From Tubulanus polymorphus (lineage: Eukaryota; Nemertea; Palaeonemertea; Tubulaniformes; Tubulanidae), in NCBI RefSeq assembly GCF_964204645.1, contig NC_134030.1, positions 17,551,110-17,615,109 of the forward strand: DNA of 64,000 bases, written 5' to 3'. The notes under the pieces were generated by a model, which was not told where the DNA came from, ran no database searches, and saw nothing but the letters and a program-made list of their open reading frames with translations. Shown one piece after another: positions 1 to 64,000 of this stretch (position 1 is the stretch's first letter; every line of letters begins with the position of its first letter). The position numbers and the translations under genes are program-made.

Positions 1-485
1 AACTTACTTCGCTACCGCAGATCCGTGTAGAATAGTCTGAACGTGATGACCCAGAGTTCGTGATAGATCAGACTGATATCGATAAAAGAGTAAGATATCG
101 GGATTATTATTGTCGTTTAGACGTCGTGGGATTAACGAATATCTTAACAGTTTACGCGAATGGCATATATACGCTAGTAAGAATAACTCGGAACATTCGC
201 GTTGGGGCAGTCGTTCTTATACACGATGACTTACCACGCCTTAAATGGAAGAATAGTGTGATTACCGATCTTATTCGAAGTTCCGTTAATTTGGTGCGTT
301 CCGCGACTGTTAATACTTCTTCTGGAGTAACGAATAGACCAATAAATAAACTTTATCCATTGGAAATTGACTGTTACAGTATTCATAATGTGCGTGGCGG
401 GAGGCCCCCTGTTGGAAATTCTGAAAATCGCGAGGTTTACGCCATTACGTTCTACAACTTTAAGGAAAGCTGCGGTAATTGCTAA
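1..485 (+). pseudogene. BEL/Pao retrotransposon polyprotein, C-terminal end (fragment)
   Basis: The open frame runs in from the left edge and stops at a TAA at 483-485. Its middle (about residues 45-105 of the part from position 60) has the pattern of the domain that ends BEL/Pao polyproteins after the integrase: a hydrophobic GAVVLIHDD strand, then a lysine/tryptophan step, an arginine-rich strand with a VRSA-like core, and the closing RPINKLYPLEI. That closing motif is highly typical of Pao integrase tails (DUF5641). The part in the window lacks protease, RT, RNase H and the integrase core, which would lie to the left. I see no start codon of its own, so this is the end of a longer frame or a 5'-truncated copy. 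No LTR was recognised downstream. Confidence 0.75.
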
Positions 486-1284
486 TTGAGAAAATTAAAA
501 AGATGATATGAACTGTGTGATTTATCGTCGTTTATGATAATGTTGACCTTTTGGGCCCCGGGAGTGTCCTGAATTGTGTTTGGCTTATGTGTGTGTGGTA
601 TTAACTCGGGATTTGGCCTTTATTTCTGTAACCCATCTTCATGCCTGACCAGGCATTATATTGTGTATGATAAGTCGAAGAATAAAGTTGAGTTAGTGTT
701 GTACAGAAAATCATATGGGTTAGTTCGTTCCTATCTATATTCCTGCAGAATTTAGGAAACTAGCCTGGGAGTCATACTGGAAATCATGGAGTCTATAAAT
801 GTCTCCGAGGCTACGATCCTGATTCCTCTGTGGATAAAATCCTGATTTCAATGTGGATAGAATGCCGATTCCGTTAAGGATACACTGATTCCACATAATT
901 TAGCCTGTGCGAATCAAAAAAATTAACAAAATTCATACAACGATTAACATAGTTTGTTGTAATTTATTTCATGTCTTTATCGTGACAATGTTTTGGACGG
1001 GTGCCCGCCACTGAGTCAAGATTAGACAGGTTTCCGTGATGCTAGAATGATCTGTCTGAGAATTCCTTATCATATATATATTGAATAATTGCCAAACACT
1101 TTGGTCTCAATTCTGCGTCAAACATTGGTATTCTAAAAAACATAACAAAGCAAAATTGATGTATCACAGGCGCATTTATTCTGTATGGATTCATACGTCA
1201 TATGATGTCATAGGGAGAATTCATAGAGATGCAGGCATCTTTTCGAATATGTAGTAAGAGATGTCACGTGTCAATTTAGGTCGG
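486..1284. other. No gene recognised; flank of the BEL/Pao fragment
   Basis: No long open frame, no RNA gene and no clear repeat is seen. The segment could include the element's 3' LTR, but no second copy is in the window to define it. Positions 780-900 hold short repeats of a gattcc-type word. Confidence 0.4.
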
Positions 1285-4200
1285 TTATATGCAATTTACC
1301 TTGTAATGTTGTAATGCTCTACCGGAAGCTTCAGTTGAACCGATCCATCTTGGAGTCCAGTAATACGGCAACCAGTGAGACTGATTCGGGTAATACTTCT
1401 CAAATAGACTGCGATAGTAAAACGATTCTTTAGTTGTAGGTGTATTGAACGGGTATTTCGTTTCAACATCCTTCATCATATCATCGGTTATCTGAAATAC
1501 ACGTTAATACGATTGATTCGTCGGTAGGGCGACCTCTAGTGGTTAAATGGTTTAACTCAGTTGCATGGTTGATTGGAGGACTGTGAACTCAAGTGGTCCC
1601 CGGTTCGAAACCACTTCGGGCATTGGCTGTCAAGATACACTTGGACTAAAACTGTGATAACTTAGTCAGGTTGTGAGTCATAACAACCAATGAATGGCCT
1701 CTTCAATTTCAATTTCTCTTAAGATCTACTAGGCTCACACTGTTAGTTGCAGTGGGGACGTAAACTCTCCCAACTACTTAATGAATTGATTGTAGTGGAT
1801 GTAACGATTAGAGACGACGCAGGGTTCGAATCCCGCATTGTAAACGGTATACTACTAACACGTACAATTCTCTCCATATTTTCCTGTAACACGTGAAACC
1901 ACGATCTCTCCGGGGGTGAAATGCCGTCACTGAATCCCTCTTTCGGCCGCCACAGAATCTCATCCGGAAGTAGACCCGTACCGGAAAAAGCCTGACGCAA
2001 TATGATCCAAAAACGGAACCCTCAGCTCCAAACTAGAAAATCCAAACAAACAGAGACGATGAATGAAACGGGTGAAGATACATGACGTCAAAAGGGGGGT
2101 TATGAAGGCAGCCATAATTTCTAAAACGCTTTTGATCTTAAGAAATCAACCATAGGTAATTTGGGTTTAGGGTCCTGGGGTGATGTCATAGGGAGATTTA
2201 TGGGGGTACCCATGACGTCATCAGGTGGGATTGACAGATAGTTACCCCCAGGCAGCCGTAGCTCTATCACATCTAAGAACATCGTGGCAATAGAGATCTC
2301 GGAGCAGTCGTCTGGCGTCTTTATCGGCCGCTTCCGCATCCGGTGCCATGTGAAAATAAATGTATCCCTGAGCGACCTCGTCTGCACCTTCTCCAGAAAA
2401 TATCACGATCGTATCCGTCTTATCGGATATATATTTACTCATTAGATACATCGCTACAAACATAGAAAAGCTATAGAATAGATTAACATAAATCAGCATA
2501 AATTAGCATGCATTCTGCTGCTAAAATAGATGAATTTTTTTTCGGTCTCGTGCTAGTTGAATCCCTATCGTATGACCGCAGTAGGCAATTGGGTCCAGAC
2601 ATCGACTGGTATTAGGAAACCTTACGAATTCATAATTAAATTAACTATGTATTTTTACCTATAGCACTGCGTATGAGTATCACTTCATACGTTTCGGTCA
2701 TTTTAATCACTTCCTCTATGGCTTGAATCGCTTCTTTATGCGTGATCTGGATTTCGTAATGTTCGCTTCCGATGTGTTCAGCCACCTGGAAAATACACTC
2801 TACAAGTACTACACAAGTAATACTGTGTTAGTGATGATGCAAGGCGGTTTTTGTCTTGTAAATCAATGCTCACAATTCTCATGTAGGTTTTTTACCTTCC
2901 TGGCGGCTTTGATATCGGTGCTGCCTTCATATCCGACCGAGAAGGTCTGTAAGGGAACGGTCTGGCCGGATTCTTTCAAATGTTTCGCCGTCAGAGCAGA
3001 AACTAAACTCGAATCAAGCCCACCTTTAATACACAGGTAGAAATAATTATCAAGAAGAGAAGGCTTAAGAGCAGAAAGAGTTGTGGGCAGAGGAGAGAGG
3101 AGATGAGGCGAGTGAGGAGGGGAGGAATATAAAAGGTATTCACCGGATAAGAGGCAACCGATTCGCCGTTGAGAGACCATACGTTTCTGTACTGCGGCTT
3201 CTAACAGGTTTCGTACATTCGTCAGAATATCATCAACTAAAACAAACACAGATAAATAAATGAGGGATCTTTGCGGAGATATTTACCTGAAATCATCAGA
3301 GTTACCTCTAGGAGGAGACAGTGTTACCTCTAGGAGGAAACAGTGTTACCTCTAGGAGGAGACAGTGTTACCTCTAGGAGGAAACAGTGTTACCTCTAGG
3401 AGGAGACGGTGTTACCTCTAGGAGGAGGCAGTGTTACCTCTAGGAGGAGACAGCATTACCTCTTGGAGGAGACAGTGTTACCTCTAGGAGGAGACAGTGT
3501 TACCTCTAGGAGGAGGCAGTGTTACCTCTAGGAGGAGACAGTGTTACCTCTCGGAGGAGACAGTGTTACCTCCAGGAGGAGGCAGTGTAACCTCTAGGAG
3601 GAGGCAGTGTTACCTTTAGGAGGAGGCAGTGTTACCTCTAGGACGAGACGGCGTTACCTCTAGGAGGAGACAGAATTACCTCTAGGAGGAGACAGCATTA
3701 CCTCTTGGAGGAGACAGTGTTACCTCTAGGAGGAGACAGTGTTACCTCTTGGAGGAGACAATGTTACCTCTAGGAGGAGGCAGTGTTACCTCTAGGAGAA
3801 GGCAGTGTTACCTTTAGGAGGAGGCAGTGTTACCTCTAGGAGGAGGCAGTGTTACCTCTAGGGGGGGGGGGGGCAGTGTTACCTCTAGGAGGAGACAGTG
3901 TTACCTCTAGGAGGAGACAGTGTTTTGTAAGTTGGTTCTTCCCCGATTGTGTGAAATCTTTCGCTGCGTCTCAACACTGCCTGCTGCTCAGTGTCAAGGT
4001 CGTATTCTTCCACGTGACCCGGTGGGAACGGTTCAATCTTGCGACCATTTTGCAAACTTTCGGGCAACAAACCAATCAGACCTGGAGAAATTATTTCATT
4101 ATTCATTTAGGTTTGATTTTGAGCTACCAGGAGACCGTATTACTATTGAAATAATGGGACATTAATGAAATCAATGTTCTAGGTTTCTGACACGGCCACC

Positions 4201-5813
4201 AGTTTAATTAAGAGGACCATAACACTAGCACGCCCATTAACATAACCCTAGGCTGTGCGTAACCATAAGCCTAGGTCAACTCTCACCCTAGCAGGACTCG
4301 AACCTGAGACATGCAGCGTGCCGGTCGAGCATGGCCATAGAACAGTAGCGGTCGACACAGTTGGAAGGTTTGTCTGGTCAGTGTGTTGACTGGTGAAATA
4401 GTCAGATGCGGTGACCCATGTTCACTTACTCACTCTATCAATTTCTGTGATTACAAGAGATTTTGAATGATTTTCAAAGAACACACAATCAGATGGCATA
4501 ACCAGATGCAGCAGTTTTCACTGGACAGTTCAAAGTTCCATTGTAAGTTTCATTAGTATTCTGTATTATCTTGATTACAATGAGTCGTTGTGATTTTCTT
4601 CAAACTTTACCTTTTGCCTCTGAACAGACGGCTAGAAATTTTCCGGGGAGGTAGAGTCGGAACGTGGGCCGGACGCCGAATGTGTCTCGCGCTATGAACA
4701 CTTTACGATTGCGGGTATCGACTAGTATAAACGAGAAAACGCCGTCTAAGTGTTTTACAGTGAAATCTATACCGAAGCGGTCGTACAGGTGTACAATCAC
4801 TTCAGCGTCGCTGTCAGTTGAGAATTCCAATCCGAATTCTTCCTGCAGCTGAAAAATACACAAATTCAAAATGAAAAACCATTCGATGTTCCCACGCCGA
4901 TACCACCAGGATCCGATACCACACAGTTTTTAGTGTCGCTAGTACCTAATGTAAAATTTTGAACCTGTAAAACTTGATCCAGTTCCGCAGTTCATTTGCA
5001 ATCAACTTAAATCATCTATAAATCATTTTAAACACTTGAGTCAAAGTTAAATTGTGAAATTTTCAAATTCAAATCTAAAATAGCACATCGTCACAGATTG
5101 ATTATGATTAAGAATCGAGTGATGAACTATAGTGACCTACCTGGCGTGAATCAGGTCACAGTGTTCAAAGTCCGGTAAAACTTTTGTGGTTTATAACCGG
5201 TGATGGTAGTAACTGTATTCGTGCCAATATTGTTTCAAACACTTATTCGAAAAACTATTCAGTTTAAATTAAACTCATCATTCCTCGATCGGAAATAGCT
5301 TGTTTCTTTAAAACCAGAAATTGATAGGTTTCTCGATTTATGTGTCGACTCCAGTTACTGTTTATAGCCAATCTGTACCCATTTTATTCAAGTCTACATA
5401 TTGTGACACCATCGAAAGTGGTCGACACTGCAGGGTTGTAACCGGGATTTAGAATCTAGCCATGAGGATGAGATGTCAGCCTTATTGTCGTAATGCGCAT
5501 GCCCTCTTCTGATTGACTAATTACCAGTTTATCGCCAGTAGTGAGCTAGTCAGACACTTACCAGTTTATCGTTATAGATTTCTCCGTTGAGCATTAGCCA
5601 GTAGTGAGGTAGTGTAGTCAGATGAAACGGTTGCATTCCGTTCAAATCATCCCGAACCGCCAAATGATGAAACCCGAAACAACATTTATCGAAATGATTG
5701 ATGCTTTCTATGCGCACGGCGTCAGGACCTCGATGCCCTATATCCATACAACATTCACTGCATTGTTTAAAGGCGCCCTGATCGCTGCCGAATATCGCCC
5801 ATATACCGCACAT
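1285..5813 (-). CDS. ASNS: Asparagine synthetase (glutamine-hydrolysing), multi-exon, damaged
   Basis: Makes asparagine from aspartate, ATP and glutamine in the cytosol. Exons (all -): 5562-5813, 4611-4848, 3905-4081, 3144-3236, 2896-3023, 2659-2785, 2246-2453, 1866-2032, 1300-1491. The first begins MCGIWAIFG, with Cys2 as the glutaminase nucleophile, and contains HRGPD and NGEIYN. Exon 2 has [17 protein letters not shown]. Joining 3144-3236 to 2896-3023 across a 120-bp intron gives the PP-loop SGGLDSS. 2246-2453 has [17 protein letters not shown] and 1866-2032 has [22 protein letters not shown] and FSDG. The last shown exon has YPFNTP and ends ALQHYK next to a good donor (AAG|gtaaat), so a short final exon may be missing; without splicing the frame stops at 1285. 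Intron phases agree throughout except inside 1866-2032, where about 25 residues after LDH are missing and the frame shifts by one base. The copy may be a pseudogene or an assembly artefact. Confidence 0.9.
1535..1625 (+). repeat. tRNA-derived SINE-like sequence
   Basis: In the last ASNS intron. There is an A-box-like tggttaaatgg and, about 60 bases on, a B-box-like ggttcgaaacc. It does not fold as a full tRNA, so a SINE head is more likely than a tRNA gene. A further B-box word (gggttcgaatccc) at 1823-1835 lies in the same intron and may mark a second degraded copy. Confidence 0.45.
3301..3922 (-). repeat. 22-bp minisatellite (about 28 units) inside the ASNS gene
   Basis: The plus-strand unit is close to gttacctctaggaggagacagt, repeated without gaps and with scattered substitutions (a/g changes, one poly-G run at 3861-3872). 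On the coding (-) strand every unit reads CTAGAG|GTAACA, a good match to a 5' splice site. The unit nearest exon 3 gives a donor at 3905 that keeps the reading phase with the exon starting at 3236. The array therefore seems to have been recruited as the exon border and presents many spare donors along the intron. Confidence 0.9.
4255..4350 (-). repeat. tRNA-derived SINE-like sequence
   Basis: Read on the minus strand it has a B-box word ggttcgagtcctgctaggg preceded by a tRNA-like stretch. The same B-box and following ctaggg tail recur near 44105-44130 (+), so these two are members of one family. It lies in the ASNS intron between exons 2 and 3. Confidence 0.45.
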
Positions 5814-6480
5814 ATCCTCTACCGTGTTGATTTCAACGCTCTGTTACACACATACTGTACACGTATGTACAACAGAACGCTGCTTTACACAACAGGAGCG
5901 ATCGCTCTCTGATCGAGGTCGCGCCGCACGAGAAGCGCAGGTTTTTGCTCAGTGCCTGGATACACGAATTAACTATTATAAACGCGCTCTACAAATATCT
6001 ATTGAATTCTATGAACTGAACCTCGACTTGTCTCCTGCGTCATGTGCTCAATTTAAAAATACAAAATGATATTTTTAACGAGAACTGGTTTTCATGCCAA
6101 TTCTGAACCCATCAAAAAAAGAAAGGCGATAACGTTTTTCTTTTATACCCTCTTTTTATTTCATGACCCCGTTAGGCGGTTGAACCGGAGCGTTTGGGGC
6201 GTTATTGGCCTGATCAATATTCTACGATTTAGTTCGCTACATTTAGTTGTGTCGTTTAATCAGCCAGAAACGGGTATAAACGGGTGTGAAAATATTTATA
6301 GGGGGGCCAAAAGGAGGCAGACAAAATTTCAGCCAATCAGTAAGCAGAAATTCTAATTATAGACTCTTACTGCTCCGAAGCAATTCTACAGTAGCAATTC
6401 TACTATGCAGTCACAATGGCCCAGTTAGTAAAGCACATAATACGATAAAATCCCACTATTTACAGATTAAAAGAAATTAA
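5814..6480. other. Upstream flank of ASNS; no gene recognised
   Basis: This should hold the ASNS promoter. No TATA or initiator element can be named with confidence. Open frames here are short, unmatched and probably chance. Confidence 0.35.
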
Positions 6481-6519
6481 AAACCAAAATTTATTTATTA
6501 AATCTAAAATATATAAAAG

Positions 6520-6566
6520 ACACGACGTTTCGATCTCACCCTAGAGATCATCGTCAGATGTGAGAA
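6520..6566 (-). ncRNA. Hammerhead ribozyme of a Penelope-like element
   Basis: On the minus strand the core CTGACGA (6551-6557) is followed by a perfect 6-bp stem II, GATCTC/GAGATC, around a short loop, then GAAA (6528-6531) and ACGTC. This gives the conserved CUGANGA...GAAA core. Stem III is very short (an A-U pair closing a tiny loop), and GUGU after the cleavage position can pair with ACAU before the core as stem I. Minimal hammerheads of this form are known from Penelope-like retroelements, where they lie in the terminal repeats. It lies just downstream of a GIY-YIG coding frame on the same strand, as expected. Confidence 0.85.
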
Positions 6567-6637
6567 ATAGACTAAAAACAGGGGTATATATACAAGGAGG
6601 ACAGGTTAATTGAGTAAATTGGTGAGTTAGTAAATAA

Positions 6638-7156
6638 TTAGTGTTTGGCAAGGCATGAAGTAATATACTTAGAAAGAAGGGAATTATGCGGAGAAAAGCC
6701 ATTATTTGAATTGGTACTAATATCTGAGTGACGAGTAATTAGGGCAGACTCAACTATGTGGCGTTTAGTGTAATTGCTGGAAGTATAAATAATTTCGGCT
6801 TTATCAAAATTAAAACGATGACCAGTGTTCCAAACGTGATTGGCTACGCCACTAGCCGGTTTTTGATTTATTATATCCTTTTTGTGTTCCGAAATTCGAG
6901 TTTTTAAATCACGACCAGTTTCTCCAAAGTAAATTTTATCACAGCCAAAACAAGGAATTTTGTAAACTCCGAAGTCCAAAGGTTTAGATGAGGAGCCTTC
7001 ATAATTGATGAACTTATCTGAGTTAGACATGTACGGACATATTGCGCAGTTTTTACCGCTTGGTTCCACAGGGGTTTGGCGATGGGCTTGGATCGTGTTT
7101 TCTATGTGGTTGCTTGGATCGAGAAATCGAAAAAATTGAATATTTCCTTTACTCAC
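6638..7156 (-). pseudogene. Penelope-like element, GIY-YIG endonuclease end of the polyprotein
   Basis: A 172-codon frame with the C-terminal part of a Penelope-like protein. A cysteine-containing linker (CAICPYM) precedes the GIY-YIG nuclease fold, seen as GVYKIPCFGCDKIYFGETGR with the catalytic arginine and then LKTRISEHKKDI. The conserved HVWNTGHRF and ESALI follow. The nuclease nicks DNA to prime reverse transcription. The reverse transcriptase that should precede it on this strand is absent: homology stops near 7156 and unrelated sequence follows. The copy is thus 5'-truncated or part of a chimeric derivative; the second copy at 19.5 kb breaks in nearly the same place. The hammerhead lies about 75 bp downstream of the stop. 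Confidence 0.85.
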
Positions 7157-7440
7157 GAACGCTGCTCATCACAAACCCGGAAATGATTAGCGGAAGTATG
7201 TGGCAGTGTTGCGTCGAAATTTTACCGCAGGTGCTGTAACATAATTTTCGTTTTTCATGAGTTGATCGCTGATAATCGTAATATACACTGAGAAAAATAT
7301 GAAATGTTTTTCTAAAATACTACCTATCCAGTATCAAACATTCATATATTATCAGTCGCGTCTGACTATATAAAATCACAAGGGATGAAACGCCTTCAGA
7401 GTTGTGCCAGCCAGAAAGTTGGGACAGTCACGTGACTAAC
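7060..7440. repeat. Left arm of a long inverted repeat (partner 19262-19570)
   Basis: Two blocks recur in inverse orientation near 19.3-19.6 kb. One is Penelope coding sequence around 7070-7130, the other is tataaaatcacaagggatgaaacgcc followed by gccagaa(a/t)gttgggacagtcacgtgac near 7369-7434. The sequence between the blocks is only loosely similar. The arms enclose the PIF1 and P-type transposase genes. They may be two inverted copies of one chimeric Penelope-derived element rather than the ends of a single transposon. Confidence 0.7.
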
Positions 7441-7984
7441 GCTTCTAATTAGCATATCACTGACTGAATGCGAACCTTTTGTCATCACCGTCGGCGAGAT
7501 GATGCTCAAGAATTCTGGGGTTTTCAATAGGAATTCAACGGGTGACCAGGCTCGCTGCTGTAAGCTGACCAAAATGTAGCTGTTTGAAGGAGGGGATTTC
7601 AAGGAAAATATCGGTGTTTTACCCTACCATCTGTTTATTAAACTCGAAATTTGCATTGAGATAAGCACGTAAATAATCCGTGGGTATATTTAATCACTTC
7701 ATTTTAGGCCGTTTTGATGTGATATTTGCATTTTTTTGCGCTTTTGTACAGCGCGGCATGACGGCATGGCGCCGGTCATTTTCTTTTTAAAAGTTTCAAT
7801 GTGTCTGGCCGGGATGCATGAGTGCTCATTTGTCCTGTGCTGATTGTTATCTGCATTTGCAATCTCACTGACTGACTCCGAATCAAAGTTTACTTTCCAT
7901 TTTGCCTGGTTTTAAACACCACTGACCCTTATAACCGCCCCTGTGCTTTTTAGCTAGGTTGTTCATTGCATCATTCATCTGGAA
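7441..7984. other. No gene recognised
   Basis: Ordinary AT-biased sequence between the inverted-repeat arm and the minisatellite; no open frame with recognisable content. Confidence 0.3.
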
Positions 7985-8557
7985 CTCAAGTTTGATTCCA
8001 TCAAGCAATTGAGCTGAAACTCCAATTTGATTCCATCAAGCAATTGATCTGAAACTCCAATTTGATTCCATTGCACTATTTTGATCCGAAACCGCAATTT
8101 GATTCCATCGCACAATTGAGCTGAAACCCCAATTTGATTCCATCACACAATTGATCTGAAACTCCAATTTGATTCCATCACACAATTGAGCTGAAACTCC
8201 AATTTGATTCCATCACACAATTGAGCTGAAACTCCAATTTGATTCCATCACACAATTGAGCTGAAACTCCAATTTGATTCCATCAAGCAATTAAGCTGAA
8301 ACTCCAATTTGATTCCATCACACAATTGATCTGAAAATCCAATTTGATTCCATCAAGCAATTGAGCTGAAACTCCAATTTGATTCCATCACACAATTGAT
8401 CTGAAACTCCAATATGATTCCATCAAGCAATTGAGCTGAAACTCCAATTTGATTCCATCACACAATTGATCTGAAACTCCAATTTGATTCCATTGCACTA
8501 TTTTGATCTAAAACCGCAATTTGATTCCATCACACAATTGAGCTGAAACCCCAATTT
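7985..8557. repeat. 35-bp minisatellite, about 16 units
   Basis: Unit close to gattccatcacacaattgagctgaaactccaattt, alternating between aagcaattgag, acacaattgat and gcactattttgat variants. It ends only a few bases before the first codons of the PIF1 helicase frame, so the array occupies the place of that gene's 5' flank. Confidence 0.9.
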
Positions 8558-11500
8558 GTGGACAGAATGTTAAATCCTGAGCAACAAAAAACGGTAGACC
8601 TTATTGCAGCATGTCATTCTATTTGTATTTTGGGTCAAGCAGGTTCTGGAAAAAGTTTTTGTATACGTAAAGCCGTGACGAAATTGAAAAAACAGTCAAA
8701 GAAAGTTGCAGTTTGTGCAACTACTGGTATTGCTTATTGTCAATTGACAGACCTTGATGCAGTCACTATACATAGCTGGTCAGGTATCTTAGATGGACGT
8801 TTTTCTAAATCTGAGATGAAGAAGAGGCTCATGACAGACGCCCAACTTATCGATGTTAAAAATTACATTTCATCAACAGATATTTTGTTCATTGACGAAA
8901 TTTCAATGCTCAGCGCATATATTTTTGAACTCATCGAGTTCACTTGTCGTACAGTGCGAGGTTCATCACAGTGGTTTGGTGGTATGCAAGTAGTAGTGAG
9001 CGGTGATTTTTTTCAATTACCACCAGTACCAAATCTGGAATTACGAAGATGATGGCCATTATTGCTTTGAAAGTAGTATATTTAATTTTAGTCATGTGAT
9101 GATTTTGAGTAAGGTTGTTCGTCAAGCTGATGAAGAGTTTATTAATATCATCAATGAGGTAACTCGTGGTATTACATCGAAGGAATGTAATTCCTTTTTA
9201 GCAAGTTTAACGCGTCCTTTACCAGAAAATCTAACTGTAACTCATCTATTTGCAAACAATTTTAATGTAGAAGTTACAAACCAAATGGAGTTAAGTAAAC
9301 TTGCCGGTATTGGGAAAATATATGTAGCTACTAGTGAGGAAGGGACATCTGATTCCCTTAACTCTTTGCCAGCAGTTCATAAGTTACACTTGAAGATCGG
9401 TGCGCCAGTTATTTTGATAAGAAATATCAACAAGTTTCTTGTCAATGGTTTACAAGACTATGTAAAGAGTATGCACCCAGATTTTGTAACAATATTTTTT
9501 CCGTCTGTCCATAAAACTGTTGACATCAAACCAGCGGTGTTTTCTGTATTTTCAAAAAGAAAGCGTGTAAATATTTGCAAGCGATCGCAACTGCCTTTGC
9601 GTCTAGCATTTTCATTGACGATACATCGTTGCCAAGGTATGACTTTAGAAGCAGTTTCTGTTGATTGTCGCAACATACGAACAGCTGGTCAGTTTGGTGT
9701 AGCAATCAGTCGTGTAAGAACACCAGATAATCTGCGTGTCCAACATTACGAGCCCAAAATATGCATCAAACCCCCATCAAGCGTTATAGATTTTTATGAG
9801 GAGCACATAATGGCTTCTGCAGATTTTGTTCATGATCTGTCGTGCTGTGTTTTTGGTGAAGGTATATGCCCTATTGATGCAATTAGCTTTGATTCGGAAT
9901 GTCAGTCAGATGAAGATAGTCAATTCGACGAATCCGATTTGCGAGCTATAGATTATTTTTTATCAGGTCAAACTGATTGTTTCGATAGCAGTCGATCCTC
10001 AACTTACCCTTCTACAATCGACCCTTGTCATGTTGTAAAACAATTGAAGTTTTGGGACGCAGTTCTTGATAATCAGATCGACCAAAATAGAGTTCTCGAT
10101 GATATCTCATCGTCTATCGATTTGAATCTTTACATCTCACATATCTGGTCGAAATTGGATTACTTATATGAGTTACATGTATCTTTAACCATGATCCAGC
10201 AACCAAAAAACCAGGTGCAATACATATCAGCATTTCATTCATTTGTGACTTGTCAAGAATTCCTGACTTACTCCGAGCAATTGTTGAAGCGAAAACCCTT
10301 AACTCCGATTGAGATTAAAGTGTGTTCAAGAATCTGTTTCAAACTATTATCCAAGTATCTGGAATTTCGTACTTCAAGCATAGATAGAATTGTGATTGTA
10401 AATAGTTCAGCAACTGTTGAGTCTAGTGCCCACGGAAAAGTTCGTTACGTGGGTGGTTATTGTATTTTTTCCGTTTCTCGCTATTTCCAAAAACTCGTCC
10501 GTTTTCATTTAGCAAAGTTGGACGAATGTTTTTATGTAGCAAAGTTGAAATTTGATTTGTTACAATCACTCAGAGTCGCTCAGGCTATGCTTGAAGAGAG
10601 TGTTTATCAAGAAACACTTGTTGAAACTTTGCGTCGGCAAAATTCGTTTGAAGGTCTAACGAATATATCAGATAAAGCTTTCGAATTTTTCCTCGAACTG
10701 GAGAAACTTCGTATTCGATATCGATATCTAATATGTTTCGATATGTAAATAATCAGGCATATAAGACTCTGTTGGAAGATGCTCTCAATTATGTTGTGAG
10801 GGACTCTGGTATCAAGGCGAAGTGGTTTAGTTTGTTTGAGATAACTAGTCATATTCCTGAAGTTACGGAATCATCTGGAATTCGTGATTTGGTCGATAAA
10901 CTTTTTCTTATTTCCACTGCAATTTTAGATATTTTTCGAGATGTCTGTGTGAAGTATATGAAAGTTGGGAATGCTCAATTCCGTAAAGATCTGTTACAGT
11001 ATATCGGCCAAAAAAAGACTCAAGCCCATAGACGTCAAATTCTTATAAGAAAAGAGAAGCAATCGCAGCAGCAGTCCGGTATTATTACTATGACTACTAT
11101 CAGAAATAATCCCACTACCATACATTCAATCATTCAGTATGCATTATCTAATCAATCATTTAAATTTGATGGTTTCTGCAAAGCTGACCTAATGATATTA
11201 TGTCGCTGCTACGGTATAAAATCAGTTTCTAAACTGAATAAGGTTGGCCTTGTAAACGCGCTGTTGGAAACCCTGTGTGAACTAGAATCCATGCCGAACC
11301 CCGAATTTCTCGACCAACGTAGTATCTCTAGCAGCAAGGTGGTATTACAGCAACAGCAACACAGCATTGTTGCTGTTGCTGCTGATACTGCTGCTGATGG
11401 TATTGAAGGTGCTTCTAGTTCGAAGGATTCTTCGGGATCAGAACAGAGAGGTCTATTAGCTCTGCCCATTGCAACATCTGCAGACTGCCATAGCTCTATA

Positions 11501-11782
11501 AAGACTTCTTCAGGGAAGCGAAGTGTTCGTAGTGGAACGCGGGGTAAATCCGTGACCCGGAAAAAACCAAAAACAGAACCTGTTTATACGTGCCCTATCT
11601 GTAAATTGGAATGGTCACTTTCTAGTGAGTTCAGTGATTACTGGCTGGAATGTGGAAACTGTTTGAAATGGATAGATCCTAAATGTACTGGCCTTATTGT
11701 AGGCAGCCCTGAATGGTTACATATTACATCCGATCATAACATTGAATGGCATTGTCAGTTATGTAAACAATCGACTTCATAG
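8558..11782 (+). pseudogene. PIF1-family helicase with SAP and PHD-like C-terminus (mobile-element type), frameshifted
   Basis: A superfamily 1 DNA helicase of the kind carried by eukaryotic mobile elements. Frame one (8558-9052) has Walker A GQAGSGKS, motif Ic region TTGIAY, Walker B LFIDEISML and VVVSGDFFQLPPV. After a frameshift near 9040 the frame 9003-10748 continues with the VVRQADEEF region, then LTIHRCQGMTL and GVAISRV (motifs V and VI). A long unrecognised middle contains GKVRYVGGYC. A second frameshift near 10735 leads to 10733-11782, with a SAP-like helix pair (KADLMILCRCYGIKSV), a Gln/Ala/Ser-rich stretch and a cysteine-rich PHD-like finger (CPICKLEW, CGNCLKWID, WHCQLCK). No introns are needed. 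The two shifts make this copy inactive or are consensus errors. Its transcription would converge with the transposase gene at 12.5 kb. Confidence 0.8.
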
Positions 11783-12527
11783 ATAGAAATTCATTTTTGA
11801 GTCCATGGTTGAATTTCATAAGACTTGGCTCTGTGCCAGTTTTATTGTACACAAATAATAGTGTTGCATAGCAACACTGAATGTATTGATTTTATCTCAG
11901 TGCAAATGTAAGACATTATTGGACAGCTGTTGGTGCAATTGCACAAGATCATATAAGATCATTGATGATATCAGTGTATGAAAAAAAACAGATCAAACAG
12001 TTCTCTACCACAAACACTGGTATCGTCCATGATCCTCTGTCATCTTGTGACAGGCCCCAGGTGCTGGTTGCATAGTCACGGTATAGATACCCGACAAGTA
12101 AGACTTAGTTCTAGGGGATCATTTATTTATTACGTACGCATAAAATATGAATTTTTTAACCCAAGGCCCTCCCCTCCGCCATGCAAAATCGGCTATTTTT
12201 TCATATACATTAAGCATTACAGTGACATGCAAATTTGCACTTACCCCTTCCCCTCCCCTAATGCGTACGTAATAAATGAATTAACCCTATAGCCAATCTA
12301 CTTAAGACCACTTATGCACTTTTGGGTTTAAGCCATGACTGCAACTGGCTCCTCGTACGATTAATATTTATATTTACACTGAACCTCATTCGTACGACTA
12401 ATAATCTGAACCTCATTCGTACGATTAATATTTATATTTACACTGAACCTCATTCGTACGACTAATAATCTGAACCTCATTCGTACGACTAATATTTATA
12501 TTTACACTGAACTACAGTCACTAGATC
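11783..12527. repeat. Intergenic: one MITE and a 60-bp tandem repeat
   Basis: Holds a MITE at 12114-12291, described as the family copy with termini ggggatcatttatttattacgtacg, then about 2.5 tandem units of cctcattcgtacgactaataatctgaa plus aatatttatatttacactgaa at 12370-12512. Between convergent genes, so both 3' ends must fall here. Confidence 0.7.
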
Positions 12528-15500
12528 TTAAATTCTGCATCCAACCCGCCTAGGATTCAATGCTGAATCTTTTCGAACGATGGGGTAATCAGTGCCCGCT
12601 GCATCAGCATTCGCTTTTCTTGAAATGCACGGATTACACAGAATGATTGATGTGGTAGACGCACAATACTGACCATAGTTTAAGTTATCGTTTGCGCCAT
12701 TAAACTTTGCTCTTTGTTGGCAAAACAAATTTTCCGCTACGTCACTATTTATTATATTGGGGTTTATAAACCCACCAACCTCTGTTTCTAGACGACAAAT
12801 ATCAATGAATCCGAGACAGCAGCTGTCCAAATCGTAGCGCGTTTGTTGTGACATAACATTGGTCTTGATGGATTTAGCCTTGTACGGTTTTATTTCTGCT
12901 GATTCCCATTTTTTAAAAAATGCATGGGCTTCCAACATTTTACACAATCTGTTGTCGGATGTACTCCTAATCGGACGTGGATCGCGAAATAATGATACCA
13001 GTTTGCTGGTAGCGTTAAGAAATTCGATGGTGCCCAACAATTTCTCGCTTTCAATCTGATCGAGGGTTTTTTGGAACATCTACAATGCAAGAAGTAGTTT
13101 GATTAAAGTGGGAAAAAATTTGATCAAATTTTGTTGATGTGTCATTCACAAACGGATCTATTTGAAAATGTAAAGATCAGTTTATAATGACATCAACAAA
13201 ATATGAGTTTTTCCCATGATAAGCGATCATTCACTTAATAAACACACATAAAATTTGAATTTTCCCACGACGCAAATTCAAAAATTTTGTACTATTGTTT
13301 GAGCATTATACACAATTGCACTGAAGGGGTCATAAATTTATTACGTACGCATTAGGGGAGGGGAGGGGAGGGTAAGTGCAATTGTGTATTATTGCTTTAA
13401 GTACAGAAAAAATGGCAGATTTTGCGTTGCTGGGAGTTAATATTTTATGCGTGCTTGATGTGACAGATCCTTAGCCCCTCCCCTCCCCTAATGCGTACGT
13501 ATTAAAATAATGACCACTAATGAGATGTTGCATCAAAGTTGGTTGAAGAATTTCATGTATCATTGTCATCATATTTTTTGGATTTTATTCTATGTACATG
13601 AATCACAAAATAAGAAGCATGTCGCCTTACTCGGACATGGCCAACTTGGACAAAAAAAGAAATTTTCCAATTCCTTACTCGGACTTCGCTTACCTCGAAC
13701 TAAATTTGCCAATCCCAGTTTGTGCGTGTAAGACAAGGTTTTACTGTACATTGTATGTATTTTTCCATGATGATGATCAATGAAATTATAAGGCCAAGAT
13801 TACCAGTACTCACTTTCATCAGATGTAACATAACGGAATCCAGAACTTGTTCCGCAAGGTAGTTCCTCATTTTTTCATTTTGATCTGGATTGATGTGTTT
13901 TTCTGTCAGTTTTCGGTGGATCCGTAGGGAATTGTTGTTAGTATCCCACTCATGGGCTGCTGCCCAGTGTTTCCATAGTATATCTCGATTGCCGACGTTC
14001 AGAAGTCTAGTGTGGAATTTTTGATGACCACTTTTCAGAAAATTGTTGCGGATCTTTTTAAACAGATGCTAGGATAGATAAATAACACCGTTATTAGTAC
14101 TTGAAATCCCCTCAGGTGAGAGAGCAGTGAAAACTAGTAAGTACCCTAGTAAATAACTTGTTTCATTTATCCAGATAAAAGTTAATTTGTCTTGTTTTTT
14201 CTTTAATTTACAGCTCTTACCGATGGGTCCATTAGAAGAGGAAGTGGCTTATGTCCGAAAGGATTTAAAGTCGTAAACTTTCCCTCAATAGGGAGCATCA
14301 TTTTCATCAATGTGCGATTACATTGCGCTCCATCCATACACATGTATGTCACCTGAAAAGTTACCATACAGCTTTTCAATATTTTTATACATTTACCGGG
14401 TGATATTCTAGGATGTATTATAATCTACCTTGAAACCCCAATTCCCTAGTTCGCAAATCATTTCAGATAAGATCATATAGAGTTCAGCAGCACTAGCTTG
14501 ATCAGTTGGATAACTAGCAATTGGAAATCGGAAGCCAGTGTTTCCCATGAATGTGAGCTGCAGGACGTGGTTTGCAATTTTAGGCTCGTACTTTCCTACA
14601 ATGATAAAAAACTATATTTTACAGAATATGGTGGTGGATGAGGACAAGCAGCAGTTGGTGTGTTTGAGGATTTAAGCAGAAGAAATTTTAATGGGAAACA
14701 TTTCAGGGAATTACCTGCCAGGAGCGCCCTTAAATGATTTCCAGCATCGCCCATATCAACGAACCCTTGAAGTATAGCGCGGCCATTTTTTGTAAGTAAT
14801 TTGTAGGTCTTCCTATTTTAAAAAAATGAAATGTAAACAAGTGGTATCATTTTTAACCCATTAGCACTCAGGAATTGCACTATGTTCTGTCTATAACTCC
14901 TCAGAAAATTCAAGGGAAAATCCAAATTCATCACGATACAGAATAGCTCATTATGACATTGATTGAATATTCCTGTGGTATTTCTTTTGATAGATTTTGT
15001 CTATTCAATATTTTTGTCAATGTTTCATTTTAGGCGTGGATCTTGATTCAGTACCTCTATTGACATTTCATCGAAGATGAGACCGCCACGTTTTGCTTCA
15101 TCCGGTAGACGTAATCGTTCGCTTTCTTGAGAAAGCCACATCAACAGAGCGGTGTTGTATCCAGTGCCATGGCTAATTTGGCTTTTATTATAATGTAACA
15201 GCCGTCCGGATGGCAGTCGGAACATGCTACTTGCTTTCATGTCGGCAAACGCTTTAGGCGACTGACACCAAAGTCTGAGACAAAACGCGATAAGTCTGAA
15301 ATGTAAACAAGATTGATTGTAAATGGAAATAAGTTTTGCTCTGGGATCATTCATTTATTACGTACACATAAAATTTGACTTTTTCAACCCCCTCTGTACA
15401 CAAATCGGCCATTTTTTCATGTATATTTAGCATTGCAGTACGCAATTGCACTTACCCCTCCCCCTCCTCTAGTGCGTACGTAATAAATGAATGATCACTA

Positions 15501-17449
15501 TTGCAGCTATCAATCTTGATCTATGTAGTTCCACAGTAGTCGATTAAAGTCATACTTAAAACATTGACAAAATTAGTTTCAAACTGTTTTAAGAATCTAA
15601 TTTGACCGGCTACTGCGGCACTGCACCGATTTTGTCTACGCACTGTACCTTAGACAGTCAAATAGATTACAAAATCAGATCGTCTAGGCATATATCAAAA
15701 ATGATTGTCTAAGGTACAGGCAGCAGATTGGTACCTGCATATATGCTATCCTTGCTTGCCAGGGTTTAATTGCCTGCTGATCAAGATCATGCCAACACTA
15801 ACTGTGGCCGCAGATCATTCATCAGTCTATTACACAGTCCAAGATTTCTTAGGGAGACAAATTGCCGCTGAGCGGCCACCAGTCTATATACTTAGTCAGT
15901 CGAATGCATCCTGCAACTGACGTTTATGGCAAACTGGCTTCTGATTTCAAATTGCTAGTTTAGAGTTAATTCATTTATTACGTACGCATTAGGGGAGGGG
16001 AAGGGGTAAGTGCAAATTTGCATGTCACTGTAATGCTCAATGTATATGTAAAAATAGCCGATTTTGCATACATGGGGGGGGGGGGGGGTTTAAGAATTCA
16101 AATTTCATGCGTACGTAATAAATGAATGATCCCCAACTAATCAAGCTAGTGCCGCGGAACTTTATATGATCTTATGAGAGGGATAATTTGCAAACTATCA
16201 AATTGGCTCAATACAAACAATGTATCTGATTGGCTAGATATATAGACTTGTGGTAGTCAAGTGGCAACTTTTCCGCTCAAGAAATCGGTGCCATGTAAAA
16301 GATTTATGAAGGAACTATGGCCACGGTTAATGTTGGCATGAATGAGCTTTGGCGGGAGGTAATCAAACCCTGGCAAGTGAGGATTTTTAGGTCATTATTG
16401 AGAAAGGATACTAATTTTTTAAAGCCCACTTAGGGCTAGGGGTCATTCATTATTACGTACACATTAGGGGAGGGGGAGGGGTCAGTGCAATTGCGTACTG
16501 TAATGCTTAATTTATATGAATCAATGGCCGATTTTGCGTACAGAGGGGGAAGGGGGTTGAAGAATGTAAATTGTATGCGTACGTAATAAATGAATGATCC
16601 CTAGCGGTTGAATGAGCTTACTTCGGGTGCCATTTCATCTGTCTCTTGTCTTGGCATGATAAACTGTCATTTTGGACACGTAAGAACAATTTCAGTGCTT
16701 CATTGTCAGGAACTTTTTCCAAATAGTCGTCCAGCAACTTGATCAGGTCATCGCTATCTTTTTCGCTTAATTCCAGTAAGTCGTTTTTTAAGCATTTTGA
16801 GTGTTCGTAGTATTTACAATATTTACACGTTGAACATTTTGTTCCGACGTCCGAATGAATTATGCGACAATTAATTGATCTTAATCTGGTTTTATCAATC
16901 ATGCTTTTATAAGAAGTGTCAGTCGATGTACATTTTTTGCAAGAAGGTAGAAATCCATTACAAATTTTCAAAAGTTTTATTTGATTTAAAATCAAATCTA
17001 ACGAATTTTCAGTGTCAACCTGATCATTGACTTTGAACTCTATTAGATTGATAGTCCGATGCAAAACCGTCAAAGTTACTTTGCAATCCGACTGAATGTT
17101 GATTTCTTTGCAGACTTTGGCTGCATTCGTTGAATTTCCGCAACAAAAAGTTCATATTTTCATATTGGTGACATTTTTCTCGAAGAGAAAATATCCATCA
17201 GGGAGCTCCACTGATTGCATTCGAAAATCACGTTTCTCATTTATCAAAAGCGATGGCGATTGTGTCTGCATCGTCAGACCAAGAAGATATTTGTACCTTT
17301 TTCCATTTTCTCTTAAACGCGCGATTTTAACTTGAGGATAAAGTTCCTTGACTTTTTTCGTTAACTTTACTGATGAACATGGAATTAGTTTTAAAATATC
17401 TTCGTATTTCAACTTCGAAAAATTGCTTTCTTTACAATTTTTCAGCAAC
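12528..17449 (-). CDS. P-element/THAP9-type transposase gene, eight exons, one in-frame stop
   Basis: Exons (all -): 16622-17449, 15055-15295, 14715-14808, 14429-14595, 14221-14352, 13814-14068 and 12528-13079; further 5' exons, where a THAP zinc finger would be, were not found. Phases match at all junctions. Family features in order: a cysteine-rich stretch (CKKC, CSTCKYCKYYEHSKC); MKWHP joined to LIAFCLRLWCQSPKAF and LPSGRLL; GLIFDEMSIE with the first catalytic Asp; GFVDMGD; NTGFRFPIASYPTD; TYMCMDGAQCN with a second Asp; HLFKKIRNN; and SDVAENLFCQQR near the end. These are hallmarks of the RNase H-like fold of P transposases. A TGA at 17152-17154 breaks the first exon between intact stretches. 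MITEs occupy several introns. It could be a live or dying transposon or a host-retained gene. One further small exon may be missed. Confidence 0.8.
13326..13514. repeat. MITE, acgtacg-terminal family, copy 2
   Basis: Begins ggggtcataaatttattacgtacgcatt and ends in the inverse, aatgcgtacgtattaaaataatgacc. Purine-rich ggggaggggaggg follows the left end and cccctcccctccc precedes the right end. Inside a P-transposase intron. Confidence 0.75.
15344..15500. repeat. MITE, acgtacg-terminal family, copy 3
   Basis: Termini gggatcattcatttattacgtac and gtacgtaataaatgaatgatc are perfect inverse repeats over most of 20 bp. Lies just upstream of the exon at 15055-15295, in the intron. Confidence 0.85.
15700..16380. 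repeat. Decayed duplicate of a transposase exon split by MITE copy 4
   Basis: 15940-15960 (ttctgatttcaaattgctagtt) and 16132-16195 (caactaatcaagctagtgccgcggaactttatatgatctta) match, on the plus strand, the coding strand of exon 14429-14595, so they are inverted relative to the gene. Between them at 15966-16131 sits a MITE with ggggaggggaaggggt and a poly-G run. Flanking sequence (tatccttgcttgccagggtttaattgcctgctgatcaagatcatg) recurs near 17900-17960. Confidence 0.65.
16438..16601. repeat. MITE, acgtacg-terminal family, copy 5
   Basis: Termini ggggtcattcattattacgtac and gtacgtaataaatgaatgatccct. Lies about 20 bp from the donor of the first known transposase exon, so it fills the very start of that intron. 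Confidence 0.85.
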
Positions 17450-17499
17450 CTGTAAATTGTAAATACAGAGAAATGGGAAAATGCACAACTATGTATATA

Positions 17500-17735
17500 T
17501 GGGTTCATCATTTATTACGTACGTGTGAGAGCATATTTTGTTACCACAATCAATTGCAAAGTTGTAGCTCATATTTAGTTGAATATTGAATTTGTAAGAT
17601 TGTTGAGCAATTCAACCCCTTTCCAAGTGACCCCTAGTTTACATAATGATAAATGAATGATCCCCAACTGATCAAGCTAGTGCAGCGGAACTTTATATGA
17701 TCTTTTGCGTGCGAAATAAATGAATGAACCCAAAT
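17500..17735. repeat. Degraded MITE copy 6 with an exon-fragment duplicate inside
   Basis: The left end gggttcatcatttattacgtacg and right end gcgaaataaatgaatgaaccc are recognisable; the interior contains ccaactgatcaagctagtgcagcggaactttatatgatc, a copy of the transposase exon segment. It abuts the acceptor of exon 16622-17449. Confidence 0.65.
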
Positions 17736-17739
17736 CATA

Positions 17740-19261
17740 CGCCTACTTGGTTCAACAGTTGTGACATTGACTGAATTGATTGAATGGATATTCATATTTT
17801 CGAACAACAGTGGAATCCGAGTCGTGTATTATTTGAACCTGCAATAATTTTAAAAGTATTCGTGCAGGAAAGGAAACCAGCTGAGATAAAACCTGGTATA
17901 ACAATACGTCCTCACTTGCCAGGGTTAGATTACCTGCTGATGAAGATCATGTGAACAGAAACGTGGCAAACACTGGTTTTCGATTTCGAATTGCTAGTTA
18001 TCCAACTGATAAAACTAATTGGAAATTGGCTCGATGCCTGGTGGCTGCAAAGCGCTAACTTTTCCTTACAACTTAGGCCGTATAATGGATTAATGAATGA
18101 ACTGCAGCCACGGTTTGTGTTGGCATGAGCTTTAACAGCAGCAGGTGATCAAATCCTGGTAAGTGAGGATGTGGCATTGTTCTTATTGTCACTGGCTTTA
18201 TAGAATTTATAATTAGTTTTTATTTTAGCTCTGATGCATATGAAAATGTTACCATTCCAGGGGCAGGGTTAACAAATTTATAGAGTAATCTTTTTCAATT
18301 CTTGAATCTTTTCCAAGTGATTTCGATTTAAGTTTAGCCCTCAATTTGTAAAACCTGAGCCCCAGGCATAGGTCTATTTAATCATCAGACAGGTGGATGC
18401 GAAATCTTACCATTTCACGATTTGTGAATCACTAATGCAATTGCCGTTCTCCTTATTGTCCATTTTTAACCGTGGTGATCATTGATGGTACCTGATGATG
18501 AATGGATCATGTCAAAATAAGCTGTGATCATATAGAATTTGGTCATTGAGTTTGATGGCCTGTCTTCTTTATAGATTACATTACATTAAAAACTTGTGTC
18601 TTACAATAAAATGAAAATAAAGATATGAGAATTCTTGTGTTAAATCTTTTGATAAAACTTCAATGTATATAGGCCTACAGATCAAATGAGGATGCTGAAA
18701 GGTTGAGGAGTGGATTTCTCCATATCAAAGTTCAGGCCTACACGCATGGTAGCATGCTAATGTAATGCCCATGTGCTGAAACTTGGTAAAGTTGACTCGT
18801 CGTTTTCAAATGTTCATGGACTTGCCTCGGACACCGATTACTAGTGAAGTTTGAACTTGTTGGATACAACCGACCACCTCGTGCGCTGCGTCATTCCAAA
18901 ATCCCGTTTCGAATCCAACGGATTATTCAAAAGTGGCGCATGCGCAATAATAAAAATTAAAATCCCGAAATAGATAAAATAGACCGTCAGGTAGCGACTC
19001 CTGGCGTTACAATTGTAGTTACGTGTTCTCGAACGTAGGAGAGATCGTCTGAAGTATCAACGATGAAAACTATAACACGGAAAATATTTGAGAATAACTT
19101 TCATTCAAATGCAATTCTTAATCTATGAATTATATTATTGATCATAATTTATTCTTATTAAGTTATTAATTTCATATGAATCATAATTTGACAATGAATA
19201 TCGGTCGATGAATGTGTTGACTTTTCATGTTGAAGTTTTAAACATGATGACGTCATCAGGA
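17740..19261. other. Mostly unexplained; another transposase exon remnant at 17880-18190
   Basis: 17950-18010 (aacactggttttcgatttcgaattgctagttatccaactgat) is a further plus-strand match to the coding sequence of exon 14429-14595, flanked by the same ttgccagggtt...cctgctgatgaagatcatg context as near 15760. The rest (18200-19260) shows no recognisable gene. Confidence 0.45.
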
Positions 19262-19570
19262 TGTCACGTGACTGTCCCAACATTCTGGCTGAAAATTTGA
19301 GTACAGCGGAGGCCTGGCGTTTCATCCCTTGTGATTTTATATAGTAAAGCGTGACGACCGTCTGATACTGACCCTTATCAGCCAATTGTTTATCGGAACT
19401 TGATAGCGGATAAATATACAACATTAACACAAGGTATTTCTGTGATATTTTGAATTTATTTGCAGTTCATATTTAGCGCCATTCTCGCGAGATTATTAAC
19501 AACCCGGAAGTAAAATCCAAGCAACCACATAGAAAACACGATCCAAGCCCATCGCCAAACCCCTGTGCTT
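19262..19570. repeat. Right arm of the long inverted repeat (partner 7060-7440)
   Basis: Contains, in reverse orientation, gtcacgtgactgtcccaacattctggc and ggcgtttcatcccttgtgattttata, plus Penelope coding sequence at 19501-19562 matching the minus strand of 7070-7130 almost base for base. See the left-arm entry for interpretation. Confidence 0.7.
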
Positions 19571-19639
19571 GGTTCACATCTATTTTGTTTTTTTAGAAAA
19601 CATTAGGTTATGTTTTTTGTGTATTAAAATATCACATAA

Positions 19640-20461
19640 TGAAGTATCCCTTCTGTAAGCTACAATAGGAGGTTCTTTGAATATTTAAGTTAGTCTTTCT
19701 GACTTTTGTAGGGTTTTATGTCCTTTTCTCAGAATTTTGTGCAACTCCGGTAAAGCTTTTGAATACGTCAGTGTTAGGGGTACACGATTTGTATTTTTTT
19801 CTACACCTTTATAATTCAGTAAACTATTACGATCAAGGGCTTCTGCTTTATTTATTCGTTTATCTATTAGGTTCTTGGGGTAACCCCTTGAGGTGAGATA
19901 AATAGTCAGTTCTTTTTTTCTTTTGAAAAAAGTGTTGTCTTCTGAACAAATACGTCTTAGATGCTAGACCATATGGTATGGCTTTTTTGGTTGTTTCTGG
20001 GTGACTGTCCGCAGTCCAAAGGGTTAGATTGATTGTTTTTAACCAAAGTCTTACTAATTTTGTTTTCATACGTGAAAATGATTTGTTTATCCAATAAAGG
20101 GAGAGAGTGACGAAACTTTTCCAAAACAGGTACATACGGAACTACAATGAACTCTGAAATGTGTTTTTTATTTTCTGGAGGTTTAGAATTGAAGGCATAC
20201 CTTCACTTTTTTTCGTTTACTGCCAAATCAATCAAAATTGGTCTCGCTCACGGCCTCTTTCTCCGTGCACTACGGATCTGCGATAAAACCTTCCTTTCGG
20301 CTGAATTTGACCATATATCCAACTCTCTTAGAAAATTGGCTTACCCTGATCACATTTTGAAAATCGCTATTTCTAAGGCTAAACGTACTTTCTTCAATTC
20401 TAAACCTCCAGAAAATAAAAAAAAACACATTTCAGAGTTCATTGTAGTTCCGTACATGTGA
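19640..20461. pseudogene. Penelope-like element remnant, internally inverted
   Basis: Plus-strand frame 20147-20461 contains a stretch typical of Penelope proteins downstream of the RT core (HGLFLRALRICDKTFL, EFIVVPY). The minus strand from 20194 leftwards repeats EFIVVPY and continues into the next part of the protein (KNNQSNPLDCGQS) before stops near 19960. The two parts share a 64-bp inverted duplicate (20131-20194 and 20392-20457). Flipping the segment between the arms would give one continuous minus-strand element, so an inversion with duplicated breakpoints is likely. No complete RT or GIY-YIG domain remains. Confidence 0.65.
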
Positions 20462-21275
20462 TATTGATGGTTAAGTCGTCAATTCTAAAGATCACTTGAA
20501 GGTAATCTAGTGAGAGGCGAATGTGGAAGCTAGCTTATTATAGTTATTTGTGTTAACCGGTACCGGTGATAAATCTGTGTTGTCCTGTGTTGTGTGTTCG
20601 TCATATTGTGCTTTGACGGTGTATTGCATGTGGCGTGTGATTTATATAGTTTAGTATTGCTTGTGTGTTTCGTTCTGTCCTGGGCGAGGAGATCCGTGGA
20701 TGGTGAAACCAAAACTTTTTTTTTTTGTTTATGGTGGTGTAAGAGACTGATTTTAGTTTTGCGGATTGTTCGTTTGGTGTAGAGACAGAGACTCTTTTTT
20801 CTTTTTTATCTTTATTTCATTTGCTTAATTTGATTTATTTTGATTTATGCTGGTAGCTTCGTCGTCACGCCTCAGGTGACAGCTAAAACAAAGAGACTGG
20901 GGCGTGGTCACGTCTCAAGTGACGGTTCCTATTACCCCCGATAGATGGCAAACTAGTCGAGTCTGGCTGCTAACACTGAGTCAGCATGCTCTATAGAGAG
21001 CTCACAAGCTATTATATATACTCTACACACACAGGCAGTATGCACTGGTTGCCGTCGGCAACCAGGAATGTGCAGGTTGTGTCAGCTGTTTGGCGGGTAG
21101 TAACAGTGAATAGCGCGCGCCTGTATAGGTCAGTTGTCATCACCAATTACCTACTGCATTCACAAAATAAACTTATCACACCAGCCTCTATAGCAACAGA
21201 TGCCTTTAGAATTCTTTAGCATCTGATAAGAGAATAAAAGAGAGAGTAATTCAGTAATTTTCATTAGTTGCAAAG
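20462..21275. other. No gene recognised
   Basis: Contains a tcacgcctcaggtgac / tcacgtctcaagtgac near-repeat at 20864-20922 and a small palindrome at 21046-21068 (ggttgccgtcggcaacc). Could be the 5' region of the small transposon remnant that follows. Confidence 0.3.
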
Positions 21276-21410
21276 ATGAATCGCTTCACAGCACATCAGG
21301 TCCACGATATTTTACTGAACTCCGACAACGAAAGCGCCTCTGATTTCGATGATTCTGACGACGGAAACCAAGATGTGAACCCACACGACATGAGCTCATC
21401 AGATTCTTGA
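21276..21410 (+). pseudogene. Short acidic frame, possible piggyBac transposase N-terminus
   Basis: 44 codons, starting MNRFTAHQVHDILLNSDNES and followed by a run of Asp and Ser. PiggyBac transposases commonly begin with a short helix ending in NSD and then an acidic Asp/Ser tract, which this resembles. No catalytic domain follows, so at most it is an internally deleted derivative. I could not delimit terminal repeats. Confidence 0.3.
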
Positions 21411-22357
21411 GGAAACCCAAAGAAACCAAACAACTGAGAAATGATAACGAAATCAGCGAAAATTGAGCGATTTTCACTTTTTTGAGACCCTGAGGATTTT
21501 TTGAATTTTCTGACCCCCCAAAGAAAAAAATTGACTGCCCTGTATGGTTTTCTTGTTGTCCTATGATATTATGAGAGAAAATAGTTATTTACTATTTGAT
21601 TTGTATAAGATTTTGGCTTCTAAAGTACAATACAAAGACTTTTTTGGTGCGTGACCTCAACTTGACCTCAGGTTTTGGGGGGTCCTACCTTGCACCCCTA
21701 GGTTCAAACTTTTTATAACTTACATTTTCTGTTAGAGATACCTATTAGCTTCATTACAGATATCGGTTTTAGGGGGGTCTCTACAGTGGAAATGTATCTA
21801 AATTTACATAGAAATCATAAGACAATAAAGGCCAAAATTAATTCCCCACATGGAATGGATAATGATGAAATATATTCCCCCGGCGAAAGAGTTAAACTTG
21901 ATTATTTGGATTTGCTTGACAGTATGATTATTCAAGTGCATGTTGTAATCTTATGTTGCTTGGGTGGCTGAAATTTCAGTTGGAGTATTTTGCTTATGCG
22001 TAGAGGATTGCTCGATTACTGTCATAATTAGTTGTTTCCTTGGTTATTGATAATTAATTGCTTGCTTGACACCCAGGAGGTGATTTAAGTTTTTTTCATT
22101 TTGTAAAACGGAAAACTGTATATTTGTAAGAGGGTTCTTCCAGGTTATTATATGATTTGACCTGTGTTACATAATAGTTTTATAACTGGAGTTTCCCTCT
22201 CTTGGTCGTAAGCGTGGTAAGTGCTATAACAAGGTTGGTGAGTACCTGTGTTATGTGAATCAATGCTATCATTTTTGAAATTGGGGTTGTACAAACCAAT
22301 TCATTTGTGGGTAGTTAGCTCAGATAGTTCATACAGATAATCCAATTCAGTCCAATT
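21411..22357. other. 5' flank of the gypsy element; LTR not resolved
   Basis: No gene recognised. A 5' LTR and primer-binding site should lie in the last kilobase before 22358, but no matching 3' copy was found, so the borders are not given. The 61-codon frame at 21786-21971 is unrecognised. Confidence 0.3.
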
Positions 22358-25300
22358 ATGTCGTCGTTGCGGGCTGGCCATGTCGTCTCTGTTGGGTTCA
22401 TTGGTTCAGTGAGTCTGGACCGGGAGGTTATTCGAGCGGAGTTTCGCAGATTCGGTGAGGTTGAATTCGTTTGTGTATCTGGACAGACAGCATATGTTGT
22501 GTTTGTCAACGCCAGCTCAGCTAAAAATGCAGTTGCTGCAGAAATCGAATTTCAGGGTAATGTGGTGCAGATAGTGGTTGTGCCGTTGGACCAGTTATCG
22601 GATGTAGAACAACAAATCGCTGAAGCGCGTATAGAGGAGATCCTTGGTGGGTTAAACCCTACTTTACGTGGATCCGTTGTAAACAGATTTTCTTACGGGG
22701 ATGGTGCTGCTTCACGGAAGCGATTGGGGTTTGAACCGGTGAATCCGCCCAGTTTTGCGCCGTTCGAGGATCCGAGGCCGAAGGAGTTTGCTGAGTCGTC
22801 TAAAGGAAGACAAAATGTCGTGATAAACACTCCATCACGCCTCTGTACGTTTTCCGGTGAGGAGAATAAAACTGATGTCTCGTATCGGCAGTGGAAGAGT
22901 GAGGTGCGGGGTTTGCAGGCAGATGGTGTGTACTCGGATTCGCAAGTGGTGAATTTCATTCGTAGGTCACTGAAGGGTACAGCACGTGATTGTTTGTTGA
23001 ACCTTGAGGGTGAGTACGGGTCAGACTTGTCGTTGAACATGGTGATCAATCGACCTGTTTGGGGAGATTTTAACTGCTAGGCAATAATACGGAAAATTTT
23101 ATACAGCAGAGCAAGGTAGGGATGAGTCAGTGTGAATCTCTGGGCGTGTCGGTTGGAGGAGATACGGGGTCACACCCCTGGACAGATTGATGAGGCGGAA
23201 CTGAAGACGCAGTTTTGGCAGGGATTGTTTAACAGGCAGCTTAAACTTGGGCTGCGTCCGCTGTTGTTATCTCATTCATACCAGGAAATGGTGGTTGAGG
23301 CAAGGAAATTGGAGCAAGAGTTTGGGTTCCAACCTGAAGGTCGGAAGATTGCAAGCGTTGGGAAAGAGGCATCTAACCTTGAAAGGAATCTGGTGCCTAG
23401 GCAGCACCAGATGTACGCTGAAGGTTCGGGCCAACTTGTAAAGACCGTTGAATCATTGGTGGAAACCGTTAATGAACTGAAACGGGAGATAACAGCACTG
23501 AAGATTGAAAGAACCTCAGATTATCACGATCAAGGTGACATCGCGCAGGCACGGGGCCGAGGAATGGATAGAGGCGGAGCAATACGCGGCCGAGGTTATA
23601 ATAACCGTCCAGTTTCACGTGGCCGTCGCAGAGGATGTTTTAACTGCGGGGGGTTGGACCATTTTCAGCGAGATTGTCGGCGCACGGGAAACCGGTCGGA
23701 GCCTGGCCCCGGACCCATGGGCCAGGCCAGTCGTCGTTAGTGGGTCCAGCTAATGAATCGGATATTGTCGTCAATAATCAGCCTTGTCGAGCATTGATTG
23801 ATACGGGGGCTCAGGTAACAACGGTCTCAAAGAGTTTCTTTAGTTCACTCGTGGATACGCAGCTGTTTCCTGTCAATGATTTTTTGGATGTGAAGACCGC
23901 CGGTGGAACTGAACTACCCTATTATGGGTGTGCAGGAGTTACGTTGGTAGTGGAGCACCAGATACTCGATGTTTTGGTTTTGGTGGTTGAAGATACTAGT
24001 TACAGTGAGTCGGTGCCTGTGGTGTTGGGCACTAACGTGTTACAGCATTTGCACGATGACAAGGGAGCTGTTGGATTGGCGAAACAATGTTTGTCAGCCA
24101 AACCTGAGCAGGTGCGTACGACGACGGAAATAACTGTACCGCCTATGAGTCAACTTAGCGTGCATGGGCTGGTACGTGGAGTATCGACGGATTCGAGTTT
24201 GGTGATGACTTGCTCGTCGGAAGAGGTTAACCTACCTGGGACCCTACTACTGGTACCTAGCATAAGTAAGGTGGCGGCAGTGCAGTGTAACCGTATAAGC
24301 GTGTGGGTAAGGAATATTGGATGTCGGCCTGTCACCATTCCTGCTCGGTCACCAGTGTGTAGCATTGAGGGTGTGCGTCGAGTGGAGCCGAAGCTGATGA
24401 ATAGTGATATTCCTCTGCAGCGACAGTGTGGTGCAATAGAGTCAGGAGCAGATGATAAGTTTTTTGACTTTTTCAACTGGGAAGGTTGCGAGACGACTCC
24501 GGGGCAGCTTCTCCGGTTAAAAGACGTTCTGCGGAAGCATAAAGGCATTTTTTCGGTCGCTGATGAAGATACTGGACGTGCTTCCGCGATTCGACATGAG
24601 ATCAATTTGACTGATAATGTACCGTTCAAGGAGAGATATCGACGAGTTCCTCCGCCCATGGTGAACGAGGTGAGGGATCACCTTAACATGATGGCGTCCA
24701 CAGGATTCATCCGTCCATCTTTTAGTTCATGGTCATCACCGGTAGTTCTCGTCAGGAAAAAGGATGGCGGTCTTCGATTTTGTGTGGATTATCGGACCCT
24801 CAATCGGAGGACCGTGAAAGATCGGCAGACTCTTCCCCGCGTGGATGAATTAGTTGAAAGTGTTGCCGGTGCCAAGTATTTCACCACTCTCGACCTGAAG
24901 GCTGGATATTGGCTAGTCGAAGTGAAAGAGGAGGATAAGCCGAAAACTGCCTTCAATGTCGGGCCGGGTTATGGATTTTGGGAGTTTAACGTGATGCCCT
25001 TCGGGTTGACAAATGCACCGTCAACGTTCCAGCGCTAAATGGAAAGGACTCTGACTGGCGGATTTAAACCTCCGTGAATGTCTGGTTTTCATCGATGACA
25101 TACTTATTTTTTCGGACACATTCGAGGAGCATGTTTAGCGGTTGGAGCATGTGTTGGATCGTCTTGCTGCTGCAGGACTGAAGTTGAAACCCTCAAAATG
25201 TGAGTTTTTACGGTCAGCAGTTGTTTACCTCGGGCACAGGATCTCTGAAAAGGGAGTTGAACCCGATCCAGCGAAATTAAGTGCTGTGAAGGATTGGCCG

Positions 25301-27273
25301 GCCCCTAGAACCGTAACTGAAGTGCGACAATTCCTGGGGTTTTCGGGCTATTATAGACGCTTTATAAAGGACTATGCCAGAGTAGCTGCTCCGTTAACGA
25401 AATTGTTAACGGGAGTCACGAATCTTAAGGGGAAACGTAAGACAGCGGAACGGAGGATTGAGGTACAGTGGGGACCGGATGAAGAAAACGCATTCACGAG
25501 GTTGAAGGAGATGTTGACGTCAAGCCCCATCTTAGGGTTCGCAGACTTTAATAGACCCTTCGAGCTTCATACGGATGCAGCTCATGATGGATTAGGCGCG
25601 ATCCTATACCAAACAGATGGAAAGGGAATAAAGAAGGTAATCGCTTACGCAAGTAGAGGATTGAATGCTTCAGAGAAGAAGTATCCTGCGCACAAGCTTG
25701 AGTTCCTGGCTCTGAAATGGGCGGCGACGGAAAAGTTCCACGATTACTTGTATGGTAACAAATGTTGTGTCCATACTGATTCGAACCCCATGTCTTATGT
25801 GTTAAAATCTGCGAAACTGGATGCCACGGGACATCGCTGGCTACAGGCTTTATCAGTGTACGATTTGGAACTCGAATACCATAGTGGCGCTAATATGCGG
25901 GATGCAGACGCGCTGAGTCGAAGTCCATTAAATCGGATCACTGCTGACGTCTTTGCAGCAATTTGTACCGTAAGTCCGTCAGTCCCTGTGACGAAAGCCG
26001 GAGGGGTAGCAGAGGTAGACATGCGAAAATTGCAGGAGCGAGACCCGACTATTCGACGCGTTGTTTCTTGTTTAAGGACCAAGACAAGATTCCGGCCAGC
26101 TAAGCCATTGGAGTACGGGATCTGTCAGGTTTTTAAGTCGCTGGAACTTCTGGATGATGTTTTGTACCGCAGAGTTGTTGAAAATGGAGTGTCAGAGCTG
26201 AAAGTTTGGTTGCCCTAATCGGAGAGGGTGGAGATGCCTGACTGTTTGCACGATTGGTTGGGGCATCCCGGCCGTGACAAACGTTGGCGTTATTGAGACG
26301 AAGATGTTATTGGCCCGGAATGAAATCCGACGTCGAGGAATATTTGAAGAGATGTAAGCGCTGTGTGCTGCTGAAGGCTTCGACGCCTACACAAGTTGCC
26401 CCGCTGGTCAGCATTGAGACATCGTACCCCATGGAGTTCCTGTGCATTGATTTTTTAACATTGGAGCCGAGTCAAGGTTTCGAAAAGGTGCTTGTTATGA
26501 CCGATCATTTCACAAAATTTGCGATGGCTATTCCGACTAAAAATGAGACGGCTAGAACGGTGGCTAAGTGTTTATTCAACGAAGTGGTGCTGAAATTCGG
26601 AGCGCCTGTTCAACTTCATTCGGATCAGGGGCCTGCCTTCGAAAGTCGTGTGATCAAGGAGTTATGCGAGTTGACCGGTATGAGGAAAACCCGAACTACA
26701 CCGTATCACCCTGCGGGCAATGGTGCTGTGGAACGGTTTAATGGTACGTTGATTCGACTACTGGGTAGTTTACCGCCCGAGGAAAAGAGAAACTGGCGGA
26801 GGCATATTAATGCATTGGTGTATGCGTATAATTGCATACCCCACGAGTCGACAGGCTTTGAGCCATTCTACCTTATGTTCGGAAGAAGACCCAGACTGTC
26901 AGTTGATAAGAAATTTGGTTGGAGTAATGAAGAAAGTGTGACGTCGACTACAGAGTATGTGAAGCAGATGGAAAATCAATTGGAAGTGGCGTGGAATTTG
27001 GCAGCAGATCACTTGTCTAGGCAAGGGGATAGACGGAAAGAGTTATATGACAGGAGAGCTAAGAGTGCAGAATTAACGCCCGGTGATATGGTGTTGGTCA
27101 AGCGTGAAGGATTCAGGGAACGACATGAATTAGCTGACCGCTGGGAATCGGTGCCTTATATCGTAGAAAGCAAGGTAACTGGAGATGTACCTGTTTACGA
27201 GGTAAAAAGAATTGAAGATGGGGGTAGGAGGATTCTGCATAGTGAACCACAGCTAGATTTTCGTAGTATTTGA
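22358..27273 (+). mobile_element. Ty3/gypsy LTR retrotransposon internal region, broken
   Basis: Gag (22358-23740, interrupted by a stop at 23078-23080 and a shift before 23132) ends in a CCHC zinc knuckle, CFNCGGLDHFQRDC. Protease follows with ALIDTGAQVT in the frame starting 23674. RT has LRFCVDYRTLN, LDLKAGYW and MPFGLTNAPSTFQR, then a TAA at 25036-25038; the catalytic FIDDILIFSD lies in another frame at about 25091-25120. RNase H has FELHTDAAHDGLGAILY. The integrase (26284-27273) has the CKRC zinc half, Asp in DFLTLEP, Asp in HSDQGPAF and the Glu of NGAVERFNG. Order gag-PR-RT-RH-IN is that of Ty3/gypsy. No envelope frame is seen. Several stops and shifts make this copy inactive. Confidence 0.92.
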
Positions 27274-28552
27274 AAATGTTTCGTAGTATTTAGAAATGTT
27301 CTTAATGTTGTTTCCGTATGCGTGGGGGTTACGTTAAAGCCGTCAGACAAGAACGTACTAGTAGTAAGAATTACGAAAGTTCTTGTTTGATGCTTTCATC
27401 TACCAACGCAAACCATAAATCAGTCTATAAACAACAATTCTTTCTCGGTTCTTCTGCTGTGAGATCTGGCAAACAATCAGAAAATCTTTATATAAAACTT
27501 TTAAATAGTTGGAACCATATTTGGTTGGGTCGGAACAATGGAGTGTATTTATAATGAGGCTCGTGAAGGGATCACGCTGATACTTGATGATATTCCCGGC
27601 TACTTTCCGTAAAAGGAAAAACCGGAAGTTTAGGAAGATGTGGTTGTTTTGTATTAAAATAGAATTAGTTAAATTGTAGATAAAATAATTAGTATAAGTA
27701 TTTCAAATAATTTAAGAATTGATAATCAATCACAATGTATTCCGAATCGTAGTTAATTATAATAATTAAAAAAAGAAACAAATAATCGCTAATGTTTTAG
27801 AAAAATTAATTTGTGTTAAATGTTAAAACTAGCTGTCTGAAGTTTCTGTTGTCTGTATACGCTCGTTGGTAATTCACAGACAATAGCTGCTCTCTCAACA
27901 ACGACTAGCAAGGAGTGAGTAAATCACAACGCGTCATGACAGGAGGGTTGGAAGAAAAAGTTTATATCAGCAAATCAGTTTCTAAAAAACCTTTAGATCA
28001 GCAAATCAGTTGGGCTAAATTTTCCGTAACTAAAAACGGTCATGACAGTTGGGTAGCTGCTCCTTGCCAAAAAGCGGAAGACCCTGCGTGGGAGAATCGG
28101 AATTCTGAGAATGCCGGTTCTTTCTACAAAAGGGGGCCGCTATCGAGAGAGAGGGGAGAATCTGTACCTTAGTAAGACGAGTGTCGACAGCAGGACAGGA
28201 GAAGCTTCGGAACGATAGGGATTCATATACAATAGGGATTAGGAAAATCATTCTTTGTTCAAGGTAAATAAAATATATTATCTTCAAGATTATCATCCGG
28301 TATTTCAATTTATTCATTCGGATTTGTGCACGGACACGTTCTCTCGCCAGGGCCTTACTCAAGTATTTTATAGATAACGATTAAAGAGAGGATCGTGACC
28401 GGTGTATCAATACAATACAGTGTTACCTCCGGGCTTTTTGACCAAATATGGCAGGTATGTAGTATCTAATAGCTCCACTAGGGGGCATTTCTGCGAGGAC
28501 GCCCCCTATATTCTCTATAGAAAGGTTCTGAAGAGTATTATTTATTTGACAG
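27274..28552. other. 3' flank of the gypsy element; no gene recognised
   Basis: Short unmatched frames at 27318-27554 and 27915-28172. This may hold the 3' LTR, and further upstream exons of the amine oxidase gene would be expected in or before it, but none was recognised. Confidence 0.3.
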
Positions 28553-29080
28553 TTTTTTGCGAAAGCCTCACGGTGCAATGTATTTTACCGGTAGTGAAAC
28601 GGCTAAGGAATGGATGTGTACAATGGAAGGGGCGATCCAGTCCGGTGAACGCGCTGCTCTTGAGGTCAGTATCTGTGTGTCCTTCAAATAGTGTTACTTT
28701 CAGCATCCATCCGTCCTTCAAATAGTGTTAGTTTCCTCATACATCCTTCAAATAGTGTTAGTCTGGTAATGAATCGTTTTCACGTTCTGATTTCGGACGG
28801 TGTTAATGAAGAGATCGACCAGGATGAACCGGCTCCACCTACACGGGCTGTAACCGTGGATACGTTACCGATTGTTGAGTTTCAGAGATCGTTACCAGGC
28901 ACGAGTTTCCTTCGTCCATTCCTCGTGTTTATCCTCATGAGTTGGATGCTCGGAGGAATCGTCTGGTGTTTCGTCAAGCGATTTCTACCGTTCGTTTCTT
29001 CAGATTCTAACGATACCTCGTCAGCGTCGCCGCGGCAACTGTCTTCAACAATCGACCGAAGCAAAAACGAAAAAAAGTGA
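28553..29080 (+). CDS. Flavin monoamine oxidase-like, last exons
   Basis: Monoamine oxidases oxidatively deaminate amines on the mitochondrial outer membrane. Exon 28553-28664 follows a tttgacag acceptor and reads MYFTGSETAKEW then MEGAIQSGERAALE, the conserved FAD-binding C-terminal motif of the family (GTETA...MEGAVQAGERAA), with a GAG|gtcagt donor. The final exon, somewhere from 28690 to 28770, ends at 29080. It encodes a linker with acidic and proline residues and then a hydrophobic segment (FLVFILMSWMLGGIVWCF) with basic residues after it, as in the tail anchor of MAO-A/B. Polyadenylation signals (aataaa) follow at 29081 and 29103. The phase between the two exons is not resolved, and the catalytic N-terminal exons are not in the upstream sequence. 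Confidence 0.7.
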
Positions 29081-30023
29081 ATAAAATTCCGTCCGTAAAA
29101 ATCAATAAACACAATATATACATGTGTGTATAATAGATATCAGCTTTCTACTGTATTTCAAAATGTGCCCGATAGGGGGAGCCACTCTATAAAACTACAA
29201 TAGCCGCAGTTGCTCTTATGTTGCTTAAGAGTTAACAGTGGATAGTTGACATAGTGACAAAGTTTATTGTTACTATGGTATTTACCCGCCGGTTATCATT
29301 AACCAACTTTTCAGCAACTGCAGCCCTCGGGCGCTAAACCATTAGGGGTGGAAGGACTCATCTATAGCCATGAGGTGAGCGCAGGGCCCGGTAGGGGAGG
29401 GGGGTGTTCCCAGGGACCAATCTTGAAGAACATGCCACATCCAAAAAGGATGATATCCAATATTATGCGTAATCTCGTAATGAAATGCATCAATTATCAT
29501 CTTTTTCGACAAAATGTAAAAGAGCGCAAAAAATGCTTTCATTTCAATAAAATGTATTTATGCTTTTATTTTAACCGTTAGTCACATGTTTATGCTTCCG
29601 GCCTATTCTTGATAATAATGTATTGATTATAATTTTGCTGCTGAATTAATTATAATTATTTTGCTGATGACTCGTTTAGTTTTTAGCCCACTTGAGACTT
29701 TAGTCCTAGCGGGCTTTTGTGTGGGTTTAATTTTACTCTTAACTCAGTTCCACAGTTGTGTGAGTTTGATTGCATCCAGTTCCACAGTTGTGCCGGCTTA
29801 ATTTGATTCTGAACCCAGTTCCACAGAAGTGTAGATTTGATTTGACTCTGGATCCAGCTTCACTGTTGTGCGGGTTTGATCTGACTGAACCCAGTTCCAG
29901 AGTTTGGTGGGTTAAATTTGTCCCTGGATTCAGTTCCACAGTTGTATGAGTCTAATTTGTTTCTGAATTCAGTTCCACTGGTGTTTAGAAGTTTTTTTGA
30001 AAACATAAATTTCAAAATTTCAG
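29081..30023. repeat. Intergenic with degenerate gttccacagttgtg repeats
   Basis: From 29744 to 29985 a word close to ccagttccacagttgtg followed by a ttgattctgaa-type spacer recurs about every 60 bases, with much divergence. The same word builds the tandem satellite at 34990-35490 and appears at 36590-36860 and 42545-42655. No gene. Confidence 0.6.
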
Positions 30024-37300
<7,277 letters not shown>

Positions 37301-37449
37301 GTACGTACACGTAACGCCGGAGCTCAACCGACCCCTCAGACAATCCACAGCCAACCAGGATTCAGAACCGGTGCAGGTTTACGGCTGCAGACAGCCCCCA
37401 CAGACAATCTGCAGCCTAGAACCACTTTCTCAGACAATCTACAGATTGT

Positions 37450-37800
37450 CTTATGGGTTTTAGGATCCAGACTTTAGATTGTCTGAAGGGTTGCAGGATC
37501 CAGGCTGCATATTGTCTGAAGGGCTGCAGGTTACAAGCTGTAGATTGTCTGAAGGGTAGCAGGTTACAGGCTGTAGATTGTCTGAGGGGTTGCAGGTTCC
37601 AGGCTGCATATTTTCTGAAGGGATGCAGATTTCAGACTTTAGATTGTCTGAAGGGATGCAGGATCCAGGCTGCAGATTGTCTGAGGGGTGCAGGTTACAG
37701 GCTGTAGATTGTCTGAAGGGGTGCAGGTTACAGGCTGTAGATTGTCTGAAGGGGTGCAAGTTACAGGCCGTAGTTTGTCTGAGGGGTTGCAGGTTCCAAG
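37450..37800. repeat. 35-bp minisatellite
   Basis: About ten units close to ggttgcaggttccaggctgcatattgtctgaag. It begins right after the last ZMYND8-like exon's donor region; the unit word cagacaatc(t/c)(g/a)cagcc is also present inverted at 37338-37445, so the array has a short inverted lead-in. Confidence 0.88.
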
Positions 37801-38162
37801 CCGTAGATTACAGTTTGGAAAAATTTACAGCATAGCGAAATTGTTGCTTGAAGTTATCTAGTAAATTGTTAAATTTGATACAGTAAAAGTAATTTTATCT
37901 ACAGTAATCTACAGTAAACTACATTTACATCTACAGTAAACTACATTTACATCTACAATTAGACACAGTTATTCACTGAGATTGTTAATCATTGAAATTT
38001 GCTTGTGGTTTCTTGAACAATCAAGTAACACCAACGATTTGTTGAGGAGAGAAAACTCGAAAGGTAAAATTCTCTCATGAAACGTGGATAAGATATTTGT
38101 TTTTACGAACCGAAAAATTTCACTCGAGATGAAATGATTCAAACGTTGTCTTCTATTTTTAG

Positions 38163-41100
38163 TTGTTGATAGAATTTATGGTGACGTGAAAAACAAAATG
38201 AAATCAATATCTACAGGTTTGTATTTTGATAATTTACTATCAATTCCTGCATTTAAATGTGAGATATATTTCCCGCTCACGTCACGTCACGTCATATCAC
38301 GTCGTAATTTTGAAGGTGATTAGTTTTATTTCATTCTTCATCGCAGATTGATTTATGTCTGAATTTACGTTCTACTTCTATTTGTGATTTCAGAGGAATT
38401 AAAGGAACGAGGAATCGTAGCTTATATAGAAGTGAGCAGAATTCCACAGTTTCGAGTTACCCGTAAACTCCTATAACACTATATAGACTCCTAACCTGTA
38501 TATTCCTAACACTAAACTCCAACCACTGAGACTGAACTAAATTCAACCATAGTTGAAGTAAACTGTATGATTTGACCTGTTTAGATCTACTCAATGTTTG
38601 TATATGAATTATTGTGTTTCTGTTTTTCAGTAAAAGATGAAATATCGAGTAAGTACTGATAACAACTTACACATTGTAGTCTAGGTAAATAGATTTACGA
38701 AATGATATGATAAGTTGTATTTTGATAGCTCCAATCCAAAAAAAATCCAATGAAACTGCTCAGAGTGCTTTACAGATGATGAAAATGCTTCCTTCAACAG
38801 GAAGGATTGGTAAAGAATAATATGTTTCCCTCTCCCTGCAGTAATCTATTGTGTTCATTCTGTTTCAGTGAATTACATCAAACCAATTATTGAAAACAGA
38901 ATCCCAGAATTTGAAGGTGAATATATTATGTTGACTGATTATTTTGCTTCTCATGTGGAATACACAGTTATTTCGCATATGGTCGACTGTATTTTGTAGG
39001 AGGATATTGTGACGCTATAGCAGCATAAATAGTTTACAACAGTTGACATCATGATATTTTCTAAATTAGTCTCTGGTCCTTATTAGGTACATTGTAACAT
39101 GTAAAATTTCAGATTCACTAGTGACTGTTTTAGAAGAGAAATGTAAAAAGGCTCGCAGTATGTGGTCATCAAAACACTGGGTATATGATATATCTGGAAG
39201 GTGTAAGTTCACGGTGAAATCAGTTTGTGATTTATAATAGAATTCTATTGTATAAAAACTTGTCTATTGTTTATTACATATAGTGTCTGTACTCAGTGAA
39301 CTTACCAGTGAAACTTCAAAGACAAACACAGGTTATTGGAAACAAGTCAAAGAATGTTTCGGTAAATAATAAATTCTTGTTTCACTGAACGTTTTATCAA
39401 ATGATCTGTTTTTAGGTTTTGAATTGTTTGTTCTGTTTTAATAGGAGATAAAATTAACAGTGAAACAAATACAACTAAACTAACAGATATAGGTGAATAT
39501 CAATACAATAACAACTTATTATTCAAATTAACAAAAAAATTTTGCGTTGAATTCATTGAAGATAAAATTTATTGATGTCATCAGATCATCAGAGGCATCT
39601 GTTTTGATTCAGAGCCAAGTTTAAGTGATGTTAAACTATGAATGACAGTTTGTATCGATGTGAAATAATCTTCAGACCGAGTTCATCGTAGATGATTAAA
39701 ATCAGTTGCGTCTAAACACAAAAACGTTTAAGCAACCGGTATCAAATCAAATATTATCAGATTTAAAATCAATCATTTATTTATTTATTTGTTTTCAGTT
39801 GATGAGTGTTTGGGTGAATGCACTAAAACAATAAGTGACAAGTGGCACCTTGGTGAGTACCCATCATGAGTACCTCTCATGACCACCCCCAATGAGTACC
39901 TCTCATGAGTACGTTGTTCTAATAACCACCAAGCTTCTTGAGTTCTGTTAAGTACGGAACGTGAATACAAATCTTAATTCGAGTACAATAAACTACTGGA
40001 AGACGAATGAGTAACAAAGATTAACTATCGAGATATGTGATCAGTGTAGTGGTGAGTACATGAGTACCAAATACAGACACTCAACTGAGTACCCAGTCCC
40101 GGTACCTGAATCGTTTAAAGACATTTAAATGATGTAATTTATTGATCAAGTTGAAACAAACTGCAACTGAACCAGTTTCAATGACAGTTTTTCTGTGAAC
40201 TTATGTTTATGTTTTGATATTTTTAGGTGATTTTAAGAAACGCAAAATGATCGTAGATACAGGTAAATATTGTGTAGCTCTGATATTCAGCCTAGTACTG
40301 CCCCCTGGTGACTGTATGAGATGTATCTATTCTGTTATTTGTATTATAGAAGTGATTGTTGATGAGATAAAACGCGACTATTTTCAAACTCCCGAATTTA
40401 GAAGTAAGTTTCCAATAAAATCAGAACCTGTTTTAACAACCAGAACTCAAATATTTATGTATTATTATTTATAGGTTCAGTTGAGACTGCAGTGAATGAA
40501 GCTATCAAGAATTCAGGTAATTGAATATTTCCAATTAATTAATTTCCAATTAATTCTTCAATTGAAATTTTGAATTGACTTCAGAATTGAGTTCAGTTTG
40601 GCTGAAAATGTATCTTTTTATTGTATCCACATATTTCATTTTTACAGATAAATCAAGACTTAACAATAAACCAAACTATGAAGCTGCAGGTTTGTAAAAC
40701 TCAAATTTCTGCTAATTTGACCTGACGAATTTCACAGATTAGAAAACAAATTCCCTGAGAACATTTTGAAATATGTCAGTTATTTCCATTTCCATGGTTT
40801 CTCGTCGTTACTAGAGGGGTAGTCACCCTTATTGATGACTTACCCCTAAGGGTAACTATGAAAGGCAGTCTATGAAACCAGGAAGATTATGTAATATTCT
40901 GTTCAGAATTAAATTTTATTATTTCAGTGAAGTGGATAGCTGATGAAATGAAAGGTAAATTGACTGATAATAAATACTCAGTTTCATTATGAGTTTGTGT
41001 TGATGTTTACTGAATCATTTCTAATTTCAGATTTCACGGTTATACCATCTGAATCTTATGGTAAGTAATATTGTTTATATCTATATATGTTATGTGGGCG

Positions 41101-42351
41101 CCTCATCTGTCAGCCAACTGGGCGGGAATTTGAGTAACAATTCACTAAAAATCCTGATGTTTTTTTCAGAGCGTAATGAATTTGCTAAACGTGCACGAGT
41201 AGAAGGTAATGAATAAATAATGTGTGTTAAAATTGATATTATCAATTTTGATAATGTTTTATAATATATTTTATTTCTATTTCAGTAATGAGAAAATCAA
41301 GAGAGTTGATAGATGAGATACGTGCTATAACAGATAAAAGTAATCAATATTGACTTCTATAAGCATCTTACTGACTCACTAATTCCATATTCATGAATTC
41401 ATGTTTCCACATTTATATATAGTCATGTAACATGTCTTATGGTTCCCAAACCGGAAATTTCAAAATAATATTTCCTGGCTCAAAATATTTGCGTTGTAAG
41501 TTGATAGACTTTCCTCTAATTCGGGAAATACATTTGAAATTCATTTTGCGCCTCAACTTTCTTCGGCGATCTTTCTTGAAAATCACCTTCATCAACCAAT
41601 CACCAGTAAAATGTTTATAGTTTGATGCATCAGTTTTTCGGGAATAATTTATTTTATTTTCAGACATATTAAGAAGGCGCGGTTTCCTGGTAGATGATGA
41701 ATAGTGCAAGTAAATCATACAGTCGTCACTTTCTGATTTAAACCATATGATCGAGGTTAAACTAGTTTTGAGGTTAAATGGTTTGAAATAAAATATATCG
41801 ATGAAATTGAGATGAAATTAAGTTCCGTTTTCTCCTGGTTTATGAGAAATCCAGTTTTAGAATCGTTTTCCACGAGAAACTACGTAGTTGATTGTTTAAA
41901 AAAAAGAGTCATAGAATTTAACCGAATCTCATAATCCGGATTTAACTGATCCTGATTAGGTTAATCCGGTATGGTTCTAATCTCTACTGAACAGTTTAAG
42001 AGATAAATGAGCAACAATGTTCAATAATACAATATCAAAACCCTTCACTTAGAATAAAAAGAGTCTGAATTGTTTCCTTAAGAAGATATTCATTCAACGT
42101 TTCAATCCTTTCAAACAAATTAAGAGAACTTATAGAATACCACAGTGAATATAAGTTAATGATTGGATGTCTAAAGCAGAACAAACTCTAAGGTGTTTGC
42201 AATTGTATTTGATGTTTGGTTTATATTGTATTCATTTATAGGGTATAGTAGAATGTTAAGAGATGATAGTCCTGGATCGATTGTTGATGATAGTAGTGAT
42301 AGTAGTGGTACTGACTGGAGGAGTGGTTATAATAGATCAAGCTACCGTTGA
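38163..42351 (+). CDS. Micro-exon gene: at least 17 short phase-1 exons, unknown protein
   Basis: Exons with lengths: 38163-38216 (54), 38631-38648 (18), 38729-38809 (81), 38869-38916 (48), 39113-39202 (90), 39284-39361 (78), 39445-39492 (48), 39799-39852 (54), 40227-40262 (36), 40350-40403 (54), 40475-40516 (42), 40648-40689 (42), 40928-40954 (27), 41031-41060 (30), 41170-41205 (36), 41286-41339 (54), 41664-41704 (ends TAG). Every exon has a pyrimidine-rich ag acceptor and a gt donor, every internal exon is a multiple of three, and each splits a codon after base one, so any subset can be joined in frame. The product is about 277 residues, hydrophilic and rich in Lys, Glu, Asp and Ser, with a few Cys/Trp in exons 5, 6 and 8 (SMWSSKHWVYD, VDECLGECTK). 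There is no signal or membrane segment in the known part. The 5' end and start codon are not found. A 38-nt open block at 38394-38431 breaks the phase rule and may be a decoy. I do not recognise the family. Confidence 0.8.
42242..42351 (+). CDS. Alternative last exon of the micro-exon gene
   Basis: Follows a tttatag acceptor and is in phase 1 like the others. It can replace exon 41664-41704 after the exon ending at 41339. It encodes an acidic serine-rich tail (DDSPGSIVDDSSDSSGTDW) and stops at TGA 42349-42351. An aataaa at about 42476 (caaataaaatgtgtg) would serve as polyadenylation signal. The choice between the two tails is inferred, not shown. Confidence 0.6.
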
Positions 42352-42479
42352 TATTCTGTTGTCAATGTTTGACCTCACCTACTGTTTGACGCTGTATATT
42401 AATCGTTTTATTCTAGAATCTAGTGCGATTTTATACGAAAAGAATAAATGATAATGAGATGAAAAAAACGATTCAAATA

Positions 42480-43615
42480 AAATGTGTGTAATTTGTTTGA
42501 ATTGAGTCATTGTAGTCATATTTGTAAATTGATGAATAATTCATCAGGGTCCAGTTCCACTTGTGAGTTAAGATTTGAATCTTGAGTTAACTCATTGAAC
42601 GTGAACTAACTTTAACTCAGAGTTAACTCTAACTCACAACTGTGGAACTGGGTCCAGTGCAATTGTAATGACATTAAGTCAATCTTGAAATTTTCGGTAA
42701 AAAATGAAATATATATCGCTGGTTTTCCGCGTCTATAATCTGTTCATCCGCTAGTGAGAAATACTGTCTTTGTTATGCTGCTTTGAAGGTTCAGAACTCG
42801 ACCATCGTTTACTGTAGTTCTATTGATATATCAATTAATTGTTAGAAAATATCTTGAAGGTTAATTGATTTTCTTATTTCTTATGCTGTTATTTCTTGTA
42901 TAAAGATGAATTATATATTTCTCCTTTTTCCGCGTCTCTGTTAAACCTGTGAACGTTCAGATTTGATTATATGAGTTTATCAACCGGCTTCTGAAATGTG
43001 CTAAATATTAAGTGTTACTGCATTATAGTGTAAATGAAATACAGTGTTACTGAATTGTAGTGTAAATGAAATACAGTGTAATAACTTCACAATGACATGA
43101 TAAAAACACTAGTTCAGATTCTAAAATTTTAAAACTAAGGATTTATATAATCAAAAAGATACAACTTCCACAGAGATCTGGTGAAAAAGTCATGAAATGT
43201 AACTGATTAAGGTGAGTTTGCTTTAGTATTTAACTCCACTCCAGTCGGATCCGATCAACTCTGAGATAACCGTTCAACTCGGAGTTAACCGATCAACTCG
43301 GAGGTTACCGTTCAACTCAGAAATAACCGTTCAACTCGGAGATAACCGTTCAGGCGCGGTTCCACGCTGTCGCAATTGCCGCACGTGTGACAGTCGGAGC
43401 TGTTTAAAAAAATTAAAAAGTTGCCGAAATAAATTACAAGCATATGAAAAGACAAAGGTTTAGTTCATAGTGATCCTATAAATACTAGACTAATGCGCAA
43501 TTACCTTCTCACGTCGTAGATTTTGTCAAATTATATACGCTACGTTAGGTTAATGAAAATTATAATTTATTGAGGCTCTGAGAAGTCCACAGAACGCGTC
43601 TTCAGAAGCATAAAT
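42480..43615. other. Intergenic; minor repeats
   Basis: A diverged ccagttccac / gtggaactgggtcc pair at 42551-42655 forms an inverted repeat around gagttaactc words. At 43255-43350 cgttcaactcggagataac is repeated about five times. No gene. Confidence 0.6.
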
Positions 43616-43622
43616 TAGCAAA

Positions 43623-43995
43623 ATGTATGGTCAACAGTATATTCACCTGACTGATCGCCAGTCACCACACCTGACTGATCACCAGTTACCACGCCTGACT
43701 GGTCAACAGTATACACACCTGACTAATCACCAGTCACCACACCTGACTGATCACCAGTTACCACGCCTGACTGGTCACCAGTTACCACGCCTGACTGGTC
43801 ACCAGTCACCACACCTGACTGATCACCAGTTACCACGCCTGACTGATCACCAGTTACCACGCCTGACTGGTCACCAGTCACCACACCTGACTGATCACCA
43901 GTTACCACGCCTGACTGGTCACCAGTCACCACGCCTGACTGGTCACCAGTCACCACACCTGACTGATCACCAGTTACCACGCCTGACTGGTCACC
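43623..43995. repeat. 24-bp minisatellite
   Basis: About 15 units of ctgactggtcaccagtcaccacac with t/a variants (gatcaccagttaccacgc). The unit is a multiple of three, so open frames run through on both strands; they are not taken as genes. Each unit contains the palindrome ggtcacc or gatcacc next to ggtgac-type words. Confidence 0.92.
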
Positions 43996-44054
43996 ACAGC
44001 GAAATGGTCACCACACTAACCAGACAAACTTAAATCCTCCGTCAGTCACCATTA

Positions 44055-44165
44055 ATCTATGGTTTAGTGGTTAACGTGCTCGGCTGACATACTGAAGGTG
44101 TCAGGATCGAGTCCTGCTAGGGTTAGGGATGTACGCGAGCTAGGGTTAGGGTTACTAAATAGCTA
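44055..44165 (+). repeat. tRNA-derived SINE-like sequence
   Basis: A-box-like tggtttagtggttaacg and B-box-like ggatcgagtcctg at tRNA spacing, then ctagggttagggat. Same family as the minus-strand copy at 4255-4350. Confidence 0.55.
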
Positions 44166-44169
44166 GGAT

Positions 44170-45834
44170 TGGGATCACTGGCGACTCAGATGCTTACAGG
44201 TTACGCTATTGAAAAACTTTTTTTTATTTCTTAAGTGGGTTGATATACACATAAAACTTTGGTGACTCAAAACGTCCTCGATACTAAATAATTATTAAAA
44301 TGTCATTCATTTGTTCTCGGCCAATACGAGGTCACGTGATGCGCGCTAGACCAGTTTAAACCAGTTTCGCTATCTACTTCGATATGTAGATTTTGTACTA
44401 TTTTAGCCAATCAGTGACGAGTATGACTGATTATGCGTCCAATCACTGATGAGGATGTTTTAGGAGCTGGACCCGGTGTAAATAATATCAATTATTAAAT
44501 CAAATCAATTGCTATAAGATATTTAAGTTTCTGATACACATGAATATACCTTATTCAATCGAGGAATGAATTGAATTTAGTAGATACCCGCAGTTTATAG
44601 AGCGAAGATGGATTATAACAGTTGGACATGTGTAAGTTTACTGACCCCAATAGTTAGATAATGTAAAATGTAACGCATTGTTCGACCATTCTTGTCGTAC
44701 GTGGCGTTGTACCATAGATAGACCTCTTATACAACTGGTATGTCTTCAAACCTAGAGGTGCTCGCACATGTCTCCCGTAAAATTTAGACGAATATCACAT
44801 ATACTTGTGAATTACACATATTCTAAATAGTTCAAGATGTGACTGGTAAAGGTGAGTTTGTTGTAGTTTTGATAAAGTCAAACATTGAAATATTTGCCAC
44901 CAATTTTATGTTGATTTCTTCAACAATTTTCTGACCCAAATTTGAAGATTCTATTACCCACTCCCGGCACGGGGAGGTAGTGACGAAAAATAACAATACG
45001 GGACTCAATCAAGGCCCCGTAATTGGAATGAGTACACTTTAATTGACGATTTGAAAATATTTTCTGAAAGCGGTGAAAACTCTGTGTTTTGTACAACTGT
45101 CAAAAGTCAACTCATTTTTTTAAATCTGTATTGTATGAATTTATTTGTAGGTTTCGCGTTTGGTCGCGATTTTGGATCCTTTTCCTGTATTTGGTTTTAA
45201 GCGCCATCCAAACCCGGTAGGTTCACATACATGTAAAGTCAAAAATGGAATTTTTATTGGCCTACGAATTTCTGGGAATTTCTTGCTTTTTCAGGATTTA
45301 TTAGGAATAGAATCGCGTTCAAACTAATTCAGGATTATATAGTATAAACTGTTCTCAAAAGCTGAACTGTTGTTAAAAACACAAGGATTCAAATTGACTC
45401 TGATTATGACTGGATTCATACATTACACACACAGGATTGGATAAACTGTAAGTAAGAAAAACATTAACGGCTGAAATTATGTTTTATAGGTTTAGTTATT
45501 TATTAGGAACTTACTCGGTGAGTTAGTAAGTTATAGAAATTAGTACAATATATATCAAATAAAATACGGTAGTTTAAATATAAATTTGGGTGCTATACGC
45601 GGCGAGGGACCTGGGAGATCTCAGGTGGACATCAGTTGGAGGAAGCAATTTGTTTATTTTGATGCCTAATGTCTTTATTTCAGGATCCCGTATTTCATGG
45701 GTTTTTTTCCAGGGTTTCTTTCTATATTTGCAGGTGTTTTTTTCTTTTTTTAGAATTTCCGTTTTTTCAAATTCATTGTTTTACTAGACAACGTCTATTA
45801 TGTACTTTTCTTGAAATAAACAGAACAATTTCAG
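44170..45834. other. Nothing recognised
   Basis: AT-biased sequence without a supportable gene. A candidate coding block begins at 45835. Confidence 0.3.
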
Positions 45835-45980
45835 GGTCATTGCTGAGACAAGACCCCAGAAAACTAGGCCACAGAGTACGTGTCTTCACCCCCAGCACAC
45901 AACAGAGTGGCCAGATTCAGGTGCGGCCTGTATGTTCTATTTCAGTGGGAAGAACAAGACCCCTAGTCACAGAAGATTGA
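45835..45980 (+). CDS. Possible 3' terminal exon, unknown gene
   Basis: After an aatttcag acceptor, two frames remain open to a stop. One reads (G)SLLRQDPRKLGHRVRVFTPS and ends at TGA 45978-45980; the other runs on to a TAG at about 46003. Composition is coding-like, but no family is recognised and no upstream exon with matching phase could be assigned, so this is tentative. Confidence 0.3.
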
Positions 45981-46095
45981 ACCTGAAGTTGAATGATGAA
46001 TAGGAGGCGCTGTAGGTAAGACGCGGTACCGGGGGGGGGGGGGTGAGGTCCAGTAACTCTGAGCGCTCAATCTCTCCTCATAAACACGTTATCCT

Positions 46096-46232
46096 TCGCC
46101 GGAACTTTTTTACTGGTGTAAGATTAGACAGGGCCCAGTCCATTTTAGAAATGGAAACTTGTGTAAGATTAGACCGGGCCCAGTCCATTTTAGAAATGGA
46201 AACTTGTGTAAGATTAGACCGGGTCCAGTCCT
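46096..46232. repeat. Tandem repeat, about 54 bp x 2.5
   Basis: Unit gtgtaagattagaccgggcccagtccattttagaaatggaaactt. Contains the inverted word ccattttagaaatgg. Confidence 0.85.
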
Positions 46233-46501
46233 ATCTTCTCTCCCTACAATGAAAAATGCCCAGCTCCAAATAAACACCACACAACAACCTTTATAAACTA
46301 GATGACGGTCTTTATTTTTAACAGAATATATTGGGCTTGAAGTGACTGTCCAAGCCCCAAGCGTACATTATTTTCAGTAGAATATAGTTCTTAGACTATA
46401 GTTCTAATATACTATTCTAGACTCTTAGAATATAGACCTTCTCCGTCCCGTACATGAATAAGCATTTGGTTAACAATAAAATAGACATGAAATACAAAAT
46501 T

Positions 46502-46543
46502 ATATAAGCAATTGACTACAGCGAGCAAGACAAAAATAGTGAA
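46502..46543. repeat. 42-bp direct repeat flanking the LINE, left copy
   Basis: atataagcaattgact-cagcg-gcaagacaaaaatagtgaa, differing at two positions from the right copy at 51861-51902. Could be an unusually long target-site duplication of the retrotransposon or part of a pre-existing repeat. Confidence 0.75.
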
Positions 46544-46610
46544 TATCAGATTATCTCGAAAAAAATCTCCATTTGTTGAGATTTATTGCCATGGCGACCG
46601 CAAAATATAT

Positions 46611-46641
46611 ACGATTACGATTACGATTACGATTACGATTT
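46611..46641 (-). repeat. Hexamer tail of the non-LTR retrotransposon
   Basis: About five units of gattac (taatcg-type on the minus strand) lie 190 bp downstream of the ORF2 stop. A short tandem tail instead of poly-A is common at the 3' end of several non-LTR clades. Confidence 0.6.
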
Positions 46642-46832
46642 ATTTACACTCCAACCATTTCCATGGTATATGGAGGAAAACTATTACACATGTATATACA
46701 AATATTTACAGAACAACACTAAAGTGATTAAAATTTAGAGAATGAAAACGTAACGAAATATATATATACATCAACTATTTACAATACTATATATACTATT
46801 ATATACATCAACTATTTACAATACTATATATA

Positions 46833-49800
46833 CTATTGAAGGGATCTATATACATCTAAGCCGGTCTTAATGAATTTAGCTAAGTTGACCGGTGGGTTTT
46901 TCAGAATATCAAGGGTATTAAAGGTATTCAAATTCAAAAAGTTTTTGCGTTGTTCGTTAAGTAAGGTACAGTCAAACAGAAAATGGGATTCGTCACCTAA
47001 AGTATTACAAGTGGGGCATATTCTATCGGCTCTGTCTAAATGAAGGTTTGAGAATTTGTTCACAGGTAAAATATAGGACCCGACCCTAAATTCAAATAAA
47101 CTAGTTCCTAAGTCATCACCAAGTTCTATTATATACTTCTCTAACCTAATATCATTTTTATATTGCCTAAAGTTAGTGTATATCGGATTAGTATTTATGG
47201 CAGATACAGTTTCTTGAAGGTGCTGGTCACGGAGTATCTGTTTTATTCGTTTTGAAAAAGATTTACTGTTAGTCATGAATTGCTGCGTCCAAATGCAGGA
47301 CAAACCACAGTCATCAAACGTTTTCTTTATATATGATAACCAAGGGCTCTTAAATTTATCCCTTAAAAATAAATTGAAAGATATTTTATAGAGTATTGAA
47401 TTAAGTTTGGTTTGCTTTCCAGATACTGTTTTCACCCAAAAGTTAATCATCCTGCGTCTAACATCTATATTCAAAGGGTAACGTCCTAGCTCTGATAAAA
47501 CTTGTAAGTTGCGAGAATATTTCGTCACTTTCATTAAGATTTTACAGAAGAAGCAATGAATATTTTCTAATAAATCAAGATTTTCATATCCCCAGATCTC
47601 ACACCTATACATGGCTATTGGAGCAACACACGTATCAAATAATTTAAACATAACATCTATGGGCAATTTCAAACGTCTGCCTTTTTGAACGATCGAAAAC
47701 ATAGCTCTGATAGCTTTATCGTAAAGATACTTTTTTGCCTTAGCAAAGTTACCATTCCAATTGAATTTTACTCCGAGATAAACATAATCTTCCACTACCT
47801 CTAACTCTTGATCACCAAACATAAATTTCGAAATCGTTTTTATCCGGGATTTACTTCGCGCAAATACTAGTACTTTAGTTTTCTCTGAGTTAACAGTGAG
47901 ACCATTAGCCGCGCAATATTCAAATAAGGTATCTAAGTGTAGCTGAAGAGATTTCTCATCCTCAGCAAGAATAACTGTATCATCTGCGTATAGTATTATG
48001 AATAAATTCAGTAAAGTATCAATATCCTGATCACGATTCAAATTTAGTTTTTCTATAAATGACAAAGTCGGTTTTCCACGATCAATGAAAAATTCTTCAA
48101 TGTCGTTTAAGAATAACGAAAAGAGGATAGGTGAGAGATTTTCGCCTTGTCTTAAGCCTCTATCAGCTGCAAAGTATTGTGACGTGCAACCATTTAATTC
48201 AACACATGATTTTATGGAGTTATACATATTTTTGACCACATTGAAAAAGTTTCCATTAACATTGTTAGCAATTAATTTTCGCCATAACTTTACCCTACAA
48301 ATCGAGTCGAAAGCTTTCTTAAAATCAACAAAGGCGCAAAAAAGTCTTCTTCCCTGACAAAGATACAGCTCTACGATTGTTTTAAGCGTGTAAATATGAT
48401 CAATGGTGGAATATTTCGATCTAAAGCCAGCCTGGGCTTCACTTATAATGTGATTCGTATCTAGAAATGTTGACAATCTTTGATTTAGGATACTTGTAAA
48501 TAATTTACCAAGACAGCTAACTAAGGTAATACCTCTATAATTATCAGGATTAGAGGGATCGCCATTCTTTTTGAAAATGGGTTTGATGACGCCTATAGAC
48601 CACATCTCTGGAACATATCCTGTTTTAAGAACTAAATTGAATAATTTTTGTAATATATCAACTAAAAACGGATACTGACTAACTCCCAACAGCTCATTCG
48701 TGATTCCATCAATGCCTGGGGCCTTATTGTTTTTGAGTAAAGAGATAGCCTTAATTACCTCATCACTGGTTATATCACTGTTCAAAATATAATTGTCATA
48801 GACAGGATGGTCACCCACGTCTGGGGGCTCATCACCGTCATCGGTTTCATTGTTAACATTATTCAAATCATTTAATCTCATAAAATGTTCAAGAAAAATA
48901 TCAATATCTATATTAGCCTCATTATTTTTTGTTCCGCTCGCAGAGTTTAGCATCGACCAATACTTTTTTGGGTTATTAATTTCGCATTCTCTCAATTCCT
49001 TAATAAATTCATCCTTTTGTTTCTTCTTATTTTCTCGGATGACCTTTTTATAGTTTTTAGACGAGTTCTTAAGGGATTCAAAATTGGAAGGGGTAGGGCA
49101 ACCCCTATATCTTTTTTTCATATAATTATATTTCTTCTGTGCATCTCGACAGTCCCTGCCAAACCATCTGTTGCGGACCGGTTTTTTGCAGTTATTACTT
49201 TTCCTACTTTTTCTATGGTACATCAAATTACACTCATCAGCACTTGATAATAAAGAAGATACAAATCTATCGGTAAATCCATTAATGTCATCTGGCGATT
49301 GATTTCCTAGATCTTGCAACCCGTCCAACAGTAACTTATCTAAATCATTATCTCGTAATCTTGATTCTACATTCAGGAAAAATTGATTTGATCTAGTACT
49401 GACCCACCTAATTGAAGTTTTAAAGTTCGCGTGTTCATTACCCCTTTCATTATCGCTAGCAATGGTGTCCCTAGAATTCGTATACACGCACAGATTAATA
49501 GGATTATGTCCATCAGATAATAATGGGTCAAAAGGCATTATTTCAAAGTCCTCAACATAACCAAACAGTTCTAAATCACACACAAAATAATCGATGACAC
49601 TAGTGTTCCTAAAAGTATAATTACCTGTCTGATCATTGCCACATCTGCCATTAAGGATAATTAGTGAATGGTTCTTACACAAATCTATTAGTTGATAGCC
49701 TGTATTATTCTTTCTTTTGTCCTGATTATTTCTAGTAGTGGGAACGCCTAAATTAATCAATGAGTCAACAATAGGGTCTATATATCATCTTGAATTATCT

Positions 49801-50635
49801 GATTATCAGGTTCCAAAAAGTCTGGCATACAAGCGGTGTGAGCATTAAAGTCACCAGAAATTAACACATTGAAATCATACTCAACTTTCAATTGCAATAA
49901 CTCTATTTCAATTTCTCTGATAGCTATTTCTGAATAATAACGACTATTTTCTGGAGGAATATAAATTACACCTAAAAGTACATGTTTGTCGCGATTAAAT
50001 AAATCTTTATCTAATAAATACCAAGATACAAACTGAGAGTCAGTCGAAATTGGTTTTATTTTATTTTTCATGAACTTCCTATATATGATACCGACGCCAC
50101 CTGATCCTTTTTTTGAAGATTTTTTCCTATTTTTAAAGTGCGCCATATGGGAGGCGGGCAAGCTACAACCTAAATTACCGTCTAAATCATCTAAGTGAGT
50201 TTCAGTTAGACATGTGATGTCATTATTGCTAATAAATTCACAGAATTCTGGGATATCGAGTTTAGCTATAAGGCCACATACATTCAGCGTAGAAAACTTT
50301 AATGATGATTTGATACAAGGAATTTCACTTATGTTTGCTGCGTTTGCTGTACTAGTTAAATTTTGCTTATTTAAATCAGAAGTGTTAATATTTCGCTTAT
50401 TTACATCAGAAATGAAATTGTTAGGAGTTACATCAGGTACATGATTGTTACTATTTACATCAGGGTATGTATCTACCGTATGAGAATTTACATGCGAGCC
50501 AACGATATCTGTATTTACATTTGGATAACTGTCACATAAATTTACACTATTTACAAATTCTATAACATAACAACAACTTCGAGATACAAGGACAGTCCGG
50601 TCTACGAATTGTACGCAAAGTCCCTCCGCTGGTTC
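46833..50635 (-). pseudogene. Non-LTR retrotransposon ORF2: endonuclease and reverse transcriptase
   Basis: The endonuclease part (open from 50635 to 49778) has STLNVCGL, ITCLTETHLDD and SGDFNAH, the APE-type nuclease signature. A TA-dinucleotide slip near 49783-49790 (gatatatag) shifts the frame; the second frame (46833-49760) opens with the end of the nuclease (SVIDYFVCD, LSDGHNP). The RT has NYRGITLVSCLGKLF, VDFKKAFDS, LRQGENLSP and ILYADDTVILAE. A C-terminal CCHC-like knuckle (CPTCNTLGDESHFLFDC) precedes the stop. The frame is collinear with ORF1 and separated from it only by a TAG; no in-frame ATG exists before residue 131 or so, beyond the start of the nuclease domain. One lesion only, so the copy is young. 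Clade not assigned. Confidence 0.88.
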
Positions 50636-51421
50636 CTAGTGGCTGTCCATCGGTACGCGGTCACGGTTTTCGCGGATAACGAGTTTGTCCCGTACAAAGA
50701 AAGCTTGTTTTCCGTTCGCTTTCGCAGCTCTCAGCTCGGGTAGCTTTTCGCGTCGTCTCGCCGCCCATTCCTCAGGCACCTGTTCATTCAGTCCTAAAGA
50801 CGAGCCCGGGAGATTTTTCGCAACTGAACGTACCAGTTCACGATCTTTGAAGAACTCGAATTTTGCAACAATTGGGCGCGGTTTTTTCTGTTCGTTTTTC
50901 CTTCGTCCAAGGCGATGTGTTCGCGCGAATTTGAATGAGTCCACGGTCGTCTTCGGTAACTTAAGGTCTTTCTCGCAAAAGCCTTTAATTAAGTCCTCGG
51001 TATTCTCATTTTCGGATTCCTCGACGCCGTAAAAGATCAAATTATCGCGCATGCTACGCCATTGCTGATCTAGGAGTAGTTCATGGTCCGATTTGATAAT
51101 TGCGTCCTGATCAGCGACGACTTTCTCTAAATCGCGAACTTTGCTTCTAAGTTGTTCGTTTTCACTCTTTAGTTGTAATACGTCCTGGTGGCAAAATTCA
51201 AGCGATTGTTTAACTTCGGTCATGTCCCTCTGCAAGTCGTCTAGAAGCTCTAATTTCGAAAGCTGGGAAAGAATCGCATCAAGTTTTGACGATATTCCAT
51301 TGTCTGCTTCCACACGTGATGCCGTTTCCTCAGTCGATTTATGATTCTGGCGATTCGGACGATTTGATGCTGCAGTCTTCTGCTTCTTGTTAGGGGGTGA
51401 AACACTTTGTCTTCCCGCCAT
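50636..51421 (-). CDS. Non-LTR retrotransposon ORF1, L1-ORF1p-like RNA-binding protein
   Basis: 261 residues. The basic N-terminus (NKKQK, RPNRQNHK) is followed by a coiled coil of about 60 residues (LDAILSQLSKLELLDDLQRD to LEKVVADQD), then an RRM-like region with the SMRDNLIFYGVEES block and a C-terminal domain with RPIVAKFEFFKDRELV and LGLNEQVPEEW. This order is that of trimeric L1-type ORF1 proteins that coat the RNA. It ends at a TAG (50636-50638) that lies in frame with ORF2. Confidence 0.85.
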   Translation of the reverse strand: MAGRQSVSPPNKKQKTAASNRPNRQNHKSTEETASRVEADNGISSKLDAILSQLSKLELLDDLQRDMTEVKQSLEFCHQDVLQLKSENEQLRSKVRDLEKVVADQDAIIKSDHELLLDQQWRSMRDNLIFYGVEESENENTEDLIKGFCEKDLKLPKTTVDSFKFARTHRLGRRKNEQKKPRPIVAKFEFFKDRELVRSVAKNLPGSSLGLNEQVPEEWAARRREKLPELRAAKANGKQAFFVRDKLVIRENRDRVPMDSH

Positions 51422-51718
51422 TTTCTCCAGGTCTCACCGAATATCACACAGATTTTGTGGTTGATAAAGAAAAACAAATCGGTTAAGTTTCAATATATAG
51501 AAACGGGATTAACTGGACGCAAAGAATTAAACTAATCTAGGCCCTACGCACGTTAGTTCGTTTGTCATCAACCGGTGCGATTAGTCTTTGTCGACTATGC
51601 AATGTTAATTCGTTTGATATAAGCTAGTTTTTAGTGTCTGTCGTGGCCGAATAATTAATACTAAATTCTCAGCTAATACGGGCAAAACGCACAAAAACGG
51701 CAACGGAATATAATAGAT
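51422..51718 (-). other. 5' UTR of the retrotransposon
   Basis: Lies between ORF1 and the right flanking repeat. No further coding frame; an internal promoter would be expected here but cannot be named. Confidence 0.4.
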
Positions 51719-52015
51719 CTAAGGTAGAAAAAATAGTTTCCTTGGATAATGTTTGTAAGTGAAATGTGAAAATTTACCTTGACGGTCGTTTAGGTAATTC
51801 AAGGAGCGCGCCGAAAGTACGTCCGCACAGTTCAGTAGATTTGGTGGCTCCTTCAATATAATATAAGCAATTGACTTCAGCGCGCAAGACAAAAATAGTG
51901 AAACGATTAAAATCAGTAAGAAGAGAACAAAAATTGAAAAGATATATGAAGTAATATTTAGTCCATATCTCACACTTGACGATGATCTTGTGTGAGATCG
52001 AATCATCGGGTTTTT
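51719..52015 (-). other. In-frame transmembrane extension behind the NLR stop codon
   Basis: Directly after the TAA of the NACHT-LRR frame, the same frame stays open for another 99 codons. It encodes Arg/Ser-rich residues and then a strong membrane segment (YIFSIFVLFLLILIVSLFLS), continuing across the right 42-bp repeat. It may be a former C-terminus of the receptor cut off by one mutation, a read-through tail, or chance. The right flanking repeat (51861-51902) lies within its coding part. Confidence 0.45.
51861..51902. repeat. 42-bp direct repeat flanking the LINE, right copy
   Basis: Partner of 46502-46543, two mismatches. It encodes SLFLSCALKSIAYII on the minus strand within the extension of the NLR frame, so if it is a target-site duplication, the retrotransposon landed in the 3' part of the receptor gene. 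Confidence 0.75.
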
Positions 52016-54849
52016 TTAACTTGATTGCATAAATTCTCGATATATTCGATCTACATCTATTTTTACTCTCAGTCTTTTATTGAGTTTTTTAAGTTCTGAT
52101 ATGATGTTATCTCTCGTCGTATCGGGGTCGGTGCTCCAGCAGCCGATATGCAGGTCAGAAAGATGCGGAAGATTATCGATTAATTCGACGATTGATTTGA
52201 CGAATAAATCTATATCGTGCTGTGTATTAATCGGCGCTGTGCGTAAATTGCAGAACTTTAACCAGCGAATTGATGAGACGTGTTTTAGTTGTTTTAAGAT
52301 GCAATTGTCCTGTTCCGGTCTATCAAGCCCGCTATCAATACTGACTACTCGCAGCTGATTTACCGCATCTGATGATAGATACCGAACAAGTGCGTCACCA
52401 TCAGCTTCTGACCGCAATACTATTGATAATACAGTCAGCCGCGGCAGGTGAGCTAGAACGCGGTTTGATTGTAAATAAAATCCGTCAATGACAAGACGCT
52501 TTAGTTTCCGCATTAAACCGACGCTATCACTGATTGCTACATGTTGATCTGTCGTTAGTTCGCGTAGTTCGCGCAGTTCGCGCAGTTCGCGCAGTCCGAG
52601 CAATCCGAGCAGTCCTCGCAGTCCGAGCAGTCCGCGCATTTCGTACGGTTCGAACTGAATTGATTCGATGTGTGAAGATTCTAACGCGTTGTTAAAATCT
52701 TTTAATCCCTCCGAACCGATCAAATTCTTATCGAATTTTACTCCACTAAGATGTAAGCTTTTCAAACTCGGAATGATGTTTATCAGCTCTCTCATCTTAT
52801 TTCTATCGAGCTGATATCCCCGCGACCTGAGATATAGAAGTTTTAAGGATGGATACGATTTGTGAATATTGACTGAAATATTACCTAAACGTTCCGCACT
52901 AACACCAGTAACTCCAGTATCAATAATCAGACTCTCCACTGTATTGTGTGTGTTAGTATCACCACTGATCAACTGCGCGTCAGCTCCAGATTTAATCACG
53001 TGACTTGTCTTAATCCAATCATTATTGAGTTTCTTGTAACATTCACCAGTGTCGTTGAATTCATCTCGCCACACAAACCAGTTTATACTGTTACTCTTCT
53101 TACACATAGTCAAGCACTGATCGGGTATTGGTGACCACCTGCGTGTATCTATTATCATACCGTGAAGACTAGTGTTACTCGCTATGGCTTTTTCCAATAC
53201 ACGGTATTCGTCGGGTTTCAGTTCGAAAATACCTTGTATGTAAACTACCTCGATCTGACATTGTTTGTGTTCTAGTATTTTTGCGAGCGCGTTTATCCAC
53301 GATCTGCTATACGCAGATACGATCAACATTTTCTGCATGTAGGGAACTATTTCACTAATGGCGTCGTCCGGCCAGTCGGCTTCATTCAGGCATATTGACA
53401 ACTGTTCAGATAAAACAGTTCTTTCGGATCTTTCGAGTTCGATGAAGCGTTCGTAATCGGGGATGAGCGCCATCTCCCTAGTAACCGTACCCAAGAAATG
53501 GGACTTCACTATTGTGACTGCTTTTAAATGTTCATCTATTAAAGTCTTGGAAAGTTCACCGAGGCCGCGGTTATACTTGTAACGATACAGCAGCCCTGCC
53601 ATGAATCTCGGGTATAATTCACCATATTTCACAAGTTCGTCCTGTAGTTGATCAAACGCGCATTTATTCCAGGGTATTTCACCACTGTTGTTGAATTGCA
53701 CGACCGAGTGTACCGCCGCCAGAAATTCGTGCACAGATTTGTGTATGAACCGTAGCTGGACGGAGCGGTCTGATTTCCGTCGCGGCGACACCTCTTTGCA
53801 CGTCAAAGCCGTCCTCTTCGATTCGTCGAGTTTGAGATGATTTTCGCTGAAGCTGTTTTGATGCTCGATGAGCGTCTTATATGCGACTTGACAAATTTCT
53901 TTAAGCGCTTCAGAATTTTCGATGTCCCCAAAAAAACATTCCTTCGACAAGTCGAGGCCCTCGCGTTTACTGATCAGAAAACATGTCAAATCGATGTAGA
54001 TATCGGTGAGTTTTGATGGTATCGTAATTTCTTCCTCGTCCATAAACAGACAAAAAAACATATGTAGTATCAGCGGGTTGTAGTAGATACTTTCAAATAT
54101 AGGTGGCACTGCGTCTTTAAGCTTGCGGAATAGCAAATATGGATTGCGCTCGGGGAATTTTCTCTTCATAATATCGATGACTTCTTCTTGTTCGAAGCCG
54201 GATATCGATACAACGGTGAATTTGGGATCAGTGACGATCTTGCTGCCCCCGGACTCACGTGTTGTTATGACGATATGCGCTTTCGGTAATTTATTGGTCA
54301 CGTGTACGATATATTCCTTCGCTTTATCGTTTTTCAACTCGTCGAAGCCGTCTAGAAAAAATAACGCTTTTTCTGCATTTTCCCGTAAGAATTCTTTAAA
54401 ACCATCAATCGGCAGAACCTTTCTGATTTCTGGATTCAAAAGATTTTCGTAAATGTACGTATAAATACACGCGTTATCAGCGGGCAGTTCATTTAACGGT
54501 ATATAGAATAACATAGGAAACTCCGTTGTTGATGTTGTCCAGGTTAACACTTGATTAACAATCTGAGTAGTTTTACCCATACCGGGTTCACCCACGAGGC
54601 ACACGGGTTTCATAGCACGCTTGTCATGAGTGAAAAGCTTCTTGAAATCATCAGGTAAAATCACTGGCGGCTCCTCACTTTCTTTATTTTCCTTCGGGTT
54701 TCGTTTTTGGGCTCGAATTTTCGCGTGTTCTTGGGTGAAGAAGTCGTTGAAATTGGTGACGTCATCGCTCCACCAAACCTCTTTGTAATTTTCAACATCG
54801 ATCATTCGTTTATACGTTTCTTTCAGGCTCTTCTGAACTTGAGTAACAT
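52016..54849 (-). CDS. NACHT-LRR innate immune receptor, main exon
   Basis: One large exon after an acceptor (ttttacag|ATG) at 54850. Counting from the Met at 54805: Walker A GEPGMGKT at residues 72-79, Walker B LFFLDGFDEL at 148-157, sensor-like VITTRESGG near 180, and a helical region with FIHKSVHEFLAA (the FxHxxxxEFxAA motif of NACHT proteins). From about residue 600 leucine-rich repeats follow (SLKSLHLSGV, LKRLVIDGFYL, LTVLSIVL, LSDLHIGCW). A low-complexity stretch of GLLGL and RELREL steps sits between two LRRs, encoded by a 9-bp tandem repeat near 52555-52640. Such proteins sense danger or microbes and oligomerise through the ATP-driven NACHT module. It is preceded in phase by the exon at 57369-57506. 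Confidence 0.9.
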
Positions 54850-55370
54850 CTGTAAAAATGAATTCAGTTTGAGATTTTTTAGAATTTCTATGGCGGCTGA
54901 TTTTGCCTCAAAATCATAGAATCAGAAATTGTCATGAGCTAAAATTTTACAATTGACAGCAGTTACAAAATATGCCTATGTACCAAAGAAATACTGAGTT
55001 ATTCTGCTATTCAACGTCCCCTAGTGGCCTTAAACAAAAAACATACTAGAATTTTTCAATTGATTTAAGAAATTACGTTAAAATTGAATGATGAAAAAAA
55101 ACCTGTCTGATCACATCACAACACATCGCAACAGAAAATACCAAGCAATTAGGAAGCTACAGGTCTCGGAATTTAGACCAAAAATAGGTACAAAAAGGTC
55201 TCAGGACGGCCATCGTGAGTCCGATCGACCCAATTTTAACTTTTTCTTATGCTGATGTGCGCTGTGAAGATATATACTTATAAAAGATAAAGGATATTGA
55301 TTAAAGCCATTCCAATATTTGATGAATTTTCATTATAAGTAATTTGTTTATAATTAAGATTGAAATTATG

Positions 55371-55760
55371 TTATTTTCGATTTTCAATTCTCATGTTAAT
55401 CAAATCATTGTAACCTTTAGAAAGTATCAAATCATCATTTCTTTCTTTAAAGGGAGTTTCAAGAATATTCATTATTTTTTCATCAATTACCTTCGTAATC
55501 CTAAACTGTATTGAATATTTTAGGATTTTTGGTGCCATTATGGAAAGTATCTATTAGTTCAGTAATTAAATATGTTTCATTTAATAGTATTTGATTAATT
55601 ACAGTAATATTATCTATTTTATTTTGTCTTCCATTAACTAAATTTGTTGCTGAGATATATTTTTTAATGTTTAAAAGTGAAAATAATTCATTGGTTTCTT
55701 TTATTTCAATTTTATATTCAGTTTCTTATTCTTCTTTCTTCATCTATAACAAAACTTTTA
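55371..55760 (-). pseudogene. AT-rich protein-coding fragment, unknown, frameshifted
   Basis: About 115 codons in two or three overlapping frames. Recognisable blocks read ETNELFSLLNIKKYISATNL, then NQILLNETYLITELIDTFHNGT, then after a shift near 55510 KVIDEKIMNILETPFKERND to a stop at 55371. Codon use (AT-rich, many Asn/Ile/Lys) resembles the polymerase element at 59-64 kb and not the host genes. It could be a structural or accessory gene of the same kind of element. No family recognised. Confidence 0.5.
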
Positions 55761-56111
55761 TTAAAAAAAATTTTTTAGATATTTTATATTTAAAGATATA
55801 ACTTATACAAATGTAAACATTCTATGTTATAAATCTATATTATTTTACTAACACTTTACTCACACTTATTCATATAAAAAAATTTGAGTAATTCACTGTT
55901 TTTTTTAGTGAAGGAATATAATTTTATAGTAAAAACATAGTAAATCTAAATTATTTTGCTAGCACTTTACTCACTCTTATCTATATATGAGGTCTTTAAG
56001 GTATTTAGGAGCCGCACCATGGATACACTTGAATACTTGTATTATGTTTTTAGTTAATAAATTTAACAACTAAAAACATAATATATCTATACCATATATG
56101 AAATTATTAGA

Positions 56112-56287
56112 GTAATAGGGTTTTAGTTGTTTCATATCAGAGGTTGAAAGTTCGACGAAAGGTTCGGGATTTAAAAAATATGAGAATATAACTAATTGAT
56201 AATTAGTAATATTTTCATATTTTTAAAATTTTCGACCTTTCGTCGACCTTTCGACCTCTGATATGAAACAACTAAAACCCTATTACT
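56112..56287. repeat. Hairpin-type inverted repeat (176 bp)
   Basis: Arms start agtaatagggttttagttg and end caactaaaaccctattact, pairing over about 80 bp with some internal mismatch and a gap (ttcgacgaaaggttcg against cgacctttcgtcgacctttcg). The centre is AT-rich. A foldback MITE is the simplest reading. Confidence 0.85.
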
Positions 56288-56828
56288 AATAAAGCATAAA
56301 ACTCGAAGAAAGTTTATGGGCAAAATGTTTGGAAAAAGGCAAGATGCATGTAATTAGAATGGAACAGAGGCAAATTTGAAAGGCGTGCAATAATGTGGCG
56401 CTAATTAATTTTCGCGACTGAAAAATGAACAGTCGAGCAATTCATGCCTGAAATGTGGCTACAGAAACTGATCGTATGTTTACTAGATTTTGAGTAGGTG
56501 TCAGTCAAAAGTTCTCTAAATAGCATAAATATGTGTGAACTGGCTGCCTGTCAGCCATCTTGATTGTGAACAGGGACAATCCGAAATAACTGGATTCCAG
56601 GCGGTTGGACGGACAGACGAAAAGTGAACGTAATAGCCAGCTGGGCAAAAAAAACAATCATACGCCACCTGGTGGATAGAATGTCTTGAAATAATTTTCC
56701 ATCATTTTAGTTAAAGATTTGGAAATGGTTATTTTGCTAATGTGGCATTATTTGAGTAAACGCTATTTTGCCAATGGCTATTTATAATAAGATATCGTAA
56801 TAAAATATAACGATAACATCATTATATT

Positions 56829-56930
56829 GGTTTTAGGGTCAGGGTTTCGATAGGGTTGGGGTCTAGAGGGTTAGGGTGAGGTTTAGGGTCCGTTTTTACC
56901 CCTAGGGATAGGGTTAGGGTAAGGAAGGTG
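56829..56930. repeat. Degenerate telomere-like tract
   Basis: Mixed words ttagggt, tagggttg, gagggttagggtgagg and gatagggttagggtaagg. Diverged from (TTAGGG)n. Confidence 0.6.
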
Positions 56931-56966
56931 AGTCTATATCCAGTGAAAAATTACGGGTGGTTTTGA

Positions 56967-57045
56967 GTGAGCCCGGTGGTCTACTGGAAAGACGTTAGAC
57001 TAGCAATCTGCTGGCCCGGATTCGAATCCCGCTCTATGTTGCTAT
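56967..57045 (+). repeat. tRNA-like SINE head or tRNA pseudogene
   Basis: gcccggtggtctactggaaagacgttagactagcaatc followed by ggattcgaatcccgc. A-box and B-box spacing and the extra-arm-like stretch are tRNA-like, but the acceptor ends do not pair well, so a SINE is more likely than a working tRNA. Confidence 0.5.
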
Positions 57046-57368
57046 TATCTTTAACTCTGTTCTCCACACTTTCCTTGAATTTTCTAAATCACGCACCTCT
57101 GTGCGCATGCGCGGCATCAATGAGCCAATCAGAACGCGCCATTGGCAAAATAGCGTTAACAGGAATAATGTCGCATTGGCAAACTATCCACTAAATATAT
57201 TAAAGTACATTAAAATAAACTTGCCAATGCAAAATAGAGCAATGTTTCAAATTCGCCTATGTTCCATCCTAATTACATACATCTTTAGAGACATGGTCAA
57301 AGACTTCGGACCAGTCTTATGATTTAGGATTCAAGACTCAAGCACGACGAGTTAAAATCTATAATTAC

Positions 57369-57506
57369 CGAGATTCTCAGCAGGTCTGTCGATAGTTTGT
57401 TTATCTCCAAGGTAAACAACATTCATCGTATTATTGTCACCGATTTGAACCATTTTCGATTTATCTACATTTATTCCTGTATAACTCTGTGCCATAGTAC
57501 CACAAA
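57369..57506 (-). CDS. RHIM-type amyloid-motif exon upstream of the NACHT-LRR exon
   Basis: Bounded by acceptor ttttcag (57507-57509) and donor CTCG|gtaatt. With Met at 57495 it encodes 42 residues, among them VQIGDNNTMNV at residues 16-26. This fits the RHIM core (I/V)Q(I/V/L)G-x-x-N-x-(M/L) of RIPK1, RIPK3, ZBP1 and TRIF. The donor leaves one base and the next exon starts AT GTT ACT, so joining is exact and in frame into QKSLKETYKRMID of the NACHT exon. The intron is about 2.5 kb; a further exon within it cannot be excluded. The arrangement predicts a receptor that seeds RHIM fibrils on activation. Confidence 0.75.
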
Positions 57507-59236
57507 CTGAAAAACAGGTTTAGAATTCAGTCATTTCATCTCAACAAGTGCAGCACATTTTTCCTGACCTAATTGTTTTGTTCAGTATTTACACAATCAG
57601 CCTCTACTCATATTCAGACTGAAGTTTTCTTTGTTTCCGCTACTGATAAAGGATAATGGAATGTAGGAAAAAAATGGCCAGGAAAAAAAGGCCAAGGAAA
57701 ATTAATGAGAACTACTGACAATGTTAATTAAGCTTTCAATTTAATCTCCATCACAAGTTCGCATTTTGAACGTTAGAATAATTTACTAATGTTCATCCGC
57801 GACTGAGATGGCCTCGATCTCCCGAGAGATTTCCGACGACGTTACAAAACACAGTTGAAATTGTTTATTAGGTTTTTATCGTGTGAAAAATGCATTCAGA
57901 TAACGCGCCGGGGTCATCGACTGAGATATCAAATCACACGCCACAACAGGTCGCCATCCGCAAATGACTTACTTTCATTAGATGTTGCAACAACAAGACA
58001 TTAATTTATCTTCTAAAAATGCCTGAATACTGTCTTAATTTGCTGGATTAGTTTAAAGCCGGGCGTAGGTAGGCCTTGCGACGCGACGCGATCGTCGCGG
58101 GCGGTCGCAGTGAGTAGCGTCGCAGTGAGTCGCAAGCCGTCGCAAGGCCGACCTACGCCCGGCTTTAAAGAGGCGCACACTCGACAATCTGACATCGAAA
58201 TGTAACCTGCATCGGTTTCTTTCAAGGATTTTATGTTGAGAAGCGAACAAGTGTAACATGTAAAACTTTCATTGATTAGACTAATGACATTTTAATACCT
58301 GCGCTACACTTTATCTAGACTTTCTGACGAATTCACATGATGATGAATGTTTAATATAATTAGTGATAATAGGTTTTGAAGATAAAATGATAAGAATTTA
58401 GTATATTAGAGCAGTTCAAAAGTCGAAATTTAGACACATCAGAAACAGCAATAAAGAAGCAGAAACACAGAAATCTTCTTGTGGTTAGTTTGTCGTATAG
58501 CCATTTTACGTAGAAAAAAAAACTGTGTCAGCAAAAGACAGACTTATGTTAGATATTGCAACGAGAAGACTTGTATCTTCTAAAAATGCCTGAATACTTT
58601 CTTAATTTGCTGGACCAGCGACCAGCAATCGGGAGCTCATCTATAGACCAGTGGAATATCGCGAATTCGCGCTCGCGCATACATGGAACTAGCCAGCGAT
58701 TTTTCCTTCGAGCTTTTTGAGCATTGAAATGAAACTGTTTTCCTCCCACAACCAAACCGAGGAAATTGTGAAGACAAAAAAGAATTCAAACGATATTTTC
58801 TCTAAAACGAGAACATATCACGTGGCACTTTGGATGCGTATTCTAAAATCGTACACATCGATGTAAGGGTAGGACTATTAGGTTTTAGGAGAGAAAGTCT
58901 TATGTCTGAACTCAACTAACGCATGCTTAAAGATCGCGCTCATTTATCAAAAAATAATTTTCCATCGCTTGACGTAGCGGGGAATATTGCAACGTTTCTG
59001 CTACAATCGCCTATAGTCGACAGTACTGTAACGCGCTATTCTCCTATATGATATTTGCCCTGTTTTGCACCTAAATCTACTCTACTGCCTTTATGTATTG
59101 TTAAATCTTTGAAGTCTAGATTAATGTTCCCCTCGTTGTCTACTTTCGATGAGTAATTGGAAAAGTGGGCTTTCAGATCAGAGGGCGAGAGGGCAAGACA
59201 CCACTCATCACCACAAGTAATTTTTTTCCCTAATAA
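57507..59236. other. Upstream of the NLR gene; duplicated 60-bp block, no gene recognised
   Basis: 57988-58050 and 58555-58617 share cttctaaaaatgcctgaatact-tcttaatttgctgga. In the first copy a foldback MITE follows at once; in the second it is absent (ccagcgacc), so the MITE probably inserted after duplication. A minus-strand frame at 59036-59359 (with DLTIHKGSRVDLGAKQ) is unassigned. Confidence 0.55.
58052..58169. repeat. GC-rich palindromic MITE (118 bp)
   Basis: tttaaagccgggcgtaggt(a)ggccttgcgacg on the left, cgtcgcaaggccgacctacgcccggctttaaa on the right, a nearly perfect inverse pair. The core is filled with gcgac/gtcgc words. It sits at the end of a 60-bp sequence duplicated at 58555-58617. 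Confidence 0.88.
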
Positions 59237-62200
59237 ACGGGGGAGAATGAATACCAGCCAGAAAACAATAATGTTAATAAAAATCAATATTATTGCACAT
59301 ATTGTAAAAAATACGTCGATACATCTCATAAAACACGACATGAAAAAACTGCAAATCATATAAAAAATGTAATAGATTTTGAAACTCCAGAAAATTCCAA
59401 TGAAAGAAAAGAAAGATTAGAAAATATGAATGTGGATGAAATAAAATGTGAAGTTTGTAATGAATTTATAGTAAAAAGGAATTATAATAGACATCTCGAA
59501 TCACAAAAACACAAACAAAATTTAAGTAATAATGTTTTAGGAAAAGATTATTTCGATGATTAACCTCAAAAAGTAATAAAACCAACTTCAAAAACTAAAT
59601 CCATTTCAAATAAACCTTACATGGAAAATGTTAGAAATTATATTGATTCACTAGAAATAAAAGATACAATTGAAATTTTAGAAACATTACATAGTAAAAT
59701 TGGTCCTGCAGCTATTATATTTAGATTTTTTAAAGGTACAACAATAGAAGATTATAGTAAATTTAATGAAATAATAGAAAAAATTACTAGATCTTATAAC
59801 AGATGTTGAATATCCAAAAATTAGTATCTCTGGGAAAGTAAGTTTTATAAAGTCAGAAGAAAAGATTGATTATAATATTCAAACACACTCTGAAGAAATA
59901 ATTTCAAAAACACAAATAAAAGAAAAGTTAGAAAAAATATTTAATGAATTTAAACGTCATATTGAAGAAAGATATTTTGAGGGTTCTGGCTGAACATTGA
60001 ATGAAATTATATATTTAGATTTAAATGTTTATAATACAAAAAGAAATAAAACATCAAAAAGTAATAAAATGTTTAAAAATGATTCAAACTTTACAACAGA
60101 AAAGGATATTAAAGCATTATCTTATATTAAATTACCATTTACAACAAAAGCAGTAATAAATATTCAAAATGAAGATAATAAATGTTTTCTATGGTCAATT
60201 ATTAGTTGCTTACATCCAACACAGGAAAATGTTTGTAGAATAACAGATTATCGGAAATATGAAACATTATATAAAATTGATCAATATCCAGTAACTATAA
60301 AAATGATTTCTAAAATAGAAAAAGTTAATAATTTGAAAATAAATGTATTCGAATTAATGCAATTACCAAAGACAAAAGGTGAAAATATTAAAGATTATAC
60401 ATTGGAAGCTTTATATTTAACAGAATATTATGATGATGAAAATGCTATAGATTTGTTATATTACAAAGATGAAAATGAACATTATATGTGGTTAAAACAA
60501 ATTGATTTATTCTTTAGAACAGAAAGTGATCATCATCATACAATTTATCCATATAGAAAATGTTTATCTAAATTTATGACTGAGATTACATTATTAAAAC
60601 ATAAAGAATTATGTGATAATAAAGATTTTTGTAAATTAATAATGCCAACAGAAAAAGATTATAAATTGAAATTTACTAATCACAAATTTAAGAATATTGT
60701 TCCATTTGTAATTTATGGGGATTTTGAATCGTTGAATAAAGAATAAACTGATCAAGATAGAAAAGAAATATATAACAAAAAGCAATTATTAAAATCAATG
60801 GATAAAGGAAATGAATTAAATGAAGACACAATACAAGACCCACCAATCATAAATACAATTAAAAAAGTTCATCAAAGAGCTGCTGCTTATGGAATTTATA
60901 TAAAATCAAAATATCCTGAATTATATGAAAGTCAATATATTTCTTTTAGAGGTGAAGATGTAGTTACTGATTTTTGTAACAAAATGATTGAATTAGGAAG
61001 TGATTTTGCAAAATTAACAAAAAAACAAAAATAAAAGAATAGTTATGACAAAAGAAGATGAAATTGATTTTAATTATGCAACTCATTGATGTTATTGTGA
61101 AAAACGTTTTTATTCATTTGATAAAAAAGTTAGAGATCATGCTCATTTAAATTCAAAATATCGTGGAGCTGCTCATGAAGATTGCAATTTACAAGCTAAG
61201 AAAGTTAATTTCGTACCAATTTTATTTCATAATTTATCAGGCTATGATACCCATCTATTTATAAAACAATTATCGGGAAAATTGGGCGCAATTAATCAAG
61301 AAATAGAAGAATATAATGCTATGAATGGTGTAAAGGTAAGAAAATATGATTTTAAACTATTAGCTAAAACATCCGAAAATTATATTTCATTTCAATTTGG
61401 TTGCATTAGATTTTTAGATTCTTATAGATTTCTAGCAAGTTCATTAGATAATTTATCAAAAAGTTTAGTTGATAATGATTTTGTTATAACTCGATATTAT
61501 TATCCAAATGACCAAGATTTTAAATTATTGAGATACAAAGGTGCAATTCCTTATTCATTTTATAAAACACACAATGATTTTAATGTAACAGAATTATTAA
61601 AAGATCAATTTTATGATCAATTAAAAGAGGAGTATGTGAAAGACGAAGTGTTTAATAGAACATTAAATATTTGGAACCATTTTAAGATGAAAAATCATGG
61701 TGAATTAGTTGATTTATATTTAAAATCAGATGTTATGATATTGGCTGACATACTTGAAAAATTTAGAGAAGTTAATTTGAATCATTTTAATGTTGATCCT
61801 TGTTATTGCTACTCTAGTCCTGGTTTTACCTGGCAATGTGGTTTAAAATATACAAATGTAGAATTAGATTTATTAAAAGAACCAGATATGGTTTTATTAT
61901 TTGAAAAATCAATTAGAGGTGGAATTAGTGGTGTTATGGGAGATAGGTATTTTAAAGCAAATGATGAATATAAATTATTATATATTGACGCCAATAATTT
62001 ATATGGTTGGGCAATGATGCAACCTCAACCATATAAAAATTTTATATTAACAGAAGTTGAAAATGATGATAAAACTAATTGGGAAAGCGCAATTATGTGT
62101 TTAGAAGATGAAGCAGCAATTGGTTATTTCTTTGTAGTTGATTTAGAATATCCTGAAAATATAAAGTTTAAAACAAGAAACGTACCTTATTGCCCAGAAC

Positions 62201-64000
62201 ATTTAACCGTAGATGATAGTTATTTAAGTGAATACCAGAAGAAAAATAAAACCGAAAGATCATGTTTTTACAGAAAAATTAATACTTACTCAAAATAATA
62301 AATACAATTATATTGTTCATTATAGAATGTTAAAATTTTATCTAAAACAAGGAATGAAATTAAAGAAAGTACATAGATATATTGAATTTAATCAATCGAA
62401 GTGGTTAGAAAAATATATAGATTTCAATACTCAACAGAGAACCATATCAAAAACAGATTTTGAAAAAGATTTCTTCAAATTAATGAATAATAGTTTTTAT
62501 GGTAAGACATGTGAAAATATTAGAAATAGAAATGATATTGAATTAGTAAATAATTCTGAAAGATTAAGACATTTACAATCAAGTCCTAGACATTTAGGAA
62601 ATAAAAGATTTGAAGATTATTTAACAGCAGTTAAATTAAAAAGAACGTCAATGAAATTTAATAAACCTATATTCATTGGTTCAACTGTTTTAGAAGTATC
62701 AAAATTATTAATGTATGATTTTTATTATAATGTTTTACAACCACTTTTTGGGGAAAAGCATATTGAAATATTATGTTTTGATTCTGTAACAGCTGACACC
62801 CCAATATTGTTAAAATGTAATGATAAAATATTGATAAGAAGAATTTCATAAATAATTCAAAAACAAAATGAATGTTATATTTCATATGGTGAAAAAGAAT
62901 TAATACAAATAAATGGATTAATGGATGGTTGGACAAGAAATGGATGGAAAAAATTAAAGAATATTATTAGACATAAAACAAATAAGAAAATCTATAGAGT
63001 TAGAACTAAATTAGGGTTTGTAGATGTTACAGAAAATCATAGTTTAATTAAACGAAATGGCGAAGAAATAAAACCAACTGATATAAAAATTGGAGATGAA
63101 TTATAACATAAAAGATTTTTCCAACGAATGAATCATATGTCATTTGATGAAATAATTGACAATATTTATAACATAGAACCCGAAACTTTTGAAGAAAAAG
63201 AATATTTTATCAAAGGATTTTTCATGGGAGATGGTTCAGCAGGTGTGTATAATTATGTTTGGGGTAATAAATATTGCTGGTATTTATGCAATCAAGACTT
63301 AAAATTATTAGAAAGAATTAAGAAATTCTGTGAAGAAGTTTATTCACATAAAACATTCAAAATCATAGATGTTATGAAATCATCAGCAGTTTATAGAATA
63401 CTTGTAAATAATCCTAAAGATTTTGCTATAAAATATAATTATGAATTCATGCAATAGTGAAAAGTAATACTTCAACAAAAGAAAAGATAGTACCAGATTA
63501 TGTATTAAATGCAAAAAATAATTTAAGAAAGTGGTTCTTCATTGGATTCTATGCCGCAGATGGCACTAAAAAATTTACAAAGGATAAAAAGATAACATTT
63601 GCACAGAAAGGAAAAGTTGCTATATCAGGATTAAATATATTAAGCAGTTCATTAGGATTTAATATGAATATAGAATTAAATAAATCTAAACCAAATTGTT
63701 TTAATTTAAGGCATGTAGAAAAAGAATTAACAGAAGAAGTTAAAGATTTATTTGAAATATATAACCCATCAGATTATGTTTATGATTTATCAACTGAAGA
63801 TGGAACATTCAATTCTGGGTTCCCATTAATCCAAAAAAATACTGACAGTTACATACTAAAAATCAAGACAAATGACATAAAAAAGACTAAAAAACATTAA
63901 AACATCATTTTGATTATCCCAAAGATCATGCACTATTTAGCAATGATAATAAAAAGATTCCTGGTAAATTTAAAGATGAATTAGGGGGTGATGAAATGAT
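59237..64000 (+). pseudogene. Protein-primed family-B DNA polymerase of a Polinton/adintovirus-like element, decayed, 3' end beyond window
   Basis: Strongly AT-rich, unlike its surroundings. In order: two zinc-finger-like CxxC...HxxxH blocks (about 59294-59510); an N-terminal domain with KCFLWSIISCLHP (60180-60218); YGDFES (about 60714, exonuclease Asp-Glu); a cysteine/histidine block with KVRDHAHLN and YRGAAHEDCN; LLYIDANNLYGW (about 61977-62010, polymerase motif A); LMNNSFYGKTCEN (about 62481, motif B); and CFD (62774-62782) before the motif C aspartates. These define DNA_pol_B_2, the protein-primed polymerases of Polintons, adintoviruses and linear plasmids. Breaks: TAA at 59561, 60744, 62849 and 63104, TGA at 59991 and 61087, and frameshifts near 59790, 61030, 62240, 63455 and 63895. 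An intein splits motif C. No ATG is found for the N-terminus. No capsid, integrase or terminal repeat is inside the window, so the exact element type is open. Confidence 0.85.
62783..63840 (+). pseudogene. Intein with LAGLIDADG-type homing endonuclease inside the polymerase
   Basis: A self-splicing protein insert of about 352 codons. The N-terminal block starts with Ser1 in SVTADTPILLK right after the polymerase CFD. Block B is the GFVDVTENHSLI stretch near 63014-63049. Two LAGLIDADG-like helices follow, YFIKGFFMGDGS (about 63203-63238) and WFFIGFYAADGT (about 63532-63567). The C-terminal blocks read YVYDLSTEDGTFNSG and end LIQKN, followed by Thr of the polymerase TDSY. The insertion point between D and TDS is the pol-c site known from archaeal and giant-virus polymerases. 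Penultimate Lys replaces the usual His. TAA codons at 62849 and 63104 and a frameshift at 63455 disrupt it, so this copy cannot splice as written. Confidence 0.88.

Follow-up and report, generated by a model that had tools for sequence, protein, structure and literature searches.

Selfish endonucleases have reportedly been met before in the protein-primed polymerases (pPolBs) of Polintons: Jeong et al. 2023 are said to describe HNH and VSR nuclease domains inserted in these enzymes, reportedly with neither a Hint splicing domain nor LAGLIDADG motifs and at sites other than motif C. A selfish endonuclease is common to those insertions and to the locus described here, which in addition has splicing blocks, a predicted fold, intein-free sites and evidence of selection. 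Motif C (pol-c) of phage-type PolB (P0006–P0008, P0013) is occupied by LAGLIDADG inteins which, in the homologues read, have the insertion point D|TD, Ser1 and Thr+1 in common with ours, but here the host is a protein-primed Polinton polymerase present more than 100 times on the chromosomes of an animal. The archaeal PI-PkoII shares the Hint plus two-motif LAGLIDADG fold and is likened to our insert by fold alone. With Polintons (Mavericks) in general, the element shares the pPolB, an rve integrase with a weak chromodomain match, an A32-like ATPase, terminal repeats, a 6-bp duplication and a length of 16 kb, and it differs from them in having the polymerase interrupted by an intein and in carrying a VLTF3-like gene. 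The nearest counterparts are the intein-bearing pPolBs P0001–P0005, P0009, P0012, P0016, P0020 and P0214, which share polymerase family and site, whereas the polymerases of P0001–P0003, P0005, P0009, P0012, P0016, P0020 and P0214 lie in a different deep branch. A passage in PMC11071308 proposes that homing endonuclease domains in Polinton pPolBs result from intein invasions. Passages in PMC5784728 and PMC5056185 describe metazoan genomes and multicellular eukaryotes, respectively, as being without inteins, and both tie this to the use of splicing inhibitors as drugs. In the portion of the open-access literature that was covered, no report placed an intein that has a splicing domain in either an animal genome or a Polinton polymerase.

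Here, we describe a LAGLIDADG intein which, as we hold with high confidence, has colonised motif C of the protein-primed polymerase of a Polinton amplified to more than 100 copies in an animal, with splicing and homing as the proposed mechanism. The copy from which the analysis started lies at the end of the window, by which is meant the whole 64-kb stretch of DNA that was analysed, and its features are as follows.

59146..59151, no strand: target-site duplication TCGATG, 6 bp; the identical 6-mer stands right after the 3' terminal repeat (L060:6800-6805)
59152..59221, + strand: 5' terminal inverted repeat AGTAATT..., differing at 2 of its 70 nt from the reverse-complemented 3' end by a count made by eye
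59237..62782, + strand: N-extein, protein-primed family B DNA polymerase, with several stops and frame changes in the window copy
62783..63840, + strand: intein (Ser1 to Asn, before Thr+1), 1058 nt in the window and 1065 nt (355 aa) in open copies
62783..62821, + strand: intein block A, SVTADTPILLKCN; Ser1, Asp5 and Thr6 invariant in the alignment of copies
63020..63040, + strand: intein block B, VDVTENH, with a T..H motif of which both residues are present in 7/7 open copies
63206..63235, + strand: LAGLIDADG motif 1, FIKGFFMGDG; Asp150-Gly151 in 7/7 open copies
63532..63564, + strand: LAGLIDADG motif 2, WFFIGFYAADG; Asp262 in 6/7 and Gly263 in 6/7 open copies
63775..63840, + strand: intein blocks F and G (YVYDLS...PLIQKN), the penultimate residue being Lys, not His
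63841..63900, + strand: start of the C-extein, TDSYILKIKT..., the frame being lost soon after in the window copy

Motif C is split in the window between the Asp at 62780-62782 and Ser1, which begins at 62783; the frame reads ...ILCFD up to 62782 and, past a final Asn at 63838-63840, resumes as TDSYILK with Thr+1 from 63841. The 1058 nt separating the polymerase halves begin with SVTADTPILL and end with PLIQKN. The first-pass annotation, made from the letters of the window alone, had placed a Ser...Asn insert before Thr exactly at motif C of a protein-primed polymerase, with blocks A and B, two LAGLIDADG helices and blocks F/G. Its coordinates are exact, the polymerase assignment held when tested and every block is present, if weak by Pfam in this copy. 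DNA_pol_B_2 (PF03175) matches the piece at 61090-62295 with E 5.6e-15, and a zf-U1-like finger lies at 59237-59563 of the N-extein, which has 103 places among the matches listed in the genome; the C-extein measures 151 aa in the open copy L010. The same polymerase piece (61090-62295) gave no match in the phage collection and none in PADLOC. The window copy of the intein is decayed, having TAA at 62849-62851 and at 63104-63106 and a frame change around 63445-63457. A genetic code in which TGA or TAA is read through was rejected as an account of the stops, since the copy also has frame changes and long frames are open in other copies. Intein_splicing (E 0.019) and LAGLIDADG_3 (E 0.0025) both fall below their curated cut-offs in this copy, which taken alone would therefore leave doubt about the intein.

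The element is a Polinton/Maverick. Its ends were found by comparing the flanks and termini of copies, and the one in the window extends over 16,038 bp from 59152 to G000:C6:17626298, its 3' end lying 11,189 bp past the window. Terminal inverted repeats and a 6-bp target-site duplication are accompanied by the characteristic genes, pPolB, rve integrase (E 2.5e-10) and A32-like packaging ATPase (2.7e-13), the latter two among the downstream genes of the copies on C3 and C8 and read in L056, the copy on C3; alignment at the DNA level links the window copy to these gene-bearing copies. The same downstream genes include a chromodomain match with the integrase (8e-4) and a DUF5901 match (5e-4), both weak and under cut-off. 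A Pox_VLTF3 match at L044:849-1469 (-) has E 1.6e-5 and 25.1 bits against a cut-off of 25; the VLTF3 late transcription factor is otherwise known from giant viruses. None of three large ORFs of the element gave a capsid match. One conserved ORF of 462 aa (L056:19-1404) has 154 homologues among 7999 candidates scored, some on contigs of more than 1 Mb, and these searches gave it no function; it was considered as a capsid and set aside, there being no convincing PDB sequence match and a mainly helical model (pLDDT 70.6), and it is probably not the capsid protein.

Perfect 6-bp duplications, each different, surround seven of the eight copies inspected, while the stretch examined for the C1 copy yielded no 3' end; the 3' part of that copy (L036/L055) holds segments inverted relative to other copies. 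The element is richer in A+T than the remainder of the window, the last two 2-kb bins having a GC content of 23–25% against 32–49% in the rest, as could be expected had contaminant or episomal virus DNA been assembled into a host contig. We consider this origin exceedingly improbable and reject it on the strength of the duplications at 7/8 copies; copies on each of C1-C12, and the reverse-transcriptase elements and NACHT-domain frame upstream in the window, also speak against it. The Wnt family (PF00110), which is not known from outside animals, has 39 matches on the same assembly; the corresponding search of 14 control genomes gave 0, which carries little weight as the controls named are prokaryotes. 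A search for COX1 gave no match. The Polinton-like element that the first-pass annotation had placed in an animal genome, with a call for its host flanks to be inspected, is thus borne out by TCGATG on both sides of the window copy, by the duplications at other copies, by the occupation of all of C1-C12 and by the Wnt matches.

The rest of the window contains several further features. A 963-aa open frame at 52016-54907 (-) has a NACHT domain (3.6e-17) and is NLR-like. A ZMYND8/11-type MYND finger at 31749-32186 (+) is followed by a very long CAG/CAA-type repeat that reads as polyAla, polyGln or polySer according to frame. A PIF1-like helicase at 8525-10748 (+), in two overlapping frames (1.1e-26 and 3.1e-8), is perhaps derived from a mobile element. 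An LTR-type retroelement with reverse transcriptase and aspartyl protease occupies 22328-27273 (+) and a LINE-type reverse transcriptase 46833-51433 (-), the element type being judged by eye in both.

At least 150 places are listed for each half of the intein, distributed over every chromosome C1-C12, and the element has been amplified to more than 100 chromosomal copies. Open frames of 1686-1690 aa were found in 11 of the 150 listed copies, the lists being best-scoring matches to intein-bearing queries in which open frames and intein presence are over-represented. The open copy P0219 passes LAGLIDADG_3 with 26.9 bits against a cut-off of 22.5, and its Intein_splicing match (E 1.9e-5, 25 bits) stays below the cut-off of 35.8. 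Ser1, Thr83, His86, Tyr336-Asp337 and Asn355 are present in 7/7 open copies, and Thr+1 in 9 of the 12 copies examined at the junction, the remaining three being without a frame there. By sequence, the insert has the Ser1, block B TxxH, block F, terminal Asn and Thr+1 of a class 1 intein and the two acidic motifs of a LAGLIDADG endonuclease (Asp150 in 7/7, Asp262 in 6/7), and the second motif is altered in 2/7 open inteins, Asp262 being lost in one and Gly263 in another. The predicted structure has a Hint fold and matches PI-PkoII and I-DmoI. Chance resemblance is excluded because each half has at least 150 places, homologues cover 100% of the query at 46–47% identity and the fold is predicted. 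The intein reading of the first-pass annotation thus agrees with homologues and predicted fold, and the intact copies that it proposed to look for in relatives exist within the genome itself; of the kinds of profile it named, that for the polymerase matched the window, LAGLIDADG was recovered above its cut-off in an open copy, and Intein_splicing stayed below its own.

Among open copies the intein is under purifying selection: in copies selected for full length and absence of stops, the intein had a pN/pS of 0.21 (7 copies), the N-extein one of 0.094 and the C-extein one of 0.129 (both from 8 copies). The intein has therefore been kept as a protein while the elements multiplied. The two stops and the frameshift of the window copy are what would be seen if the insert were the fossil of a decayed intein, inactive in recent times and a dead passenger in its host. 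This holds for the window copy, where polymerase and intein do share decay as the first-pass annotation described, and it is very unlikely and largely refuted for the family by the 11/150 open copies, the pN/pS of 0.21 and the conservation of Ser1, Thr83, His86 and Asn355 in 7/7.

Copies lacking the intein occur in the same genome. When C-extein matches were paired with N-extein ends, found or predicted, which was possible for 114 of the 150 listed, the gap between exteins was 1040-1089 nt in 100 pairs, 1000-1009 in one, 775-999 in six, 1941 in one, exactly 0 in five and -6 in one. The six shorter inserts at motif C (including G000:C1:12625166-12625940) are, by coordinates, partial internal deletions of the intein. 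Seven likely empty copies were read, namely the six pairs with a gap near 0 and C2:12001795, which is unpaired and empty by coordinates. In all seven, YFD runs in frame straight into TDS, TDA or IDA, exact to the base pair, with one stop elsewhere in the piece in two of them, and the intein is hence absent from homologous alleles with intact extein. The nearest polymerases outside the genome, P0101 (89%) and P0102-P0104 (71–74%), are also uninterrupted. A second Polinton-type polymerase family in the genome (L001-L008) reads YSDTDS or YTDTDS, with no insert in the 7 loci that have the motif of 8 examined.

The empty copies could also be explained if the intein were inherited with the element only, still splicing but with homing lost, so that they represent precise losses or an older lineage and any mosaic arises from general recombination. 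We regard this as doubtful. The intein-free copy L093 has PLF as its flank residues, as do the 8 intein-bearing copies compared, which is what loss or conversion would leave. On the other hand, the seven intein-free copies are base-pair exact, unlike the products of random deletion, although gene conversion from an empty copy could achieve the same, and the nearest outside polymerase, at 89%, is empty.

The relatives of the intein bear on its history. Homologues of it are in the Polinton-type polymerases P0001-P0004, with 46–47% identity across the whole intein; P0005, P0009, P0012, P0016 and P0020 are covered in part and, together with P0001-P0004, range over 46–52% for the part covered. The phage-type PolB inteins P0006-P0008 have 39–40% identity, 40% at best, and P0006, P0007 and P0013 have matches to the DNA polymerase phrog_262 at E values of 2.3e-160 or below. 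More distant are other PolB inteins and 25 viral-contig loci, with the site VGD|TDG where readable. In a tree of 60 full-length inteins (300-430 aa, four of our own copies among them), the Polinton inteins, P0001-P0004 and the four own copies, form a 100/100 clade to which the phage-type group is sister (93/96). Of 128 polymerase homologues offered, 126 passed an overlap filter, which P0004 failed; nine of these have the intein, 108 an uninterrupted site and nine are ambiguous. The tree of 65 pieces comprised 11 own copies and 54 homologues, picked by taking all nine that have the intein, those numbered up to P0120 and every fourth one among the remainder. Intein-bearing pieces are scattered in it among empty ones (P0012 pairs with P0118 at 100/100 and P0002 with P0137 at 95/94, both partners being empty). 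Our own copies group with P0101-P0104 and fall outside the branch, supported at 100/99, in which the other intein-bearing polymerases lie. The phylogeny of both parts for which the first-pass annotation had called thus gives one clade of Polinton inteins in polymerases of scattered intein presence, and its simplest reading is that the intein entered Polintons once and then spread horizontally, the alternative being its repeated loss. P0065, a phage-type protein-primed polymerase (phrog_1907, 5.1e-57), has an intein ending NTDS, so that a phage pPolB, too, seems to have its intein at this position.

Movement is also indicated between copies within the genome. In flank trees, intein-bearing and empty copies are mixed, with many of the mixed nodes weakly supported. 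The inteins of L014 and L021 differ at 8/1065 nt and their flanks at 25/354 (N side) and 10/453 nt, giving p 3.6e-7 when the last 360 N-extein columns, picked as the most variable part, are used; when the whole N-extein piece is taken instead (27/825), p rises to 1.2e-4 and the pair remains significant after Bonferroni correction for 91 pairs (limit 5.5e-4). In its 3' flank, L014 differs by 0.7% from the empty copy L088. Inheritance with the element alone does not readily account for an intein so much closer than its flanks beside a 3' flank so near an empty copy, but this is the only pair of the 91 in which the intein is significantly closer, the flank haplotypes are themselves mosaic and the second LAGLIDADG motif is changed in 2/7 open inteins, all of which favour that alternative. 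In ten other pairs the limit is passed the other way, the intein being more divergent than its surroundings, and the strongest six all involve L020, whose intein is nearest to that of L019 and whose 5' flank is nearest to that of L022; this could reflect a transferred intein or a generally faster evolution of the intein. L016, with a truncated C-flank, was left out of the pairwise comparisons and retained in the flank trees, where it inflates the intein-intein figure for the C-extein, on which nothing here is based. The L014/L021 pair and the trees, in accord with the scattered distribution, suggest that the intein has moved relative to its flanks. We infer that a homing nuclease may drive this movement, while ordinary gene conversion could explain the L014/L021 pattern.

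Our preferred reading is that of an intein capable of both splicing and homing, for which we propose the following course. The precursor of about 1687 aa would be unable to polymerise because the insert splits motif C. Class 1 splicing, carried out by Ser1, the Thr and His of block B, the last Asn and Thr+1, would join YFD to TDS and yield a polymerase of about 1332 aa, by which the element would be copied. The endonuclease would recognise and cut the uninterrupted motif C sequence of intein-free copies, and repair from an intein-bearing copy would then install the intein in the cut copy. Against this reading stand the penultimate Lys in place of the usual His, the altered second LAGLIDADG motif in two of the seven open inteins and the fact that the window copy is itself dead.

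The intein itself is ordinary of its kind, and what appears new is its home, an amplified animal Polinton with empty sites beside it and signs of movement. More tentatively, and with a probability that we place somewhat short of even, the more than 100 intein genes in this animal, some of them living, may represent a LAGLIDADG intein active in both splicing and homing that spreads among Polinton copies in the manner of a gene drive, in the germline or in their virions; its source would be a motif C intein of phage-type PolB, which would have entered Polintons once and later crossed between those of different hosts. The idea put forward in a passage of PMC11071308, that nuclease insertions of Polinton pPolBs derive from inteins, gains support. 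The family provides a possible route by which an intein may cross from phage-type to Polinton polymerases, and a natural system in which the gain, loss and homing of an intein are testable within a single animal genome.
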